Assembly (NCBI RefSeq): GCF_009695545.1
Contig: NZ_VUNS01000001.1
Span: forward strand, 186,001 to 250,000
Length of the DNA stretch: 64,000 nucleotides
Direction of reading: 5' to 3'
Source: Victivallis lenta
GTDB taxonomy: Bacteria; Verrucomicrobiota; Lentisphaeria; Victivallales; Victivallaceae
The notes beneath the pieces were generated by a model. That model made no database searches, was not told the origin of the DNA, and was given only the letters and a program-made list of their open reading frames with translations. Positions 1-64,000 of this stretch are shown piece after piece. Numbering within the stretch: position 1 is the first letter of the stretch; each line of letters begins with the position of its first letter. A program made the translations under genes and the position numbers.

Positions 1-1679
1 GAAATCTCGCATTCGGAATAACGGAAAAGCGCGTTTTCCGCGCCGCCCGCCGCCCGGAATCCCTGAACCAGCCAGGCCGGCGACAGCTCCGCATAGCCGG
101 AGAAGCGCAGATCCCGGAACTCCCCGGCGCCGAACATGGAACGGACCGGATTCACACGCCGCACTTCAACGGCGCCTTCGACCCGCAGCGGCATGCGCTC
201 CGCAGCGGCCGGATCGAACGTGGAGTTGAACCGGCCCGAAAATCCCTCGAGCTTCAGCTTCGGCACGCCGCCGCCGTAAAGGTTGACCCCGCCGAGCTCC
301 GGCTCCAGAACCAGCATTGCCTCCCGCTCCCCCGTCTGCCGGGAAAAGCGGAAGGAGACCAGCGCCGATGATGCGCTCCAGGCGCTCTCCGGATTCGGCC
401 ATTCGAGCTTCGAACTCTTCAGCAGGCCGGAGAGCTCGAAACTCGAAGCCTCCGGATTGTCGTAATCGAAATTCCAGCTGCCGGTCAGCGTCCCCGGCAG
501 CGCGGCCAGCTCCTGCTGGCTCCCCGGCGCCCGGAACTTCACCGACTCGAAGCCGAACGAAAAATCGATGCTGCCGTGCGAACGGGAGCCGCCGCCGGAA
601 ATCCGCGGCGAACGCCAGATGCAGTTGAATTCTCCGCACGGCAGCTCACCGCTCCAGCGGACCGCCCGGTCCGAACTTTCGGACTGGCGGAACATCCAGC
701 TGCCGTCCCCCCGGTCGTAATGGCCGTCGATCCGCATGACGCCGGTCATCTCCCCGACCGGCGGAGCGTTCACGACCGAAAACCGGATGACGGAATCGGC
801 GCCCCCGGTCACGGTCAGCGCACCGAGCGGCAGCTCCAGCGGGCGCCGCAGCGAGGTCTCCGGCAGTGCGACCTCCCACGGCCGCTCCGCGCCGTACCAG
901 CGGAACACCGCCCGCCTGCCCGGGGAAATCTCCCAGACGCCCCCGGACACGGCAGTCCCTTCCGAAAAGGCAAGTTCGCCCTCAAAGGAGCGGACCGGGT
1001 CGGGCCTGCCGAAATCCAGCTTGAGAACTCCGTCGACATCGAACGCCCCCGAAAGCGCGACCTCTGCGGGAATGCGGCTCTCGACCAGTTCGAGCAGTTC
1101 CGTCGTCGCCCGCCCCCGCAATCTCAGTTCGGCGGCGCCTGTCTGCGGACGGTAGCTGCCGCTCGCGGCCAGCCCCGGGTCCGGCATCGAAAACTCGATG
1201 TCGAAATCACCGTCCGGGCGGCGCATCCACTTGAATTCAAACGCAAAATCCCCTTTCCTGGCCTTCCGCCGGAAAGAGCCGGTAACCGAAAACTCGGCGG
1301 GCAGCGTTCCCCGGCGCGCCGCCCCGGCCACCAGCGGCAGAAGCTGCGTGATCCGTCCGATCTCGACGCCCGCGGCGGATACCGAACGCGGCACGCCGTT
1401 CGCATCGAGGCCGATCTCGAGCCCTTCGCAGCCGGCGGCGACTCCGTCGTCCGCGCGATACGAGATGCGCCGGATCAGAATCCGGTCCGGCGACTGCTCT
1501 TCCACCTGTTCCGCCTCAAGCCCCTTGATTGAAAGCAGCATGCGCTCCACGGCGCGGGCCGGGGAGTGTTCGAACCAGAACCAGACGCCGCCGCCGGCAG
1601 CCGCCAGCAGCACCGCCGGAAGGATCAGCAGCCGAAGCCGGCGCCGTCCGCTGCGGAAGATGTGCCGTTCTTTCGTCAT
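1..1679 (-). CDS. AsmA-like membrane-anchored protein, 3' part missing
   Basis: Minus-strand reading frame with no stop from its ATG at 1679 to the left edge, at least 559 codons. I read every codon in this frame and found no stop. The N-terminus is basic (MTKERHIFRSGRRRL) and followed by one hydrophobic segment at about residues 16-35, giving a single inner-membrane anchor with the rest outside the cytoplasm. The body is beta-rich and repeats short phrases on a 'VDGVLKLDFG' or 'RIDGHYDRG' pattern, as in AsmA, YdbH and DUF3971-type envelope proteins thought to help move lipids between membranes. The start codon overlaps the stop of the upstream formyltransferase gene (ATGA at 1676-1679), so the two are translationally coupled. 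The AsmA-like assignment rests on overall character rather than a signature motif. The C-terminus lies outside the window. Confidence 0.55.
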   Translation of the reverse strand, partial: MTKERHIFRSGRRRLRLLILPAVLLAAAGGGVWFWFEHSPARAVERMLLSIKGLEAEQVEEQSPDRILIRRISYRADDGVAAGCEGLEIGLDANGVPRSVSAAGVEIGRITQLLPLVAGAARRGTLPAEFSVTGSFRRKARKGDFAFEFKWMRRPDGDFDIEFSMPDPGLAASGSYRPQTGAAELRLRGRATTELLELVESRIPAEVALSGAFDVDGVLKLDFGRPDPVRSFEGELAFSEGTAVSGGVWEISPGRRAVFRWYGAERPWEVALPETSLRRPLELPLGALTVTGGADSVIRFSVVNAPPVGEMTGVMRIDGHYDRGDGSWMFRQSESSDRAVRWSGELPCGEFNCIWRSPRISGGGSRSHGSIDFSFGFESVKFRAPGSQQELAALPGTLTGSWNFDYDNPEASSFELSGLLKSSKLEWPNPESAWSASSALVSFRFSRQTGEREAMLVLEPELGGVNLYGGGVPKLKLEGFSGRFNSTFDPAAAERMPLRVEGAVEVRRVNPVRSMFGAGEFRDLRFSGYAELSPAWLVQGFRAAGGAENALFRYSECEI

Positions 1680-2551
1680 GACAGCAGCCTCCTGCCGTCC
1701 TCGCCGTATTCCACGGTGCGGACCGGACGCCACTGCCCGGCCTCCCGGAAACAGAGCCGCCCGCCGTCGAGCCCGAAGCGGCCCGCCGCGAAATCGTCAG
1801 CCACGCGCGGAAAAACGACATGGTCGCCGCACAGCTTCAGCCGCTCCAGGTTGTGAGCCGCCACTTCGCGCAGCCGGTCCCGGTACGGAGCCCGCGAACG
1901 GCCGGCCTGAATCGCGGCAAGCGCCTCCGGGGACTCCCCGCAGAGCTCGACCGGCATCGGGCGGGAGACGCCGAGAACCGGCCCGGAATCCATCTCGGCT
2001 TCCCCGCTGCCCTCGAACGGCTGGGCGAGAATCACACTGCTGCGCAGCGCCGGATGCCCGGCCAGAATCGCGGTCTCCACCGGCTTGAAATGAAGCCCGG
2101 CCAGAATCCGGCGGCCGTCCGTTTCCACCGTGAGGTCTCCGGGGTGAACATTCAGGCACGGCAGGTCGGCCGTGATGTTGCAGAGCGGAACGAAACCGGC
2201 CAGCACGCCGAAATCGATCTTCCACGGCAGGACGAGTTCCCGCAGCGCCTCGGTCCATTCGGAACGGATGGCGCGGCGCCGTTCGGAGACAAGCGAGATC
2301 GCCGTCTCGCCGCGGGCGGCGTAAAACGCCCGGATGTCATGCTCGACCAGCGGAATGTTCCATGCGGCGGCGAGTTCCCGCGCGCGGCTGTGCTCCGGCG
2401 CGTCGGTGACGATCAGCGCCGGGACAAAACGGCACTCCGGATGCCCGGCATGGTAGCGGAACAGCGCCTCGGCATTGGTGCCGGTTCCGCTCATGAACAC
2501 AGCGGCCCGCGCCTGGCCGTTCCCTGCGCCGGGAAATATATTTGTTATCAT
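1676..2551 (-). CDS. formyltransferase-fold protein, PurN-like
   Basis: Predicted 291-residue formyltransferase related to glycinamide ribonucleotide formyltransferase, which moves a formyl group from 10-formyl-THF to GAR in purine synthesis. Visible landmarks are the phosphate-binding loop SGTGTN (residues 21-26), the substrate-loop phrase GVLAGFVPL, the catalytic N-x-H pair (Asn134, His136 in NVHPGDL) and a D-x-G (Asp188 in EMDSGPVL). These match in order Asn106, His108 and Asp144 of E. coli PurN. The protein is about 80 residues longer than usual PurN, with extra sequence between the His and Asp motifs and a longer C-terminus, so a different acceptor substrate is possible. I chose the ATG at 2551, which has AAGAG just upstream; an earlier in-frame ATG at 2581 has no ribosome site. 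No other purine gene is nearby. Confidence 0.72.
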   Translation of the reverse strand: MITNIFPGAGNGQARAAVFMSGTGTNAEALFRYHAGHPECRFVPALIVTDAPEHSRARELAAAWNIPLVEHDIRAFYAARGETAISLVSERRRAIRSEWTEALRELVLPWKIDFGVLAGFVPLCNITADLPCLNVHPGDLTVETDGRRILAGLHFKPVETAILAGHPALRSSVILAQPFEGSGEAEMDSGPVLGVSRPMPVELCGESPEALAAIQAGRSRAPYRDRLREVAAHNLERLKLCGDHVVFPRVADDFAAGRFGLDGGRLCFREAGQWRPVRTVEYGEDGRRLLS

Positions 2552-2821
2552 CAAACTGACTCTTATCCAAAAAAACGACAATAAACGACTGCGGTTCCGG
2601 CCGGAAGCCCCGTCATTTCCGCCGGCAAGACCGGCCGGAGATTCCGTCCATATCTTTAAAATGCAGTTTTTTTCGGATTCTTCAAGTAAAATACGGTTTT
2701 TTTTTGAAGTTCGGCGCGATTTTTATTTGCTTGTCCACCAAATCCGGTTATATTTTAAGCAGCTTGGAGTTTATTTCTCTGGAATTGGCATCGTTGTTAC
2801 AGATAAAGGGAGATTTCGCAA

Positions 2822-3508
2822 ATGGGCATATCGAAAGTTCTGAAGTCCGGCCTCATTCTTCTGGCACTGGTCGTCGCGGCCGGAGCGTACGCCGCTCCGT
2901 GGTTCGCCAACGGCCCGAAGCGCGATGTGGTCACACTCGTCATGGCCGGAAACTACAAAAGCCCGCGGCTCATGGCGGAGCTGATCCTCTACGAAAGCCG
3001 CCAGCCCTACCTGCTGCTGCCGACGCCGGAGAGCAAAGACCAGAAAATCATCTATGTTCAGGCCAAGGGGCCGGCGTATGAAATTCCCGAAAAGAGCCTG
3101 CAGCAGTTCGTCCAGTTCCTGAATCCGCGCCGCATCGTCGTGCTCGGCGACGACCGTTACGTCCAGCCCAAGTTCGTCAAGCTGCTCGACCGCAGCATTC
3201 CGATCGTCCGCATCGAAGGCGACGACTGGAACCGGATTGCGGAGGAGACCACGCTGCTGCTGAGCCTCAGCAACCTCTCCGGCGACTACAAAAAGCTGCG
3301 CGAAGAGCTTATGAGCAAGGGCAAATTCCTGCGCCCGACGCCGCGGACCAGGGCCGAGCAGCTCAAGCCGGTCGCCCAGACCGAAGCGCCCGCCGAGGAT
3401 GAAGTCGCGGCGGTGGAGGAGGAGCTCGTCGAATTCGATCCGGCGCCCGCCGCTCAGGCTCCGGAGGCCAAGGCTCCGGAGGCGCAGGAGCCGGCAACCG
3501 CGGAATAG
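2822..3508 (+). CDS. secreted protein of unknown function with acidic Pro/Ala tail
   Basis: 228 residues. An N-terminal hydrophobic stretch (about residues 7-25, ending AAGAYA) looks like a signal peptide or an anchor. The middle (about 35-150) alternates predicted strands and helices: it contains YLLLPTPES, RRIVVLGDDRYVQPKFVKLL and IPIVRIEGDDWNRIAEE, a layout reminiscent of cell-wall-binding repeat 2 modules (a glycine-rich strand, then a strand followed by R-I-x-G-x-D). That is only a resemblance. The C-terminal 60 residues are low-complexity, rich in Glu, Ala and Pro. A strong ribosome site (AAAGGGAG) lies upstream of the ATG, and the ABC permease follows nine bases downstream, so the two are probably cotranscribed. 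I do not recognise the family. Confidence 0.7.
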   Translation: MGISKVLKSGLILLALVVAAGAYAAPWFANGPKRDVVTLVMAGNYKSPRLMAELILYESRQPYLLLPTPESKDQKIIYVQAKGPAYEIPEKSLQQFVQFLNPRRIVVLGDDRYVQPKFVKLLDRSIPIVRIEGDDWNRIAEETTLLLSLSNLSGDYKKLREELMSKGKFLRPTPRTRAEQLKPVAQTEAPAEDEVAAVEEELVEFDPAPAAQAPEAKAPEAQEPATAE

Positions 3509-3517
3509 GGATTACGC

Positions 3518-4477
3518 ATGTTCAACTATTTCAAGATCAGTATCAACACCTTCAAGGAGTCGGTCCGCGAGCCGATCTACTTCCTGATGCTGCTCGCGGG
3601 GCTGATTCTGATCGGCAGTTATCCGTCAGCGGCGCTTTTCGTCTTCTCCGAGCAGTTGAAGCTCGTGGTCGACAGCTCCATGGCGACAGGGCTCATCTTC
3701 GGGCTCATCGTCGCCGTGCTCTGCGCATCGCACACCGTAGCGCGCGAAATGCGCAACGGAACCGTGCTTCTGCTGCTTTCGAAACCGGTCTACCGCTGGA
3801 CGTTCATCCTCGGCAAGATCACCGGCATCGGCGCGGCGGTCACGCTGTTCACGCTGCTCTGCAACCTTGCGACCATCACCTCCGTTTTCATCGCGACCGA
3901 CCAGTTCCGGTTCGACATGACGATCTTTTTCTCCTACTACGGAGTCCTGATCGCGATCTGCGCGGTCGGCATGATCTTCAACTTCTGGCGCGGCAGCTCC
4001 TTCCCGGAGATCAGCACGTATGCGGCCACGCTGCTGATTCCGATCATCACGGCCGTCTGCATCCTGACCCAGGAGCGGCCGACCGTCTCGCTGACCGACC
4101 TCAGCTATGCCCTCGTGCTGCTGAATTTCGCCGTCATCGCCATGTCGACCATCTCGGTGGTATTCGCCACACGGCTCGACATCGTGGCGAACCTGTCACT
4201 CTGCACGACCGTATTTTTCCTCGGGCTGGTCTCGAGCTACCTGTTCCAGCGCCAGACCGACTCGGAGCTGCTGAACGCCCTCTTCCAGTTCTGCTATGCC
4301 GTCCTGCCGAACTGGCAGTATTTCTGGCTGGCGGACGCGGTCGCAGTCAACCGGCCGATCCCGTTCAGCTATGTGGTGGACAGTCTGGTCTACGTCGTGC
4401 TTTACGTGTCGATCTGCTCGATGTGGGCGGTGGCCATTTTCCAGAACAAGGAGATCGCCGGCGACGGCCGGGTCTGA
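3518..4477 (+). CDS. ABC-2 type transporter permease
   Basis: 319-residue integral membrane protein with six to eight hydrophobic segments. The N-terminal cytoplasmic helix is followed by the phrase 'HTVAREMRNGTVLLLLSKPVYRW' split over residues about 73-95, typical of ABC-2 permeases of the NosY/GldF kind, where an E-x-x-x-G-T-x-x-L-L-L-x-x-P motif couples to the ATPase. It should form an export or envelope-maintenance transporter with an ATP-binding partner. No ATPase gene lies on either side, so the partner is encoded elsewhere. The gene begins nine bases after the preceding secreted protein and is followed by a rho-independent terminator at 4511-4541. The substrate cannot be told from the sequence. 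Confidence 0.75.
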   Translation: MFNYFKISINTFKESVREPIYFLMLLAGLILIGSYPSAALFVFSEQLKLVVDSSMATGLIFGLIVAVLCASHTVAREMRNGTVLLLLSKPVYRWTFILGKITGIGAAVTLFTLLCNLATITSVFIATDQFRFDMTIFFSYYGVLIAICAVGMIFNFWRGSSFPEISTYAATLLIPIITAVCILTQERPTVSLTDLSYALVLLNFAVIAMSTISVVFATRLDIVANLSLCTTVFFLGLVSSYLFQRQTDSELLNALFQFCYAVLPNWQYFWLADAVAVNRPIPFSYVVDSLVYVVLYVSICSMWAVAIFQNKEIAGDGRV

Positions 4478-4510
4478 CCGCCGCGTTCCCGGTTCTGCAC
4501 GGAGATGATA

Positions 4511-4541
4511 AAAGGGAGGCGCTTTGCCTCCTTTCTTTTTT
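4511..4541 (+). terminator. rho-independent terminator after the ABC permease
   Basis: A GGGAGGC stem pairs with GCCTCC around a short GCTTT loop and is followed by a run of Ts (4532-4541). It separates the permease transcription unit from the biotin ligase and decarboxylase genes. Confidence 0.85.
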
Positions 4542-4595
4542 AAACACGCCGGCGCGCTTTTTTGCGCCGCATCTGACTGCCGGAGAAAAAATTCC

Positions 4596-5408
4596 ATGCC
4601 CGACTCCATTCAGCCGAATCTCCTCATCCTCGACGAAGTCGACTCCACCAACACCTATGCGAGGGAACACTTCGACGATCTGCCCGACGGCACGCTCGTC
4701 GTCGCCCGGCGCCAGACGGCAGGGCGCGGCAGGCGCGGCCGAAGCTGGCTCTCCCCGCCCGGAATCAATTTCACCGGCAGCATTCTCCTCAAGCGCCTTG
4801 AGGACGGATTCCATGCGGGGTGCCTGCTCGGGGTGGCCGCGCTGTCGCTCCTGCGGGAACTGGCGCCGGAGCTTCCCGCCTACCTGAAATGGCCGAACGA
4901 CATCTATGTCGAAAACCGCAAACTCGCCGGGCTGCTGAGCGAAAGCGCCCGGATCGAGAACGGCCGGGTAACCGCCGTCGTCTCCGGAATCGGCATCAAT
5001 GTGAACCTGCCGTCCGATGCGCTCAAAGCCATCGACCAGCCCGCCACCTCCCTTCTGGCGGAGACAAACCGGGAATTTAATCTCGATTTTTTCTCAAAAA
5101 AACTGGCAGAAAGGCTGATTCGATACTATATTATCTATTTAAATAGCGCCGGGTTCGTTATCCGCGAATGGATGGAAGCGAATCTTCTGGTCGGCGAAAC
5201 GCTGACTTTGACGGATCCGCTCGGGAAGGAGCATACCGGCGTGTTCCGCAGAATTCTGGAAGACGGCGGCATGCTGTTCGAGGAGAACGGCGCCGAGTTC
5301 GCATTCAGCTGCGGAGACGTGAAGATCGACCGGAAGTCGGTAGATTGGGATCAATTGAAAATAAAAGCACTCAGGCATTCGTACCATTACAAACAACCCA
5401 AGGAATAA
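4596..5408 (+). CDS. birA: biotin-[acetyl-CoA-carboxylase] ligase, HTH-less
   Basis: 270-residue biotin-protein ligase. It joins biotin to AMP and then to the target lysine of a biotinyl domain. Signature motifs are GRGRRGRSW (biotin and ATP loop, about residues 44-52), KWPNDIY (about 94-100), KLAGLL and GIGINVN. The enzyme starts directly with the catalytic core, with no N-terminal winged helix, so it is the monofunctional type and not also the biotin-operon repressor. A longer in-frame version from 4524 would only add read-through of the terminator, and the ATG at 4596 is preceded by CGGAGAAAA. The gamma, alpha and beta subunits of a biotin-dependent decarboxylase follow at once, so the local target is almost certainly the MKM lysine of the OadA protein. 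Confidence 0.93.
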   Translation: MPDSIQPNLLILDEVDSTNTYAREHFDDLPDGTLVVARRQTAGRGRRGRSWLSPPGINFTGSILLKRLEDGFHAGCLLGVAALSLLRELAPELPAYLKWPNDIYVENRKLAGLLSESARIENGRVTAVVSGIGINVNLPSDALKAIDQPATSLLAETNREFNLDFFSKKLAERLIRYYIIYLNSAGFVIREWMEANLLVGETLTLTDPLGKEHTGVFRRILEDGGMLFEENGAEFAFSCGDVKIDRKSVDWDQLKIKALRHSYHYKQPKE

Positions 5409-5413
5409 AGAAA

Positions 5414-5659
5414 ATGGATTGGACTCTGTTGGGTAACGGCTTCAAGCTGATGCTTCTGGGCATGGGGGTAGTTTATGTCTTCCTCGTGGTCATGATCATC
5501 GCCATGAACCTCCTGAAACGGGCGCTCGCCCCCTTCGCCGGCATGCTCGAGCCGCCGCCGAAGGCCCCCGCCAAAAAGAAACCCGCCGCCGCTTCCGGCG
5601 ACGACGCCCAGCTCGCGGCGATCGCGGCCGCAGCGGTCGAAGCCGCCCGTTCCAAGTAA
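5414..5659 (+). CDS. decarboxylase sodium pump gamma subunit, OadG-type
   Basis: Small 81-residue protein with one N-terminal transmembrane helix (about residues 8-32), then a Pro/Lys/Ala-rich linker and an Ala-rich end. This is the build of OadG or the delta/gamma subunit of Na+-translocating biotin-dependent decarboxylases, which tethers the alpha subunit to the membrane beta subunit. The phrase MGVVYVFLVVMIIAMNLL matches the OadG helix. It starts five bases after the biotin ligase stop, with AGGA ten bases upstream, and precedes the alpha and beta genes. Family sequences vary a lot outside the helix, so the assignment leans on gene context. Confidence 0.85.
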   Translation: MDWTLLGNGFKLMLLGMGVVYVFLVVMIIAMNLLKRALAPFAGMLEPPPKAPAKKKPAAASGDDAQLAAIAAAAVEAARSK

Positions 5660-5707
5660 ATATTCATCCATATTTCTATATCAATCATAACGGAGAATCG
5701 TAAGAAG

Positions 5708-7546
5708 ATGAAGAAAATCAAGTTCATGGATTGCTCGTTCCGTGACGGCTTCCAGTCCTGCCTCGGCGCCCGTGTCAAGACCGATGATTTCCTGCCCGCG
5801 CTCGATGCGGCGGTCAAGGCCGGGATCGATTATATCGAAATCGGCGGCGGAGCCCGCTTCCAGAGCCTCTATTTCTACTGCCAGGAAGATGCGTTCGAAA
5901 TGATGGACCGCTGCCGCGAAGTGGTCGGCCCGAACGTGAATCTCCAGACCCTCGCCCGCGGCGTCAATGTGGTCGGCCTCTCCTCGCAGTCGAGCGACAT
6001 CATCGAACTGCACGCGAAACTCTTCAAGAAGCACGGCATCACCACCATCCGCAACTTCGACGCTCTGAACGACGTGCGCAACCTGACCGCCTCCGGCAAG
6101 TACATCACGCAGTACGGCCTCAAGCACCAGGCGACCGTCACCATGATGGGCCTCGCCCCGAACCTCAACGAAACGTATGCGCACACGCCGAAATTCTACA
6201 TCGACCGCCTGAAGGAGATTCTCGCCAGCGGGATGGCCTTCGACAGCCTCGCGTTCAAGGACGCCTCCGGCACCTCGACCCCGAAGACCGTCTACGAGAC
6301 GATCAAGCAGGCGCGTGAAATTCTCGATGCCGAATTCAAGGGCGACAACCGCAAGAGCATTTCGTTCCACACCCACGATACCGCGGGCATGGCGGTCAGC
6401 TGCAACATGGCGGCGATCGAAGCCGGCGCCGACGTGATCGACCTTGCGATGAGCCCGCTCTCCGGCGGCACCTGCGAGGCGGACATCCTCGTGATGTACC
6501 AGAGACTGCGCGGCACCGACTACACGCTCGACATCGACCCGGAGAAGATCCTCAACGCCGAAAAGGTGTTCGAGAAGTGCATGGACAAATACTTCATGCC
6601 GCCGGAATCGATGCAGGTCTCCCCGAAAATCATCTTCAGCCCGATGCCGGGCGGCGCTCTGACGGCCAACACCCAGATGATGCGCGACAACAACATCCTC
6701 GACAAATACGACGACTGCATCGCCGAGATGCGCGAAGTCGTCGCAAAGGGCGGTTTCGGAACCTCGGTCACCCCGGTCAGCCAGTTCTATTTCCAGCAGG
6801 CGTTCTCGAATGCGATGCAGGGCCGCTGGAAGGTCATCGACAAGAACGGCTACGGCAAGATGGTGCTCGGCTACTTCGGCAAGACCCCGGTCGCGCCGGA
6901 TCCGGAAATCGTCAAGCTGGCCAGCGAGCAGCTCGGCCTCGAGCCGACCACCGAAGCCGTGGTCGACATCAACAACCGCAATCCGAAGCTCGGCGTCAAA
7001 TACAATACCGAACTGCTTGAGAAGGCCGGCCTGCCGGTCACCGAAGAGAACATCTTCATCGTCGCGGCCTGCGGCGAGAAGGGCCTCAAATACCTGCAGG
7101 GCGACAAGCCGATGGGCATCCGCTACAAGGAAGCCGACAAGCCGAAGGCCGCCGCCGCGAAGGGCGGAGCCTACACGGCCAATGTCGACGGCAAGAATGT
7201 CGCGGTCGAACTGAACGCCGCCGGCGACGCCTACACGGCGACCGTCAACGGCAAGAGCTTCACGGTCAAGGTTTCGGAAGGCATTGCGACCGCGACCGCC
7301 GCTGCCGCTCCGGCCGCCTCCGGCGCGGCGACCGCGCTGCCGGCTCCGCTGCCGGGCACGGTCATGAAGATCATGGTTGAGGTCGGCGAGGAAGTCGCCG
7401 CCGATGACGTGATCCTCGTCATGGAAGCCATGAAGATGGAAACCGAAGTCAAGGCCCCGAAGGCGGGCGTCATCCGTGAAATCAACGTCTCGACCTCCCA
7501 GGTGGTGGCCGCGGGCGACACGCTCGTGATGATCGAGGAGAAGTAA
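5708..7546 (+). CDS. oadA: biotin-dependent decarboxylase/carboxyltransferase alpha subunit
   Basis: 612 residues in the usual OadA order: an HMGL-like TIM-barrel carboxyltransferase (about 3-275, with SFRDGFQS as the metal/substrate strand and HTHDTAGMA as the metal-binding histidines), the conserved PYC/OADA middle domain (about 290-470), an Ala-rich linker, and a C-terminal biotinyl domain with EAMKMET. The biotinylated lysine is near residue 576. The enzyme moves CO2 from an oxo-acid, most often oxaloacetate, to biotin, which the beta subunit then decarboxylates to drive Na+ export. The N-terminal phrase is SFRDGFQS rather than the more usual LRDGHQS, so substrate should be treated as probable, not certain. 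The beta subunit follows four bases downstream. Confidence 0.9.
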
Positions 7547-7550
7547 CAGA

Positions 7551-9254
7551 ATGCGAAAAGTCAAGCTTTTTTCCGCCGTCTGCCTCGCGCTGTTCGCGGG
7601 GATGCTGATGGCCGCTCCGGAGCCGAGCGTTCCGGCGGCGAAAACCACCATCGACACCGCGCAGGCCGCGGTGCAGAAGGCCGTTCCGGCCTCCACGCTC
7701 ACGCTGCCCTACGGCGCGCAGAAGATCATGACTTCGAGCGACGCGCTCTTCGGCTGGTATGTCCAGCCGTCGACCGGCATGCGTTATCTGGTCTATGAAT
7801 GGCCGAAGCCGGGCATCGTCAACTCGCTGACCATCGCCGCGAACCAGAAGGTCACTCCGGGCCGCGAAATGATGGTCGTGGTTCCGGAAGGGCGCAGCAA
7901 GGGCAAGGTCAAAATCGATATTTCGGCCAAAGTCTCCGCGCTGAACAAGGCGTTCTTCCCGTCGGCAAAAATCGAGCCGGGCATGGTCATCGCCGAATTC
8001 CAGCCGGTTGAGCTTGTGCACGATTCGGTTGACAACGCAACCGCTTCGAGCGGCGACCTGCCGGAGTGGGGCGCCGCGATCAAGGGGCTCTGGCAGAGCA
8101 CCGGCATCTATGACCTCATCAACCAGAGCAGCACCGATTTCAGCTCGACCTGGATTCTCGGCCTCGGCCGCGTGCTGATGATGTTCGTCGCTCTCGTGCT
8201 GATCTACCTCGCGATCGTGAAGGAGTTCGAGCCGCTGCTGCTGCTGCCGATCGGCTTCGGCGCGCTGCTCGCTAACATTCCGCTGGCCGGCATCTCCGGT
8301 CCGGACGGGCTGCAGGGCATGATCTTCGAGGTCGGCATCAACACGGGCGTCTTCCCGCTGCTGATCTTCATGGGCGTCGGCGCGATGACCGACTTCGGCC
8401 CGCTGCTTGCGAACCCGAAGACCGCGCTGCTCGGCGGCGCCGCGCAGTTCGGCATCTTCTCGGCGCTGCTCGGCGCTCTGCTGCTGACCATGTTCATTCC
8501 GGCGATCAACTTCTCCATGCTCGATGCGGCCAGCATCGGCATCATCGGCGGTGCGGACGGCCCGACCTCGATCTACCTGACCAGCAAGCTCTCCCCGAAA
8601 CTGCTCGGTGCGGTGGCGGTGGCGGCTTACAGCTACATGGCGCTGGTGCCGATCATCCAGCCGCCGATCATGAAGCTCTGCACGACGGAGAACGAGCGCA
8701 AGATCAAGATGAGCCAGCTGCGCACAGTCGGCAAGCTTGAGAAGATCTGCTTCCCGCTCCTGATCACGCTGCTCTGCGCCTTCCTGCTGCCGGACGCGGC
8801 TCCGCTGATCGGCATGCTGATGTTCGGCAACCTGATGCGTGAGTGCGGCGTGGTCGAACGCCTGAACCAGACCGCCCAGAACGCGCTGATCAACATCGTC
8901 ACGATCTTCCTCGGCATCGCGGTCGGTTCGAAGCTTTCGGCGGACCAGTTCCTGTCGATCCAGACGCTCGGCATCCTGCTGCTCGGCGCAGTGGCGTTCA
9001 GCATCGGCACCGCCGCGGGCGTGATCTTCGCGAAGATCATGAATCTCTTCAGCAAGGAGAAGATCAACCCGCTGATCGGCGCGGCCGGCGTCTCCGCGGT
9101 GCCGATGGCGGCGCGCGTGGCGAACAAGGTCGGTCTCGAGGCGAATCCGCAGAACTTCCTGCTGATGCACGCGATGGGACCGAACGTCTCCGGCGTGATC
9201 GGTTCGGCGGTTGCGGCGGGCGTGCTGCTCAATATGCTCAAGCACCTCGTCTGA
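7551..9254 (+). CDS. oadB: decarboxylase sodium pump beta subunit with N-terminal extension
   Basis: 567-residue integral membrane protein that decarboxylates carboxybiotin and exports Na+. The core (about residue 175 to the end) carries multiple transmembrane helices, the GGADGPTSI loop with the key aspartate near residue 336, and the [12 protein letters not shown] helix, all hallmarks of OadB/MmdB/GcdB. It ends in [15 protein letters not shown]. The family is normally about 400 residues. Here some 170 extra residues precede it: a cleavable-looking signal peptide (residues 1-22, ending MAA), then a soluble segment with [19 protein letters not shown]. That would put an extra domain outside the membrane. 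A terminator follows at 9275. Confidence 0.92.
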
Positions 9255-9274
9255 TCTCCGTTACGGAACGGCAG

Positions 9275-9308
9275 CGCCGCGGCGAATCTGATTCGCCGCG
9301 GCGTTTTT
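9275..9308 (+). terminator. strong terminator of the decarboxylase operon
   Basis: A perfect 13-base-pair stem (CGCCGCGGCGAAT with its complement at 9291-9303), a three-base CTG loop and five Ts. Confidence 0.95.
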
Positions 9309-9566
9309 CATATCTCTGGTCAATAAAACCACTGGTACGGCGCCTGGCAGCCTCCGCTGTTTGTCGGGTTGGTAACATTATAGTGGAAGCCGGGGCATTT
9401 GCCGGCTGCATTTAAACCGGAAAAGGTTCGGGAAGTCCCCGCTGCACAATCGGAAACAGTGACGTGCAGGCGCAGACCGGCGAAGCAATCCGTCCTGTCC
9501 GAGTCCCGGCTTGACTCCGGGCCGTTCCGGCGGTATATTCCATATCAGCAACCTGGGAGGTGTTTT
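9309..9566 (+). other. long leader region with possible RNA structure
   Basis: No gene is apparent in this 258-base stretch. It holds several short inverted repeats: AGCCGG/CCGGCT at 9388-9407 and CTGCAC with GTGCAG between about 9450 and 9470. A TATAGT at 9379-9384 could serve as a -10 box but has no clear -35. It ends in a GGGAGG ribosome site at 9555-9560. It could be a structured 5' leader of the next gene. I compared it by eye with a cobalamin riboswitch and could not support that. Confidence 0.3.
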
Positions 9567-10610
9567 ATGAACCGTTCGCTTTTCGCCGCCGCTTTTCTGC
9601 TGCCTGTATTCGGCTTTGCCGCCACGGTGTTCGACCCGGGAGCCGGACCGGTCGCATTGCGGGTCAACCAGTCCGACAACCGGCAGCAGTCGGTGACCGC
9701 GTCCGAAAGTCCCGACGGCCGCCCGATGCTCCATGCGAAGTGGAACTGCGCGGCGGCCAACTATCTCGAATTCAGCCTCAGTCAGCCGGTCGCACTCCCG
9801 GAATTCCGGGACGGGGAGCTTGCGGTGGATGTATTTGTCCCCGACAACGCGGCGATCGGGAAATTCAATCTCCGCGTCACGGATTCGCAGGGAGAAACGC
9901 TCCAGTACCAGCTGCCGAACGACCAGCTCAAGCCCGGCCGGCAGACCATCCGCTGCCGGCTGACGGACACCAACCGGAATTCGTGGGGCGCGCAAAAGAA
10001 CGGTAAAATCGACTTCCCGGCCAGAGTCACCGGCATGTCCATCGACTTCAACCGCAAGGAGGGCGACGGCGAACTCTGGATCGGCAAGGTCGATTTCACG
10101 CCGACCGCGTTCGATGCCGGAGAGCTGCTGGCCGACACCGCAACAGCTCCGGTCATCGTCGGGCAGGCCGCCGCGCGCGGGCAGTCCGCGACCGTGGAGG
10201 AGGCCGGCGGCAGGCAGGCGCTGCGCCTCAACTGGGACGCCGCCAAGGCGCGCTGGCTCGAATTCTCATTCCGGAACCCGCTGCCGCCCATCGACGAATT
10301 CGACTCCGCCCGATTCGATGTCGAGCTGCTGATCCCCGAAAACTTCGAAGGACGGCGCGTCAACCTGCGTCTCGCCGACAAGAGCGGCGAAACCTTCCAG
10401 TTCGCACTGCCGACCGAGGGGCTCACGCCCGGCTGGCACACCGTCCAGCTCCGCATCAGCAAAAGCGGCGCCCCCAACCGGGGCGTGTGGGGCGGCGACC
10501 AGAACCGGCAGCTCGACTTCCCGGTCCGGGTCAGCGGAATCTCCGTCGACTATCCGGCCGGCAGCGGCGCCGGAACCGTCGCACTCGGCACCATCCGCAT
10601 CGCCCGCTGA
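9567..10610 (+). CDS. secreted protein with two tandem beta-sandwich-like repeats
   Basis: 347 residues. A signal peptide (about 1-18, ending FGFAA) is followed by two copies of a domain of about 150 residues (about 22-180 and 185-347). The copies share phrases in the same order: W-x-x-A-x-x-x-x-LEFS, FNLRVTDSQGETLQYQLP versus VNLRLADKSGETFQFALP, KPGRQTIRCRL versus TPGWHTVQLRI, and a closing IDFPARVTGMSIDF versus LDFPVRVSGISVDY. The all-beta, galactose-binding-like character suggests carbohydrate binding, but no named family is clear. The ATG at 9567 has a near-perfect GGGAGG site six bases upstream and starts the signal peptide; a longer in-frame version lacks both. A terminator follows, and the GH2 glycosidase comes next. 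Confidence 0.75.
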   Translation: MNRSLFAAAFLLPVFGFAATVFDPGAGPVALRVNQSDNRQQSVTASESPDGRPMLHAKWNCAAANYLEFSLSQPVALPEFRDGELAVDVFVPDNAAIGKFNLRVTDSQGETLQYQLPNDQLKPGRQTIRCRLTDTNRNSWGAQKNGKIDFPARVTGMSIDFNRKEGDGELWIGKVDFTPTAFDAGELLADTATAPVIVGQAAARGQSATVEEAGGRQALRLNWDAAKARWLEFSFRNPLPPIDEFDSARFDVELLIPENFEGRRVNLRLADKSGETFQFALPTEGLTPGWHTVQLRISKSGAPNRGVWGGDQNRQLDFPVRVSGISVDYPAGSGAGTVALGTIRIAR

Positions 10611-10628
10611 CCTCCGCAGTGCGTCCCC

Positions 10629-10652
10629 GGCGGAAAAACGGTTCCGCCTTTT
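10629..10652 (+). terminator. terminator after the tandem-repeat protein
   Basis: GGCGGAA (10629-10635) pairs with TTCCGCC (10642-10648) and is followed by TTTT. A competing longer stem, CCCCGGCG with CGCCGGGG (10625-10660), encloses it. Confidence 0.7.
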
Positions 10653-10689
10653 CGCCGGGGAGACACAAAATAAGCGATTTTTCCGGAAA

Positions 10690-10723
10690 GGCGCTTGCAT
10701 AAGCGCCGCCCTGTTGATATAAT
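10690..10723 (+). promoter_or_regulatory. promoter and overlapping palindrome for the GH2 gene
   Basis: TTGCAT (10695-10700) and a perfect TATAAT (10718-10723) are 17 bases apart. The -35 box sits inside a palindrome GGCGCTT-GCAT-AAGCGCC (10690-10707), a likely repressor site. Further downstream CTGTT and AACAG form another short inverted repeat near 10746-10761. Confidence 0.65.
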
Positions 10724-10778
10724 TAAAATATCGAAGTTTGGCAACTGTTCCAGTTAACAGGTTAACTCAGGAGGTCGC

Positions 10779-13700
10779 ATGCTGAAATCGCAATTGCTGT
10801 TCGGAGTCTCCCTCGCCGCGCTGGGTGTCGCGGCAACGGAACTCGCCCCGTATGTGCCGGCGCCGCACCAGTTCCAACGGGTGCAGACCGTGCCGGCGGC
10901 GGAAATCGCCGTCACTGCGCCGGACGCGGCAAAAAAGCTGACGGTCGGAGATTTCATCAAGACCCGCTCCCTGAACGGAATCTGGAAATGTTCCGGGCTT
11001 GAAACCTCCGCCCGACCGATTCCGGCCGACGACGGGCTTGACCGGAAGTATGCCGGAACCGCATTCGACGACACGAAGTGGGACGACATCGCCGTACCGC
11101 TCAACTGGTACAAGAAATATCCGAAGAAGCAGACCTCCGAAGAGCCGTACGTCCGCGGCTACTACCGCACCAGTTTCAATCTCACGCCGGAGGAGCTGAA
11201 AAACAGCCGGATCATGCTGAATTTCGACGTGGTCGGCTACGATGCGAAGGTGTTCCTGAACGGCGTCGAAGTCGGAAATCACCACGGCGATTTCACGCCG
11301 TTCAAGCTCGATGTGACCGGAGCGGCGAAAGCCGGGAAGAACGTTCTTGCGGTCCGTGTCTTCTCCGACAACGGCCCGACCTTCGGCGTCCGGGAGAAGA
11401 TCACGCACGTCTACGGATCACAGTGGTCGATCAACAACATCAAGGGCGGCATCTGGCAGGATGTGACGCTCAGCATCGAGCCGGAGCTCCGCATCGACCG
11501 CCTGACGGTCACGCCGGACCTCGCGAAGTCGGGCATCACCGTCGACTGCCGGATCGTGAACCCGACGGAGAACAGCATCAAGGTCGATCTCCTCGGCAAA
11601 GTCGTCTCCGCCATGAAGGGTGAAAGCGGCGCGCCGGTCGGGCAGGCCGCCGAAAACGGTTTCCTCCTGAAGCCCGGCGTCAACGACACCACAATCACGG
11701 TCGGACTCAAAGAGCCGAAGAAGTGGTCCATCGACGCGCCGTATCTGTATCACTTCGTGCTATCGCTCTCCGAGCGGGGGAACATCGTCTCCGCCGCGAG
11801 CGCCCGGTTCGGCTTCCGGGAATTCCATGTCAGAAACAGCAAATTCTATCTGAACGGCGAGGAAATCTACCTCTTCGGCGAGAACATCCCGTCCGTCACC
11901 TACGGCGGTCACGGGCTCTCGACCGCCGAAGAGGAGAAAAAGCTCGAAAAGTACATCCTCGGCTGCCGCAACCTCGGCTACGTCATGCTGCGCAACGCCC
12001 ATATGCCGATCATGCCGAAGGCGCTCGAGGTCGCCGACGAATGCGGCATGATGATGTTCAACGAATGGGGCTGGTGCTTCTCGAACGGAATCGACGCCGA
12101 CGCCTTCCATAAAGTCAATCAGAAGGAACTCGAGGAGTTCTTCCACGCGACGACCAACCATCCGTCGGTCACCATGTGGTCGCTCGGTAACGAGGTCGTG
12201 CACCGCAACGCGCCTCCGGTCGCCCGCGAAATGGACCGGCAGGTCGAACGGATCCGCAGCCTCGACAAGCAGAAACGCCCGATCAGCACCTTCTCGGGGG
12301 CCGGCGGCTGGCGCTCCTACGGGGAGACGAAACTCGACACCGATGTCCGCGACCTGCACACCTATACGGCGCTCTCCTCCCCGTGGACCAAATTGCCGGA
12401 AGAGCTCGCGGAGATCGTCGAGGGCGACCGCCGCATCTACGGCGAAAAGGAGCTGACCCGGCCGCTCGTCGCCTGGGAAAACGTCGGTTTCTCGTGGGGA
12501 ATCTATTCCGACCCGAACTTCAAGCGCGGCGACGTGCGCGAATATGCGAAATATGTCGCCAAACCGACCACCTGGGGCAATCCGAACGGCATCGGCTTCA
12601 CCGGCGTTGCACCGCTCTTCAAGGCGCTCGGTCCGAATTTCAACGCCTGGGCTCAGGCGCACTACGGACGCCGGATCTTCGAGATCTACCGCCTGACTCC
12701 GGACTACACCGGTTTCGCGCCGTGGTTCAGCAACAGCAACCTCAGGGAGGCGACTCTCTGGAACCAGCCGGTCTTCCCGTCGCTGCACACCGAAGCGCTG
12801 ACCTTCCCGCGCAACTTCTTTGCAGATGAAACGACGAAATGGCAGCTTTCGGTCGTCAACTCCGGCAACGACAGTTTCCGGAATCTGGTCTTCGACGTCG
12901 CCATGGTTGCCGAAAAGGACCGGAGCGTGACGCAGGCCGCGTCCTTCAAGATCGGCGATCTCGCCGCCCAATCGCGCCTGACCAGGCCGGTCGAGCTCAA
13001 AATGCCCGCGCTCGCGCCGGGACATTACCAGATGCGCATCACGCTGCGGGACGGCGGCCGGACGGTCGGGCAGAATTATTACGACACCTTCGTGCAGGAT
13101 CCCGGCATCCTGAGCCGCAAGATCGAGACGGCCCGCCCGGTCCGCATCCTCGACACCGGCGCGGCGAAGAACGTCGCGGAGCTCGAAGCGCTGCTGAAGG
13201 CGTACCAGATCCCGTACAAGACCGTCAAATCGGTCGAAGAACTCAAGGAAGCCGCACTGCTCATCGTCCCGCCCGAAATCGCCGAAGAGCAGCTGGTCGC
13301 ACTCGGCAGCTCCGCGGAACTCACGAACTTCATCCGCAACCTCGGCGGAACGCTCCTCGTGCTCGAACAGAAGAACATGAAGAGCCGTCTCCCCGGCAAT
13401 CAGGCGGTGACGATGGTCGGCAACACGTTCGTCGATCTCGTGATTCCGGACCACCCGGTCTTCGCCGGGCTCGACTACCGCAGCTTCGACACCTGGAACA
13501 ATCCGGACAAGGGCTATGTCGTCGCCGGAACCTTCGTGCCGTTCACCCTCAACGCCGTCGCCGCCAAGGGGCCGATGCTCGGCCGCCAGGATGTCGGCAT
13601 GGCGCTGGTCGAGGCGACCGACGGCAAGGGCCGCATCATCCTTTCGCAGCTTGAGGCGACCGCCTGCCGCAAGCTCGACAGTGTCGCGGCGACCTATCTC

Positions 13701-14897
13701 TACAACCTCATCGACTACGCCGCGGGCGCAGATTACTGGAAAGGGGCGCTGCCGCTGGCCGATGCGGTCGACCGCGATTACACGGCGGACAAGGAGAATC
13801 TCGTTTTCATCGACCTCGCCGAAAAAGCGAACGTCCCGTTCAGGGACGAAGTCGACAATGACGGCAAGGGCGGCTGGACCGATCAGGGAACCAACGACTT
13901 CCGCATGATGCCGCTCGGCGTGCAGGAGGCGGCCGGCATCCGTTTCAATATCCTCGATCCCGACAAGAACAACGGCAGGTCCTGCCTCGTGGTGCGCGGT
14001 TCGGAGCGTCAGCATTTCCCGGCCGCGATCCGGGACATCAAGGTCGGGCGCAAGCTTTCGCGGCTCTTCTTCCTGCACACCGCCGCCTGGGGCGGCAAGG
14101 GCAAAGCCGGCGCCTACCGCATCAACTTCGCCGACGGCACGCACCTCGACTACCCGATCGAAGGCAATCAGAACATCGGCGACTGGTGGACCGTCGCCCA
14201 GCTTCCGGCCGCCAAGATCGGCATCCTCCGCAAAAACGCGATGGACCATGAGGTCGGCACGTTCGTGGCCGAGTGGGAAAATCCGAAACCGGATGTCGAG
14301 ATCAAATCGATCGACTTCCTCTCCGCAACGGAGGCGCGCGGCAATGAGATCGACTGGCTGCCTTCCGGCACCCCGATTCCGGTACTGGTCGCCGTCACCG
14401 GCGAAAAGGTCAGCGACAAGCTGCTCGATATCACCGGCAGCCGTTTCGTGCGGGCCGCCGGCCTCATGGAGCACGGCAGCACGGTTCCGGCCGAGGTCAA
14501 AACGGTGAAAACCGGCAGCGGCGTGCAGCTCGACATCAGCTTCAAGGCATCGCCGCCGAAGGAGATCCCGGCGGTCCTGATCAGCTACGACAAGAAGGAT
14601 GCGGCCGCGGATTACCGCTATCTGACCTTCCAGGCGAAAAGCCCGGAAGAGGCAGTCATTCAGGTCGTTCTGCCGCGTGAGGACTGGCAGGCGAGGCTGC
14701 GCGGCGACGTGACGCTCAAGGGCGACAACCGCTGGCACAAGTACCGGCTCATGGTCGGCCGGAACTTCGAAAACGAAAATGGATTTTCGTTCGACAAACA
14801 GCGCGGTGAACTCTTTCTCTACTACCGCTCGCTGCGGGCGCCCGACACGGCGCGGCCGGCGCTGAACTTCGAGATCAAGGACATCACGCTCGAATAG
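10779..14897 (+). CDS. secreted multidomain glycoside hydrolase family 2 protein
   Basis: 1372 residues. A signal peptide (about 1-20) leads into a GH2 sugar-binding jelly roll (about 60-230, with WDDIAVPLNWY and GIWQDVTL), an Ig-like domain (about 235-345) and a TIM barrel (about 346-650). The acid/base is Glu472 in WSLGNE and the likely nucleophile is Glu567 in VAWENVGF. The C-terminal half holds a flavodoxin/GATase-like region (about 785-985, with TLLVLEQ and HPVFAGL) and two or more beta domains (with SRLFFLHTAAW near 1095). It should remove beta-linked sugars from polysaccharides outside the cytoplasm. AGGAGG stands just before the ATG. A second protein of almost identical length and layout is encoded at 36899-41014. 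Which sugar it cuts cannot be told. Confidence 0.88.
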   Translation: MLKSQLLFGVSLAALGVAATELAPYVPAPHQFQRVQTVPAAEIAVTAPDAAKKLTVGDFIKTRSLNGIWKCSGLETSARPIPADDGLDRKYAGTAFDDTKWDDIAVPLNWYKKYPKKQTSEEPYVRGYYRTSFNLTPEELKNSRIMLNFDVVGYDAKVFLNGVEVGNHHGDFTPFKLDVTGAAKAGKNVLAVRVFSDNGPTFGVREKITHVYGSQWSINNIKGGIWQDVTLSIEPELRIDRLTVTPDLAKSGITVDCRIVNPTENSIKVDLLGKVVSAMKGESGAPVGQAAENGFLLKPGVNDTTITVGLKEPKKWSIDAPYLYHFVLSLSERGNIVSAASARFGFREFHVRNSKFYLNGEEIYLFGENIPSVTYGGHGLSTAEEEKKLEKYILGCRNLGYVMLRNAHMPIMPKALEVADECGMMMFNEWGWCFSNGIDADAFHKVNQKELEEFFHATTNHPSVTMWSLGNEVVHRNAPPVAREMDRQVERIRSLDKQKRPISTFSGAGGWRSYGETKLDTDVRDLHTYTALSSPWTKLPEELAEIVEGDRRIYGEKELTRPLVAWENVGFSWGIYSDPNFKRGDVREYAKYVAKPTTWGNPNGIGFTGVAPLFKALGPNFNAWAQAHYGRRIFEIYRLTPDYTGFAPWFSNSNLREATLWNQPVFPSLHTEALTFPRNFFADETTKWQLSVVNSGNDSFRNLVFDVAMVAEKDRSVTQAASFKIGDLAAQSRLTRPVELKMPALAPGHYQMRITLRDGGRTVGQNYYDTFVQDPGILSRKIETARPVRILDTGAAKNVAELEALLKAYQIPYKTVKSVEELKEAALLIVPPEIAEEQLVALGSSAELTNFIRNLGGTLLVLEQKNMKSRLPGNQAVTMVGNTFVDLVIPDHPVFAGLDYRSFDTWNNPDKGYVVAGTFVPFTLNAVAAKGPMLGRQDVGMALVEATDGKGRIILSQLEATACRKLDSVAATYLYNLIDYAAGADYWKGALPLADAVDRDYTADKENLVFIDLAEKANVPFRDEVDNDGKGGWTDQGTNDFRMMPLGVQEAAGIRFNILDPDKNNGRSCLVVRGSERQHFPAAIRDIKVGRKLSRLFFLHTAAWGGKGKAGAYRINFADGTHLDYPIEGNQNIGDWWTVAQLPAAKIGILRKNAMDHEVGTFVAEWENPKPDVEIKSIDFLSATEARGNEIDWLPSGTPIPVLVAVTGEKVSDKLLDITGSRFVRAAGLMEHGSTVPAEVKTVKTGSGVQLDISFKASPPKEIPAVLISYDKKDAAADYRYLTFQAKSPEEAVIQVVLPREDWQARLRGDVTLKGDNRWHKYRLMVGRNFENENGFSFDKQRGELFLYYRSLRAPDTARPALNFEIKDITLE

Positions 14898-14914
14898 ACG
14901 GCATCGGCCGTTCC

Positions 14915-14951
14915 GCCCCCCGTTCCCTTCCGGCGAGCGGGGGGCTTTTTT
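14915..14951 (+). terminator. terminator after the GH2 gene
   Basis: GCCCCCCG (14915-14922) pairs perfectly with CGGGGGGC (14938-14945), followed by six Ts. A further inverted repeat, AGCCGGAAG and CTTCCGGCT, lies at 14959-14993. Confidence 0.92.
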
Positions 14952-14971
14952 CCGTATCAGCCGGAAGGCTT

Positions 14972-15000
14972 TTGCTTTTTCCGTCTTCCGGCTGTATGTT
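14972..15000 (+). promoter_or_regulatory. putative promoter of the HI0933-type flavoprotein gene
   Basis: TTGCTT (14972-14977) and TATGTT (14995-15000) are 17 bases apart, about 32 bases before the ATG. The pair lies across the inverted repeat AGCCGGAAG/CTTCCGGCT, which could be an operator. Confidence 0.45.
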
Positions 15001-15031
15001 ATACCCGTCACAGATCAAAATACGGATTTTC

Positions 15032-16267
15032 ATGCAGCAAACACTCTCCTGCGATTGCCTGGTCGCCGGCGGCGGCCCGGCGGGACTCTCGGCCGCGATC
15101 GCGGCGGCCGAAGCCGGGCGCCGCGTCATCGTCGCCGAATACCTGCCGTCCCCCGGGCGCAAGCTGCTGGCGAGCGGCTCCGGCAAATGCAACCTGACCA
15201 ATGCGCTCCCTCCTGAAGCGCTGGCGAGGCGTTTTTCCGCTCCGTTCCGGTTCGTCCGGCCCGCGCTCTATTCGTATCCGCCCGGAGCGTGGCGGGAGTT
15301 TCTCTCTGCCCGGGGAGTCCCGACCGTCTCGCCGGACGGGTTTCACTATTTCCCGAAATCGATGCGGGCTGCGGATGTGCTCGACGCACTCCTGCGCCGC
15401 TGCCGAACGCTCGGCGTGACGATCCTGCCCGGGACTCCGCTCCGGAAACTCCTGATCCGGGACGGCAAAATCTCCGGCGCGGAATCCGGGCGCGGCCGGG
15501 TCGATTCCCCCCGGCTCATCCTCGCCTGCGGCGGCATGGGGTATCCGCAGCTCGGCGGCCGCGGCAGCGGCTACGAACTCGCGCGCGAAGCCGGACACCG
15601 GATCGTGCCGCCGGTCCCCGCCCTGGTCGGGCTGCGCGCGGCCGAGGGGTGGGCGGCCCGGCTGCCGGGCATTATCCTTCCTGCCGCGACCGTGCGTTTC
15701 GAAAAGAATCCCGCCGGAACGGGAGAACTCATTTTCACCCACAACGGCGTTTCGGGGCCCGCCGTGCTCGATCTCTCCGGCAGCGTCGCCCGGCATCTCG
15801 AAAACGCCGCCGAAGCCGTTCTCGCCTGCAACTGGCAGAGCCGGCCGCCGGAAGCGTACCGCGAACAATTCGCCCTCTGGCAGAAGCAGGACGGAAAGAA
15901 GCAGCTGAAAACCCTGCTCGCCCGCATGCTGCCCGCCGCCTTCGCCGATGCGCTCTGTGAAGCGGCGGAACTGCCGGGCGGCGGCAGTGCCGCACATCTC
16001 CGGGCGGCGCAGCGCGACCGGCTCGTCGCGGCGCTCACGAGCTATCCGCTCCGGATCTCCGGAACCGACGGCTGGAGCAAGGCGATGGCGACCGCAGGCG
16101 GCGTGCCGCCGGAGGAAGTCGATGCGAAAACCCTCTCCAGCCGGTTCTGCGCCGGGCTCTTCTTCGCCGGTGAGATGCTCGACGTCGGCGCGCCCTGCGG
16201 CGGCTACAACATTCAGTGGGCGGTCAGTTCCGGCCGTCTTGCCGGGAGCGCGGCGGCGCGCCTGTAA
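15032..16267 (+). CDS. HI0933/YhiN-family FAD-dependent oxidoreductase
   Basis: 411-residue flavoprotein. A Rossmann dinucleotide motif (GGGPAGLSAAIAAAEAG, about residues 13-29) is followed by the family hallmark PGRKLLASGSGKCNLTN (about 41-57), a second nucleotide-contact strand LILACGGMGYPQLGG, and the C-terminal FAD pocket FFAGEMLDVGAPCGGYN. The family is widespread but its reaction is not firmly known; some members act on membrane or tRNA-linked substrates. The ATG at 15032 is chosen because the dinucleotide motif follows directly; longer in-frame starts would run into the promoter. The ribosome site is weak. Confidence 0.9.
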   Translation: MQQTLSCDCLVAGGGPAGLSAAIAAAEAGRRVIVAEYLPSPGRKLLASGSGKCNLTNALPPEALARRFSAPFRFVRPALYSYPPGAWREFLSARGVPTVSPDGFHYFPKSMRAADVLDALLRRCRTLGVTILPGTPLRKLLIRDGKISGAESGRGRVDSPRLILACGGMGYPQLGGRGSGYELAREAGHRIVPPVPALVGLRAAEGWAARLPGIILPAATVRFEKNPAGTGELIFTHNGVSGPAVLDLSGSVARHLENAAEAVLACNWQSRPPEAYREQFALWQKQDGKKQLKTLLARMLPAAFADALCEAAELPGGGSAAHLRAAQRDRLVAALTSYPLRISGTDGWSKAMATAGGVPPEEVDAKTLSSRFCAGLFFAGEMLDVGAPCGGYNIQWAVSSGRLAGSAAARL

Positions 16268-16279
16268 ATTTCTCCTCAA

Positions 16280-16313
16280 AAGTTGACAAACTCTCCCTGA
16301 GTCAAATCAACTT
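16280..16313 (+). promoter_or_regulatory. inverted repeat with a -35-like box upstream of the coupled pair
   Basis: AAGTTGA (16280-16286) and TCAACTT (16307-16313) face each other, and a TTGACA (16283-16288) overlaps the left arm. No good -10 is placed 17 bases on. A strong AAAGGAGG ribosome site follows. Confidence 0.3.
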
Positions 16314-16328
16314 GAAAGGAGGCTTGCC

Positions 16329-17540
16329 ATGCAGGAAGGCAATCCCGGTTATCCGCGTCTCGAGGCGGGAAGAAACATGGTGGTCGAGAAACTGCCGGGG
16401 GGATTCCGCATCCACTCCCTCTCCCCGGTCGAAACCGGTTACCGCGGTTATTTCACGGTGCGGCCCTACCCGAGCCGTTCCACCGTCAATCCGCAGAAAG
16501 CGGTCCAGATCGTGAACGGCTCGCTGCCGTACGAGGAGTCGGTCACCCGGGACGCCGGTTTCGTCTCCGTCGACCGCCTGCACTGGATCAAGGAGGAGAA
16601 GGGCGGGCCGGGCATCGGCGCCCGGCGGCTCCGGATTCCGGTACCCTGCATGCCGAACCTCGCAGTCCCGGCCGGCCGCTCGCTGGTGTTTCTCCGGATC
16701 ACGGCCCACTCGGGCGGCAATGCGGACCGCCTGAAATTCCCCGATTCCGGTGGCGGAACCGTCTATTTCGTCCACGACTATCAGGTCCTCGACGATGTGC
16801 CGAAACCGAAGGAAGGAGTCATCTACATTCCGCTGGCCGAAGTCGAATGCGACGACGACGGCGGCTGTTCCGTCACGCAGTTGAACTGCGGCGAACCGAA
16901 CGGTGTCATCATGCAGTATTTCGGCAGCGACACGCTCGACCGCGGCGACGATGCCGGCAGTTCGTCCTCCGGTGGGGCAGACTCCTCCTCCGCTTCCGGC
17001 TCCGACTCCACTCCGGGTTCCGAGAGCAGCGGAAGCGGCGATCCGGGATCCGGCTCCGGCAGCGAATCCGCCTCGGCCTCGTCCGGCTCCGGCACGACAG
17101 ATCCCTCTGGCTCCGGCAGCGAATCCGCCTCGGCCTCGTCCGGCTCCGGCACGACAGATCCCTCCGGCTCCGGCACGACAGATTCCTCCGGCTCCGGCAC
17201 GACAGATCCCTCCGGCTCCGGCACGACAGACCCCTCCGGATCCGGCGGCGGAGGTGGCGGCCACTACGATCCCGATCTCTGGTACCTGGTCGCCGACTGC
17301 ACCCGTTATCTCTGTCATGAGTCCATCGGGATACCGAACTACTCCGGTACGGTCAACTATTATATGGCCAAGGGCGACAAAATCAAATTCGAGCCGGAAC
17401 CCTCCCCGCCCACGGCGGGACAGCCCATCGTCGAATGGCACGGAATCGTCATGATCGAAGGGCCGTTCCAGAACCGGCTCGACGTCACGCAGGAGCATAT
17501 CGATGAACTCAACAATCTTCATATAGGTGACGAATGCTGA
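16329..17540 (+). CDS. protein with Ser/Gly-rich tandem repeats, unknown function
   Basis: 403 residues with no signal peptide. The N-terminal globular part (about 1-205) contains GYRGYFTVRPYPSRSTVNPQ and VYFVHDYQVLDD; it may be beta-rich. The middle (about 210-310) is made only of Ser, Gly, Ala, Thr, Asp, Pro and Glu as SGSGTTDP-type repeats. The C-terminus (about 312-403) has HYDPDLWYLVADCTRYLC and an acidic end. The repeat DNA is a direct tandem array and could change length by slippage. The layout of head, flexible linker and tail resembles structural or fibre-like proteins, but I recognise no family. Its stop overlaps the next gene by seven bases, so the two are probably made together. 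Confidence 0.65.
   Translation: MQEGNPGYPRLEAGRNMVVEKLPGGFRIHSLSPVETGYRGYFTVRPYPSRSTVNPQKAVQIVNGSLPYEESVTRDAGFVSVDRLHWIKEEKGGPGIGARRLRIPVPCMPNLAVPAGRSLVFLRITAHSGGNADRLKFPDSGGGTVYFVHDYQVLDDVPKPKEGVIYIPLAEVECDDDGGCSVTQLNCGEPNGVIMQYFGSDTLDRGDDAGSSSSGGADSSSASGSDSTPGSESSGSGDPGSGSGSESASASSGSGTTDPSGSGSESASASSGSGTTDPSGSGTTDSSGSGTTDPSGSGTTDPSGSGGGGGGHYDPDLWYLVADCTRYLCHESIGIPNYSGTVNYYMAKGDKIKFEPEPSPPTAGQPIVEWHGIVMIEGPFQNRLDVTQEHIDELNNLHIGDEC
17052..17237 (+). repeat. in-frame tandem DNA repeats (57-base and 24-base units)
   Basis: Two 57-base units (17052-17108 and 17109-17165) are followed by 24-base units starting GGCTCCGGCACGACAGA at 17142, 17166, 17190 and 17214, differing at one or two positions. 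Unit lengths are multiples of three, so copy-number changes keep the frame. Confidence 0.9.
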
Positions 17541-19351
17541 TCAACCGGCACAACTGCGTCCAATGCTGCATCAAGCATCTGGCCTCGGCGGCGGTCATCG
17601 CCCGCGAAATCCGCAACGGCTACAACACGCCGGAATACCGTTTCTACTTCATCGGCAACCTGAACGAAGCGCAGGAGCAGATCAGCGGAATTGATCCGAA
17701 ACTCTCGCGGCTGATCCGCACACTGCGGCTCAAATCCGCCCCGGCGGGGCTTGATGCCGAAATCGCGGACTCGACCATCCGGCTGCTCGAACGGATCGCC
17801 CAGGCACTCGATTTCCGCCAGAAGCACGGCGTCTACACCGGGAATCCGGACGAAACGGTGCGGAAATATGCCGGGAAGCGCTGCCGCTGCTCCGACAAGG
17901 CGATCGACATCCTGATCCCGCTGCGGTCGGACGGCTCGAGAAACGGCAACCTCGAACTGAAGCTCGCGCTGCGCTCCATCGAGCGGAACCTGACCGGCTT
18001 CCGGAAAATCTGGATCGCCTCGAAGGAACGTCCCGCCGGATTCGAGCGAATCGGGCATATCGCCGCCCCGGACGACCGTCCCCGCAAACAGATGAACATC
18101 CACCGCGCCATCCTGGCCGCCCTGCGGAATCCCGAAGTCGCGGATGAAATCATCTTCTGGGCGGACGACAACGTGCTGCTTGCGCCGCTGCATGCCTCCG
18201 AACTGCCGGTCGCCGTCCGCGACGACGCGCTCACCGGCTTTTCGAATGCCCCCGACGCCCGCATCTGGCACCGTTCCCTTCGCCAGACCGGCGACGCCCT
18301 GCTGGCGAAGGGGCTGCCGGCCGTCAACTACGAAGCCCATACGCCGGTCCGTTTCAACCGCCGGAATTACCTGGCGCTCGCCGGCGAATTCGACTTCGAC
18401 TCGGGCGTCGGCCTCTGCTATATCTCGCTTTACCTGAATCGGTACGGAGCTCCCGGCCCGGTTCCGATGCGAACCATCAAGGCCACCGCCGAGACGGACC
18501 GTTTCAACCCGGAATCGCTGGAGGGCAAGCTCTTCGCCGGCTTCAACGACACCGGGCTGGAAAACGGCGCGGGGGAGACCCTGCTCAAACGTTTCCCCGA
18601 ACGCTCCCGCTACGAGACGCTCCCCGCGGCCGGCAGCCTTTACAGGCACTCCCCCGGACTCGGAGCGGTCATCGGCACCTGCGGAACGCCGTTTTACGTC
18701 GAACTCCAGCTTGCGGCTCTGGCGCGCTGGAACCCGATGCCGGCCCTCGTCGTCGACGACGGCTCCGGCGACCGGGAACTGCCCGGAATCTGCGCGAAAT
18801 ATCATGCCGAATACCTCCCTCTGCCGCTGCACCGCGGCCACTGGGCCGGGGATCTGCATATCTTCGCCGCAGGCCTGGAGTGGGCGGAACGCAACGGCGT
18901 CACGCTGCTGGTCAAGCTCTCGCGCCGTTTCCTGCCGCTGCGGGAGTGGCAAAGCGGACTCCTCTCTCTCGCCCGCGAATCGAACGCCGTCACCTTTTCC
19001 AGCTGGTCGACAAGCTACGGCCTCGGATTCCGCACCGAATGCCTCGGTCTCTACGTCCCGGCCTGGCTGCCGTGCGTTTCCGCCCTGCGGAGCGCCGCAC
19101 CGGCCGGACGGCATTTCGTCGAGCGTTTCCTGCACAGGAAAGCCCGGATGCTCGTCAACGGCTGGAATTCCGTCGCCTTCGAAGATTACCGGCAGCGGCA
19201 CGATCCGGAGCGGAAGCACGACGGCTATGCGTTCTGGACCGACCTCATGGGAACCGACCGCAGACAGCCGCCTCCGGGCGTCCTCTGGCACGACGCCCAC
19301 TCCGAAGAAGATTACCGTGCCGCCGCCCGGACACTCGGAATCGGCCAATAA
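17534..19351 (+). CDS. two-domain glycosyltransferase-like protein with Cys/His N-terminus
   Basis: 605 residues. The N-terminal 110 residues form a helical module opening with HNCVQCCIKH. The middle (about 122-370) resembles Stealth-type sugar-phosphate transferases: AIDILIPLRSDG, then ELKLALRSIERNLTGFRKIWI and EIIFWADDNVLL, matching the order of conserved regions 1-3 in that family. The C-terminal part (about 375-600) looks like a GT-A fold, with GAVIGTCGTPFYVELQLAAL, a DDGSGD acidic motif and a later VLWHDAH. It may build or decorate a surface glycan. The gene overlaps the repeat protein at ATGCTGA (17534-17540) and has AGGTGA upstream, showing coupling. Both sugar-transferase readings come from motif order only. 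Confidence 0.6.
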   Translation: MLINRHNCVQCCIKHLASAAVIAREIRNGYNTPEYRFYFIGNLNEAQEQISGIDPKLSRLIRTLRLKSAPAGLDAEIADSTIRLLERIAQALDFRQKHGVYTGNPDETVRKYAGKRCRCSDKAIDILIPLRSDGSRNGNLELKLALRSIERNLTGFRKIWIASKERPAGFERIGHIAAPDDRPRKQMNIHRAILAALRNPEVADEIIFWADDNVLLAPLHASELPVAVRDDALTGFSNAPDARIWHRSLRQTGDALLAKGLPAVNYEAHTPVRFNRRNYLALAGEFDFDSGVGLCYISLYLNRYGAPGPVPMRTIKATAETDRFNPESLEGKLFAGFNDTGLENGAGETLLKRFPERSRYETLPAAGSLYRHSPGLGAVIGTCGTPFYVELQLAALARWNPMPALVVDDGSGDRELPGICAKYHAEYLPLPLHRGHWAGDLHIFAAGLEWAERNGVTLLVKLSRRFLPLREWQSGLLSLARESNAVTFSSWSTSYGLGFRTECLGLYVPAWLPCVSALRSAAPAGRHFVERFLHRKARMLVNGWNSVAFEDYRQRHDPERKHDGYAFWTDLMGTDRRQPPPGVLWHDAHSEEDYRAAARTLGIGQ

Positions 19352-19363
19352 GCCGCAGCCGTT

Positions 19364-21751
19364 TCAACGGGTGTAGAAGACGCGGATGTTGCGGATCATC
19401 CAGCCGAAACTCTTCTCCGCCGGATTGAAGCCGATTTCGAGCTCTTTGATCCGCTCCGGCTCGAAACCGGAGTGGAAGAGGACGCGGCGCTCCTGCCACT
19501 CCGTCTCCGGCGGTTCGAATCCCTCGCCCGTGAAACGGCCGTCCCAGCGGGCGTTCACGCGGGAGAAGACGATTCTGCCCGGCGTGAGCCGCCGGATTTC
19601 GAACGCGATCCCGGCAGCGCCGGCAAGCGACTCCTGCGGCAGCTGGAGTTTGTAGGCCGGAAAGGCCCAGCGGTCGACGCCGTCCGGAAACTCGACGGTG
19701 AATTTGACCGCCTTCTCCTCCGGAACCGCCGCAACCGTCATGCTTCCCGATGAATGGTACGACCAGCTGCCCGGTTCGAGCATGGCCGGCATCGGCACGT
19801 CCCGGCAGAAATCCCCGACACGGCCGGCGAGAAAAAGCGGAATCACGAGACGGCTGGCCGGCCTCCCGTTGAAGGTTCCGCCGAAGACGAGTTCACCGCG
19901 GCAGCCGCCATCCGCAATCTTCGGCGTGACGGTGAGCGCAACCGCGGCCCGCCCCATGGCGGGGACCGTGACGGGGTCCGAGGGTTCCGCCGTTCCGTCG
20001 CCCGCGACCGTGACGATCCCGGTTTTGGCGACCGTGTCGAAGTTGCAGATTTCGAGCGTGATCCGCACAGGCTTCTCCGGCAGGTCGAGCGAATCCCTGC
20101 CGCTGCCGGGGGCGACTCCGTCCGGCAGAATCGCCCGGAGCACGACGGTTTTATCGTCGGCAGTCGGCGCGGCGCCGGGCGTTCCGGCCGGAATCGCCGG
20201 AACCGCCGGAGAGAGTCCGGCAAGGCCGTGCAGATAGACCGGGTTTTCGTCGAACACAAGCTTCCCGCCGGAGATTTCAAGCGGCGTGCCGAACAGATCG
20301 ACCGCTTCGGTGCGGGCCGTTTTCCCCGGTATGCGAAGCTCCTTCGCACCGCTCTCCGACCAGGCCAGCAGCGACTGCGCGCCGTCCGCCCGGCGGTAAA
20401 GCAGCGCCCGGACGCCCGGAAGCTTCAGCCCGCCCTCGATCTTCGCCTCCCCGAGCTGCGCGGTCAGCGTCGCAAACGCAGTGTACTGCGCCTTGATGGT
20501 GTAATCGCGGCGCAGCATCCCCCACGCTTTGCTGCCGTTCCACTCGTTGACCGGCATGAGGTTGAACCAGAAGGCGCGCGCCACCCCGAGCCGCTGCAGC
20601 GACGCCAGAACCTTCGGCACCTCGCGGGCGACGGCGAGCTCCTGCCGGAAGCTGTGCTCTTTGAGTCCGGGCCGCAGGCCGGGCGCTTCGGCGGGCCCCT
20701 CGGCCCTGGTGCCGGTCTCACTGAACCAGACCGGCATCGAGGCGGGAGCGCCGCTCTCCTTCAACACCTGCCGGATCTGCTCGAGCAGTTTCGGAAAATT
20801 GTCCGGAGAAGCGTAAGTGTGATAGCTGAACACATCGAAATACTGCGGCAAATCGCTCTTGAGCGCGGCGCGGCAGAAGCCGGCCGGCGTATCGACGCAG
20901 AACGGTCCGGTCAGCACCGTGATGTCCGGGTTGCCCGCCTTGAAGCCGAGGTAAGCGGCCTTCATGGCGGCGGCGTAATCCCAGGCGGCGGCGTCGGAGA
21001 AACCGATATCCTGTTCGTTCCAGAACTCCCAGAAATCGATCTTTCCGCGGAAATGCCGCGCCAGGCGGCGGTTGAACTCGTAAACCGCGAACAAATCGGT
21101 CGGCATCCGCTTCTTCGGGTCATCCTTCGTCCAGGCCGGAGCATCGTGATAGACGCTCAGCATCCGGAGACCGGCCGCATGGACGGCGGCGGCCGAACGA
21201 TTCCAGCTGCCGTCGAAGCGGAATTCGCCGCGGGCCGGATTGACCGGTCCCCAGCTGATCCGGTCGCGCAGAAAGCCGGCGCCCGCCCGGCGGCCGAGCT
21301 CGGCGATGAAGCGGTAACCGGCCTCCCCCGGATAACCGGCCGACGCGTTGTCGCCGCCGGTCCAGCTGATATGCGTATCGAGATTGAACGGAGCATCCGC
21401 CGGAACCCTCCGTGCCGCCGGGTCCGGCAGCACCGCGAAGGCGCATGCGCCCGGCGCGGTCTTGAGAAGGTAATGGCCGTGCGGCAGCGCTTTGAGCGTA
21501 AGCGGAGCATCTCCGGCCGGCCATTCGCCCTGCGCGACGATCTCCCCCTTCCGGTTCTCAACCGTGTACGTTTCCGGGCGCGGCGTGTTGTTGACAAGAC
21601 GGAAGGTCAGCGCTTCGCGATCCGTGAACGCTCCGCCCGGAGCATCCGCGCGAAGCTTCATCTGCGAATCGAATTCGGCGGCGGACGGCGCCCCGGAAAG
21701 CAGCAGCAAGCACGCTGAAATCACGGGCGTAAAGAAGGAACGGGGCTTCAT
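19364..21751 (-). CDS. secreted clan GH-A type glycosidase
   Basis: 795 residues. The signal peptide (about 1-25, ending APSAA) precedes a small beta domain (about 30-110), a TIM barrel (about 120-480) and C-terminal beta domains (about 490-795). Clan GH-A landmarks are present: the acid/base Glu246 in FWEFWNEQD and the nucleophile Glu345 in VWFSETGT, with FSYHTY between them. This pattern fits GH39, GH5 or GH30-like enzymes that cut beta-linked plant polysaccharides; I cannot choose between them. The ATG at 21751 has AGGAGGT just upstream and begins the signal peptide, whereas the longer in-frame frame does not. It lies 50 bases after a pseudopilin gene, with a LacI regulator upstream, and is convergent with the preceding gene. 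Confidence 0.82.
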   Translation of the reverse strand: MKPRSFFTPVISACLLLLSGAPSAAEFDSQMKLRADAPGGAFTDREALTFRLVNNTPRPETYTVENRKGEIVAQGEWPAGDAPLTLKALPHGHYLLKTAPGACAFAVLPDPAARRVPADAPFNLDTHISWTGGDNASAGYPGEAGYRFIAELGRRAGAGFLRDRISWGPVNPARGEFRFDGSWNRSAAAVHAAGLRMLSVYHDAPAWTKDDPKKRMPTDLFAVYEFNRRLARHFRGKIDFWEFWNEQDIGFSDAAAWDYAAAMKAAYLGFKAGNPDITVLTGPFCVDTPAGFCRAALKSDLPQYFDVFSYHTYASPDNFPKLLEQIRQVLKESGAPASMPVWFSETGTRAEGPAEAPGLRPGLKEHSFRQELAVAREVPKVLASLQRLGVARAFWFNLMPVNEWNGSKAWGMLRRDYTIKAQYTAFATLTAQLGEAKIEGGLKLPGVRALLYRRADGAQSLLAWSESGAKELRIPGKTARTEAVDLFGTPLEISGGKLVFDENPVYLHGLAGLSPAVPAIPAGTPGAAPTADDKTVVLRAILPDGVAPGSGRDSLDLPEKPVRITLEICNFDTVAKTGIVTVAGDGTAEPSDPVTVPAMGRAAVALTVTPKIADGGCRGELVFGGTFNGRPASRLVIPLFLAGRVGDFCRDVPMPAMLEPGSWSYHSSGSMTVAAVPEEKAVKFTVEFPDGVDRWAFPAYKLQLPQESLAGAAGIAFEIRRLTPGRIVFSRVNARWDGRFTGEGFEPPETEWQERRVLFHSGFEPERIKELEIGFNPAEKSFGWMIRNIRVFYTR

Positions 21752-21801
21752 GAGAACACCTCCTGCAGTTGCAGACAATCGTATGGTACGGGAAAAAGCG
21801 G

Positions 21802-22560
21802 TCAGAAAGCCGGGCCGAGCAAACCGCCGCCGGCGCTTCTCGCATATTTGAACTTCGCGGGGCTCGCGATGAGTTCCTGCCAGCTCTGCGAAACGGTGTG
21901 TCCGTCCGCCATGCCGAGATTCGCGCGGCCGCCGTGCAGCTGGTGCACGCCCATGTTCTCGAAGAGGTCCCACGGATTGTAAAGCCAGCGGCTCTGGCTG
22001 CCGTTGCTGCAGTCTGCGACAGCCGGAACGGCGGACGGCCGCTTCATGCGGGTCAGCTTATAGGCGACATCGTCGCCGGAGGGAGCGCGGAATTCTCCCC
22101 AGACGGCGCTGACTTCGGCCGGAACCGTATGGCCACGCCAGACGTAGAACATTCCGTAGCAGTGATACCAGGAACTGAATTTCGCGCGGTCCGCCCCGGC
22201 GTTGGCCGGACAGAGCAGCACACTCCACGGAATATACCCGCTGCCGCTGCTCTCGAAGCCGCTGTTGTTATTGCCGGCGGAAGTCAGCAGATTGGTCCAC
22301 GGCTCCATGGCGCGCGGATATTGGATGTTGACCGGAATCCAGTCGTTGTTGTCCGCCGCGTAAAAAAGGTGCCCCTTCATAATCTGCGAAAGGTTGTTCG
22401 TGCAGGAGATGCTCTTGCCGCGCGCGCGCGCCTGGTTCAGCGCCGGCAGCAGCATCGCGGCCAGAATCCCGATGATCGCAATGACGACCAGAAGCTCAAT
22501 CAGAGTGAAAGTTTGACGTATCGTGCCGAACACGTAATATTTCCCGGAATGTTTCTTCAT
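21802..22560 (-). CDS. pseudopilin-like protein with prepilin N-terminus
   Basis: 252 residues. A short basic leader ends at RQT, then the type IV prepilin helix [20 protein letters not shown] (residues 18-37) and NQARARGKS. The rest is a globular domain with paired cysteines (CTNNLSQ and LLCPANAG) and the C-terminal phrase [11 protein letters not shown], the H-x-x-DG-type end seen in the large planctomycete/lentisphaeral prepilin-like family. It should be processed by a prepilin peptidase and inserted in a pseudopilus or the membrane. The residue before the cleaved Phe is Thr, not the normal Gly. AGGAG precedes the ATG. It sits between a LacI regulator and a secreted glycosidase on the same strand. 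Its exact role is unknown. Confidence 0.85.
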
Positions 22561-22781
22561 CTTTCAATCTCCTGTGGTTGAATGGGTTGACAGATCCGGC
22601 AATGTTCTGTAATTCCCACGGAAATTCCGGCGGCCGGTATGCCGGGCCGGATTCTTCCGTGTTTTGCCCGTATTGGATTTGCGGGTGGAAATACGTTCCC
22701 GCCCCCCCCGTTGTTCACGTTCCGGGGGCGAACTTATATTCCATCATGGTTTTCCCGCCGCCCGCGGCGGCTGCGCCGAGT
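22561..22781 (-). other. intergenic region before the pseudopilin and glycosidase genes
   Basis: 221 bases with no gene. It should hold a promoter for the pseudopilin-glycosidase pair, but I see no clear -35/-10 pair. Two GAACGT words (minus strand, near 22690 and 22718) are possible regulator half sites. Confidence 0.35.
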
Positions 22782-23876
22782 TCACATCCGCGGGACAGCG
22801 TCCGCCTCAGCCTTACGGCCCGGCGGCCTCGCGTCGGAGGCGTTTTCCCGGACTTTCCGCCGGGGACGGCCCTCCGGCACGACGAGCTCCGGCTTGAGCA
22901 TCACATCCTGCCAGCTCGCGCCGGGATTGGCGATCCGCCAGAGCAATCCGTCCACGGCGCGGGTCGCGATCTCCGCGATATGGAGGTCCACCGCCGGAAC
23001 CGGCGGATCGAGCTCCCGGATCAGGTAGGTGTTGTCGCAGGAGATGACTTCGAGCTCCTTCGGCTTGCGGGAATACCCTGCGAAATTCAGCGCATGGCAG
23101 ACTTTGTAGGCCACCTGATCGCAGAACGCGAAGATTCCGGCACGGCCGCCGTACGCCTCGATCGCCGTCCTGAGCTGTTCCAGATAAATCTGCGGATCAT
23201 CGGCGCGGTCGTACTCGAGCTCGACGAATTCGGCCTTCGCCTCGCGCATCCGGCGGCGGAACCCCTCGAGGCGCGGGTGCGTCTCGGCGTGATAGGCCAG
23301 ACTGTGCTCCCAGGTCAGGATCGCCCGGTCGAACCCCCGGTCGACCAGGTAATTCGCCGCGAGCTTTCCGGCCATCGCCTCGTTCGGCTTGAAGCTGTCC
23401 CACGGGCCGATGTCGATCTCCTCGTGCATGATCGCCACCTGCGGAATCCCCTCCAGAATCGAACCGAACCACGGCCGGAAGCTGTAATGGTAGATCACCC
23501 CGGTCGAATTTTCGACCAGCAGCGGATTCTCATACAGATCGCCGCAGGAACAGAGTTCGAACGGCACTTTGAGCTCGGTCAGCCGTTTCATGACGCTGTT
23601 CATGATCTGCTGCGCGACAGGGTCGTCCGAATCGACCGGGTCGTACAGAACCGTGATCTTCTCCTCGGGCTGCGCGCCCGTTTCCGCCGCGCTCCGCCGT
23701 CTCCGGTAGGTGCGCGCCTTGAAGCCGCACTCCTCCGCCACCTTCTGCACCTGGTTGCGCAGCCTGCTCGAAATCAGGGTCGAGTTCCGCAGCGCCAGCG
23801 ACACCGAAGTCGTGGTGATGCCGAGCATCTCCGCGATCTCCGCCATGCTTTTCGGCTTGTCCTGTTTATCGTTCAT
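22782..23876 (-). CDS. LacI-family transcriptional regulator
   Basis: 364 residues. An N-terminal helix-turn-helix (about 9-60: SMAEIAEMLGITTTSVSLAL and RLRNQVQKVAEECGF) is followed by a periplasmic-binding-protein-like sensor domain (about 75-330, with PQVAIMHEEID, ANYLVDRGFDRAIL and GIFAFCDQVAY). It should bind DNA as a dimer and respond to a sugar. A Pro/Arg-rich tail ends the protein. The ATG at 23876 with GAAAGAG upstream starts just before the HTH; a longer in-frame start at 23951 lies across the promoter. It likely controls the downstream pseudopilin and glycosidase on the same strand, and itself. Confidence 0.88.
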   Translation of the reverse strand: MNDKQDKPKSMAEIAEMLGITTTSVSLALRNSTLISSRLRNQVQKVAEECGFKARTYRRRRSAAETGAQPEEKITVLYDPVDSDDPVAQQIMNSVMKRLTELKVPFELCSCGDLYENPLLVENSTGVIYHYSFRPWFGSILEGIPQVAIMHEEIDIGPWDSFKPNEAMAGKLAANYLVDRGFDRAILTWEHSLAYHAETHPRLEGFRRRMREAKAEFVELEYDRADDPQIYLEQLRTAIEAYGGRAGIFAFCDQVAYKVCHALNFAGYSRKPKELEVISCDNTYLIRELDPPVPAVDLHIAEIATRAVDGLLWRIANPGASWQDVMLKPELVVPEGRPRRKVRENASDARPPGRKAEADAVPRM

Positions 23877-23911
23877 CTCTTTCGTTCCCGCCGGTTCGAT
23901 TGTTTTCCTGC

Positions 23912-23945
23912 CTATAATTATAGCAAACAACAGCGCGAATGTCAA
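23912..23945 (-). promoter_or_regulatory. consensus promoter and palindrome for the LacI-family gene
   Basis: On the minus strand a perfect TTGACA (23940-23945) and a perfect TATAAT (23917-23922) are 17 bases apart. The -10 lies in a 12-base palindrome CTATAATTATAG (23912-23923), a likely autoregulatory site. The stretch from about 23946 to 24005 is very AT-rich. Confidence 0.85.
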
Positions 23946-24105
23946 CAGCAAATTTCATTATTTTTAAAATATTTTATTTTCAATTTTAAAATAAAAATTA
24001 AAATTACGCCAGGCCCGTTTGCGCGAAAATCGAAACGGCCGGGGATTGCAAAACGGCGAAAGCGGCTTTATAGTATCCGGAAACCCAACAATCGGAGCGT
24101 AGCAA

Positions 24106-24750
24106 ATGAGCGGCAAATACGATGCATTGTTCGATCCGGAGAGTCTCCGGGCCATCCAGGAATTCTACGACACGCGCGAACGCTGGCAGGAGATCCTCGC
24201 TTATCGGAAACTGGCGGACCGGATCGGCCATGTCCGGAACCTCTTCTACGGCGACTCGATCACCGAAGCGTGGCCGCTGCATGAGCACTTCCCGAATCAT
24301 TCGCTGCTGAACCGCGGCATCGGCGGGGACAACGTCTGCGGACTCTACCTGCGGCTTGCGGAAGATGTGTTCGCATATACACCGGAAAAGGTGTTCATCC
24401 TGATCGGAATCAACGGCATCGAACTGCCGAAGCAGCTGATCCTCGACCGCACCCGCGCCGTGGCGGAGCTGATCCGCGAGCGCGGCAGCCGGGTCTACCT
24501 CGGCAGCATCCTGCCGCTCCGCGAGCCGGACGGATGGGACCGCTTCCGCTATCAGGACAAGATCGTCGAAATCAACGCCGAACAGAAGGCGTGGAGCGAA
24601 AGGAACCTCGACGGCTTTATCGACTATCACTCGCTGCTGAAGGACGAAACCGGGCAGCTCGCGGCCGAATTCGCGCGGCCGGACGGCACCCACGTCATGC
24701 CCGGCGCCTACCGGGTCATGGCGGACGCCGTGCGTCCCTTCCTCGCCTGA
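24106..24750 (+). CDS. SGNH/GDSL-family hydrolase
   Basis: 214 residues, no signal peptide. Block I is YGDSITEAW with the catalytic Ser51, block II is the RGIGGDN glycine, block III is IGING (Gly101 and Asn103), and block V is PDGTHVMPGAY with Asp193 and His196. Such enzymes remove acetyl or other acyl groups from sugars or lipids in the cytoplasm or envelope. The lack of a secretion signal suggests it works on imported oligosaccharides. A weak GGAGC ribosome site is present. It stands alone between the divergent LacI regulator and the lactate operon; a hairpin GCCGGG-gggatt-CCCGGC (24758-24775) follows it without a T run. Confidence 0.88.
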   Translation: MSGKYDALFDPESLRAIQEFYDTRERWQEILAYRKLADRIGHVRNLFYGDSITEAWPLHEHFPNHSLLNRGIGGDNVCGLYLRLAEDVFAYTPEKVFILIGINGIELPKQLILDRTRAVAELIRERGSRVYLGSILPLREPDGWDRFRYQDKIVEINAEQKAWSERNLDGFIDYHSLLKDETGQLAAEFARPDGTHVMPGAYRVMADAVRPFLA

Positions 24751-24804
24751 TCGGCCGGCCGGGGGGATTCCCGGCAATTATCCGGCATTTTTCGATTCCG
24801 GCGG

Positions 24805-24833
24805 TTGATTTTCCGGCCGCCGGGTGGTATTGT
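24805..24833 (+). promoter_or_regulatory. putative promoter of the lactate operon
   Basis: TTGATT (24805-24810) and TATTGT (24828-24833) are 17 bases apart, about 40 bases before the larA ATG. Each box matches consensus at four of six positions. Confidence 0.45.
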
Positions 24834-24873
24834 CTTGCAATCGGCCCCGAAACCAACGATTCACGGCGGGATT

Positions 24874-26157
24874 ATGAGACGCGTAAGCATTCCGTACGAC
24901 CGGACCGTCCTTGAGGCGGAAATCGACGAGAGGAATTTTCTCGGCTGCTTCGAATCAGCGCTGCCCGCCGCCGCGGCGGACCAGGCGGCGGCCGTCCGCG
25001 AAGCGCTGGACCGGCCCGTCGGCTCCCCGCTCCTCGAGGAGCTCGCCGCAGGCAGGCGTTCGGCCGTAATCATCGCGAGCGACCACACCCGGCCGGTCCC
25101 GAGCCGGATTCTCATGCCGCAGCTGCTCGAACGGCTGCGGAGGGGCTCCCCCGGCATCGACGTCACGATCCTCATCGCAACCGGCTTCCACCGCGGCACG
25201 ACCCGGCGCGAACTCGTCGAAAAATTCGGAGAGAAGATCGCCGCGGACGAAAAAATCGTCGTCCACGACTCTTCGGACGAATCGATGCTGACCAGCCTCG
25301 GCACACTCCCCTCCGGCGGCGAGCTCGTCATAAACCGCCTCGCCGCCGAAACGGAACTCCTGCTGGCGGAGGGGTTCATCGAACCGCACTTCTTCGCCGG
25401 TTTTTCAGGCGGCCGCAAAAGCGTCCTGCCCGGAATCGCCGCGCGCCGGACGGTGCTGGCCAACCACTGTTCGGAATTCATCCAAAGCCCGTATGCGCGG
25501 ACCGGCAATCTTGAGAACAACCCGATCCACCGCGACATGCTGTTCGCGGCAGAAACGGCGAAACTCGCCTTCATCGCGAACGTGATCATCGGCCGTGACA
25601 GGAAAATCGTGCGCGCCTTCGCAGGCGACCCGGTCGCCGCCCACGCGGAGGGCTGCGGCTGCCTGCGCCGGTTCGCCGGAGTCGCCGTGCCGCAGGCCGA
25701 CATCGTCCTCACCGGCAACGGCGGCTATCCGCTCGACCAGAACGTCTACCAGGCGGTCAAGGGCATGACGGCGGGTGAAGCGGCCTGCCGCGAAGGAGGC
25801 GTCATCATCATCGCCGCAAGCTGTTCCGACGGACACGGCGGCGAATCGTTCTACCGGAACCTGGCGGAGGCGGCTTCGCCGGAGGAGCTGCTCGCGCGGG
25901 TCGCGGCCGTTCCGCGCGGCCGGACCGAACCGGACCAGTGGGAGTTTCAGATCCTCGCCCGCATCCTGTCGAAGCGGAAGGTCATCGTCGTCACCCGCGA
26001 CTGCGACCACCGGATGCTCGAGAGGATGCACCTCTCTGCCGCCTCCACCCTCCCCGAAGCGCTCGGCATGGCGTACGCGCTGCTCGGGCCGGAGGCGAAG
26101 GTCGCGGCCATTCCGGATGGAGTCTCCGTCATCGTCAACCCCAGCAGGTGTTTATGA
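24874..26157 (+). CDS. larA: nickel-pincer lactate racemase family protein
   Basis: 427 residues. LarA interconverts D- and L-lactate using a nickel pincer nucleotide bound to a lysine and a histidine. The residues align with L. plantarum LarA at a constant offset of two: His106 (ATGFHRG), His172 (EPHFFAG), Lys182 (GGRKSVLPG) and His198 (ANH) correspond to His108, His174, Lys184 and His200. ASDHTRPVPSR is the other family hallmark. The cofactor-making genes larB, larC and larE are not in this window. It begins the lactate operon and overlaps etfB by four bases (ATGA). Other LarA-family racemases act on different hydroxy acids, but the lactate dehydrogenase genes next door favour lactate. Confidence 0.92.
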   Translation: MRRVSIPYDRTVLEAEIDERNFLGCFESALPAAAADQAAAVREALDRPVGSPLLEELAAGRRSAVIIASDHTRPVPSRILMPQLLERLRRGSPGIDVTILIATGFHRGTTRRELVEKFGEKIAADEKIVVHDSSDESMLTSLGTLPSGGELVINRLAAETELLLAEGFIEPHFFAGFSGGRKSVLPGIAARRTVLANHCSEFIQSPYARTGNLENNPIHRDMLFAAETAKLAFIANVIIGRDRKIVRAFAGDPVAAHAEGCGCLRRFAGVAVPQADIVLTGNGGYPLDQNVYQAVKGMTAGEAACREGGVIIIAASCSDGHGGESFYRNLAEAASPEELLARVAAVPRGRTEPDQWEFQILARILSKRKVIVVTRDCDHRMLERMHLSAASTLPEALGMAYALLGPEAKVAAIPDGVSVIVNPSRCL

Positions 26158-26954
26158 AAATAACGGTATGCATCAAGCAGGTGCCGGGAACCGCCCAGGT
26201 CGAAATCGACCCGGCGACCGGCGTATTGAAACGCGACGGCGTCGAATCGAAGATGAATCCGTACGACCTCTACGCGCTCGAAACCGCACTGCGGTTCAAG
26301 CAGTCGCACGGAGCCGAAATCACGGCCGTAACGATGGGGCCGCCGCAGGCCGAAAGCGTGATCCGCGAAGCGTTCATGATGGGCGTCGATCACGGCGCGA
26401 TCTTCTCCGACCGCCGCTTCGGCGGTTCGGATGTACTCGCGACGGCCTACACGCTCGCGCAGGGAATCCGGGCGGCGGGCGGCGCCGACCTCGTGATCTG
26501 CGGCAAACAGACCACCGACGGCGACACCGCGCAGGTCGGCGCGGAGCTCGCGGAGTTCCTCGGCATTCCGCACGTCGCGGGCGTATCGCGGATTCATGAG
26601 CTCAGCGGCGAAGAAATCCTGCTCGATCTTGATCTGCCGCTCCATGTGGAAACGGTGCGGGTCAAGCTGCCGTGCCTGGTCTGCGTCGAGAAAGGGATTT
26701 ACGAGCCGCGGCTGCCGTCGTTCCGGCGCAAGCTCGAAACGGCCGGCCGTCCGGTCCGGACCTTCACGCTCGACGATATGGAGGACCCGGCGCCGGAACA
26801 CTACGGGCTCTCCGGCTCCCCGACCCAGGTAAAACGGATTTTTCCGCCGGAAAATACGAATACGCACGAAAGCTGGGAGGGCTCCGGCGATGAGCTCGCG
26901 GAACGCCTACGCCGCCTTCTCGACGACAGGAAATTCCTGCAGCAGCTGAGGTAA
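26154..26954 (+). CDS. etfB: electron transfer flavoprotein beta subunit, lactate-operon type
   Basis: 266 residues of the EtfB fold: KITVCIKQVPGTAQVEID at the start, then AVTMGPPQAESVIREAFMMG, and GKQTTDGDTAQVGAELAEFLG with the nucleotide-binding T-x-x-D-G-D. These are typical of the bifurcating group, in which EtfB carries the FAD that splits electron pairs. It should pair with the next gene's product and with the D-lactate dehydrogenase, as in the LctBCD complex of Acetobacterium woodii, allowing lactate to be oxidised with NAD+ at the expense of reduced ferredoxin. It overlaps larA at ATGA and lies six bases before etfA. Confidence 0.9.
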   Translation: MKITVCIKQVPGTAQVEIDPATGVLKRDGVESKMNPYDLYALETALRFKQSHGAEITAVTMGPPQAESVIREAFMMGVDHGAIFSDRRFGGSDVLATAYTLAQGIRAAGGADLVICGKQTTDGDTAQVGAELAEFLGIPHVAGVSRIHELSGEEILLDLDLPLHVETVRVKLPCLVCVEKGIYEPRLPSFRRKLETAGRPVRTFTLDDMEDPAPEHYGLSGSPTQVKRIFPPENTNTHESWEGSGDELAERLRRLLDDRKFLQQLR

Positions 26955-26960
26955 CGACTT

Positions 26961-28145
26961 ATGGCGCATATCAGAATCCATCAGGAGAAGGCCGCCGATC
27001 CGGCGGCGCTCGCGGCGCTCTGCCCGTTCGGAGCCATCCGCGCCGACGGCGGCAAACTCGACATCGACGCGGGATGCAAGATGTGCCGGATCTGCATCCG
27101 CAGGGGCAACGGCGTTTTCGAGTACGTCGAAGACCGCTCTCCGTCGGTCGACAAATCGGCCTGGCGCGGCATCGCGGTCATCGCGGAGCAGACCGCCGGA
27201 ACCGTGCATCCGGTCACCTATGAACTGATCGGCAAGGCGCGCGAACTCGCCGGGAAAACCGGACAGACGGTCTACTGCGTCCTCATCGGGCATGAAGTCG
27301 CGGAGAAGGCGGACGAACTGCTCGCCTATGGCGCCGATGAGGTGTTCGTCTATGACGACCCGGCGCTCGAGCATTTCCGGATCGAACCGTACGCGGCCGT
27401 GCTCGAGGAGTTCATCAACGCGAAACACCCGTCCGCCGTGCTGGTCGGCGGCACGCCGTCGGGACGCTCGCTCGCGCCGCGGGCCGCGGCACGCTTCCGG
27501 ACCGGGCTCACGGCGGACTGCACCTTCCTCGATATGCAGCCGAACACGGACCTCGACCAGATCCGCCCGGCCTACGGCGGCAACATCATGGCGCACATCA
27601 ACACGCCGAACCACAGGCCGCAGTTCGCGACGGTCCGCTACAAAATCTTTTCGATCCCGCCGAAGGGCGCGGCATCCGGCAGGGTCACGCGCCGCGCCGT
27701 CCCGCCGGAAAAGCTCGCGTCGGGCATTTCGGTCGTCCGGGTGGCCGAAAAACAGCGCGAAACCGGCATCGAGGAGGCGGAGGTCCTCGTCGTCGCCGGA
27801 CGCGGCGTCCGCAGGGCGGAGGACCTTGCGATGCTTGAGGAACTCGCCGGGCTGCTCGGGGGAAAACTCGCCTCGACCCGTTCGCTTACCGAAGCGGGCT
27901 GGGTCAATCCGCGCAGCCAGATCGGGCTCTCCGGGCGGACGGTCAAGCCGAAGCTCATCATCACCTGCGGCGTCTCGGGGGCGATCCAGTTCGTCGCCGG
28001 CATGAACGGTTCGGAGCTGATCGTCGCGATCAACACGGACCCGGACGCGCCGATTTTCAAGGTCGCGCACATCGGCGTCCGCGGCGACCTCTATCAGATC
28101 GTGCCGCGGCTGATTGAAAAGATCAAGAACGGAAAGGGCAGGTAA
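26961..28145 (+). CDS. etfA: electron transfer flavoprotein alpha subunit with iron-sulfur domain
   Basis: 394 residues. The N-terminal ferredoxin-like domain (about 1-60) has Cys21 in CPFGAI and Cys39, Cys42, Cys45 in CKMCRIC. In normal two-cluster ferredoxins exactly these four would hold the second cluster, so one [4Fe-4S] is expected here and the first site is lost. The EtfA alpha/beta domain (about 68-250) and the FAD domain (about 260-394, with GRGVRRAEDL, SRSLTEAGW, QIGLSGRTVKPKL and CGVSGAIQF) follow. The iron-sulfur domain is the mark of LctC/CarE-type EtfA proteins that exchange electrons with ferredoxin. It abuts the lactate dehydrogenase gene with no gap (TAA then ATG). Confidence 0.92.
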   Translation: MAHIRIHQEKAADPAALAALCPFGAIRADGGKLDIDAGCKMCRICIRRGNGVFEYVEDRSPSVDKSAWRGIAVIAEQTAGTVHPVTYELIGKARELAGKTGQTVYCVLIGHEVAEKADELLAYGADEVFVYDDPALEHFRIEPYAAVLEEFINAKHPSAVLVGGTPSGRSLAPRAAARFRTGLTADCTFLDMQPNTDLDQIRPAYGGNIMAHINTPNHRPQFATVRYKIFSIPPKGAASGRVTRRAVPPEKLASGISVVRVAEKQRETGIEEAEVLVVAGRGVRRAEDLAMLEELAGLLGGKLASTRSLTEAGWVNPRSQIGLSGRTVKPKLIITCGVSGAIQFVAGMNGSELIVAINTDPDAPIFKVAHIGVRGDLYQIVPRLIEKIKNGKGR

Positions 28146-29576
28146 ATGTCGCTCTCCTACAAGCAATTCGATGAAACCGACCTCGCGGAGCTGCGGAAGA
28201 TCTGCGCGCCGGAACGGGTGATCCCGGGCGCCGGAATCAGCGAGGATTACTGCCACGACGAGCTGTCGGGGACGTTCAGCCGGCCCGATGCGCTCGTAAA
28301 GGCGATGTCGGCGGAGGAGGTCTCCGCAATCATGAAATACGCCTCGGCGAACCGGATTCCGGTCACGCCGCGCGGCCAGGGGACCGGGCTGGTCGGCGGC
28401 TCGGTCGCGCTGTTCGGCGGCATCATGGTCGACCTCTCCGGCATGAACCGCTTCCTCGAGCTCGATGAGGAAAATATGACGCTGACGCTCGAACCGGGCG
28501 TACTGCTGATGGAAATCTCGAAATATGTCGAGGAGCGCGGGCTCTTCTACCCGCCCGACCCGGGCGAAAAAACCGCGACCATCGGCGGAAACATCAATAC
28601 GAACGCCGGCGGCATGCGCGCGGTCAAATACGGCGTGACCCGCGACTACGTGCGCGGGCTCGAAGTCGTGCTGGCCGACGGCAGCATCGTCGAGCTCGGC
28701 GGCAAAGTCGTCAAAAACAGTTCCGGCTACAGTCTGAAGGATCTGATCGTCGGCTCAGAAGGAACGCTCGGCATCGTGACGAAGGCGATCCTGCGGCTGC
28801 TGCCGCTGCCGCGCTTCAAGATCAGTCTGCTCGTGCCGTTCCCGGACCTGCCGTCGGCGATCCGGACGGTTCCGGCGGTCATCCGCGCCAGTTCGGTGCC
28901 GACCGCGGTCGAATTCATGGAGCGCGAGGTGATTCTCGCGGCGGAGGAGTTCCTCGGCCGCAAGTTTCCGGACAACAGTTCGGATGCGTATCTGCTGCTG
29001 ACCTTCGACGGAGCGAGCAAAGAGGAGATCGACCTCGCCAGCCGCGAGGCCGCGCACACCTGCCTCGCGGCGGGCGCGATCGACGTGTTCCTCTCAAACA
29101 CGGCAGAACGGAATGAATCGATCTGGTCCGCGCGGGGCGCGTTCCTCGAAGCGATCAAGGCGTCGACGACCGAAATGGACGAGTGCGATGTGGTCGTGCC
29201 GCGCCGGGATGTGGCGGAATTCGTGCTGTTTTCGCATTCTCTGCAGGAGAAATACGGCGTCCGGCTCCGCTCCTTCGGCCACGCCGGGGACGGCAATCTG
29301 CACATCTACGTGCTGCGCGACGGGCTCGACGACGCCGCGTGGGAGAAAACGCTGGCAGCCGTCTTCGGCGAACTCTACGCCAGGGCGCGGCAGCTGAACG
29401 GCAAGGTCTCCGGCGAGCACGGCATCGGCCATGCGAAGCGGCCGTACCTGGCGGAGTCGCAAAGCGCCTCCGAACAGATGCTCATGGCCGGCATCAAACA
29501 GGTGTTCGACCCGCTGAACATCCTGAACCCGTCGAAAGTCATCACACCTCTGAATGAAAGGGACACAATATCATGA
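28146..29576 (+). CDS. lctD: FAD-linked D-lactate dehydrogenase, GlcD/LctD type
   Basis: 476 residues. The FAD_binding_4 domain (about 40-220) has [27 protein letters not shown] and [18 protein letters not shown]. The C-terminal FAD-oxidase domain (about 225-465) has [22 protein letters not shown] and [11 protein letters not shown], which include substrate-binding and metal-binding histidines. The soluble enzyme oxidises D-lactate to pyruvate. With the preceding Etf pair it makes the electron-confurcating Ldh-EtfAB unit; LarA supplies D-lactate from L-lactate. The gene follows etfA directly and overlaps the next small gene at ATGA. The gene symbol follows A. woodii by analogy. Confidence 0.9.
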
Positions 29577-30031
29577 AATACCTTTTTTCCATGCTGCTCT
29601 TCTGCGCGGCGCTGACCCTCTCCGCCGAATCGAAATTCTTGAAAGTGTCGGAGTTCCAATACGACTTCGACAAAAAATCCATCACCTTCCAGGTTGAAAA
29701 CACCTCCGGCAAGGATATCAGTTCGTTCGATTGCAAACTCGAACTTGAGATCGACAGGCGGGATTTCGAGGTGTATGCAAACGGCAGCAACCTGAAGAAA
29801 GGCGAAAAGCGGATGCTGACCCGGGACCTGCAGAACCTGAACCCGAAAAGCCGGGTGAAAAAAATCTCCGGAAACCCGGCGATCTCGCTCGAAGACCTCT
29901 CGATCACCACCATGAAATTCGCGGACGGGACGGAAGTCAAAAAATCGGAAGGCACCAAAGTCAACCCCGGCAACCGGAAACGCCCCGGCGGCAGGCGGAG
30001 TCCCGGCGGCCAGAACAGCCGCGTCCGCTGA
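29573..30031 (+). CDS. small secreted protein coupled to the lactate operon
   Basis: 152 residues. A signal peptide (about 1-18, ending TLSAE) is followed by an all-beta domain (about 20-120) with the phrase [20 protein letters not shown], like Ig or cohesin-type bacterial beta sandwiches. The last 25 residues are rich in Arg, Pro, Gly and Asn ([14 protein letters not shown]), suggesting binding to an anionic surface. The ATG overlaps the lactate dehydrogenase stop (ATGA), so it is the last gene of the operon. Why a secreted protein is coupled to cytoplasmic lactate oxidation is unclear. I recognise no family. Confidence 0.75.
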
Positions 30032-30038
30032 ACGCCAT

Positions 30039-30854
30039 TCAGCGCCCGCCGCTCTTTCGCCAGAACGACGGCGCGACGCCGGTCCGCTTGCGGAAGAAGC
30101 GGCTGAAGGAGTAAATCGAATCGTAACCGCACGCGGCGGCGATCCGGCCGACCGGTTCGTCCGTCTCCTCGAGCAGCCGCCGGGCGGCGTTGAGCCGCCG
30201 CTCGGCCAGGTAGTCTCCGAGCGCGATGCCGAGCTCCTCCCGGAACTTCCGCCGCAGATGGCTGGCCGACAGCCCCGCCCCCTCCGCCAGAAGCTTGATC
30301 GAGAGCTGCCGGGTCAGCTCCTGGTTGATCCGGTTCAGCACGGCTTTGACCGGCGGGGAGAGCGGCGCGTCCCTCCTCGGCAGCTGCCCGGCCGACAGTT
30401 CGCGCAGCAGCAGTACCAGCTCGAACATCGACCGCAGCGTATCGCCGTCGAGATAAGCGTCGACCAGGCGCTCCGCCGCCGCGAATGCCGCATCGTTCGC
30501 CTCCATCAGCGGTTCGGCGGGCAGGTACGGCTGCCCCTCCTCCGCCTCGAACGAAACGATCAGACGGTCATGACGCTCCCGCCCCTCCGGGACGCTGCGC
30601 CGCAGATACGGCTTGACCAGCAGCGCCCGGCCCGGCTCCAGCGCGATCCGGTTTCCGCTCACCAGATACTCCATCGGCACCGCCGGAAGGATCAGCATAT
30701 GGCGTGTGCTGATGATCGTCCGCTCATGCGGATAATCGTGCCAGTAAAGCAGAAGGCTCGACGGCAGGCGGAAGCCGCCGCCGATCTCGCGCCCCCGGAA
30801 ATAACTTTCCGGCTCCGGCAGCAGCTTCGCTTTTTCGATCAGGCGTTGTCTCAT
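30039..30854 (-). CDS. AraC-family transcriptional regulator
   Basis: 271 residues from the ATG at 30854. The N-terminal cupin-like sensor part (about 15-120) has HERTIISTRHMLIL and RALLVKPYLRRSVP. The C-terminal pair of helix-turn-helix motifs (about 170-268) has LSIKLLAEGAGLSASHLRRK and GRIAAACGYDSIYSFSRFFR, the latter being the AraC consensus. It likely activates the divergent alpha-amylase-family gene in response to a sugar. Upstream in-frame starts (30887, 30911, or a GTG at 30941) are possible, but none has a ribosome site, and they enter the shared promoter region. Confidence 0.85.
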   Translation of the reverse strand: MRQRLIEKAKLLPEPESYFRGREIGGGFRLPSSLLLYWHDYPHERTIISTRHMLILPAVPMEYLVSGNRIALEPGRALLVKPYLRRSVPEGRERHDRLIVSFEAEEGQPYLPAEPLMEANDAAFAAAERLVDAYLDGDTLRSMFELVLLLRELSAGQLPRRDAPLSPPVKAVLNRINQELTRQLSIKLLAEGAGLSASHLRRKFREELGIALGDYLAERRLNAARRLLEETDEPVGRIAAACGYDSIYSFSRFFRKRTGVAPSFWRKSGGR

Positions 30855-30895
30855 CGGAATAATCGGATTGGTTAAAAAGATAATCATCCCGGCCA

Positions 30896-30924
30896 TTGCC
30901 GTTTTGAACATCATCCGGTATAAT
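30896..30924 (+). promoter_or_regulatory. promoter of the alpha-amylase-family gene
   Basis: TTGCCG (30896-30901) and a perfect TATAAT (30919-30924) are 17 bases apart. The weak -35 fits activation by the divergent AraC-type protein. Confidence 0.6.
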
Positions 30925-30949
30925 ATATCGCAGGAATCCACTCAGTCAA
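30922..30949 (-). promoter_or_regulatory. promoter of the AraC-type gene, facing and overlapping the amylase promoter
   Basis: On the minus strand TTGACT (30944-30949) and TATATT (30922-30927) are 16 bases apart. Its -10 overlaps the -10 of the plus-strand promoter, so the two cannot be used at once. Confidence 0.5.
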
Positions 30950-30968
30950 CCATCGGAAAGGATAAAAA

Positions 30969-32300
30969 ATGTCGAACCTGACGGCAAAAGCCGCGCCGGA
31001 ATTCCTGAAGGACTCGGTCATCTACCAGATCAATCTGCGCACATTCACGCCCGACGGGACGCTGAGGGCGGCGGAACGGCTGCTGCCGCACATCGCCGCG
31101 CTCGGGGCGGATATGGTCTATCTCTGTCCGGTCACGCTGGCCGACGACGACCCGCGCCCGGAATTCTGGAGCGACCGCCAGAAGCAGTCCGGGCTCAACA
31201 ACCCGAAGAACATCTACCGCGTCGGCGACTACTACGCGGTCGATCCCGAATACGGCACGGATGACGACCTGAAATCGTTCGTCCGCACCGCCCACGGCCT
31301 CGGGCTCCGCGTGCTGCTCGACCTGGTCTACTACCACTGCGGCCCGTCGGCGGCGTTCCTCGCGGAACATCCGGATTTCGCGGTCCGCGACGAAAACGGG
31401 GAAATCCGGAACGGCCATTGGCATTTCCCGGAGCTGAATTTCGCTTCGTCCGGATTGCGCGAATACCTGTGGCGGAACATGGAGTATTTCGTCCGGGAAT
31501 TCGACGTCGACGGCTACCGCTGCGACGTGGCCGGGGCCGTTCCGCTCGATTTCTGGGAGGAAGGGCGGCGGCGCATCGACGCGCTGAAACCCGGGCTGAT
31601 CATGCTGGCCGAAAGCGAGGGCGACCGCCGCGAGGAGCAGCGCGCCGCCTTCGAATTGAACTACGGCATGACGTTCATCTGGAGCTTCCCGGCAGTCCTC
31701 CGCGGAGAAAAACCGGCCTCGGCATTGCGCGAGGCCCGCGAACAGCGCCGGGCGGAGGCGCTGCCCGGCGCGCGGTTCCTCGCCGCCTTCGACAACCACG
31801 ATCTTGCGAACGACCAGTATGACGACCGGATCGAGAAACTCGGCCCCGAGCGGATCGAAGCCGCCCTCGCCTTCTGCTTTGCGCTTGACGGTGTGCCGCT
31901 GCTCTACTGCGGGCAGGAGATCGCCGACTCGCACCGCCACAGCATCTTCGGGAACCGTTTTTACGGCCCCGGGCTCGTCATCGACTGGTCGAACGCGGTC
32001 ACGCCGGCCGGCGAACGCCGCATGAGATTCCTGAAGGAACTGATCGCCCTCCGCCGCCGGACGCCGGCCCTGACGCAGGGGGAAACCGTCTGGCTCGACA
32101 ACCCGTATCCGGATGAGCTTCTGACTTTCCGGCGGACGATGCCGGCGGAGAGCGTCCTCACCGCCGTCAATTTCGGCCGCGAGACCCGGACCGTCGGGAC
32201 AGGAGGCGGAGAGGTGCTTTTCCGCGGCGGCGGGGCCGCCCTGAACGGCGGAGACGAAGCGGTTCTGCCGCCTTCCGGATTTCTGATTTCGCGGACTTGA
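30969..32300 (+). CDS. alpha-amylase family (GH13) enzyme, cytoplasmic
   Basis: 443 residues with no signal peptide. The TIM barrel shows the GH13 conserved regions: DLVYYHCG (region I, His123), DGYRCDVAG with the nucleophile Asp186 (region II), MLAESEG with the acid/base Glu215 (region III) and FDNHD with Asp278 (region IV). The C-terminal beta domain is about 360-443. It should act on alpha-glucans or maltodextrins inside the cell; some relatives are trehalose synthases or sucrose-active enzymes. GGAAAGGA precedes the ATG. The divergent AraC-type gene is its likely regulator. Confidence 0.88.
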   Translation: MSNLTAKAAPEFLKDSVIYQINLRTFTPDGTLRAAERLLPHIAALGADMVYLCPVTLADDDPRPEFWSDRQKQSGLNNPKNIYRVGDYYAVDPEYGTDDDLKSFVRTAHGLGLRVLLDLVYYHCGPSAAFLAEHPDFAVRDENGEIRNGHWHFPELNFASSGLREYLWRNMEYFVREFDVDGYRCDVAGAVPLDFWEEGRRRIDALKPGLIMLAESEGDRREEQRAAFELNYGMTFIWSFPAVLRGEKPASALREAREQRRAEALPGARFLAAFDNHDLANDQYDDRIEKLGPERIEAALAFCFALDGVPLLYCGQEIADSHRHSIFGNRFYGPGLVIDWSNAVTPAGERRMRFLKELIALRRRTPALTQGETVWLDNPYPDELLTFRRTMPAESVLTAVNFGRETRTVGTGGGEVLFRGGGAALNGGDEAVLPPSGFLISRT

Positions 32301-32324
32301 TTTCCGTTTCCGGCGGCGTATATT
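32297..32324 (+). promoter_or_regulatory. putative promoter giving a near-leaderless radical-SAM transcript
   Basis: TTGATT (32297-32302) and TATATT (32319-32324) are 16 bases apart. The -10 ends nine bases before the ATG at 32334, and no ribosome site is visible, so the message may be leaderless. The -35 overlaps the amylase stop. Confidence 0.45.
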
Positions 32325-32333
32325 ACCGGCATC

Positions 32334-33461
32334 ATGGATGCGCTGCAGAAACTCATACACCTCGCGGACGACTCGCGTTACGATCTCGCATGTGCCTGCT
32401 CCTCAAGCGATAAAGAGCGGCGCAGGCGCAAGCTGGACGGAAGCTGGCTCTATCCGGTTCCGCTGGCGGCGGGCGGGTACGGCATCATGATGAAAACGCT
32501 GCTTTCGAATGCGTGTTCGAGCGATTGCCGTTACTGTCCGCTGCGCCACGAGGGGAATGTCCGGCGCTGCACGCTCCTGCCGGACGAGATCGCCCGGCTG
32601 TTCATGGATCACCTGAGCCGTCAATGGCTGCTCGGCATCTTCCTCTCCTCCGGCATCGTCGGCACGCCCGACCGGACCATGGAGCGGCTGACTGCGGCGG
32701 CCGAGATTCTGCGCCGGAAGTACCGCTACCGCGGCTATATCCATCTGAAGATCATTCCAGGCGCTTCCGAAGCGGCCATCACGCGGGCGCTGCAGCTGGC
32801 CAGCGCGGTCTCGCTGAATATCGAGACGCCGGGAGAGCGCTACTTCCGGCAGCTCTCCGCCTACAAGAGCTTCGACAGCGATATCGTCAGGCCGCTGCGC
32901 TTCCTCGCGGACCAGACGCAGCCGGGCAGCCCCTATGCGGGAATCCGCTGCTCGACCCAGTTCATCGTCGGCGCGGCGGATGAGAGCGACCGCGAGCTGG
33001 TCCGCTATACCGCCGCCGTCTACCGCAAGCTCCGTTTCGAGCGGGTCTACTTCTCCGCCTTCCAGCCCGGCGCGGACATTCCGCTCGCGCCGCGGCCCGA
33101 ATCGCTCGAACTCGTGCTTTCCAACCACGACCGGCTGACCCGGGAGCACCGGCTCTACCAGGCCGACTTCCTGCTTCGGAAATACCACTTCGACGCGGAC
33201 GAGATGGAGTTCGGACCGGACGGGAATTTCGATCTCGCGCGCGATCCGAAACTGCGCTGGGCCGAGCGCCACCCCGAGTTCTTCCCGGTCAGGATCAACA
33301 CGGCCGACCGTGAAGCGCTGCTGCGCATTCCGTGCATCGGCCCGACCTACGCGGACCGGATCATCGCGGAACGGCGCAAGGCGAAGCTCTCGAACCTCCT
33401 GCGGATCGGGCTGCGCGGCAAAAACGCCCGGACCGCGATCGATTATATCGACTTCTGCTGA
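32334..33461 (+). CDS. radical SAM protein with C-terminal helix-hairpin-helix, putative DNA-modification type
   Basis: 375 residues. The radical-SAM CxxxCxxC is Cys61, Cys65, Cys68 in NACSSDCRYCPL, followed by LSSGIVGTPDRTMERL and HLKIIPGASEAAI. The C-terminus carries a helix-hairpin-helix DNA-binding segment (about 320-360: VRINTADREALLRIPCIGP and YADRIIAER). This is the family usually called putative DNA modification/repair radical SAM protein (TIGR03916), normally encoded next to a small TIGR03915 protein and a uracil-DNA-glycosylase-like domain. Neither partner is adjacent here. The substrate is unknown. The start fits the family, although no ribosome site is seen. Confidence 0.88.
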   Translation: MDALQKLIHLADDSRYDLACACSSSDKERRRRKLDGSWLYPVPLAAGGYGIMMKTLLSNACSSDCRYCPLRHEGNVRRCTLLPDEIARLFMDHLSRQWLLGIFLSSGIVGTPDRTMERLTAAAEILRRKYRYRGYIHLKIIPGASEAAITRALQLASAVSLNIETPGERYFRQLSAYKSFDSDIVRPLRFLADQTQPGSPYAGIRCSTQFIVGAADESDRELVRYTAAVYRKLRFERVYFSAFQPGADIPLAPRPESLELVLSNHDRLTREHRLYQADFLLRKYHFDADEMEFGPDGNFDLARDPKLRWAERHPEFFPVRINTADREALLRIPCIGPTYADRIIAERRKAKLSNLLRIGLRGKNARTAIDYIDFC

Positions 33462-33535
33462 CCCGCGCCTGTGCTCCGCGGCGGGATGCGGCGGATTCCG
33501 CCGGAAATATCTTTGGGGAATCCTCGCATTGCGAC

Positions 33536-33564
33536 TTGAAATTATGCGGTTAAGAGTGTATTAA
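33536..33564 (+). promoter_or_regulatory. promoter of the parvulin gene
   Basis: TTGAAA (33536-33541) and TATTAA (33559-33564) are 17 bases apart, roughly 100 bases before the ATG. The intergenic stretch 33462-33666 holds nothing else apart from a small CGGCGG/CCGCCG hairpin near 33490. Confidence 0.5.
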
Positions 33565-33666
33565 TTTAACAATCGACAGCTTTTGGCGTTGAAATCCGTG
33601 ACACAGGCAATTCAGAAGGGAAGCGCAATAGAGGACGTTTCCCGGATTAAAGAAGGAGAAAGAGAA

Positions 33667-34827
33667 ATGGACAACAGCAGAATGATGGCGCTTCTCGTCG
33701 CCGGCAGCATGATCTGCGGCGGCTTTGCGGCGTCCGCGGCCGACGAAGCCAAGAAGGCCGAGACGGCCAAGCCGGCTGAAGCGGCCAAGGCCGCCGAAAC
33801 GGTCAAGCCGGCCGAAACCAAGCCGGAGGACCTCTTCGCAGTGGTGCCGGCGGTCGTCGCCGAAGTCAAGGGCGAAAAGATCACGAAAGACATGCTCGTG
33901 GCCGAAGTCATGAAAATGTTCCCGAACGGCAAGATTCCCGAGGGCGTCACCGCCGACAATCTCAAGGCCGCGCTGCCGGGCATCGTCAAGCAGCTCGTGA
34001 TCCAGAAGATTTTCGAGACCGAGATGGCCAAGGCCGGCATCAAGCCGTCCGCCGAAATGGTCAAGGAAAAAATCGGCGAAGAGTTCAAGAAGATGGACAA
34101 GCAGATGCTCGCCATGATCACCCAGCAGCTCCAGATGCAGAACAAGACCGTCGATCAGTACATCGACGAGATGTCCAAGGAGCCGATGGCGCAGCAGCAG
34201 ATCGCCAACCAGATGTATCTGGAGGAGAAGGTCCTGAAGAACCTGAAGTTCGACAAGACCATCCCGGCCGATGCTGCGAAGAAATACTATGACGAGAACG
34301 CCGCCCAGTTCAAGGAAGAGGCCGACAAGCCGGACCAGATCCGCGCCTCCCACATCCTGATCGCCCCCGACGGCAAGGATGATGCCGCCGACAAGAAGGC
34401 GCAGGAGAAGGCTGCCGCGCTGCTGAAGCAGCTCAAGGAGAATCCGAAGCTCTTCGAAGAGCTCGCCAAAGAGAACAGCACCTGCCCGAGCAGCGCCCGC
34501 GGCGGTTCGCTCGGCGCCTTCGGCAAGGGCCAGATGGTTCCGGAATTCGAAAAGGCGACCCTCGCGCTCAAGCCGGGCGAAATTTCGGCCGAGCCGGTCA
34601 AAACGCAGTTCGGATATCACATCATCCGCCGCGACGCCCTGCAGACCGAAGGCACGACCATTCCGTTCGAAAAGGTCAAGGGCGACATCGAATCGTTCCT
34701 GAAGGCCCAGAAGGACGTCGAAGAGAAGCAGCAGCAGCAGAAAGCCGTCATGGAGTTCTTCCAGCAGCTTGAGAAGGAATACGGCGTCAAGTACCTGATT
34801 CCGATGCCGGAAGAGCTCGGCAAGTAA
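33667..34827 (+). CDS. secreted parvulin-type peptidyl-prolyl isomerase
   Basis: 386 residues. A signal peptide (about 1-24, ending AASA) is followed by a Lys/Ala/Glu/Pro linker (about 25-55), a SurA/PrsA-like N-terminal helical chaperone region (about 60-205) and one parvulin domain (about 215-325). In the parvulin domain RASHILIA, GGSLGAFGKGQMVPEFE and TQFGYHIIRRD are the family hallmarks. It should help fold exported or outer-membrane proteins, which suits a cell that secretes many large hydrolases. A long in-frame upstream extension lacks a signal peptide. GAAGGAG precedes the ATG at 33667, and a terminator follows. Confidence 0.9.
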   Translation: MDNSRMMALLVAGSMICGGFAASAADEAKKAETAKPAEAAKAAETVKPAETKPEDLFAVVPAVVAEVKGEKITKDMLVAEVMKMFPNGKIPEGVTADNLKAALPGIVKQLVIQKIFETEMAKAGIKPSAEMVKEKIGEEFKKMDKQMLAMITQQLQMQNKTVDQYIDEMSKEPMAQQQIANQMYLEEKVLKNLKFDKTIPADAAKKYYDENAAQFKEEADKPDQIRASHILIAPDGKDDAADKKAQEKAAALLKQLKENPKLFEELAKENSTCPSSARGGSLGAFGKGQMVPEFEKATLALKPGEISAEPVKTQFGYHIIRRDALQTEGTTIPFEKVKGDIESFLKAQKDVEEKQQQQKAVMEFFQQLEKEYGVKYLIPMPEELGK

Positions 34828-34852
34828 GCTGCCCGCATTTCCGGAATACTGC

Positions 34853-34887
34853 AACGCACTGCTTCAGACGAAGCGGTGCGTTTTTTT
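34853..34887 (+). terminator. terminator of the parvulin gene
   Basis: AACGCACTGCTTC (34853-34865) pairs with GAAGCGGTGCGTT (34870-34882) over 13 positions with one G-T pair and runs into seven Ts. Confidence 0.92.
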
Positions 34888-34952
34888 CTGATGCGCCGTT
34901 GATTTTCCGGCGTCAGCAGGTAATGTATTCCCTCACCGAACCCGGAGGTACC

Positions 34953-35993
34953 ATGAAACGCATACTCATTTCCGTACTGGCGGCGGCGGCGTTCGCGCTC
35001 GGCGCCGCGGACTATGATTTCACCGAACTGGACCGGCTGCTCGAAGGCTGGATGGATGCCGGCGTCTACCCCGGACTCTCGTTTCTCGTCGTGAAGGACG
35101 GCAAACCGATCTATGAACGCAGCCTCGGCGAACACACGCCGGCGACGACGGAGTTCATCGCCTCGGCCGGAAAATGGTACGCGGCGGCCTGCATCATGAC
35201 GCTGGTGGACGAGGGAAAGCTCTCCCTCGACGATCCGGCGGAAAAGTGGATTCCCGAATTCAAGGGAGACCCCAAAGGCAAAGCGACGCTGCGGCAGCTG
35301 CTCTCGCACACCTCCGGCTACATCAGCTATCAGCCGGTCGGACATGACGACAACTACGCGACGCTGCAGGAATCGGTCGTGGCGCTCCTGCCGCGCAAGC
35401 TCGTCGCCCGGCCTGGCGCCCGATGGAACTACGGCGGCATCGCCATGCAGATCGCCGGACGCATGGCCGAACGCGCGTCGGGGCTCGTCTGGGAGCAGCT
35501 CTGGGAGCAGAAAATCGGCAAACCGCTCGGGCTGACCGATACCGCCTGGGTGCCGGTGGATCCGAGACATATTCCGAAACTCTCCGGCGGGGCGCGCTCC
35601 TCGCTGCGCGACTATGCGAAATTCCTCGAAATGCTCTCGAACAACGGAACCTACCGCGGAAAGCGCATTCTTTCGCCGGAGGCGGTGAAGGAGATGGGCC
35701 GCGATCAGCTCAACGGCGCCGCAGTTCCGAAAGACGTGTTCGTCGAGGCGTACTGCGGCGGCAAACACCCCGGCATCTACGGGCTCGGCCACTGGCGCGA
35801 GAGCGAAGACGCCCGGGGCAATGTCCTGATCGAAAGCTCGCCGGGCTGGGCCGGGACCTACCCGTGGATCGACCGCGGGCGCGGGCTGTATGCCGTTCTG
35901 GTCGCCCACAAAAACCAGATCCGGCTCAACGCCATGTATGCCGGGAGCGCCCTGCCGCGGCTGGTCGGCAAAATCGTCGATTCCGCCCGCTGA
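34953..35993 (+). CDS. secreted beta-lactamase-fold serine hydrolase
   Basis: 346 residues. A signal peptide (about 1-18) leads into a class C beta-lactamase/esterase fold. The S-x-x-K is Ser71-x-x-Lys74 (ASAGKW), the Tyr motif is Tyr160-Gly-Gly (WNYGGIAM), replacing the usual Y-x-N, and LLSHTSGY is the conserved loop before it. No clear K-T-G triad is visible, as in many esterase members. It could be an esterase or a peptidase of the EstB, AmpC or D-aminopeptidase type acting in the periplasm. The ATG at 34953 has CGGAGG upstream. A long stem-loop follows at 36007. Confidence 0.85.
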   Translation: MKRILISVLAAAAFALGAADYDFTELDRLLEGWMDAGVYPGLSFLVVKDGKPIYERSLGEHTPATTEFIASAGKWYAAACIMTLVDEGKLSLDDPAEKWIPEFKGDPKGKATLRQLLSHTSGYISYQPVGHDDNYATLQESVVALLPRKLVARPGARWNYGGIAMQIAGRMAERASGLVWEQLWEQKIGKPLGLTDTAWVPVDPRHIPKLSGGARSSLRDYAKFLEMLSNNGTYRGKRILSPEAVKEMGRDQLNGAAVPKDVFVEAYCGGKHPGIYGLGHWRESEDARGNVLIESSPGWAGTYPWIDRGRGLYAVLVAHKNQIRLNAMYAGSALPRLVGKIVDSAR

Positions 35994-36006
35994 CGGCAGG
36001 ACGGCA

Positions 36007-36031
36007 GGGCTCCGGAGGATCTCCGGAGCCC
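36007..36031 (+). terminator. stem-loop after the serine hydrolase gene
   Basis: A perfect 11-base-pair stem, GGGCTCCGGAG with CTCCGGAGCCC, around GAT. The nearest T run is about 20 bases further on, so it may act as a weak terminator or an RNA-stabilising hairpin. Confidence 0.55.
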
Positions 36032-36068
36032 CGCCGATTCAAATAATTCCGTTTTTTTTACTCGCCTA

Positions 36069-36097
36069 TTGACATCCGCACCGTTTTGTGGTATAAT
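36069..36097 (+). promoter_or_regulatory. perfect consensus promoter for the pseudopilin-GH2 operon
   Basis: TTGACA (36069-36074), 17 bases, then TATAAT (36092-36097): an exact sigma-70 consensus. Such a strong promoter is normally held by a repressor; see the direct repeat just downstream. Confidence 0.9.
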
Positions 36098-36103
36098 TTT
36101 TAT

Positions 36104-36122
36104 TGTAAGGTAATGTAAGGTA
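36104..36122 (+). promoter_or_regulatory. direct repeat at the start of transcription
   Basis: TGTAAGGTA occurs twice at 36104-36112 and 36114-36122, ten bases apart, i.e. on the same face of the helix. It covers the expected start site and may bind a regulator. Confidence 0.5.
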
Positions 36123-36178
36123 TTTATATATTCCGCAGTTTCACAAATAACGCAACGAAGTCTAACGGAGGTTCCGGA

Positions 36179-36883
36179 ATGAAGAGAGAGTCATTTACCC
36201 TGATTGAACTGCTCGTCGTGATCGCGATCATCGCGATTCTCGCCTCGATGCTGCTGCCGGCGCTGAACCAGGCGCGGGAGTCGGCGCGCAAGACCAAATG
36301 CACCGGCAACCTGAAACAGTTCGGCACGGCCGCCATTCTGTATGCTTCCACCAACAACGACTACTGGGTTCCGTTCCGGCCCAGTTACTATGAAATCGAC
36401 GATTTCCGCCGCGAAATCGGCGCTCCGCCGCTGAATGCCGACCAATCGAACAAAACCTATTTCCCGGTCAACATCCTCTGCCCGAACTCCCGCGCGGTCA
36501 TTCAGGCCGGCACTTCGGACGGGATCAAAGCCGGCCACGTCCTGCGTTCCTACGGAGTCGGCTACAAGACGCTCGAAGACACCGAAGGGTGGAAAGACTA
36601 CCGGGCCTACAAGGTGACCAGACTGACCCGGCCGACCGAGTCGGTCTCCTTCGCCGATGCGCTCGACCACCTGATCTACGGGTATGACCCGTATGCCGCC
36701 GACCGCGGCTACTTCAACTACGGCGAGGACGCGCCGGAGGGAAAAGGAGTGCTCGCCTACCGGCACAGCAAAAAGACGAACGCCTGCTTCTTCGACGGCC
36801 ATGTCGAGTCGCTGCAGTGGGAGGACATCAAGTCCAAACTCAACACGAACAACGACTATTTCAAGAACTTCTACTCCCGCTGA
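36179..36883 (+). CDS. pseudopilin-like protein paired with a GH2 enzyme
   Basis: 234 residues. A five-residue leader (MKRES) precedes the prepilin helix [20 protein letters not shown], then [12 protein letters not shown]. The globular part has [12 protein letters not shown] and ends with the phrase [14 protein letters not shown], the DGH end of the planctomycete/lentisphaeral prepilin-like family. Ser, not Gly, precedes the cleaved Phe. The gene is 15 bases upstream of a large secreted GH2 enzyme, so they form one transcript from the strong promoter at 36069. GGAGG precedes the ATG. Likely membrane or pseudopilus associated; the function is unknown. Confidence 0.86.
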
Positions 36884-36898
36884 AGACAGGAGCATGAC

Positions 36899-39800
36899 AT
36901 GATCAAGCGTTTCACTCTGGTTGCCGCGGCCTCCGCCGCGATATTCGCAGCAGCGGCGGAGATTCCGCCGTTCTACCCCGAACTCGGTCCGGCGCTGCCG
37001 ATGGAGTCTCCCGCCGTCGCGCCGAATCAGGTCGAACTCAAACGTGCGGACGGCTCCGTGGTCAAGCCCGGCGCCTTCACGCTCTCGCGCTCCCTCAACG
37101 GCAGGGAGTGGAAGATACTCCCCCCGGTCCGGTCCGCCCGGCCGTTCGACGCTTCGGTCGACCTCGACAAAGGGTATGAACAGCCCGGTTTCGACGACTC
37201 GAAATGGGATGCGATCGCGGTTCCGCTCGACTGGTACAGACAATATCCGAAGGCGTATCTGCGGGAAGAACCGTATGTGAAGGGCTTCTACCGCCGGAAA
37301 TTCGACGTGAACGCTTCCGAGCTGGACGGACGCCGCGCGCTGCTGCGCTTCGGCGTGATCGGCTACGATGCGGTCGTCTTCGTCAACGGCAGGGAGGCAG
37401 GGCGGCACAAGGGCGATTTCACGCCGTGCGAATTCGACGTGACGAACCTCGTCAAGCCCGGAGAAAACACGCTCGCCATCCGTGTGCTCACCGACTTCGG
37501 CACCACCCACGGCACGGTTCCGGCCGCGAAGCACGTCTACGGCTCGCAATGGGGCTGGGGCAACATCAAGGGCGGCCTCTGGCAGAGCGTCGAACTCGCT
37601 TTCGTGCCGGAGCTCTACATCGAAACCATGCTCGTGAATCCGGTGCTGAAGGATTCGGCAATCCGGGTCGACTACACCATCGACAACCGTTCAGGCCGCG
37701 AGTTCAAGGGCGAACTCGCGCTCACGGTCACGACCGCGCTGAAACGCGACCCGAACAAAACCGCCGGAAACCTCTCGCTGCCGGTTTCGCTCAAGCCCGG
37801 CGTCAACACCGGCACGGCATCCGTAAAACTGGCCGACCCGGTCAAATGGTCGCCGGAAAATCCGTTTCTCTACTATCTGTCGGCCACGCTTGCGGACGGC
37901 GGCAAGGTCGTCTCGGGAGCTGTCGAGCGCTTCGGCTACCGTGATTTCAAAATCGTCGACGGAAAATTCCATTTGAACGGCGAACGCATCTATCTCTTCG
38001 GCGAAAACATCCGTTCGGTCGATTTCGGCGGACGCGGCACGACGCCGGCCGAAGACGCGGCGAACCTCCGCAAATACATGAACGGCTTCAAGCGGCAGGG
38101 CGTCAACATCATCCGGAACGCCCACCTGCCGATCCTTCCGGCCGCGCTTGAGATCGCCGATGAAATCGGACTCATGATCTACGACGAATGGGGCTGGAGC
38201 TTCACGAACCTTCTCGACGAAAAAGCGTTTCAGGAGAACAACGACCGCGAGCTGCGCGAATGGCTCCGGCGCGACTACAACCACCCGTCGGTGGTCATGT
38301 GGTCCGGCGCCAACGAGGTCCGGCACCGGGAAAAGCCGGATGTCAAGCGCCAGCTCGACCGTCAGATCGACCTCATCCGTGAATTCGACAAATCGGGGCG
38401 GCCGGCCGGTTCGTTCTCCGGCTCCGCCTCATGGATCAGCTACGGCATCGAGCCGCTGAACACGGATTTCCTCGACCTGCACAGCTATCACGGGCTCTCC
38501 GTGAACTCCTGGACACGCTGGAACAAGAACATCAACGACGCCTACGACGGTTCGCTCGAGCATTATAAAGTCAAGGGTGACCGGCTGCCGTGGCCCTACA
38601 TCATCTGGGAGTGCGTCGGCTTTACCTGGGGCGGCAAAAGCGACGCCGCCTTCCGCATCGGCGACATGAACCAGTATGCGAAATATGCGCGTTCGAGCAC
38701 CTCCTGGGCACAGGGCAACGGCATCGGCTACGCCGGCACGATCGGGTTGGCCGCCTCGCTCGACCCGAAGCGCGGCATGAGCTACGGCAAAGCGCTGTTC
38801 GGCCACCGGCTGCTCGAACTGGCGCGCCAGAATCCGCGCGTGGACGGTTTCGCGCCGTGGCAGCATGCGACCGGCTTCCGCCCGGCGACGCTCTGGAATC
38901 AGCCGATTCTGGTCGGACTCCGCAACGAACAGGGATTGCCGCCGTCGAACTTCTTCGCCGGCCGTGACACAAAGCGCGAGCTCTTCGTCGTCAACAGCAC
39001 GAATCATGAAGTGAAGAACGGGAAAATCCGGGTCTGGCTCCTGACGGAGCAGGGCAAAGAGCTTCCGCTCGCAGAGGCCGCCCTCCCCGAGCTCGCTCCG
39101 TGGAAGACGGCCGTACTCCCGGTCACCCTTCGAATGCCGGAAAAGCCGATCGGCCATGCGCAGCTCCGCGCCACCTTCTCCGGCGCGGACGGCAAGGAAC
39201 TGTCGCGCAACTTCTACAATGTCTACCTCGGCAGCCCGGCCGTGCTGACCGACCCGGTCAAGTGCGCCGAAAAGGTCGCACTGCTTGATGTCGGCAGCCC
39301 GGCCGACGTCGAAACGACAGGCGCCGTCCTGAAAGCGCTGGCAATTCCGTACGCAGTCATCCCGGCGGCGAAACTCGACGGCGCCTTCACGGCGGCGATC
39401 ATTCCGGCCGGACTCGAAAACAGCGAACCGCTGAAACTCGACGCCCGGAAGCTGGACGCCTGGCTCAGAGCCGGCGGCAAACTTCTGGTTCTCGAACAGC
39501 CGGTCACCTCCGGCAACGTGCTGCCCGAATCGAAGCCGGTACTCTCTCCGCTGCCGTTCGCGGACCTTGTTTATCCGCAGCACCCGGTTTTCGCCGGACT
39601 CGACCAGCGAAACTTCGATTTGTGGGAAAACCCGGTCGAAGGCCGGGTCATCACGGTAGCCCTGGCGCCTTTCTCGACGAACGCGATCGCCGTGCGCGGT
39701 CCGCTGCTCGGCAGCCAGAATGTCGAAAACGCGGTTCTGGAAGCCCTGGTCGGCAAGGGGCACGTCTTCTGGACGCAGCTCGACGCGACCTCCCTCTGGG

Positions 39801-41014
39801 GCCGGGACAGCTCGGCTTCGACTTACCTGCGAAACGTCTTCGACTACATGCTCTCCGGCCGCAAACCGTACGAAAAGGTCATGCCGCTTGAGCTCAGCTC
39901 GATGCACTGGTCGATTCCGGAAGGGCGCGAATATCCGATCGACCTCACGAAGCAGGCGAACCGCGGTTTCCGCGACGACGGTGACGGAACCGGCTGGACC
40001 GGCCAGGGCGAGAACGACTTCCGCAACATGCCAACCGGCTTGCAGAAGGTGAACGGCATCCCCTTCCGCATCATCGATCCGGCGAAGAACAACGGAAAGT
40101 CCTGCCTGATCGTGCGCGGCACCGAAAAACCCGAGCTCCCGGCCCGGATCGACGGCATTCCGGTCAACGCGAAGCTGTCGCGGCTCTTTTTCCTGCACAC
40201 CTGTGCCTGGAAGGGAACCGATGCGGGCTGCTACCGGATCAACTACGCCGACGGCACGAAATATGACTACATGCTGATCCCGGGCCGCAATATCGGCGAC
40301 TGGTGGAACTGCGCGTTCCTCGGCGATGCGGCACCCGGCATTCTGCGGCCGAATCCGGTAACGGATCAGGTCGGCACCTATATGGCCGTCTGGGACAATC
40401 CGTTTCCGGAGAAGGAGATCAAGACCATCGACTTCCTTTCGGCCGGACAGAATACCGATATCGACTACCTGCCGGGCCGCTGTCCGGTTCCGATCCTGGT
40501 GGCCATGACCGGCGAGCGCGCCGGAGAAGCGCCGTTCTCCGTCAACGCCTCGGAATGGAAGGGCGGCGGGCGGAACGGTGTTCCGGCCCCCGAAATCGGC
40601 AAGGTCAGGACGACGCTGCCGGACGGCCGTGCGGCAGAAGTTACCCGCATCGCATTCCCGAAGGTCGCCGGGGAACAGGGGTTCAGCTACGCGATGATCC
40701 GTTTCGACCCCGCCAAATACGACCCGAAGAAGCACCGCTGCCTTTCGATGCTGATCAAAGCCGACAAACCGGGCGCACTCGACGTCACGATCCCGGAACG
40801 GAACTGGAACGGCCAGATGCGTCTCGGCTTCGAACTCGGCAACCGTTCCGGCGAATGGCGGCGCGTGCGGCTCGACCTCTCGCGGCAGCAGGGCGGCGCC
40901 ATGCGCGATAAAGTTCTGCGCGGCGAACTCTTCCTCTACAACGGGGAGAACAAGCACTATCTGTATCCGCGCCCGGCCACTTCACTCGAAATCGCCGACA
41001 TACGGTTCGAATAA
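36899..41014 (+). CDS. secreted multidomain glycoside hydrolase family 2 protein, second copy
   Basis: 1371 residues. A signal peptide (about 1-20) leads into a sugar-binding domain (about 65-230), an Ig-like domain (about 235-345) and a TIM barrel with acid/base Glu473 in GANEVRH and candidate nucleophile Glu571 in IIWECVGFTW. As in the protein at 10779-14897, a GATase-like region (about 780-980, LLVLEQPVT and HPVFAGLDQRNFDLW) and C-terminal beta domains (SRLFFLHTCAW near 1100) follow. It should act on beta-linked sugars outside the cytoplasm. The sialic-acid-lyase-type gene convergent downstream hints at host or bacterial glycans, but that is inference. AGGAG is upstream of the ATG. Confidence 0.88.
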   Translation: MIKRFTLVAAASAAIFAAAAEIPPFYPELGPALPMESPAVAPNQVELKRADGSVVKPGAFTLSRSLNGREWKILPPVRSARPFDASVDLDKGYEQPGFDDSKWDAIAVPLDWYRQYPKAYLREEPYVKGFYRRKFDVNASELDGRRALLRFGVIGYDAVVFVNGREAGRHKGDFTPCEFDVTNLVKPGENTLAIRVLTDFGTTHGTVPAAKHVYGSQWGWGNIKGGLWQSVELAFVPELYIETMLVNPVLKDSAIRVDYTIDNRSGREFKGELALTVTTALKRDPNKTAGNLSLPVSLKPGVNTGTASVKLADPVKWSPENPFLYYLSATLADGGKVVSGAVERFGYRDFKIVDGKFHLNGERIYLFGENIRSVDFGGRGTTPAEDAANLRKYMNGFKRQGVNIIRNAHLPILPAALEIADEIGLMIYDEWGWSFTNLLDEKAFQENNDRELREWLRRDYNHPSVVMWSGANEVRHREKPDVKRQLDRQIDLIREFDKSGRPAGSFSGSASWISYGIEPLNTDFLDLHSYHGLSVNSWTRWNKNINDAYDGSLEHYKVKGDRLPWPYIIWECVGFTWGGKSDAAFRIGDMNQYAKYARSSTSWAQGNGIGYAGTIGLAASLDPKRGMSYGKALFGHRLLELARQNPRVDGFAPWQHATGFRPATLWNQPILVGLRNEQGLPPSNFFAGRDTKRELFVVNSTNHEVKNGKIRVWLLTEQGKELPLAEAALPELAPWKTAVLPVTLRMPEKPIGHAQLRATFSGADGKELSRNFYNVYLGSPAVLTDPVKCAEKVALLDVGSPADVETTGAVLKALAIPYAVIPAAKLDGAFTAAIIPAGLENSEPLKLDARKLDAWLRAGGKLLVLEQPVTSGNVLPESKPVLSPLPFADLVYPQHPVFAGLDQRNFDLWENPVEGRVITVALAPFSTNAIAVRGPLLGSQNVENAVLEALVGKGHVFWTQLDATSLWGRDSSASTYLRNVFDYMLSGRKPYEKVMPLELSSMHWSIPEGREYPIDLTKQANRGFRDDGDGTGWTGQGENDFRNMPTGLQKVNGIPFRIIDPAKNNGKSCLIVRGTEKPELPARIDGIPVNAKLSRLFFLHTCAWKGTDAGCYRINYADGTKYDYMLIPGRNIGDWWNCAFLGDAAPGILRPNPVTDQVGTYMAVWDNPFPEKEIKTIDFLSAGQNTDIDYLPGRCPVPILVAMTGERAGEAPFSVNASEWKGGGRNGVPAPEIGKVRTTLPDGRAAEVTRIAFPKVAGEQGFSYAMIRFDPAKYDPKKHRCLSMLIKADKPGALDVTIPERNWNGQMRLGFELGNRSGEWRRVRLDLSRQQGGAMRDKVLRGELFLYNGENKHYLYPRPATSLEIADIRFE

Positions 41015-41064
41015 AGCGGACACGCCGCGGAAGCCGAAACGGAGAAGTCTCCGCCGGCTCCTGC

Positions 41065-41094
41065 GGCTGGGCTGCCCCCGGAATCAGCCCAGCC
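41065..41094. terminator. large stem-loop between convergent genes
   Basis: GGCTGGGCTG (41065-41074) pairs perfectly with CAGCCCAGCC (41085-41094). It includes the stop codon of the minus-strand lyase gene. No T run follows on either strand, so termination is uncertain. Confidence 0.4.
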
Positions 41095-41983
41095 AGGGGT
41101 CGAGTCCGGCTTCGGCGATGTCGCGGCGGAAAGCGAGTTCCCGTTCAAGGGGAAGACGCGGAGCCGGGAGACGCATCGGGCCGACATCGAGTCCGGCAAA
41201 CTTCATGTAGAGCTTCTGCGACGACATGCCGTATCTGCCGATGAGGACGATGCCGCGATGGGTCAGCTCCTGAAAACTGCGGGCGCGTTCGATATCGCCG
41301 GCCTCATAGGCTTTCAGGAGCTCCCGATAGAGCCGCGGGAAATAGTTGTAGGTGCTGCCGACGCCCGCTTCGGCGCCGGCGGCAAGCGAGGCGAGCAGCA
41401 TTTCATCGCGCCCGAACATGATCTGGAAACGGTCGGAGTAATCGACGCAGCGCTGGAATTCGCAGAGATTTTCATCCGTATACTTGATTCCGGCGAATTC
41501 GGGACACTCCTGCGCCATGATCGGCAGCAGGTCACGGATCGGCAGATTCGCGTGAGTCATGCACGGAACATGATACAGATAAAGCGGTTTCCGCGCGCAT
41601 GCCTTTGCGATCTCCTTCAGACAGTCGGCCAGCTCCCGAACCGTGGGAGGCCGGAAATAGAACGGCACCATGGCGCAGACGGCATCGGCCCCGGCTTCGG
41701 CCGCATGTTCGGCAAGCGCCTGCGATTCGCGCACCGAACACGATCCGACATTGATGATGACCGGGATGCGTCCGGCCGCCGCGCCGATGAACGCCTCCGC
41801 CATCGAGCGGCGCTCCTCGTGCGTCAGCGAGGGGAACTCCCCGGTTGAGCCGATCGCAAACAATCCGGCCATTCCGTTTTTCAGCGAATGCTCGACCAGC
41901 ATCGGCACCTTCTCCGGCGCAATCGAACCATCCTCGTGCATCGGCGTGAACGTCGCCGCCACCAATCCTTTGAATCTCAGCAT
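41084..41983 (-). CDS. nanA: N-acetylneuraminate lyase-type aldolase
   Basis: 299 residues of the dihydrodipicolinate synthase/NAL family. GSTGEFPSL (residues 45-53) binds the carboxylate, Tyr137 in YLYHVP is the catalytic tyrosine, and Lys167 in AGIKYTDEN forms the Schiff base. Tyr137 has the same number in E. coli NanA, and the lysine is two positions away. The phrases after each motif favour sialic-acid lyase (splitting N-acetylneuraminate into pyruvate and ManNAc) over lysine-pathway DapA, but a sugar-acid aldolase is possible. AAAGGA precedes the ATG. It diverges from a GntR-type regulator whose palindromic operator covers its start site. No other nan genes are in view. Confidence 0.82.
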   Translation of the reverse strand: MLRFKGLVAATFTPMHEDGSIAPEKVPMLVEHSLKNGMAGLFAIGSTGEFPSLTHEERRSMAEAFIGAAAGRIPVIINVGSCSVRESQALAEHAAEAGADAVCAMVPFYFRPPTVRELADCLKEIAKACARKPLYLYHVPCMTHANLPIRDLLPIMAQECPEFAGIKYTDENLCEFQRCVDYSDRFQIMFGRDEMLLASLAAGAEAGVGSTYNYFPRLYRELLKAYEAGDIERARSFQELTHRGIVLIGRYGMSSQKLYMKFAGLDVGPMRLPAPRLPLERELAFRRDIAEAGLDPWLG

Positions 41984-42004
41984 GACAAATCCTTTCCGGC
42001 CATG

Positions 42005-42021
42005 AATGACAAGTTGTCATT
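42005..42021 (-). promoter_or_regulatory. palindromic operator over the nanA start site
   Basis: AATGACAA-G-TTGTCATT is a perfect 17-base palindrome, directly downstream of the nanA -10 box. Its size fits a GntR/FadR-type dimer, most simply the divergent GntR protein acting as repressor. Confidence 0.75.
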
Positions 42022-42022
42022 A

Positions 42023-42051
42023 ATTATACCGGATTGTATCCAATTTTTCAA
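42023..42051 (-). promoter_or_regulatory. nanA promoter
   Basis: On the minus strand TTGAAA (42046-42051), 17 bases, then a perfect TATAAT (42023-42028). The stretch after the -35 reads AATTGGATA, mirrored in the facing gntR promoter. Confidence 0.8.
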
Positions 42052-42092
42052 GCAAACTTGTTCAAATTATCAGAATATATTCTATTTTTTAA

Positions 42093-42121
42093 TTGAAAAT
42101 TGGATAAAAAGATGATATACT
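42093..42121 (+). promoter_or_regulatory. gntR promoter, mirror image of the nanA promoter
   Basis: TTGAAA (42093-42098), 17 bases, then TATACT (42116-42121). The words TATCCAATTTT (42037-42047) and AAAATTGGATA (42096-42106) form an 11-base inverted repeat placed identically next to both -35 boxes, perhaps a second regulator site. Confidence 0.7.
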
Positions 42122-42152
42122 GTAACCGAAACATGCGAAACAGGAGGCTCCG

Positions 42153-42794
42153 ATGGAAAGAAGCAGGCACGGCAGTACGGCCGGACAGGTGCGCAAGGCG
42201 ATCCGGGCGGACATCCAGACCGGAGTGTTTCCGGCCGGAAGCCGGCTGACCAGCGAAATGCTGGCGGAGCGCTACCGGGTCTCCCGCACACCCGTGCGCG
42301 AGGCGTTGATCCGGCTGGAGGAGGACGGGCTGGTCTGCGGCACCCCGAATGCGGGTTACGAACTGCGCCAGCCCACCATCGCGGAACTCTGCGAAATTTA
42401 TGAATTGCGGGAAGCGCTCGAGGGACTCGCCATCGAACGAACCATCCGGACCGGAGTCCCGCCCGAACTGCTGAAGGAACTCCGGCAGGCCTGCGAACTC
42501 CGGCGAAACAGCAGCGTCAACGGGGAGCTCGAAGCCGGCGACTTCGCCTTTCACCGGGCCATCTGCCGGCACTGCGGCTCCGCCGCGCTTCGCGGCATCA
42601 TCGACAACACGCTGCTGCTCTCCACCGTTTTCGCCGTGGCGCCGAAGCTGTTCCGGGCCGACCGCGGCAGGACCGACCGCGAGCACGAAGCGATCGTGCA
42701 GGCCGTGGCGGACGGCGACGCGAAGCGCGCGAGGCGGCTGCTGACAAACCATATCGCCGCAGCACGCAAACGCCTCGAAAAGCTCGCAAAATAG
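42153..42794 (+). CDS. GntR/FadR-family regulator (FCD domain)
   Basis: 213 residues. A winged helix (about 8-75) with RLTSEMLAERYRVSRTPVREAL and RLEEDGLV, the GntR consensus, is followed by an all-helical FCD ligand domain (about 80-210). In it EIYELREALEG, DFAFHRAICRHCG and HEAIVQAVADGDAKRA supply the metal or ligand-binding Asp/His residues. It probably senses a sugar acid and controls the divergent sialic-acid-lyase gene through the palindrome at 42005, and itself. An AGGAGG ribosome site precedes the ATG. Confidence 0.9.
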   Translation: MERSRHGSTAGQVRKAIRADIQTGVFPAGSRLTSEMLAERYRVSRTPVREALIRLEEDGLVCGTPNAGYELRQPTIAELCEIYELREALEGLAIERTIRTGVPPELLKELRQACELRRNSSVNGELEAGDFAFHRAICRHCGSAALRGIIDNTLLLSTVFAVAPKLFRADRGRTDREHEAIVQAVADGDAKRARRLLTNHIAAARKRLEKLAK

Positions 42795-42847
42795 CGGAGC
42801 CCGGCGCGCACATCCGCAAGTTTCCCGTAAAAAAGAGAAATCCGCTC

Positions 42848-42896
42848 TTGATATCCGGCGAAAGAAGGATATATTGTTAGTGAAGTATAACTAACA
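42848..42896 (+). promoter_or_regulatory. tetR promoter and autoregulatory operator
   Basis: TTGATA (42848-42853) and TATATT (42870-42875) are 16 bases apart. Just downstream TGTTAGT and ACTAACA (42875-42896) face each other across eight bases, a typical TetR-family operator over the start site. Confidence 0.75.
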
Positions 42897-42905
42897 GGAG
42901 TAATC

Positions 42906-43469
42906 ATGAGCCTGACGAAGAGGCAATCCGAAATCATCGACGCCGCGCTGAAGCTGACGGCGGAGGGCGGCATCCAGAACCTCACGATCAAGAATCTCGG
43001 CAACGCGCTCGGGATCACCGAGCCGGCGATCTACCGTCATTTCAGGAGCAAATCCGAAATCGTCAGGACCATGATCGGCCGCTTCGACGAGGCCGTACCG
43101 GCCGAAAGCGCGGAACTGCACGGCATTGAGGCGATCGCGGCGTTTGCCCGAAACCGCTTCGGGCAGGTGCAGGCCGACCCGCCGCTGGCCCAGGTGATGT
43201 TCGCCGAAGAGCTGTTCATGGCCGACGCGGAATTTTCCGAACGGATGCTCGAGATGATGCACCGCCATAAAGAGACGCTCGAACGCCATTTCCGCGAAGC
43301 GCAGGAACGGGGTGAAATCCGGAAGGATCTGCCGGTCGATATGCTGTTCCGGCTCTTCTTCGGCCCGGTGCGTCTGCTGATCAAGCAGTGGGGCATGGCC
43401 CGGGGAGCATTTGATCTCCGCCGCAAGGGCGAGGAGCTCCTGAATGCACTGCGCCTGACATTGCGCTGA
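42906..43469 (+). CDS. TetR-family transcriptional regulator
   Basis: 187 residues. The N-terminal TetR helix-turn-helix (about 5-55) reads IIDAALKLTAEGGIQNLTIK and LGNALGITEPAIYRHFRSK, the last the family signature. The C-terminal helical domain (about 70-187) would bind a small effector and form the dimer. It is repressor-like and likely controls itself through the operator at 42875. The hybrid-cluster-protein gene follows on the same strand about 100 bases later, with a different palindrome between, so it may also control that gene under nitrosative or oxidative stress. AGGAG precedes the ATG. Confidence 0.9.
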   Translation: MSLTKRQSEIIDAALKLTAEGGIQNLTIKNLGNALGITEPAIYRHFRSKSEIVRTMIGRFDEAVPAESAELHGIEAIAAFARNRFGQVQADPPLAQVMFAEELFMADAEFSERMLEMMHRHKETLERHFREAQERGEIRKDLPVDMLFRLFFGPVRLLIKQWGMARGAFDLRRKGEELLNALRLTLR

Positions 43470-43488
43470 TTTTTTTTCACAGCAGAAG

Positions 43489-43510
43489 TCAGTTTGCAAT
43501 AACAAACTGA
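43489..43510 (+). promoter_or_regulatory. palindrome upstream of the hybrid-cluster-protein gene
   Basis: TCAGTTTG-caataa-CAAACTGA, perfect eight-base arms, about 60 bases before the hcp ATG. It differs from the tetR operator and has no T run, so it reads better as a regulator site than a terminator. Confidence 0.55.
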
Positions 43511-43570
43511 AAAATCCGCCGGACGGTTCCGGCGGCGGAGAACGGCCATCCATCAGAAGGAGAAAAGAGG

Positions 43571-45115
43571 ATGAAAGAGTGCATGTTCTGCTTCCAGTGT
43601 CAGGAGACCGCAAAGAACACCGGCTGCACGCTGGGCGGCGTCTGCGGAAAGAAACCCGAAACCGCCAACCGCATGGATGAGCTGATCCGGCAGCTGAAGC
43701 TGCTGGCGCTGACCCGCAAGCCGGACCGGGAACTCGGACTTTTCGCGGTACAGTCCCTGTTCATGACCATCACCAACGCGAATTTCGACGAAGCCAGGAT
43801 CGCGGCGCAGCTCGAACGTGCGAAGGAACTGACCGGCCCGACCGCGGCCCGGGCTCCGCTCGGCGTGCTCTCCTGCGAAAACGAGGATATCCGTTCGCTG
43901 CGGGAGCTGCTGACCTGCGGCCTCAAAGGCATCGCCGCGTATGCGGACCACGCCGCGATGCTCGGCAGAGAGGACGATGCAGTCTATGAATTCGTCTTCA
44001 GGGCGCTGGCGGCCACCGCGCAGGAGCTCTCCGCCGGAGAACTGATTGCTCTGGTGCTCGAGTGCGGAAACATCGCGGTGAAAACCATGGCGCTGCTGGA
44101 TGAGGCCAATACCGGAACTTACGGAAAACCGCAGGTCACGCGGGTGAAAACCGGCGTCGGCAAGCGCCCGGGCATTCTCGTCTCCGGCCACGACCTCCGC
44201 GACCTGAAAGAGCTGCTTGAACAGAGCAAAGAGGCCGGAATCGACATCTACACCCACAGTGAGATGCTGCCGGCACACTACTATCCGGAACTCAAAAAAT
44301 ATCCGCACCTCTACGGCAACTACGGCAATGCCTGGCACCGGCAGAACAGCGAATTCGCCGCGTTCAACGGGCCGATCCTGATGACCACCAACTGCATCAC
44401 GCCGGTTCAGGAGAGCTATCGCAATCGCATCTTCACCACCGGAATGGCCGGCTATCCAGGCATTCCGCACATCGCCGACCGGAAGGACGGCTGCCCGAAG
44501 GATTTCTCGGCGATCATCGCGCTCGCCCGGACCTGTCCGCCGCCGACTCCGCTTGAGGACGGCACGATCGTCGGCGGTTTCGCACACGACCAGGTTCTGG
44601 CGCTGGCGGACAAGGTTGTCGCCGCGGTCAAATCCGGCGCAATCAAACGCTTTGTGGTGATGGCCGGCTGTGACGGCCGCCAGAAAACGCGGGAGTATTT
44701 CACCGACGTCGCTTCGGGACTGCCGGAGGGGACCGTCATCCTGACCGCCGGATGCGCGAAATACCGCTACAACAAACTGCCGCTCGGCGATATCGGCGAC
44801 ATTCCGCGCGTGCTGGATGCCGGCCAGTGCAACGACAGTTACAGTCTCGCCGTCATCGCCCTGAAACTCAGAGAGGCGTTCGATCTCGACGACGTGAACC
44901 GTCTGCCGCTCTCCTTCGATATCGCCTGGTACGAGCAGAAAGCCGTCGCGGTGCTGCTGGCACTTCTGGCGCTCGGCTTCAGGAACATCCGGCTCGGACC
45001 GACGCTGCCGGCCTTCCTGTCGCCCGGCGTGGCCAAAATACTGGCCGAAACCTTCGGCCTCAAGCCGACCGCAGAGGCGAAAGCCGACACGGAAGCCATG
45101 ATGCAGGGGAAATAG
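43571..45115 (+). CDS. hcp: hydroxylamine reductase (hybrid-cluster protein)
   Basis: 514 residues. The N-terminal iron-sulfur motif is Cys7, Cys10, Cys19 and Cys25 in MFCFQC and [10 protein letters not shown]. The hybrid Fe-S-O cluster ligands follow in the phrases [12 protein letters not shown] and GCDGRQ, the later [10 protein letters not shown] and the downstream DAGQCNDS. Hcp reduces hydroxylamine to ammonia in vitro and acts as an NO reductase or S-nitrosylating enzyme in vivo. It is common in anaerobes. No Hcr reductase gene is adjacent, so another electron donor must be used. The upstream TetR-type gene and the palindrome at 43489 suggest local control. GAAGGAG precedes the ATG. Confidence 0.95.
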
Positions 45116-45158
45116 CCGGGAAAGCCGCCGGGCCGGAGATATTTTCCGGTCCGGTGCG

Positions 45159-46547
45159 TCACTCGGGCATCGGCGCCCGATACCCGGCATCCCCGCCCTG
45201 TTTCAGAAAATTCCGGTAAACCTTGAACAGCAGCAGGATGGAGAACAGCGTCAGCACTCCGCCAAGCAGGAACAGCGACTGGTAATCGTGGTCCAGCAGA
45301 TCGAGAATGCCTCCGAGCAGCGGCCCCATCACCATCGAACAGAACGAGACGATCAATCCGACTGCCGAACCGAACTGCGCGAACAGCGCGCGCGGCACAA
45401 GGCGCGACGGCAGCGAAGCGGTCACCGTCATATAGCAGCCCGACAACACGCCGTGCAGGACGAAAATAACGCCGAAGCAACGTGCATCCGCCAGCAGCAC
45501 CCAGCCGACGGCCATCACCAGAAAATAAGCCGCCATGGTGACGATTCCGCAGCGGATCGGGTGAAAACGGTCTGCAACCGCTCCGAGCGGATAACTCAGC
45601 AGCATGGAAACCAGATAGGTGACGACAAGATACAGGCCGTACTTCCCCATATCGATGCCGAGCTTCTCGGCGTACTGGATCGAAAAGAAGTTGACCGGCA
45701 TGAAAACGATCATCCCCAGCGTGACGGCGAGCATGTACCAGCGATAATACGGCAGTTCAAAACTCTGCCGCAGGTAGGTGACCGCCGAACGCATGACCCG
45801 AAGCAGCACGGACTCCCGGCCGGCGGCGGGAGCCGGCTCCTCCGGAGGCGGCGGATATTCCCCCTCCTTCACTTTGAAGCAGAGCAGCAGCAGCCCGAGC
45901 AGATAGAGCGTTCCGATGCCGAAGAAAATCTCCGCCGCATGCGTTTTCACCCGGTCGATCAGCCAGCCGTTGTAGAGAATGCCCGCCCCGAGGCTGACTA
46001 TGCGGAAGAGCCCGAAGAAACGGCCGATCAGTTCCAGCGGAACCACGTCGTTGACCAGTGCATTGAACAGAGAGCCGGAGAGCGTGGTCCCGAAATCCAG
46101 CAGGACCCATGCCGCGCAGAAGAAGAACAGCATCCCGGCATGTTCCGAAACCGCCGGAACCGCGCCGTGCAGCCGGCTGCCCAGCATCCGGGAAAATCCG
46201 AGCAGATAGAGCCCCAGCACGATGAACGGCGTCGTGAACATCAGGAACGGAATTCGCCGCCCCCACCGCCCGCGGTGACGGTCCGAAATGTAACAGATCG
46301 CGGGTGAGAGGAAAAGATTGGTGAAATTCGGGAATCCGATGATCACCAGTCCATACACCAGTTCCGACACGCCGATCTGCCGGATCAGCAGCGTCGCCGA
46401 CGGCGCCACGGCGCGGTCCTTCAGCGCCCACGGGAAGTCGCCGCCCAGGAGACAGAGGCAGAGCATGAGCAAACCGCCGGCGGTATAGGAGAGAGTGCCG
46501 ACGCGCCAGAGCTTTCTTCCGGGCGCAGCCGCTGTTTCCTGATTCAT
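45159..46547 (-). CDS. MFS/GPH-type sugar transporter
   Basis: 462 residues with about 12 transmembrane helices. The loop between helices 2 and 3 carries YISDRHRGRWGRRIPF, the D-x-x-x-G-R-x-x-G-R-R signature of the GPH and MFS sugar carriers. A long cytoplasmic loop with PPPPEEPAPA separates the two halves (about 230-250). It should import a glycoside or oligosaccharide by cation symport. It is the last gene of the operon headed by a LacI regulator and the PL11-type lyase, so rhamnogalacturonan fragments are the likely substrate. Starts at 46556 (ATG) and 46565 (GTG) are also possible; all lie close to the pseudopilin stop at 46572. Confidence 0.82.
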   Translation of the reverse strand: MNQETAAAPGRKLWRVGTLSYTAGGLLMLCLCLLGGDFPWALKDRAVAPSATLLIRQIGVSELVYGLVIIGFPNFTNLFLSPAICYISDRHRGRWGRRIPFLMFTTPFIVLGLYLLGFSRMLGSRLHGAVPAVSEHAGMLFFFCAAWVLLDFGTTLSGSLFNALVNDVVPLELIGRFFGLFRIVSLGAGILYNGWLIDRVKTHAAEIFFGIGTLYLLGLLLLCFKVKEGEYPPPPEEPAPAAGRESVLLRVMRSAVTYLRQSFELPYYRWYMLAVTLGMIVFMPVNFFSIQYAEKLGIDMGKYGLYLVVTYLVSMLLSYPLGAVADRFHPIRCGIVTMAAYFLVMAVGWVLLADARCFGVIFVLHGVLSGCYMTVTASLPSRLVPRALFAQFGSAVGLIVSFCSMVMGPLLGGILDLLDHDYQSLFLLGGVLTLFSILLLFKVYRNFLKQGGDAGYRAPMPE

Positions 46548-46571
46548 CTTCCGCATTCTCCGCACAATCCG

Positions 46572-47321
46572 TCAATCGCGGATCACGTAATTATACATGG
46601 CGGTATGGGCGATATCCCCGATGGAGACCACTCCGGCGCTGCCGTCATTGTGCGCGACGACCGCCCGGGTGTTGCCGTTGTGACGCATATGAATATTGCG
46701 CTGCGAAGCGATCGTTCCCATCATGCCCCAGCTCCCGGAATTCGGCGTATCGCGGCCGGCAAGCGAAGAGCTCTGAAGGCTGCTCGCATCGTACCCGGTC
46801 CGGGTGCTGTCTGCCAGAATGATCCGGTCCGCCGCCAGCCGCGCGGGATCGAGAAAGACGCTGTTCGCTCCGTCGGAGGTGAGGTCCTGCGCCCCGAGCT
46901 GGTAATAGGCGGTTGCATCCCAGAGCCCGTAGGTCTGGTGATAGCCGTCGAAGCCGTCGGGCTGGTAGGCTTCGCACATGATCATGGTCTTCCGCTTCCG
47001 GACCGGTTCCGGGAGGTAGCCGTTATGGCAGATCAGATATCCCCAGTATCCCTCGCTCGTACGGATGCCCGTGTCGGCGGCGTTGTAGCGGGCGGAGGGG
47101 TAGAGCCGGAAATCACCCGCGTACATGTTCAGAGCAAGGCCGACCTGTTTCTGGTTGTTGAGGCAGGTGCTGGTCCTGGCCCTCTCCCGCGCCTGGTTCA
47201 GCGCGGGCAGCAGCATGGCGGCGAGAATCGCGATGATCGCAATCACGACCAGAAGTTCGATCAAGGTGAAGTGTCGACGCATCACAGGCGGCATATGGTG
47301 TTTGCTATTCCGGCTTGACAT
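46572..47321 (-). CDS. pseudopilin-like protein in the rhamnogalacturonan locus
   Basis: 249 residues from the ATG at 47321. The leader ends at RRH and the prepilin helix [20 protein letters not shown] follows, then [12 protein letters not shown]. The globular part has [11 protein letters not shown] and ends with [13 protein letters not shown] in place of the usual DGH. His precedes the cleaved Phe. AAGGA stands before the chosen ATG; an ATG at 47345 with AGGAAACC upstream would give a leader eight residues longer and cannot be excluded. It lies between the PL11-type lyase and the MFS transporter genes, in one direction and with short gaps. Confidence 0.82.
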
Positions 47322-47432
47322 AATGTGATTCCTTTTGTTGAACATGGTTTCCTGCCTCCGGCGGTTAATTTGTTCGTTCTGCTCTTCAACGTTGCTCATG
47401 CTGAAATCGCGGGAAAACCCGGCTTCCCCCTT

Positions 47433-50400
47433 TTATCTGACCGGTTCGAGATAGAGGTAAGCGAGATTCATGGAACCGGAATTCGTATTTTCCATGGACA
47501 CCGTGACTTCGCCCGCGGGGAGGTCGAAAACCAGTTCCGCGCCCTCGCGTTCAAATCCCTCCAGCACCCACTCCTCCGGCGAGTGGCCGAAGCCTCCGGT
47601 CGGCGGAAAGGCAAAGATTCCGTACTCTTTCCCCGCCACCGTCAGCTTCCGTTCCGCCAGGCGGGCGCTCGCACGGAGCATGGTCAGGCGGTATTTCCCC
47701 GCTGCCGGCACCCGGAAGCTCCAGCTCAGCGCATGTCCCTTCTCATCCCAGCCGAGCATGCAGCCGTCCTTGGCGAGCGAGCGGCCCGCCTCGATCTTGA
47801 CGTTCCCGCCCTTTTCGGAAGAGAACTTCGCAGCCGGAACCGTGACCGCGCCCGGAGCGACGGTGCGCGTTTTCTTCCTATACAGGGGGACCTGCCCGCG
47901 AAGAAGCCGTTCCCCGTCCCGCCCGGCGAACTCCCCGCGCACGAGAAGCCCGGTCTTCACATCACCCGATGCCGCAACCCGGGTGACGGAGACTCCGCCC
48001 GCCTTCAGGTCCACATCCCATTCTGCGGGTTCCAGCGTGACCCCGGCCGGGGCGGCAAGCCTGACCCTGCCGGCCAGCGCGCCGTGGCGCGAAGCGCTGA
48101 CCGTCACCTGGATATGCGGATCGCCGCCGGAACGGTGGATCAGGCTGAAGTTGTCCGACTCCTGCGTCGGCAGACAGGGCAGACAGGCGTCGGAGGGATA
48201 GCCCTGCGCATTGTTCAGAACCCCGGTCCGGTAAGAGTGCTCCTGCATCAGCGACGGACGACGGTCCATGGCCGGAATCGAGGTCGCGTAAATCCGCACC
48301 TCGCCAGGCAGGGAGACGACCAGCTCCTCGCGCCAGTCGCCGAAAAGGTCGGCAGTCGTGACCCAGTTCCCCGCGAACATGCCGCCGACAGGACCGCCGT
48401 CGAAATCGCGGATCAGCCCGGTGCACTCCTCCTTCTCCAGATCCGCATCCCAGTAGACGCCGCGCCGCATCGGACCGACCGAGGCGCCCCGGTTCAGCAG
48501 CCTGCCGGAGCCGGAGAAGAGCCAGCGGCGCTCCTTCGAAGGACCGCGCCCGTCGAAATCGAGTCCCATGACCTCCATCCCCGGCAGCGCCGGATCGAGA
48601 TCGATCGCATAGCCGTCATTGACATGCCAGGTCTGCTCGCCGAGTCCCCAGAGAATCCGGCCCGTCTTCGCGTCGGCGACGCAGACGCCGTTCTTCCGCT
48701 GCGGCGTTTCATAAATATAGGCGACCTCCAGTCCGGGATTCTCCGGCATGATGTCGGAGAGATACATGTAGTCATTGTGACCCATGCCGGTCGTCCAGAG
48801 CACTTCGCCGTTGTCGTCGAGCGCCATGCTGCCGAGCAGGATCTCGTCGCGCCCGTCATCGTCGAGGTCGGCGACGATCGTGGCATGCGCCCCCTGCCCG
48901 CGGCATTTGTCTCCGAGTCCCTCGTTGCTGAATTTCCAGACATTTTCGAGTTTTCCGTCCTTCAGCTGCCACGCCTCGCCCTTCATCAGCCCGTAGGTGC
49001 CGCGGAGCGCGACGACGCACGGAGTTTTACCGTCGAGATACGCCATGGCAAGCTGGTTGCGGTTCACGAGATTGTAGCTTTCGAATCCCTCCCGCGACGG
49101 CCAGGGGGCGCGGGCGATCTCCTCTCCGGTCATGCCGTCGAGGATCACGAGGTACTCGGGGCCGGTGAAGACGCGGCCGTCTTTTGCCCGCGGATCGCCC
49201 TCGCCCATCTTCAGCGCGACCTCCGCCCTGCCGTCGCCGTCGAAATCGTAGACGATGAAGGGGGAGTACCAGACGCCGCGCTCGATCGCCCAGCCATAGC
49301 TCTTCGTCCAGAGATGGGTGCCGTCGGAACGGAAGGCTTCGAGCCTGTAGGGCTCCGGCGTCGGATACCAGTACGCCTCCCACGGGTCGATGTTGGCGTC
49401 GGGCGTCTTGAAAATATAGTCGTAGGTTCCGTCGCCGTCGAGGTCTCCGACGCCGACCCGCATGATGTTCGTTTTCGGGTCGGGGAGTTTGAAGCTGATG
49501 TATTTTTCTTTCAGGAGAGCGCTTTCGCCCGCTTTTCCGGTGAAGCCTGCGGCCGGGCGCACCGCGTAGCGGTCACCCTCCTTTGCGCCGGGATCGGTGA
49601 AGTCGCAGGTCCGGACGACCGCCTCCCGGTTCAGCCGGGTCTCCCTGCCGTCGCGGATGCGGAACACATCGAAGCCGATCTTCGCCGGGTCCTCCCGGAG
49701 CAGCCGCCAGGAGATGTATGCGCCGCCGCCGTCCGCCGGAAGCGCGACGACTCCGCGCCCGAGCCTTTCCCGGACCCGTTCCTTCGCCCAGCCCCTCACA
49801 CGCGGCAGATCCCTGAGCTCCCGCTGTTTCATGACCTGAAAGTAGTCGAGATAGACCGCGCCGGGACCCGGGTCATGGCGGAAGCAGTTCGCGACGTAGA
49901 ACTCGAAAAAGCCGGTGTCGGAAGAAACATCCTCGAAAATCGTGGCTCCATCGGAAAATTTCCGGAACTCCTTCCCGTCGCGCGATACGCCGTAGCTGCG
50001 GCCGCCCGCACAGAAAACCGTGTATTTCGCCCCTTTTTCCACGGGAACGCGGAATTTCAGCAGGGCCGAATCGGAGTCCGCCGCCGGACGGTCCGTGTCG
50101 CACGCCAATGCGCGCAGCACTTTGCGCCCCGACCAGCGGGACGCATTCTCGTCCTTCGACCAGAGCTCCCATTTGCCCCGCTGCGCAACGTCCCAGGTCA
50201 GAAGCTCCCGGTTCACAACACACTCCTCCGCCTCGAATTTGCGGCTGTTCCCGTCGTTCTTCAGCCAGTTCACGCCGGGATCGGGATACTTCACGGGCGG
50301 CGGCAGAACCGGGACAATCTTCGTCGCCGCGGCCGCCCCGTCCAGCCGCTCCAGCGTGATGCAGTCGAGATAGACCGCGCCGTATTTCGCCGGGTCTTTT

Positions 50401-51299
50401 TCGGCGAAACAGTTCGACAGGGTCAGTTCGAGACGGCCGTCCTTCACCTCGAAGCGCCCGGCCGCGACACCGTGCCCGGAGATGCGCCGGAATGTCTTTC
50501 CGTCAAGGGAGATTCCGAACGAACGGCCGCCGCTGGCCGAGACCCGGTAGCTGCCGTTCTCCACGGGAATGCGGATCGTGAGCGCGGCCGAAGCCGGATC
50601 ACCCGGTTCCCGGTCGCGCCGGGGGCCCGCGATGCGCAGCACCCGGTCGCCGGACCAGACGCCCTTGCGGTCCTCGTCCCAGACATCCCAGGCGGCGGAG
50701 GAGATCCTGTTCCGGGCCAGTTTCTCCCGCTCCACAACGAAATCCTCCGCTTCGAAGCGGCGCGGAACACCGGGCTTCAGGACGGCCGGCGCGACCGCCT
50801 TCGGCAAATCCGCGAGCCGCTCCGCCGTGATGCGGTCGACATAGACCAGCCCGTAATTGGCCGGATTCGCCTCGGCGTAACAGTTCGCCAGCTTCAGCTC
50901 CAGAACGCCGCCGCGCACTTCAACGCGCCCGGCGACCACACCGCGCGCGTCAATCCGCGCAAAGTTCCGGCCGCCGTCCGCGGAGATTCCGAAGGTGCGC
51001 CCGCCGGTCGCGGAGATCCGGTAGACGCCGTCCTCGAGCGGCAGCCGCAGCGTCAGCATCGCCGAAGCCGGGTCCTGCGGATTCCGGTCGCTCTTCAGGC
51101 CGCCGATGCGAAGCACCGTGCCTTCCGACCAGCGCCTGCCTTCGGGATCGGTCGTCCAGATGTCCCAGGCGGAGGAGGAGAGCCGGTCGCGGTTCAGCTT
51201 CTCCCGCTCGACCACGACATTCTCCACCTCGAACTGCCGCATTTCCGCCGCCGCCAGCGTCGATGCGACGGCGCAGCACAGACATATCGCTTTCCACAT
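47433..51299 (-). CDS. secreted rhamnogalacturonan lyase, PL11 type, with three N-terminal repeats
   Basis: 1288 residues. A signal peptide (about 1-18) precedes three copies of a domain of about 140 residues (about 20-160, 172-312 and 345-505), each with E-x-E-x-x-V-V-x-R-E, W-x-(I/V/L)-W and GGR-(T/S)-(F/Y)-G-(I/V)-S. The PL11 beta-propeller catalytic region (about 510-1135) has LDGDGTYDYIFKTPDANI, DFDGDGRAEVALKMGEGDP, DLDDDGRDEILLGSM and GNWVTTADLFGDWREE, with DGDG calcium sites. A last beta domain (about 1140-1288) follows. PL11 enzymes cut the rhamnose-galacturonate backbone of pectin by elimination. AAGGAGAG precedes the ATG. An operator for the upstream LacI regulator lies at 51323. 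Confidence 0.9.
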   Translation of the reverse strand: MWKAICLCCAVASTLAAAEMRQFEVENVVVEREKLNRDRLSSSAWDIWTTDPEGRRWSEGTVLRIGGLKSDRNPQDPASAMLTLRLPLEDGVYRISATGGRTFGISADGGRNFARIDARGVVAGRVEVRGGVLELKLANCYAEANPANYGLVYVDRITAERLADLPKAVAPAVLKPGVPRRFEAEDFVVEREKLARNRISSAAWDVWDEDRKGVWSGDRVLRIAGPRRDREPGDPASAALTIRIPVENGSYRVSASGGRSFGISLDGKTFRRISGHGVAAGRFEVKDGRLELTLSNCFAEKDPAKYGAVYLDCITLERLDGAAAATKIVPVLPPPVKYPDPGVNWLKNDGNSRKFEAEECVVNRELLTWDVAQRGKWELWSKDENASRWSGRKVLRALACDTDRPAADSDSALLKFRVPVEKGAKYTVFCAGGRSYGVSRDGKEFRKFSDGATIFEDVSSDTGFFEFYVANCFRHDPGPGAVYLDYFQVMKQRELRDLPRVRGWAKERVRERLGRGVVALPADGGGAYISWRLLREDPAKIGFDVFRIRDGRETRLNREAVVRTCDFTDPGAKEGDRYAVRPAAGFTGKAGESALLKEKYISFKLPDPKTNIMRVGVGDLDGDGTYDYIFKTPDANIDPWEAYWYPTPEPYRLEAFRSDGTHLWTKSYGWAIERGVWYSPFIVYDFDGDGRAEVALKMGEGDPRAKDGRVFTGPEYLVILDGMTGEEIARAPWPSREGFESYNLVNRNQLAMAYLDGKTPCVVALRGTYGLMKGEAWQLKDGKLENVWKFSNEGLGDKCRGQGAHATIVADLDDDGRDEILLGSMALDDNGEVLWTTGMGHNDYMYLSDIMPENPGLEVAYIYETPQRKNGVCVADAKTGRILWGLGEQTWHVNDGYAIDLDPALPGMEVMGLDFDGRGPSKERRWLFSGSGRLLNRGASVGPMRRGVYWDADLEKEECTGLIRDFDGGPVGGMFAGNWVTTADLFGDWREELVVSLPGEVRIYATSIPAMDRRPSLMQEHSYRTGVLNNAQGYPSDACLPCLPTQESDNFSLIHRSGGDPHIQVTVSASRHGALAGRVRLAAPAGVTLEPAEWDVDLKAGGVSVTRVAASGDVKTGLLVRGEFAGRDGERLLRGQVPLYRKKTRTVAPGAVTVPAAKFSSEKGGNVKIEAGRSLAKDGCMLGWDEKGHALSWSFRVPAAGKYRLTMLRASARLAERKLTVAGKEYGIFAFPPTGGFGHSPEEWVLEGFEREGAELVFDLPAGEVTVSMENTNSGSMNLAYLYLEPVR

Positions 51300-51322
51300 T
51301 TTTTCAGCTCTCCTTCCGGAAT

Positions 51323-51338
51323 AATACCACGTGATATT
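51323..51338 (-). promoter_or_regulatory. LacI-type operator before the rhamnogalacturonan lyase gene
   Basis: AATACCACGTGATATT, a 16-base near-perfect palindrome centred on CACGTG. The same word recurs twice before the regulator gene (52405 and 52475). It overlaps a TATTAT that may serve as a -10. Confidence 0.8.
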
Positions 51339-51358
51339 AAAACATCCTATGAAAAAAC

Positions 51359-52390
51359 TCACCGGTCCGGCAACCGGAACCCCGGGGTCGTATCGCGCAG
51401 AACCATCCGTGCGGAAAGCTCCACCGCCGCATACTTGCCGTGCAGCAGCGCGTTTTCGAAGAGCTGCCAGCCGGAAAAGATGATATCCTCCACCGGGTTC
51501 CGGACGGAGGTGAGCGGCAGGGCATTGAACGGCATCTCCAGCCCGTCGATCCCGATCACCGGCAGTTCATCCACGCCGCTGCCGCACTCCATGAGCGCGG
51601 TCACCGCCGAGTTGGCGAGTTCGTCGGTGAAACAGCAGAGCGCGTCGGGACGGCCGGGAGCAGCAAGAAGCCGGCGCATTTCCGCAACCGTCTCTCGGTG
51701 GCAGGAAACCGCATAACGTCCCGCCAGCCGGATTCCGGCCGCCTCCAGTCCGCGAAAAATGCACTGCTCGCGAATTGAAATCGGGTTGCTGACCATCTCC
51801 GAAAACGTCAGGTAGGAGACACTTTTCACACGGTTGCCCACGAGGAAATCGATCAGCGTCGCGGCGATCCTCTCTTCGGAAACGCCCACGCGGGAGACAT
51901 TCGGGCCGCCCGGCGTGTTGTGCCCCAGCATGACCAGCGGCAGGTGAAAATCGGTAAACCGTTTGTATACATCGAGATTCCGCTCGCCGCCGGTGATGGC
52001 GAAAAGCCCGTCGACCCCCCGCGAAAACAGCATTTCCAGCTTGCGGCGTTCAAGCTCCAGATTGAAATTGTAGAATTCCAGCAGCGGCATATAGCCGTGC
52101 TCGACGCAGGTTTCCGCCAGCAGGTCGCCGATCACACGGCTGAACATCACGTTGGAGGTGTTCAGCAGAATGCCGATGTTGTTGCTGCGGCCGGAGACGA
52201 GCGTCCGCGCCGAATTGTTCGGAATATAGCCGAGCTCCTCAATGGTCTTCTCGATCTTTCTGCGGGTGTCGGGGCGCAGCCCGATATTGTTCTTCGCATC
52301 CCGGTTCAGGACGGCGTAAACGGCGGTGCGGGAGACTCCCGCAGCCTCCGCAACCATCCGCACCGTAATTTTCCGCTTCCCCGAAATCAT
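51359..52390 (-). CDS. LacI-family regulator of the rhamnogalacturonan locus
   Basis: 343 residues. The DNA-binding head (about 7-65) reads KITVRMVAEAAGVSRTAVYA, VLNRDAKNNIGL and RRKIEKTIEELGYIPNNSA, with the hinge SARTLVSGRSNNIGIL. The sensor domain (about 68-330) has the LacI/RbsB landmarks GVDGLFAITGG, FTDELANSAV, PVIGIDGLEM and PLTSVRNPVEDI. It is expected to bind the three CACGTG-centred palindromes at 51323, 52405 and 52475 and repress the lyase-pseudopilin-transporter operon and itself until a pectin-derived sugar is present. GGGAG precedes the ATG. Confidence 0.92.
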   Translation of the reverse strand: MISGKRKITVRMVAEAAGVSRTAVYAVLNRDAKNNIGLRPDTRRKIEKTIEELGYIPNNSARTLVSGRSNNIGILLNTSNVMFSRVIGDLLAETCVEHGYMPLLEFYNFNLELERRKLEMLFSRGVDGLFAITGGERNLDVYKRFTDFHLPLVMLGHNTPGGPNVSRVGVSEERIAATLIDFLVGNRVKSVSYLTFSEMVSNPISIREQCIFRGLEAAGIRLAGRYAVSCHRETVAEMRRLLAAPGRPDALCCFTDELANSAVTALMECGSGVDELPVIGIDGLEMPFNALPLTSVRNPVEDIIFSGWQLFENALLHGKYAAVELSARMVLRDTTPGFRLPDR

Positions 52391-52404
52391 CGCACTCCCG
52401 TCTC

Positions 52405-52420
52405 AATTTCACGTGATATT
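52405..52420 (-). promoter_or_regulatory. second LacI-type operator, in the regulator leader
   Basis: AATTTCACGTGATATT. Shares CACGTGATATTAAAA exactly with the 51323 site and lies 14 bases before the regulator ATG. Confidence 0.75.
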
Positions 52421-52474
52421 AAAAACAGCGTCTTTCTCCGCTCAAAAGTCACTCAATGTGAGCAGAGGCAGGAA

Positions 52475-52490
52475 AATATCACGAGGTATC
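52475..52490 (-). promoter_or_regulatory. third LacI-type operator, at the transcription start
   Basis: AATATCACGAGGTATC, the same palindrome with one changed central base, directly downstream of the promoter at 52499. Its centre is exactly 70 bases from the second operator. Confidence 0.65.
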
Positions 52491-52498
52491 TTTCTTTA

Positions 52499-52527
52499 AT
52501 TATACCAAACTTTCATCGCGTTGTCAA
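52499..52527 (-). promoter_or_regulatory. perfect consensus promoter of the LacI-family gene
   Basis: On the minus strand TTGACA (52522-52527), 17 bases, then TATAAT (52499-52504): exact consensus, followed at once by the operator at 52475. Confidence 0.9.
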
Positions 52528-52769
52528 TGCGCAATCGAAAAAAATTCGCATTTTTTGACCTCCATTCCGCCGCCGGCAGGCCCCCGCAAGGGATAAGGGA
52601 GGTGAAAAGCCGGCAGGGAAACAGGCGCAAACGGTTTTGCCGGCAGGCCGCCGCCCGGACACGGAATGACTGCGGCGGAAGGTCCGTTCCGCCGCACTGC
52701 ATCACCCCATATTCGAAACCGGGCGGCAGACAAAGGCCGGGACTTTCGCCCCGGCCCCGCCGTCACCCC
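52528..52769. other. intergenic region without a gene
   Basis: About 240 bases between the lipoprotein stop and the LacI promoter. Apart from the terminator stem at 52731-52756 I see no feature. Short reading frames here have no ribosome site or protein-like composition. Confidence 0.6.
52731..52756 (-). terminator. probable terminator of the gnd-lipoprotein operon
   Basis: On the minus strand GGCCGGG and CCCGGCC (52735-52741 and 52750-52756) form a seven-base-pair stem around an eight-base loop, followed only by TTTG. Confidence 0.5.
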
Positions 52770-53546
52770 CTACCGGAAGACCGGCGGATAAAAGTCGGTG
52801 AGCGGAATCGGCACATCGAGCTTGTAATCGACCACCGAAACCCGGTTCTTCCGGCCGTTGGCCACAGTCTCGATTTCGACCGGAATCCGCACTCCCTCGT
52901 GAAGTCCGTAACGGATGATCTTCGACGAGCTTTTGCCGACCCGGTAGCCCTTGATCAGGAAATCGTCCTTGTCGATATAGATATCGAGCGACGGCAGGTT
53001 CGGATTCGAGTCATCCACCGTGCAGACGAGCTTGTAAAAATCTTCATCCCCGACCCGGCAGCCGGTGATCTTGATATCGTCGAACACTTTGGAGAGCCGG
53101 CTGCCCGGATTCGCAATCAGCGTCAGGGTCCGCACCAGCTTCATCTGGCTTTCGCCGAGCTCATTGGAGCGTTTATTCGCGTAATCGATCTGCCACCCGC
53201 GGTCGCCGTTGATGATGATTCCGCTCTGCGGCGCGTTGTCCACGATATTGACCATCATGAGCTTGTCGGGGCTGACGAACTTCACGTCGGTCAGCATCTC
53301 GTCGGCATTCTCCTCCAGCCAGCGGATCTCCTGCGTAATCTGCCGCTGCACATAGCTCTTCGCCTTGGCATAGCGGCCGTCCGGATCGAGCGCCTTCTGC
53401 ATGTTCGCCTCGATTTCTCCGATGGTGATGTCCACCGGATACACCTCCTCGTCCGGCAGCGAACTGCACCCGCCGACGCCGAACACGGCCGCCAGCAGGA
53501 GCGCGCCGCCGAAACAGAATGCCCCATTCAGCCAACTCGTTTTCAT
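52770..53546 (-). CDS. putative lipoprotein of unknown function
   Basis: 258 residues. A hydrophobic N-terminus (about 8-26) ends in VGGC (Cys27), a plausible lipobox for lipid attachment. The mature part (about 60-258) holds an LolA/LppX-like outer-membrane carrier character: DEMLTDVKFVSPDKLMMVNIV, LDIYIDKDDFLIKGYRVGKS and GVRIPVEIETVANG, alternating strands with a late basic-hydrophobic strand. That resemblance is by eye only. The ATG at 53546 has GGGAGG upstream. It follows the 6-phosphogluconate dehydrogenase gene by 19 bases in the same direction, so the two are probably cotranscribed, though no functional link is clear. Confidence 0.72.
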   Translation of the reverse strand: MKTSWLNGAFCFGGALLLAAVFGVGGCSSLPDEEVYPVDITIGEIEANMQKALDPDGRYAKAKSYVQRQITQEIRWLEENADEMLTDVKFVSPDKLMMVNIVDNAPQSGIIINGDRGWQIDYANKRSNELGESQMKLVRTLTLIANPGSRLSKVFDDIKITGCRVGDEDFYKLVCTVDDSNPNLPSLDIYIDKDDFLIKGYRVGKSSSKIIRYGLHEGVRIPVEIETVANGRKNRVSVVDYKLDVPIPLTDFYPPVFR

Positions 53547-53565
53547 GTAACCTCCCAATCCTTCT

Positions 53566-54981
53566 TTATATCCATTCCGTGTGAAACGTTTCTCCGCGCG
53601 GACGATCCACACGCTCGTACCGGTGCGCGCCGAAAAAGTCGCGCTGCGCCTGCAGAAGATTGCCCGCGGAACGCCGGGTCCGGCAGCTGTCGAAATAATT
53701 CAGCGCCCCCGCCATGCACGGCATCGGGACTCCGGCCAGCGAAGCCGCCGCGACGCTCCGGCGGAACCCGGGCAGATTCACGGCGAGCGCCTGCCGGAAA
53801 AATTCGTCGAACATCAGATTCTCCAGCTCCGGCTTCCGGTCGTAAGCCGCCTTGATGTCGTCGAGAAAACGCGCACGGATGATGCACCCGCCGCGCCACA
53901 TCAGCGCAATCCCGCCGTAATTGAGCTTCCAGCCGTAATTTTTCTCCGCCGCCGCCAGCAGCGCGAAGCCCTGCGCATAAGCGCAGATCTTGGCGGCGTA
54001 AAGCGCGGCTTCGAGATCGGCCAGCGCCGCGGTCCGGTCGACCGGCGGCGTCGATTCGACTCCGGGCAGCAGCTCCGCCCCCCGCGCGCGCAATTCGACG
54101 TCGGCGTTCAGGCTGCGCTGGAAAACCGCGTCCGTGATGACCGGAGCCGGCGTGCCGGTTTCGAGCGCCGCAACGCCGGTCCAGCGGCCGGTGCCCTTCT
54201 GCCCCGGCGCGTCGAGGATGCGGTCGAGCAGCAGCCCCTCCCCCTCCGGATCGCCGCGCCGGAAAATCTGCGCGGTGATATCGAGCAGATAGCCCGAAAG
54301 CACCCCTTTGCTCCAGCGCGAAAAAACCTTTTCCATGCAGGAGTTATCGAGCCTCAGATAATCGCGCATGAACGCATAGGCCTCGGAAATCAGCTCCATA
54401 TCGGCATATTCGATGCCGTTGTGCACCATCTTGACGTAATGGCCGGACCCCTCCGGGCCGACCCAGTCGCAGCACGGCACGCCGTCGACCTGCGCGGCGA
54501 TGGTCTGCAGATATTTCTTCACGCACGGCCAGGCGCCTTCGTCTCCGCCCGGCATGATCGACGGGCCGTGGAGCGCCCCCTCTTCGCCGCCGGAGATGCC
54601 GACGCCGAGAAAACGGATGCCGCGCTCCCCGAGCGCACGCTCGCGCCGCACGGTATCGAGATAGAGGCTGTTGCCGCCGTCCATCAGAATGTCGCCGGGG
54701 TCCAGATGCGGCAGGAATGCCTCGATGCAGTCGTCGACCGCCCTGCCGGCCTTGACCATCAGCAGAATCCGGCGCGGCTGTTCAAGGGAGGCGACGAACT
54801 CCTCCGGGGTACGGCAGCCGGTCACCGGCAGGCTTCCGGCCCGTTCGAGAAAAGCGGCGGTCTTCTCATAACTGCGATTCCAGGCCGAGACGCGGAAATG
54901 GTGATTCGCCAGATTCAGCGCGAGATTTTCCCCCATGACCGCGAGACCGGCGACTCCGATTTCAGACAATTGTTTTTTCAT
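53566..54981 (-). CDS. gnd: 6-phosphogluconate dehydrogenase, decarboxylating
   Basis: 471 residues, the usual length. It oxidises 6-phosphogluconate to ribulose 5-phosphate and CO2 with NADP+ in the pentose phosphate pathway. The N-terminal dinucleotide motif is GLAVMGENLALNL (about 13-25); substrate and catalytic motifs are DGGNSLY, GVGISGGEEGALHGPSIMPGG (split across about 126-146) and HYVKMVHNGIEYADM with the catalytic lysine. The C-terminal helical domain includes NLPGFRRSVAAASLAGVPMP and closes with RRGETFHTEW-like residues. The ATG at 54981 has GAGGAGGAGG upstream. No zwf or pgl gene is in the window. Confidence 0.96.
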   Translation of the reverse strand: MKKQLSEIGVAGLAVMGENLALNLANHHFRVSAWNRSYEKTAAFLERAGSLPVTGCRTPEEFVASLEQPRRILLMVKAGRAVDDCIEAFLPHLDPGDILMDGGNSLYLDTVRRERALGERGIRFLGVGISGGEEGALHGPSIMPGGDEGAWPCVKKYLQTIAAQVDGVPCCDWVGPEGSGHYVKMVHNGIEYADMELISEAYAFMRDYLRLDNSCMEKVFSRWSKGVLSGYLLDITAQIFRRGDPEGEGLLLDRILDAPGQKGTGRWTGVAALETGTPAPVITDAVFQRSLNADVELRARGAELLPGVESTPPVDRTAALADLEAALYAAKICAYAQGFALLAAAEKNYGWKLNYGGIALMWRGGCIIRARFLDDIKAAYDRKPELENLMFDEFFRQALAVNLPGFRRSVAAASLAGVPMPCMAGALNYFDSCRTRRSAGNLLQAQRDFFGAHRYERVDRPRGETFHTEWI

Positions 54982-55044
54982 TGATTCCTCCTCCTCGTCC
55001 AAGGCCGTCCATCCTCCGGATGACCATGTGTAATATGCACCTTC

Positions 55045-55065
55045 CCGGCTGAAAATTCCAGCCGG
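55045..55065 (-). promoter_or_regulatory. inverted repeat upstream of gnd
   Basis: CCGGCTG-aaaattc-CAGCCGG, seven-base perfect arms, about 65 bases before the gnd start. It could be an operator or a leader hairpin. Confidence 0.4.
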
Positions 55066-55101
55066 TTCCGCACTTTAATCGTCATTTTTTCCGGCGGCGG
55101 C

Positions 55102-55131
55102 TTGACAATCCGGTCCGGGCGGCGGTAAAGT
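55102..55131 (+). promoter_or_regulatory. putative topA promoter
   Basis: A perfect TTGACA (55102-55107) and a TAAAGT (55126-55131) 18 bases on. A GTGCGC/GCGCAC hairpin (55144-55159) lies in the leader. Confidence 0.5.
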
Positions 55132-55207
55132 AGTAATATACATGTGCGCACACGCGCACGGGAGATAATGTGAATTTACGAAATTGCCTGAGGAGCTTAT
55201 CAATAAC

Positions 55208-57733
55208 ATGTCGAAACTTCTGATCGTCGAGTCGCCGACCAAAGCCCGGACCATCGGGAAGATGCTCGGGAAAGATTACACCATCATCGCCTCGATGGGG
55301 CATATCCGCGACCTGCCGGAGCGCGAGCTCGGGGTCGATATCGAACACAACTTCGCGCCGCAGTACGTCGACACCTCGCGCAGCAAATCGGTCGTGAAGG
55401 AGCTGCGCGCCGCCGCCAAAACCGCGGACGAAATCTATCTCGCCCCCGACCCCGACCGCGAAGGGGAAGCGATTGCATGGCACCTGGCCGAAGTGCTCGA
55501 AAAGAGCACGAAATCCCCGCTTTACCGCGTGACCTTCCACGAGATCACCCGGAGCGCCATCGAGAAGGCGATGACCGAAAAGGGCGAGATCAACCTGAAT
55601 CTCGTCGACGCGCAGCAGGCGCGCCGGGTCCTCGACCGCATCGTCGGCTACCAAGTCAGCCCGCTGCTCTGGTCGCGGATCGAAAAAGGTTCGAGCGCCG
55701 GGCGCGTCCAGTCGGTCGCACTGCGGCTCGTAGTCGAGCGCGAACGGGCGATCAACGCCTTCCAGCCCGAGGAATACTGGGTGTTTGCGCTGGTCTTCCG
55801 GACTGCGGACGGCCGGGAATTCACGACGCGGCTCTTCAAGATCAACGGCAAGGATTTCAAAGTAGGCTCCGGTGTCGAGGCCGAGAAACTCATGGCGGCG
55901 GTCCGGGCCGGCGCGCCCCCCGCAGTCGGGCCGGTCACATCAGCCGAGCGCAAGCGGTACGCGCCGCCGCCCTTCACGACCAGCACACTCCAGCAGACCG
56001 CGAATACCGTGCTGCACTACAGTGCGACGAACACGATGCGTTATGCGCAGCAGCTTTACGAGGGCATGGACATCGGCGAAGGCGGCGCGGTCGGCCTTAT
56101 CACCTACATGCGTACCGACTCGGTCACCATCGCCCGCGAAGCGCAGGAGGCGGCGCTCTCTTTCATCCGCGAAGCCTACGGCGCGAACTATCTGCCCCCG
56201 AAGCCGAACTTCTACAAGAACAAGGCCGCCGCGCAGGAGGCGCACGAAGCGATCCGGCCGACCGACGTGCGCCGTACGCCGGAGGCGATGGCGCCGTTCC
56301 TCGACCCGATGCAGCTCAAGCTCTACACGCTGATCTGGCGGCGTTTCGTCGCCAGCCAGATGGCTCCGGCGATCCAGAACCTGACCACGGTCGACGTCGT
56401 GATCGGCGGCAATGACGCGCAGGAGTACACTTTCCGCGCCACCGCGACGGTTCCGGTCTTCGCGGGCTTCAGCAAGGTTTACGAGGATGCGAAGAAAAGC
56501 AAGGACGAAAGCCGCGAGGCCGAAGTGCTCGGCAGCCTCAAAACCGGCGATCCGCTGACGATCCGGGATTTCAAGACCGAGCAGAAGTTCACCGAGCCTC
56601 CGCCGCGATACAGCGAAGCCGCGCTGATCAAGGAGCTCGAGGAAAACGGCATCGGCCGCCCGTCGACCTACGCGACGATCCTGCGCACGATTCAGGATCG
56701 CGACTACGTGAACCGCGAACAGGGCAAGCTCATTCCGACCGAACTCGGTTTCAGCGTGAATGACTTCCTCGTCGAGCGGCTTCCGGAGCTTTTCGACGTC
56801 GGTTTCACGGCCAGAATGGAGCAGGAGCTTGACGAGATCGAAGAAGGCAAGGTTTCCTGGACCGACATGATGGCGGATTTTTACGCGAAGTTCTCCCCGT
56901 GGCTCGAAGACGCGCGCAACAGCGACGCGCCGCCGCCCGAAGAAGCCGGTGCGCTGCTGAAGCTGCTGGAGGAGGTCGCTTTCACGGCTCCGGAAAAGGT
57001 CGGACGCCGGACCTACGACGACGGTAAATTCTTCCGTTCGATCCGCGACAAGTTTCTCGAGGACGGCAAAATCACGGCCAGACAGTTTCAGGCGCTGCTC
57101 GCGATCGCGGCCAAATACCGGAATCAGCTCGACGCCCGCATCGGCGCGCTGCCGCCCGCCCTGCAGGAAGCAGTCAACGCCGCCGCCGCCGAACACGCCG
57201 AGCGGGAGGAACGCCGCGAGCAGTCGCAGGCCGCCGCCGCCGCGATCGACTATGCCGGACTTTTCGCGGCATTCGACAAAGTCACCTTCGAGCCGCCGAC
57301 GAAAAAGGGGCGGTTCACCTACGACGACAAGAAATTCTTCAATTCGCTCAAGCGGCAGGCGCTCGACGGCAAAGCGCTGTCGGAGAAGCAGAACGCCGCG
57401 CTGCGGCGCATGGCGCAGAAGTACCGCGGCGAACTGACCGATCCGGCGCTCGTCGACCGGATTCTCGAGATTCCGGCCGCGGCGGAGGCGGCGGAGAGTA
57501 CCGGTTCCGCCGCGCCCGCCGCGCCGAATCCGGAAATCGCCCGGCTGCTCGAGGGGCTGTCGAAAGTCACGCAGTGGGCCGAGCCGGTCAAGCGCGGACG
57601 GTTCACTTACGACGACAGGGAGTTTTACGAGTCCATCGCCAAACAGCACGCTTCCGGGCGCATCCTGAGCGACCGGCAGGTGGCGGCGCTGAAAAAAATG
57701 GCGGCAAAATACAGCGTAAAAAGTGAGGAGTAG
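55208..57733 (+). CDS. topA: DNA topoisomerase I with unusual triplicated C-terminus
   Basis: 841 residues. The TOPRIM domain opens with SKLLIVESPTKARTIGKMLG and has APDPDREGEAIAWHLAE; the active-site tyrosine is near residue 300 in GLITYMRTDS; the relaxation core ends with GIGRPSTYATIL. The enzyme relaxes negative supercoils. Typical TopA ends in zinc fingers. This one has none; it has three repeats of about 50-80 residues (about 595-655, 680-745 and 775-841) built on the phrase GR(F/R)TYDD-x-x-F(F/Y)-x-S(I/L) and A-x-K-Y. I chose the ATG at 55208, preceded by GAGGAG, over an upstream TTG. The AsmA-like gene follows after eight bases. Confidence 0.94.
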   Translation: MSKLLIVESPTKARTIGKMLGKDYTIIASMGHIRDLPERELGVDIEHNFAPQYVDTSRSKSVVKELRAAAKTADEIYLAPDPDREGEAIAWHLAEVLEKSTKSPLYRVTFHEITRSAIEKAMTEKGEINLNLVDAQQARRVLDRIVGYQVSPLLWSRIEKGSSAGRVQSVALRLVVERERAINAFQPEEYWVFALVFRTADGREFTTRLFKINGKDFKVGSGVEAEKLMAAVRAGAPPAVGPVTSAERKRYAPPPFTTSTLQQTANTVLHYSATNTMRYAQQLYEGMDIGEGGAVGLITYMRTDSVTIAREAQEAALSFIREAYGANYLPPKPNFYKNKAAAQEAHEAIRPTDVRRTPEAMAPFLDPMQLKLYTLIWRRFVASQMAPAIQNLTTVDVVIGGNDAQEYTFRATATVPVFAGFSKVYEDAKKSKDESREAEVLGSLKTGDPLTIRDFKTEQKFTEPPPRYSEAALIKELEENGIGRPSTYATILRTIQDRDYVNREQGKLIPTELGFSVNDFLVERLPELFDVGFTARMEQELDEIEEGKVSWTDMMADFYAKFSPWLEDARNSDAPPPEEAGALLKLLEEVAFTAPEKVGRRTYDDGKFFRSIRDKFLEDGKITARQFQALLAIAAKYRNQLDARIGALPPALQEAVNAAAAEHAEREERREQSQAAAAAIDYAGLFAAFDKVTFEPPTKKGRFTYDDKKFFNSLKRQALDGKALSEKQNAALRRMAQKYRGELTDPALVDRILEIPAAAEAAESTGSAAPAAPNPEIARLLEGLSKVTQWAEPVKRGRFTYDDREFYESIAKQHASGRILSDRQVAALKKMAAKYSVKSEE

Positions 57734-57741
57734 AGTACAGC

Positions 57742-58665
57742 ATGAGCGAAGAAAGCAAAAAGGAAGCCGTAAAGGCTGAAAACGCCGGAGCAAAGGAAAC
57801 CGGGCACGAAACGCAAACGGGGGCGAAACCGAAAAAAAAGCGGCTCTGGCTGCGGGTTCTCGGCTGGACGCTCGGCGTGATCGCGGTTCTCCTGATCGTG
57901 GCAATCATCGCGCGCGACGCGATCATCAAGACCGCCGTGACGAAGATCGGTTCGGCCGTGACGGGGACGAAAGTTGAGATGGATTCGTTCTCGAGCTCCT
58001 TCGGCGGAACGGTCGAGCTGACCGGATTCCGGGTGGCGAACCCGGAAGGCTACCGGGACCCGTATGCGTTCCAGGTCGCCCAGGTCAGGGTCGGCGTTGA
58101 CGTCGGTTCGCTGTTCTCGGACAAGATCGAAGTCCGTGAGGTGCTGATCTCCGGCACGAAAGTGAACTTCGAGCTGAAGCTCAACGGCAGCAGCAACCTG
58201 ACCGATATCAAGCAGAATGTCGAGACGTTCGCCGGCGAAGGCGGCGGGCAGCCGGAGTCGCCGGATCAGCCGGCTGCGCAGGAACCCGAAGCGGCCCGGG
58301 AAGCGGCTCAGAAGAAGGTCGTCATCCGCATCGTCAAAGTCGAGGGAACCGAGCTTTCCGTTTCGTCTTCGCTGCTGAATACGACCGTGCCGCTGCCGCT
58401 ACCGCCGATCACGCTGACCGATCTCGGCGAAGGCAAAAACTTCGGTGAAACGGTCAATGAATTCGCGGCGAAGATGCTGGCGGCGATCCTGACGGCGGTC
58501 TCCGACTCCGGTCTGAGGCTCGACGGTCTGAAGGGGATCGGCGACTCGCTGACTGAAGCGGGAAAGGGCCTCGGCGACTCGCTCAAGCAGAGCGGCGACT
58601 CCCTGAAAGATGCCGGCAAAACCCTTGAAAGCAGCTTCAAGGATCTGTTCAAGAACAAAAAATAG
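57742..58665 (+). CDS. AsmA-like inner-membrane-anchored protein
   Basis: 307 residues. A hydrophilic N-terminal tail rich in Lys and Glu precedes one transmembrane helix (about 40-58, GWTLGVIAVLLIVAIIA). The body carries the AsmA-type repeat pattern: TKVEMDSFSSSFGGTVELTGFRVANPEGY, split over about 76-104, then VRVGVDVGSLFSDKIEVREVLISG and VEGTELSVSS. A linker rich in Pro, Glu and Gln lies at about 165-195, and the last 50 residues repeat G-(K)-G-L-G-D-S-L-x-x. AsmA-like proteins help with lipid or outer-membrane assembly. The gene follows topA by eight bases, so the two are cotranscribed. A strong terminator ends the unit. Confidence 0.78.
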   Translation: MSEESKKEAVKAENAGAKETGHETQTGAKPKKKRLWLRVLGWTLGVIAVLLIVAIIARDAIIKTAVTKIGSAVTGTKVEMDSFSSSFGGTVELTGFRVANPEGYRDPYAFQVAQVRVGVDVGSLFSDKIEVREVLISGTKVNFELKLNGSSNLTDIKQNVETFAGEGGGQPESPDQPAAQEPEAAREAAQKKVVIRIVKVEGTELSVSSSLLNTTVPLPLPPITLTDLGEGKNFGETVNEFAAKMLAAILTAVSDSGLRLDGLKGIGDSLTEAGKGLGDSLKQSGDSLKDAGKTLESSFKDLFKNKK

Positions 58666-58683
58666 TCGTTCCGACGATACAGA

Positions 58684-58718
58684 CGGGGAGCCGGTTCCGC
58701 ACCGCTCCCCGTTTTTTT
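58684..58718 (+). terminator. terminator of the topA operon
   Basis: CGGGGAG-x-CGGT pairs with ACCG-CTCCCCG (58701-58711), with one bulged C, followed by seven Ts. Confidence 0.92.
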
Positions 58719-58870
58719 CAGCTCCGGCAGAAAAATCCTCAAGGCCGTTTCAAACGGCAGGCAAAGTTCCTCCGTGTCCGGAAACAGCAGTTTCATACCA
58801 ACTGCGAAACGTACCGACACTGTGTCCGGGCATGTTTCACACGATTTCAGAAAAATTTCCGTTTTCCCTC

Positions 58871-58899
58871 TTGACAAATCGTTCTGACTTTGTCATAAT
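58871..58899 (+). promoter_or_regulatory. promoter and operator for the GntR/LacI-type gene
   Basis: TTGACA (58871-58876), 17 bases, then CATAAT (58894-58899). TGACAAA (58872-58878) and TTTGTCA (58889-58895) form a perfect inverted repeat that covers both boxes, so binding would block the promoter. Confidence 0.8.
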
Positions 58900-58940
58900 A
58901 TCAATATAGTGCTTTTACTATCACCATCAGGAAACCGGTC

Positions 58941-60029
58941 ATGTCACAGAAATATGATGAAATCAAGGCTTTTTTGAAGGCGGAGGCGCTGAAACCCGAG
59001 TCTCGGGTCAGAATGCCGACGATCGCGGAACTCATGCAGAGATTCCGCGCCTCGCAGTCTCCGGTCAGCCGCGCGGTACACGATCTCGAACGCGAGGGCG
59101 TGCTCTACTGCCGCCGCGGCGCCGGCATCGTCAGCCGCTCCGGAAGCGCGCCGTTCACCGTGAAACCGCCGGCCGAGGTGAAGCGCCGCGGCGAGGTCGC
59201 TTTCTTCAGCATCGATTATTTCGCCAACACGATCTGGGAGATGGAACATACACTGAACGCCTACGCGCAGCAGCTCGGCTACACAGCCCGGAACTACCGG
59301 CTCCAGCGCGACAGCGACCGGATCGGCCTGCTGCGGAGCACCATGGGAGCGGAGGAGCTGCGCGGCGTCGTCCTGATGTCTTCGGCCGACCGGCTCGAAC
59401 CGGAACTGATCGAACTGCTCAGCAAACTCCCCTGCCCCGCCGTCATCCTCGACAGCTACTTCCACTATGACTCCCTGCCCGGCAACGTCTCGCTGCTGAT
59501 GCCGGACGCGAAGACAAACGGCCGGAACTGCGTCGAATACTTCCACGCCGCAGGACACCGGAGCATCGGCTTTGTCCGCTCGGCGCCGGACGGCTCGATC
59601 CCGCAGCAGATGATCGCCGGAGCACTCGAAGCGGCCGAGGAGCGCGACATGGAGTTCACCGTCCTCTCCTGTGCGATCAAATCCTGGGAAAGCAACTGCG
59701 ATGCGGGGCGCAACATCACGCGGAATTCCCTTGACATCATCCGTTCCCGGCAGATCACCGGGCTCATCTACATCGGTCCGAGCAGCACCATTGCCGGGCG
59801 CCGCGTCCTTTGGGAAAACGGAATCCGCGTGCCGGATGAAGTCAGCCTGCTCTCCCACGGCAACGATTCGCTGCTCGGCGACTGCATCCCGGCCCTCACC
59901 AGCACAAAGACCGATTTCACGGCCATGAGCCGCGACGCTCTGGATATCGTCGCCGGCGGACTGCCCCGGCAGGAGCTGCGGCTCTATCCGGCAGAAATCA
60001 TCGAACGCGAAAGCATTGCCTCCCGGTAA
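58941..60029 (+). CDS. GntR-headed regulator with LacI-type sensor domain
   Basis: 362 residues. A GntR winged helix (about 3-65) reads VRMPTIAELMQRFRASQSPV and LEREGVLYCRRGAGI, and a LacI/GalR-type periplasmic-binding fold follows (about 80-355). This has EVAFFSIDYF, GVVLMSSADRLEPE, CVEYFHAAGHRSIGFVRS and LLSHGNDSLLG. This is the AraR layout, where the sugar is sensed by the C-terminal half. It should control the pseudopilin and glycosidase genes 22 bases and more downstream, and itself via the inverted repeat at 58872. AGGAAA precedes the ATG. Confidence 0.88.
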   Translation: MSQKYDEIKAFLKAEALKPESRVRMPTIAELMQRFRASQSPVSRAVHDLEREGVLYCRRGAGIVSRSGSAPFTVKPPAEVKRRGEVAFFSIDYFANTIWEMEHTLNAYAQQLGYTARNYRLQRDSDRIGLLRSTMGAEELRGVVLMSSADRLEPELIELLSKLPCPAVILDSYFHYDSLPGNVSLLMPDAKTNGRNCVEYFHAAGHRSIGFVRSAPDGSIPQQMIAGALEAAEERDMEFTVLSCAIKSWESNCDAGRNITRNSLDIIRSRQITGLIYIGPSSTIAGRRVLWENGIRVPDEVSLLSHGNDSLLGDCIPALTSTKTDFTAMSRDALDIVAGGLPRQELRLYPAEIIERESIASR

Positions 60030-60051
60030 ATAACTTCAATAAGGAGCCACC

Positions 60052-60705
60052 ATGAAATCCGCAAGACGCGCCTTCACTCTGATCGAACTTCTGGTTGTTA
60101 TCGCCATCATCGCGATTCTCGCCTCCATGCTGCTGCCGGCCCTGAACCGGGCCCGCGCCCAGGCGCAGCAGAGCAGCTGCATGTCGAACCAGAAACAGAT
60201 CATGGCCGGCATGCTGATGTACGCCGGAGACAATGACGACCTCACGACACCGCTGAACCTCGCCAAAAGCTTCTCCGGCAGCAATCCGTCCCGCGCCTAC
60301 AACTGGTGGACGAGCCTGCTGATCCGGGGCAGTTATCTGCCCGCGCCACGCGCCTGGGAGAACGAGTACGAGGGGAAATGCAGAGACGGCGTCTTCATGT
60401 GTCCGTCCGGGCAGGTCGATTCCGGGCGGATCGGCATTTATGAAAGCGCAATTTACGGCGTCAGCTATGACCATTCGATCAAACTGACCCGGATCCGGGA
60501 CAATTCAACCCGGGTCCTGATCGGGGATACACGCGGCGGAATGTCCTTCTACTCCTCAAAAACCACAACCTGGAGCCCGACGCTCGTCCAGAGCTTTTCG
60601 GAACGCCACAACTTCGGCGCGAACGGCGGCTTCCTCGACGGTCACGCCGAATATCGCAAGCATACCAGCTGGCTCGCCGGCGACAGGCAGTGCTTCGGCA
60701 ACTGA
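60052..60705 (+). CDS. pseudopilin-like protein in the GntR/LacI-regulated cassette
   Basis: 217 residues. The leader MKSARRA is followed by the prepilin helix [20 protein letters not shown] and [12 protein letters not shown]. The globular part has [12 protein letters not shown] and the C-terminal phrase [16 protein letters not shown] with DGH. Ala, not Gly, precedes the cleaved Phe. The gene follows the regulator by 22 bases with an AAGGAG site and precedes the glycosidase-like gene by 24 bases. It probably is an envelope or pseudopilus component. Its job in the cassette is unknown. Confidence 0.86.
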
Positions 60706-60729
60706 ATTTACCCAACCGGAGGCAATCCC

Positions 60730-63453
60730 ATGCGAAAATACTGGATCATGCTCGCCCTGTGCCTTGCCGCCTGCTGCGGCGGAGCCGAACTCAAGCCGTT
60801 TCACGGCGATAACTACATCCTCGACTGCCGGAGCGGCATCGCCATCTCGGTGAAACAGAAGAACGGCGATTTCGCCCCGTTTCTCTCCGGCATCGGCTTC
60901 GACGCGACAGACAAGGACTGGAAGACGTTCTTCCGTTCCGCCGGATTCCGGGCGGAGTGTGTGAAACAGACGCCGGAATCCGCGCTTTACCGCTTCGAAT
61001 ACCGCTTTACCGGCCCCGATGCGAAACGAATCAGGCTCGGCGGCACGCTCGAAGCACATCCGGACTACATGCGGATCAATTTTGAAGGGAACTTCCGCGG
61101 CGACACCGACAAGTTCTTCCACCGCCGGATTCTGTTCCGCTATCCGAAGGAGGAGCTCCGGCTGCTCGGAGCGGCGGCCGACAACGGCCCGGAGGGCGGC
61201 CAAAGCGGCATCCGGCTGGAGTCTTCGCCGCAGCTCCGGCTCTTCTACAACCGCAAGGAAAAAAACAGTACGGGTTCGCAGATCTGGACCGGCCGGGACG
61301 AAGAGCGCTTCTTCCGGCTCGAAATCACGCTGGAACCGTATTCCGGCCGGATTCCCGAATTCAGCCGCCTGTCGAAAGAGCCGTATGAGGCCCGCTTCGA
61401 TTTCAGGCGTTACTGCAACGTCCTGCTGGACGAAGACGAACGCACGGCGGAGCTGAAAGTGCTGAACCGTTCGGCCGAACCGCTCGACCGCGAGGCACGT
61501 CTGACCATCCGCGACCACCGCGGCCGGAACCTCGAAACGAGGAAGCTCCGAATCGAAGCCGCTCCGGGAAAAACCGTCTCTCAGGCAGTTCCGCTCCCAT
61601 CCGGCCGGTACGGCTGGTTCGAGCTTGAATTCGACCTGCCGGGCAGTGCGCCGCTCCGCCGCAGCTGCTGCATCCTGCCGCCGGCCGGACGGAAGTTCGG
61701 CAAAGGGTCGATCTTCGGCGGCATCATCTATCCGTGGAACCGCAAAACCGTCGAAAAGCTCGACCTCATGCATTGGATCGGCATGAGCACGATCCGCCGC
61801 GCCTACCCGATCGCCCGGGAGGGGAGCTCTCTCCCCGCCGGACCGGAATATACGCCGGACGAAGCCGCCCTCGTGCTGCGCGAGCAGGCCGCACGCGGCA
61901 TCGAGCCGGTGCCGCTCACCTCCGAAAGCTGGAACTATCCGGCCGGAACCTTCCGCCTGACCGAATCGTCGAACGAGGCGAACATCCGGCGGCTCCCGGT
62001 TGACTATGCCGAGGAACTGAAGATCGAATATGTCCGAACCAAACTGCACGATCCGGAACTGCAGGTCGGTTCGACCGGAACCGCCGGAATCGATCTCCAC
62101 TGGTTCGAGGAACTGCAGGAGAACGGCGCATGGGACTACTTCGATGCGCTTTTCGTCCATCTGCACTGCTTCCCGCGCGCTCCGGAGGTCAACAACACGA
62201 TGACCCGCGAGTTCTGGCTGCACGACCGCGTCACGCTGCTGCGCGAACTCATGGACAAATATGGAGAAAAACCGGTCTACGACAGTGAAAACGGCTACCT
62301 GACCCGCTTTCCGGACCGTCGGGTGGAGAAGTATCCGCTGCGCTCCGTCTCCGACAGCAGCATCGCGGCGGCCTTCATGGTCCGCAGTTATCTGCAGTGC
62401 CTCGCCTACGGCGTGTCGAACAAGATGTGGTTCACAGTGGACAGCTACGGCGGCTTCGGCATCACCGAGTACGGCCAGCCGCTGCCGGCCTATCCGGCTT
62501 ACGCCGCGATGACCCGCATGCTCGACGGCGCCCGATATGCCGGGGAGCTCCTGTCGCCGGGGCGCGTGTCGAACGCGATGGACCGCAATGCGGAATTCAG
62601 CCGTTCCTGGTTCGGACAGGCCACCCCGGGACTGGAGAAGGAGCTGCTCGGTGCTGACCGCGACTATACGGAGAACGACCGGAATCCGGAGCTGAAGCCG
62701 TATGTCTATATCCGCGCCTTCCGGACGCCGGACGGACGGCCGCTGCTCGCCTGCTGGGCCACGCTCTACCGTCAGAAACTCGTTGACACTTCGATCGACA
62801 CCCCCGCCTGGCAGGATCAGAAGCCAGGCATCTCGCTGCTGTGGAACGGTTTCCCCGCGACGGAACCGCCGAAGCCGCTGCCGGTCCGCTTCCGGGTCGG
62901 CGTCCCCGAAGTCGAGGTTGCCGACCTGATGGGCAACCGCCGCAAAGTTGCCGCCGACAATGGGTTTCTCACGCTGGCGCTCGACGATTACCCGCAGTTC
63001 GTCTTCGGCGCCGACCCGGCGCTGCTCGGCGAAGCGGAACAATTCAGTTTGCGCCTTTTCCCGGAAACCTTCCGGAAAAACGACCGTTGGAAGACGCTGG
63101 TCCAGGCCGTGCTCCCCGCCGAAAAGAAGCATCCGGCCCGGAAATCGGTCTTCGACCGGGAAAACCTCTCGGCCGGGCTCGAGGCTGGAAAGCCGTATCC
63201 GATCCACGTCCGGCTGACCAACCTCGGCAAGGAGGCCGAAAGCGGAACCATCTCGCTCAAGCTGCCGGAGAGGTGGCGCTGTGAACCCGGCTCCATCCGT
63301 TTCGAAGCGGCAGCCGGGGCGGAGAAAACGGTCGCCGCGACCTTCCTGGTCACGCCGGACAGACCCGCGGCGAAGGTGAAAATCCGCAGCATCGTGCAAT
63401 CCGACCGCTTCGGCCGGATCGCGGACTCGGTCATGAATGTCGGGGTAAAGTAA
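60730..63453 (+). CDS. secreted glycosidase-like lipoprotein, family unclear
   Basis: 907 residues. The N-terminus MRKYWIMLALCLAAC ends in LAAC, a good lipobox, so it may be tethered to a membrane. An N-terminal beta region (about 20-310) precedes a TIM-barrel-like domain (about 315-640) with TSESWNYP, SSNEANIRRL and VYDSENGYLTRF. The two glutamates, in S-N-E and D-S-E-N, are placed as acid/base and nucleophile in clan GH-A enzymes. C-terminal beta domains (about 650-907) follow, one with RSWFGQA and one with a CARDB-like HVRLTNLGKEAESGTI. The substrate cannot be told. It ends the cassette headed by the GntR/LacI-type regulator and overlaps the convergent gene by 23 bases. Confidence 0.7.
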   Translation: MRKYWIMLALCLAACCGGAELKPFHGDNYILDCRSGIAISVKQKNGDFAPFLSGIGFDATDKDWKTFFRSAGFRAECVKQTPESALYRFEYRFTGPDAKRIRLGGTLEAHPDYMRINFEGNFRGDTDKFFHRRILFRYPKEELRLLGAAADNGPEGGQSGIRLESSPQLRLFYNRKEKNSTGSQIWTGRDEERFFRLEITLEPYSGRIPEFSRLSKEPYEARFDFRRYCNVLLDEDERTAELKVLNRSAEPLDREARLTIRDHRGRNLETRKLRIEAAPGKTVSQAVPLPSGRYGWFELEFDLPGSAPLRRSCCILPPAGRKFGKGSIFGGIIYPWNRKTVEKLDLMHWIGMSTIRRAYPIAREGSSLPAGPEYTPDEAALVLREQAARGIEPVPLTSESWNYPAGTFRLTESSNEANIRRLPVDYAEELKIEYVRTKLHDPELQVGSTGTAGIDLHWFEELQENGAWDYFDALFVHLHCFPRAPEVNNTMTREFWLHDRVTLLRELMDKYGEKPVYDSENGYLTRFPDRRVEKYPLRSVSDSSIAAAFMVRSYLQCLAYGVSNKMWFTVDSYGGFGITEYGQPLPAYPAYAAMTRMLDGARYAGELLSPGRVSNAMDRNAEFSRSWFGQATPGLEKELLGADRDYTENDRNPELKPYVYIRAFRTPDGRPLLACWATLYRQKLVDTSIDTPAWQDQKPGISLLWNGFPATEPPKPLPVRFRVGVPEVEVADLMGNRRKVAADNGFLTLALDDYPQFVFGADPALLGEAEQFSLRLFPETFRKNDRWKTLVQAVLPAEKKHPARKSVFDRENLSAGLEAGKPYPIHVRLTNLGKEAESGTISLKLPERWRCEPGSIRFEAAAGAEKTVAATFLVTPDRPAAKVKIRSIVQSDRFGRIADSVMNVGVK

Positions 63454-64000
63454 AATCCAGCGTCCGTGCCGGAAAACCCGGCACGGTGATTTCGACCACG
63501 CCGGAATCCCACCCGGAACGGATGAGCGGAGAATCGTAGAGCGGCCAGTCGAACCGGGCCGGAACGCCGTCGACGCTGCGGCTGCCGTCCGCACCGAGCC
63601 CGATGCGCCCGCAGCGCTTCGACTCGTAGACGAGACGGCGCGCGCCGCGGTCGAACGTCAGGCGGTTTGACAGGATCTCTTCCCGGAACGCAGCGAACGA
63701 GGCATAATCGGCAGCCTCCCCCGCCTCGCAGACCGCCGCATTCACGGCGCCGGGACTGGTCACTTCGATACCGGCCCATTCGCCCTCCTCCGTCCGGCTC
63801 CAGCCGTTCGGCAGCAGAAGCGCGGCATAGGCGGCCGGGCCGGCGGCGAACAGCGCGAATTCGGTTTCGGCGACCTCGCGGAATTCCGCCTTCGGAAAAC
63901 AGGCGTGGATAAACTGCATCGGCTGATCGGCCGGAATGTCGTAGAGCGCCAGCACGGCTGAACGGTGCTGAAAAAAACGGCCGCAGCGGCAGCCGAGGTC
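63431..64000 (-). CDS. C-terminal part of a large beta-rich protein, start outside window
   Basis: The frame stays open from its stop at 63431 through the right edge; I read the last codons and found no stop up to 64000, giving at least 189 residues. It contains GRFFQHRSAVLALYDIP, then QFIHACFPKAEF, SRTEEGEWAGIEVTSPGA and RFDWPLYDSPLIRSGWDSG. All-beta character with a Cys-x-Cys near the edge. The closing domain resembles the beta-sandwich end of heparinase-like or other glycan-active enzymes, but I recognise no family. Its last 23 bases overlap the 3' end of the plus-strand gene. Confidence 0.6.
   Translation of the reverse strand, partial: DLGCRCGRFFQHRSAVLALYDIPADQPMQFIHACFPKAEFREVAETEFALFAAGPAAYAALLLPNGWSRTEEGEWAGIEVTSPGAVNAAVCEAGEAADYASFAAFREEILSNRLTFDRGARRLVYESKRCGRIGLGADGSRSVDGVPARFDWPLYDSPLIRSGWDSGVVEITVPGFPARTLDFTLPRHS

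Follow-up and report, generated by a model that had tools for sequence, protein, structure and literature searches.

A phage-tail gene pair in Victivallis encoding a serine-rich linker protein and a putative Stealth-type transferase: likely linker modification and a possible place in a dispersed GTA-like element

Results

The window analysed here is the whole stretch of 64,000 nucleotides (G000:C1:186001-250000) taken from a 5.5 Mb genome, G000, whose nearest named relative among the genomes compared is Victivallis vadensis DSM 14823. On its forward strand lie two overlapping genes, which we call A (16329..17540, 403 aa) and B (17534..19351, 605 aa), with Bn, B1 and B2 denoting the domains of B. 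A was annotated as a tail-tip or collar-type protein with a Ser/Gly/Thr linker, on the strength of its frame, its coding signal and a counterpart in a prophage of another genome (G021), and B as a two-domain sugar transferase from its frame, its coding signal and its AlphaFold2 (AF2) model. An earlier, sequence-only reading had placed the two frames here with seven bases in common, and the coordinates bear this out, with B starting at 17534 and A stopping at 17540 (overlap 17534..17540, forward strand). Both frames carry coding signal according to a codon-usage gene caller, and codon usage favours them over the long antisense frames typical of this G+C-rich DNA. Overlapping or near-abutting junctions are also present elsewhere, amounting to 14 bases for the pair in G021 and to 8 bases between the Bn and B1 genes of the viral L081 group.

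The neighbours of the pair are oxaloacetate decarboxylase subunits, glycosidases, a BaiN/HI0933-type oxidoreductase and pseudopilin-like gene(s), and this flanking set rules out a local prophage in the window. The oxidoreductase gene (14996..16267, forward strand; Pfam HI0933_like, E 2e-65) stands before A in four species (G000, G002, G003 and G007), and serves here as a synteny anchor that is not counted in the system.

A can be divided into three parts, all read from the forward strand. The first (residues 1-208, 16329..16952) is a beta-rich domain, with AF2 strands between residues 42 and 195, that is 40-46% identical to lone, linker-less genes of 207-217 aa occupying the same site in the sister species G002 and G003. 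It is the only well-modelled part of A (pLDDT about 80 across residues 41-198), and it is weakly similar (E 5e-4) to a 180-aa gene in a tail cluster of G031. The second part is the linker (residues 209-311, 16953..17261), whose 103 residues include 39 Ser and 11 Thr (49% Ser+Thr), the remainder being mostly Gly (29 residues), Asp, Ala and Pro. It is encoded by tandem repeats of 24-57 bp, it is predicted by AF2 to be disordered, and it is the only one of its kind among the 45 genes called in the window; the long Ser/Gly/Thr linker proposed from the letters alone is thus real in position and composition, and its role as a sugar acceptor is presumed. The third part (residues 312-403, 17262..17537) has counterparts in the A proteins of V. 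vadensis, G001 and G006 and is modelled with low confidence. Searched alone, A matched no family and had no Pfam match, and a mixed alignment (A1) contained no sufficiently conserved stretch. No signal or anchor was recognised in the translation of A, which was inspected by eye only.

Single-sequence searches of Pfam, NCBIfam and the PDB matched almost nothing, so that family profiles were needed. As a single sequence, B matches PHROG 7999, a family of unknown function (E 4e-18), and reaches 12.6 bits against Pfam Stealth_CR2, below the cut-off of 39.4. Its AF2 model is confident (pLDDT 85.6) and consists of a helical N-terminal bundle, a GT-A fold at about residues 124-353 and a second GT-A fold from residue 376, and these transferase folds confirm that B has two sugar-transferase-like domains, as had been suggested. 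Foldseek matched the model to CpsY (TM 0.60 on target), to GNPTAB and to several dual GT-A enzymes and, among viral models, to Stealth proteins. No membrane segment is predicted for B, as judged solely from the secondary structure listing of the AF2 model.

B1 (17870..18637, forward strand) was assigned as a Stealth/GNPTAB-like GT-A domain from family profile matches, invariant residues and PHROG 7999. A profile of 26 family members found its best matches in GlcNAc-1-phosphotransferase (7s6n, E 3e-19) and mycobacterial CpsY (8j2n, E 3e-12); the human, zebrafish and fly GlcNAc-1-phosphotransferases and CpsY were matched, and no other family rose above noise. The profile covers CR2-CR3 of GNPTAB, the match being weak at the C-terminal end, and 24 of the 26 members individually match Stealth_CR2 at E <= 0.01. 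All 23 sequences compared share D125, E141, D180, D211, D212 and H269. D211-D212 (18164-18169) aligns with the DD of GNPTAB and H269 (18338-18340) with its H-x-P, the first N of the NDD motif having been lost; in the human GlcNAc-1-phosphotransferase both the NDD motif and the CR3 histidine play catalytic roles (PMC11418123). With a modelled GT-A fold, the DD of NDD and the CR3 histidine, all of which it has in common with GNPTAB and CpsY, B1 fits a Stealth-type domain in fold and catalytic-type residues, its sequence similarity to the conserved regions CR1-CR4 being partial, and the label "Stealth-like" given to it earlier was right for this first transferase domain; that it would transfer a sugar-1-phosphate is an inference. 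In contrast to GNPTAB and CpsY, B1 is compact (about 245 aa), lies within a phage tail module and is fused to Bn and to a second GT-A domain, and it departs from the Stealth family in that no single B1 sequence reaches the Pfam cut-off.

The second GT-A domain, B2 (residues 369-605, 18638..19348, forward strand), rests on AF2 strands at 376-382, 404-408 and 458-462, on the Foldseek matches and on an invariant DD and a K-x-SRR motif. At the other end of B lies Bn (residues 1-112, 17534..17869, forward strand), recognised by its invariant residues (C8, C11, K14, H15, G41, R62 and R65) and by its occurrence as a separate gene in phages (121 aa in L081-L087). The Cys/His module proposed for this end of the protein does exist and is helical, with C8, C11, K14 and H15 invariant across nine homologues, but the second cysteine of its supposed "CC" is not. 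Bn is fused to a GT2-type domain in G014 and G031 and to an MptE-like domain in G015, and it occurs without any transferase in four loci (L047, L248, L252 and L253). It had been argued that a module always found with phage structural genes and never with a transferase would refute the proposed enzyme; Bn is often accompanied by one, so this refutation is not met, the four loci notwithstanding. Judged by these occurrences, Bn is a putative helper module that also exists apart from transferases. Scans of viral sequences with full-length B and with alignments of Bn (seven rows) and B2 (five rows) yielded no relatives by the scan's own test.

Besides the window's species, V. vadensis and two further species of the genus carry the pair, with a patchy presence overall (B in 18 of 81 genomes, A in 10 of 81), and it is found as a recognisable module in one prophage and in viral contigs, a recurrence which, at the level of sequence comparison, makes it more than a chance juxtaposition. 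The prophage, in G021, is Mu-like and has a Mu-type transposase, terminase, portal, protease and capsid; its pair is flanked by the tape measure on one side and by a collagen-like tail fibre on the other. Its tape measure was not found in G000. B1 is present in 30 viral contigs, and several viral groups (L081-L087, L096 and L101) keep the order linker protein, Bn (as its own gene or fused), B1 and fibre genes, while in L094 and L103 linker and B1 form a single protein of 530 aa. B1 also adjoins terminase genes without linkers (L104-L110), indicating that the enzyme family is broader than the linker cassette. In two species of another genus, counterparts of A and B head a cassette with fibre, DUF1353, holin-like and lipoprotein genes that sits between housekeeping genes. 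Homologous pairs lie in tail gene clusters in the G021 prophage, in viral contigs L096, L101 and L094, and in G031. The position between tape-measure and tail-fibre genes in a prophage, together with the recurrence in viral contigs, identifies a phage tail-tip module, and we regard the phage tail origin of the pair as practically certain. The suggestion that the two genes are a structural pair of a mobile element has therefore held, as has the expectation that they adjoin elsewhere, whose failure would have refuted the association.

Linkers of this type are rare (28 of 1127 genes checked), and all 28 are in a transferase, at most four genes upstream of one, or at the end of a contig with a transferase inferred beyond it. 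These figures come from two counts, of viral loci and of genome loci, which used slightly different linker definitions. Of the 486 genes at the 30 viral B1 loci, 13 have a linker, every one of them fused to B1 or 1-4 genes upstream of it, against 0 of 430 genes at 33 control loci with an unrelated GT2 domain; since the 13 include near-identical contigs, they represent about five independent groups. At the genome loci, a linker is carried by 15 of 641 genes. A transferase lies 1-3 genes downstream of each, with the exception of the G031 linker, which is cut by the end of its contig; there the transferase is on the continuation contig and the join is inferred. No linker was seen in eight tail regions that lack a transferase, namely the lone-A loci (L050 and L051), L201/L224, L206, L209, L228, L252 and L253. 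The sister species G002 and G003 retain, at the same site, the N-terminal domain of A alone, without linker and without B. The type of transferase beside the same kind of linker partner varies (Stealth, GT2 or MptE-like). As counter-evidence, two loci with Bn enzymes (L044 and L048) have no adjoining linker, L048 being cut by a contig end.

The covariation of linker and transferase is thus an observation. That the linker is the acceptor of B's sugars is an inference from comparative evidence alone, no glycan or activity having been observed, and its strongest support comes from the association counts and the joint absence in G002 and G003. Given the rarity of linkers, their proximity to transferases, the fusion and the joint absence, glycosylation of the linker is likely, though unproven. 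The proposal that the second gene encodes an enzyme acting on its partner has accordingly gained from adjacency, from fusion in one phage and from joint absence in two sister species; its "surface glycoprotein" part has not, as A is most likely a tail protein. The two readings first offered as alternatives, enzyme with acceptor and mobile-element structural pair, are supported in combined form, with glycosylation inferred.

Phage-borne transferases often change host surface sugars, and the tail module might instead carry an enzyme that modifies a glycan of the host or phage, for receptor masking or serotype conversion, in which case its tie to the linker would be merely positional. The B1-type genes that adjoin terminases without a linker fit such a role. 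However, linkers were seen beside these transferases and nowhere else examined, linker and B1 are fused in one phage, linker and B are missing together from the two sister species, and the listing of secondary structure gives B no membrane segment. We consider this explanation unlikely, and linker modification remains preferred.

Other virion genes stand isolated in the same genomes. Terminase_6C was found in all 18 genomes tested, usually as a single copy. In the window's genus TerL is isolated on the chromosome, where it comes after a conserved 490-aa gene (length approximate); its neighbour is metK in another genus and xseA in a third, and the match in G021 is the terminase of its prophage. 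A portal protein is present in 17 of the 18 genomes, apart from TerL in all except G031, and the major capsid gene, likewise in 17 of 18, belongs to a scaffold-capsid-adaptor cassette at a third site. In V. vadensis the intact capsid match lies within a Mu-like prophage, and of the species' own copy only the last 89 residues remain; the pair itself is intact there. G021, where the pair is in the prophage, is without isolated portal and capsid. At E <= 1e-20, a profile of the isolated capsid matched 70 of the 198 genomes searched in the class, usually with a single copy each and chiefly within the window's family, and few of these genomes carry the HK97-type portal PF04860. In G000, TerL is on C12 (PHROG match E 2e-66), the portal on C11 (E 4e-31), the capsid on C9 (E 1e-33) and the pair on C1, all in ordinary chromosomal surroundings.

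Between species of the window's genus, dN/dS is about 0.02-0.10 for the capsid, 0.09-0.11 for terminase and portal and about 0.2 for the 490-aa protein, and it reaches 0.35-0.44 for the N-terminal domain of A and 0.30-0.37 for B, with synonymous sites near saturation. The isolated head genes, dispersed and single-copy, are under strong purifying selection across the family. Trees of terminase, portal and capsid recover the same genera, and isolated copies cluster apart from prophage copies with a support of 0.73-0.99 in the three trees.

These values bear on whether the pair could be what is left of a decayed Mu-like prophage, namely two intact genes with no present function. Its closest complete context is indeed a prophage, its copy number and presence are patchy, and A and B evolve fast. 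Yet both frames are intact at 28-57% identity across species (dN/dS about 0.3-0.55), catalytic residues are retained, four species have the same location beside the BaiN-type gene, and other virion genes of the same genomes are equally isolated and nevertheless strongly conserved. Mere decay is therefore improbable.

A tail cluster of G031, outside any recognised prophage, contains a tail tube gene, small genes, a gene whose product is homologous to the 490-aa protein (27% identical to the G000 copy, E 1e-48), the 180-aa A-like gene and a linker protein. The linker protein is cut by a contig end (C52/C127); the other contig starts in the same repeat type and continues with a Bn+GT2 protein and a fibre. 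Through this inferred join, A/B-type genes are connected to the gene that adjoins TerL in G000. Tail terminator, tube and tape-measure queries from the prophage of G014 found nothing in G000; relatives of tube and terminator are present in G017, G031 and others, and with the query used not in G000. As distal tail genes were not found in G000, the tail of the dispersed set is incomplete on present evidence.

Discussion

We propose that the window holds a detached tail-tip locus of an undescribed GTA-like element, in which B modifies the linker of A; of the explanations considered it is the best, and we hold it with reasonable, by no means firm, confidence. A and B would derive from the tail-tip module of a tailed phage. 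A, a folded domain joined by a disordered linker to a small distal part, would be built into the tail tip, while B, translated in coupling with A, would act in the cytoplasm before assembly. Docking of B on the tail protein or on the assembly line by Bn is inferred, as is the reaction of B1, which by its relationship to Stealth proteins may move a sugar-1-phosphate or a sugar from a nucleotide sugar to Ser/Thr hydroxyls of the linker; donor, sugar and acceptor are all inferences here. B2 may then extend the product or add a second sugar. The product is likewise conjectural: a decorated linker could be a protected, extended spacer for receptor contact, and the presumed benefit would be a spacer that is stiff and resists proteases, or else a contact of lectin type with recipient cells.

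Modification of virion proteins by phage-encoded enzymes has precedents. In mycobacteriophages Che8, Corndog and Myrna, phage-encoded glycosyltransferases decorate virion proteins, the targets being capsid and tail-tube proteins (Freeman et al. 2023, as described in PMC12363180). Our system is alike in that the transferase is phage-encoded and the presumed target is a virion protein, and it differs in that this target is the Ser-rich linker of a tail-tip protein encoded by an overlapping gene. A second resemblance is to the serine-rich repeat loci of Gram-positive bacteria, where a Ser-rich acceptor and dedicated transferases are encoded together (PMC6973325), as our presumed acceptor and its adjoining transferase are. 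That the pair is likewise a cell-surface glycoprotein system, akin to serine-rich repeat adhesins and with no tie to a virus particle today, is nonetheless very improbable: neither A nor its neighbours include the secretion signal, wall anchor or accessory Sec genes of such systems (signal and anchor judged by eye), no secretion genes adjoin, the relatives are located in tail clusters, and the enzyme is of Stealth type.

In Victivallis, the tail tip would be one locus among several, the others being terminase, portal and scaffold-capsid-adaptor, all of them separate, dispersed and vertically inherited. Being one of these dispersed virion loci, the tail-tip module probably supplies the tip of a GTA-like particle. 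Formation of a particle and membership of the pair in it are both inferred, and the odds that the pair belongs to a dispersed GTA-like element seem to us only modestly favourable. The criteria for a GTA were taken from PMC9662315. Caudoviricete-derived proteins are provided, as far as PHROG matches can tell, by TerL, portal and capsid; full endogenisation across several loci is satisfied in G000; and vertical inheritance with co-diversification is satisfied by the three gene trees, which were not compared with a host tree, and by the presence of one copy in most of the family. A GTA would also package random host DNA, fail to package its own genome and deliver DNA to other cells, all of which is only hypothetical here, and the tail set of G000 is incomplete on present evidence; we therefore speak of a GTA-like element and not of a GTA. 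The possibility of a mere tailocin was discarded, since terminase, portal and capsid are retained as well.

The set resembles RcGTA and BhGTA in being fully endogenised over several loci. The 24 genes of RcGTA are spread over five loci, those for recognition lying apart from its head-tail cluster (PMC11409702), and in Brachyspira the only terL is found away from the GTA cluster (PMC9662315). In contrast to both, terminase, portal and capsid each occupy a locus of their own here, and neither a particle nor packaged DNA has been shown. We found no lentisphaerotal GTA in the open-access literature searched, which did not cover subscription papers and preprints.

If B1 functions as proposed, PHROG 7999, a widespread and so far unnamed phage family, would gain a function in Stealth-type sugar-phosphate transfer. 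The system would also offer a testable transferase that marks a tail protein on its disordered linker, and the fusions and losses that occur in nature would act as built-in controls. For the Victivallaceae, a family of gut bacteria, and part of the neighbouring family, the wider possibility is a fully dispersed GTA, with each virion module at its own chromosomal site, whose tail tip is tuned by a dedicated phosphoglycosylating enzyme that acts on a Ser-rich linker, the pair being its tip locus; on this the evidence is evenly balanced. If true, it would be an independent GTA lineage in a phylum where the searched literature shows none, and its genes, being unusually scattered, would escape ordinary prophage finders.

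Dispersed loci of the proposed element

In the genome of the window (G000), the large terminase gene (C12:145009-146262, locus L192:9010-10263) is isolated and single-copy in ordinary chromosomal surroundings, directly preceded by a conserved unknown gene of ~490 aa (L192:7533-9008). The portal gene (C11:97458-98879, minus strand; L210:9459-10880) is likewise isolated; a small partner gene overlaps it, and AMMECR1-like and LptF-like genes adjoin it. The scaffold-capsid-adaptor cassette (C9:9652-11814, minus strand; L227) also stands isolated, and capsid identity between genera of the family is 64-88%. At L251:9516-10163 (contig C31) in V. vadensis DSM 14823 (G007), the isolated capsid gene is a remnant retaining only its last 89 residues; the adaptor gene beside it is intact and, despite this truncation, so is the pair of linker protein and overlapping two-domain sugar transferase.

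A stand-alone gene for the second transferase domain was found in G029 (L036:16671-17573), with no linker protein or other tail genes near it at this locus. Separately, the tail-fibre region of a G036 prophage carries a minus-strand gene (L224:3473-4552; G036:C27:81972-83051) whose start appears to resemble a reverse transcriptase, which may point to a diversity-generating retroelement.

In the single-contig genome G017 (L242-L245), a tail tube gene directly follows the capsid cassette, and two more tube-like genes lie elsewhere. Together, these genes may represent tail-tube paralogues belonging to the proposed dispersed element.
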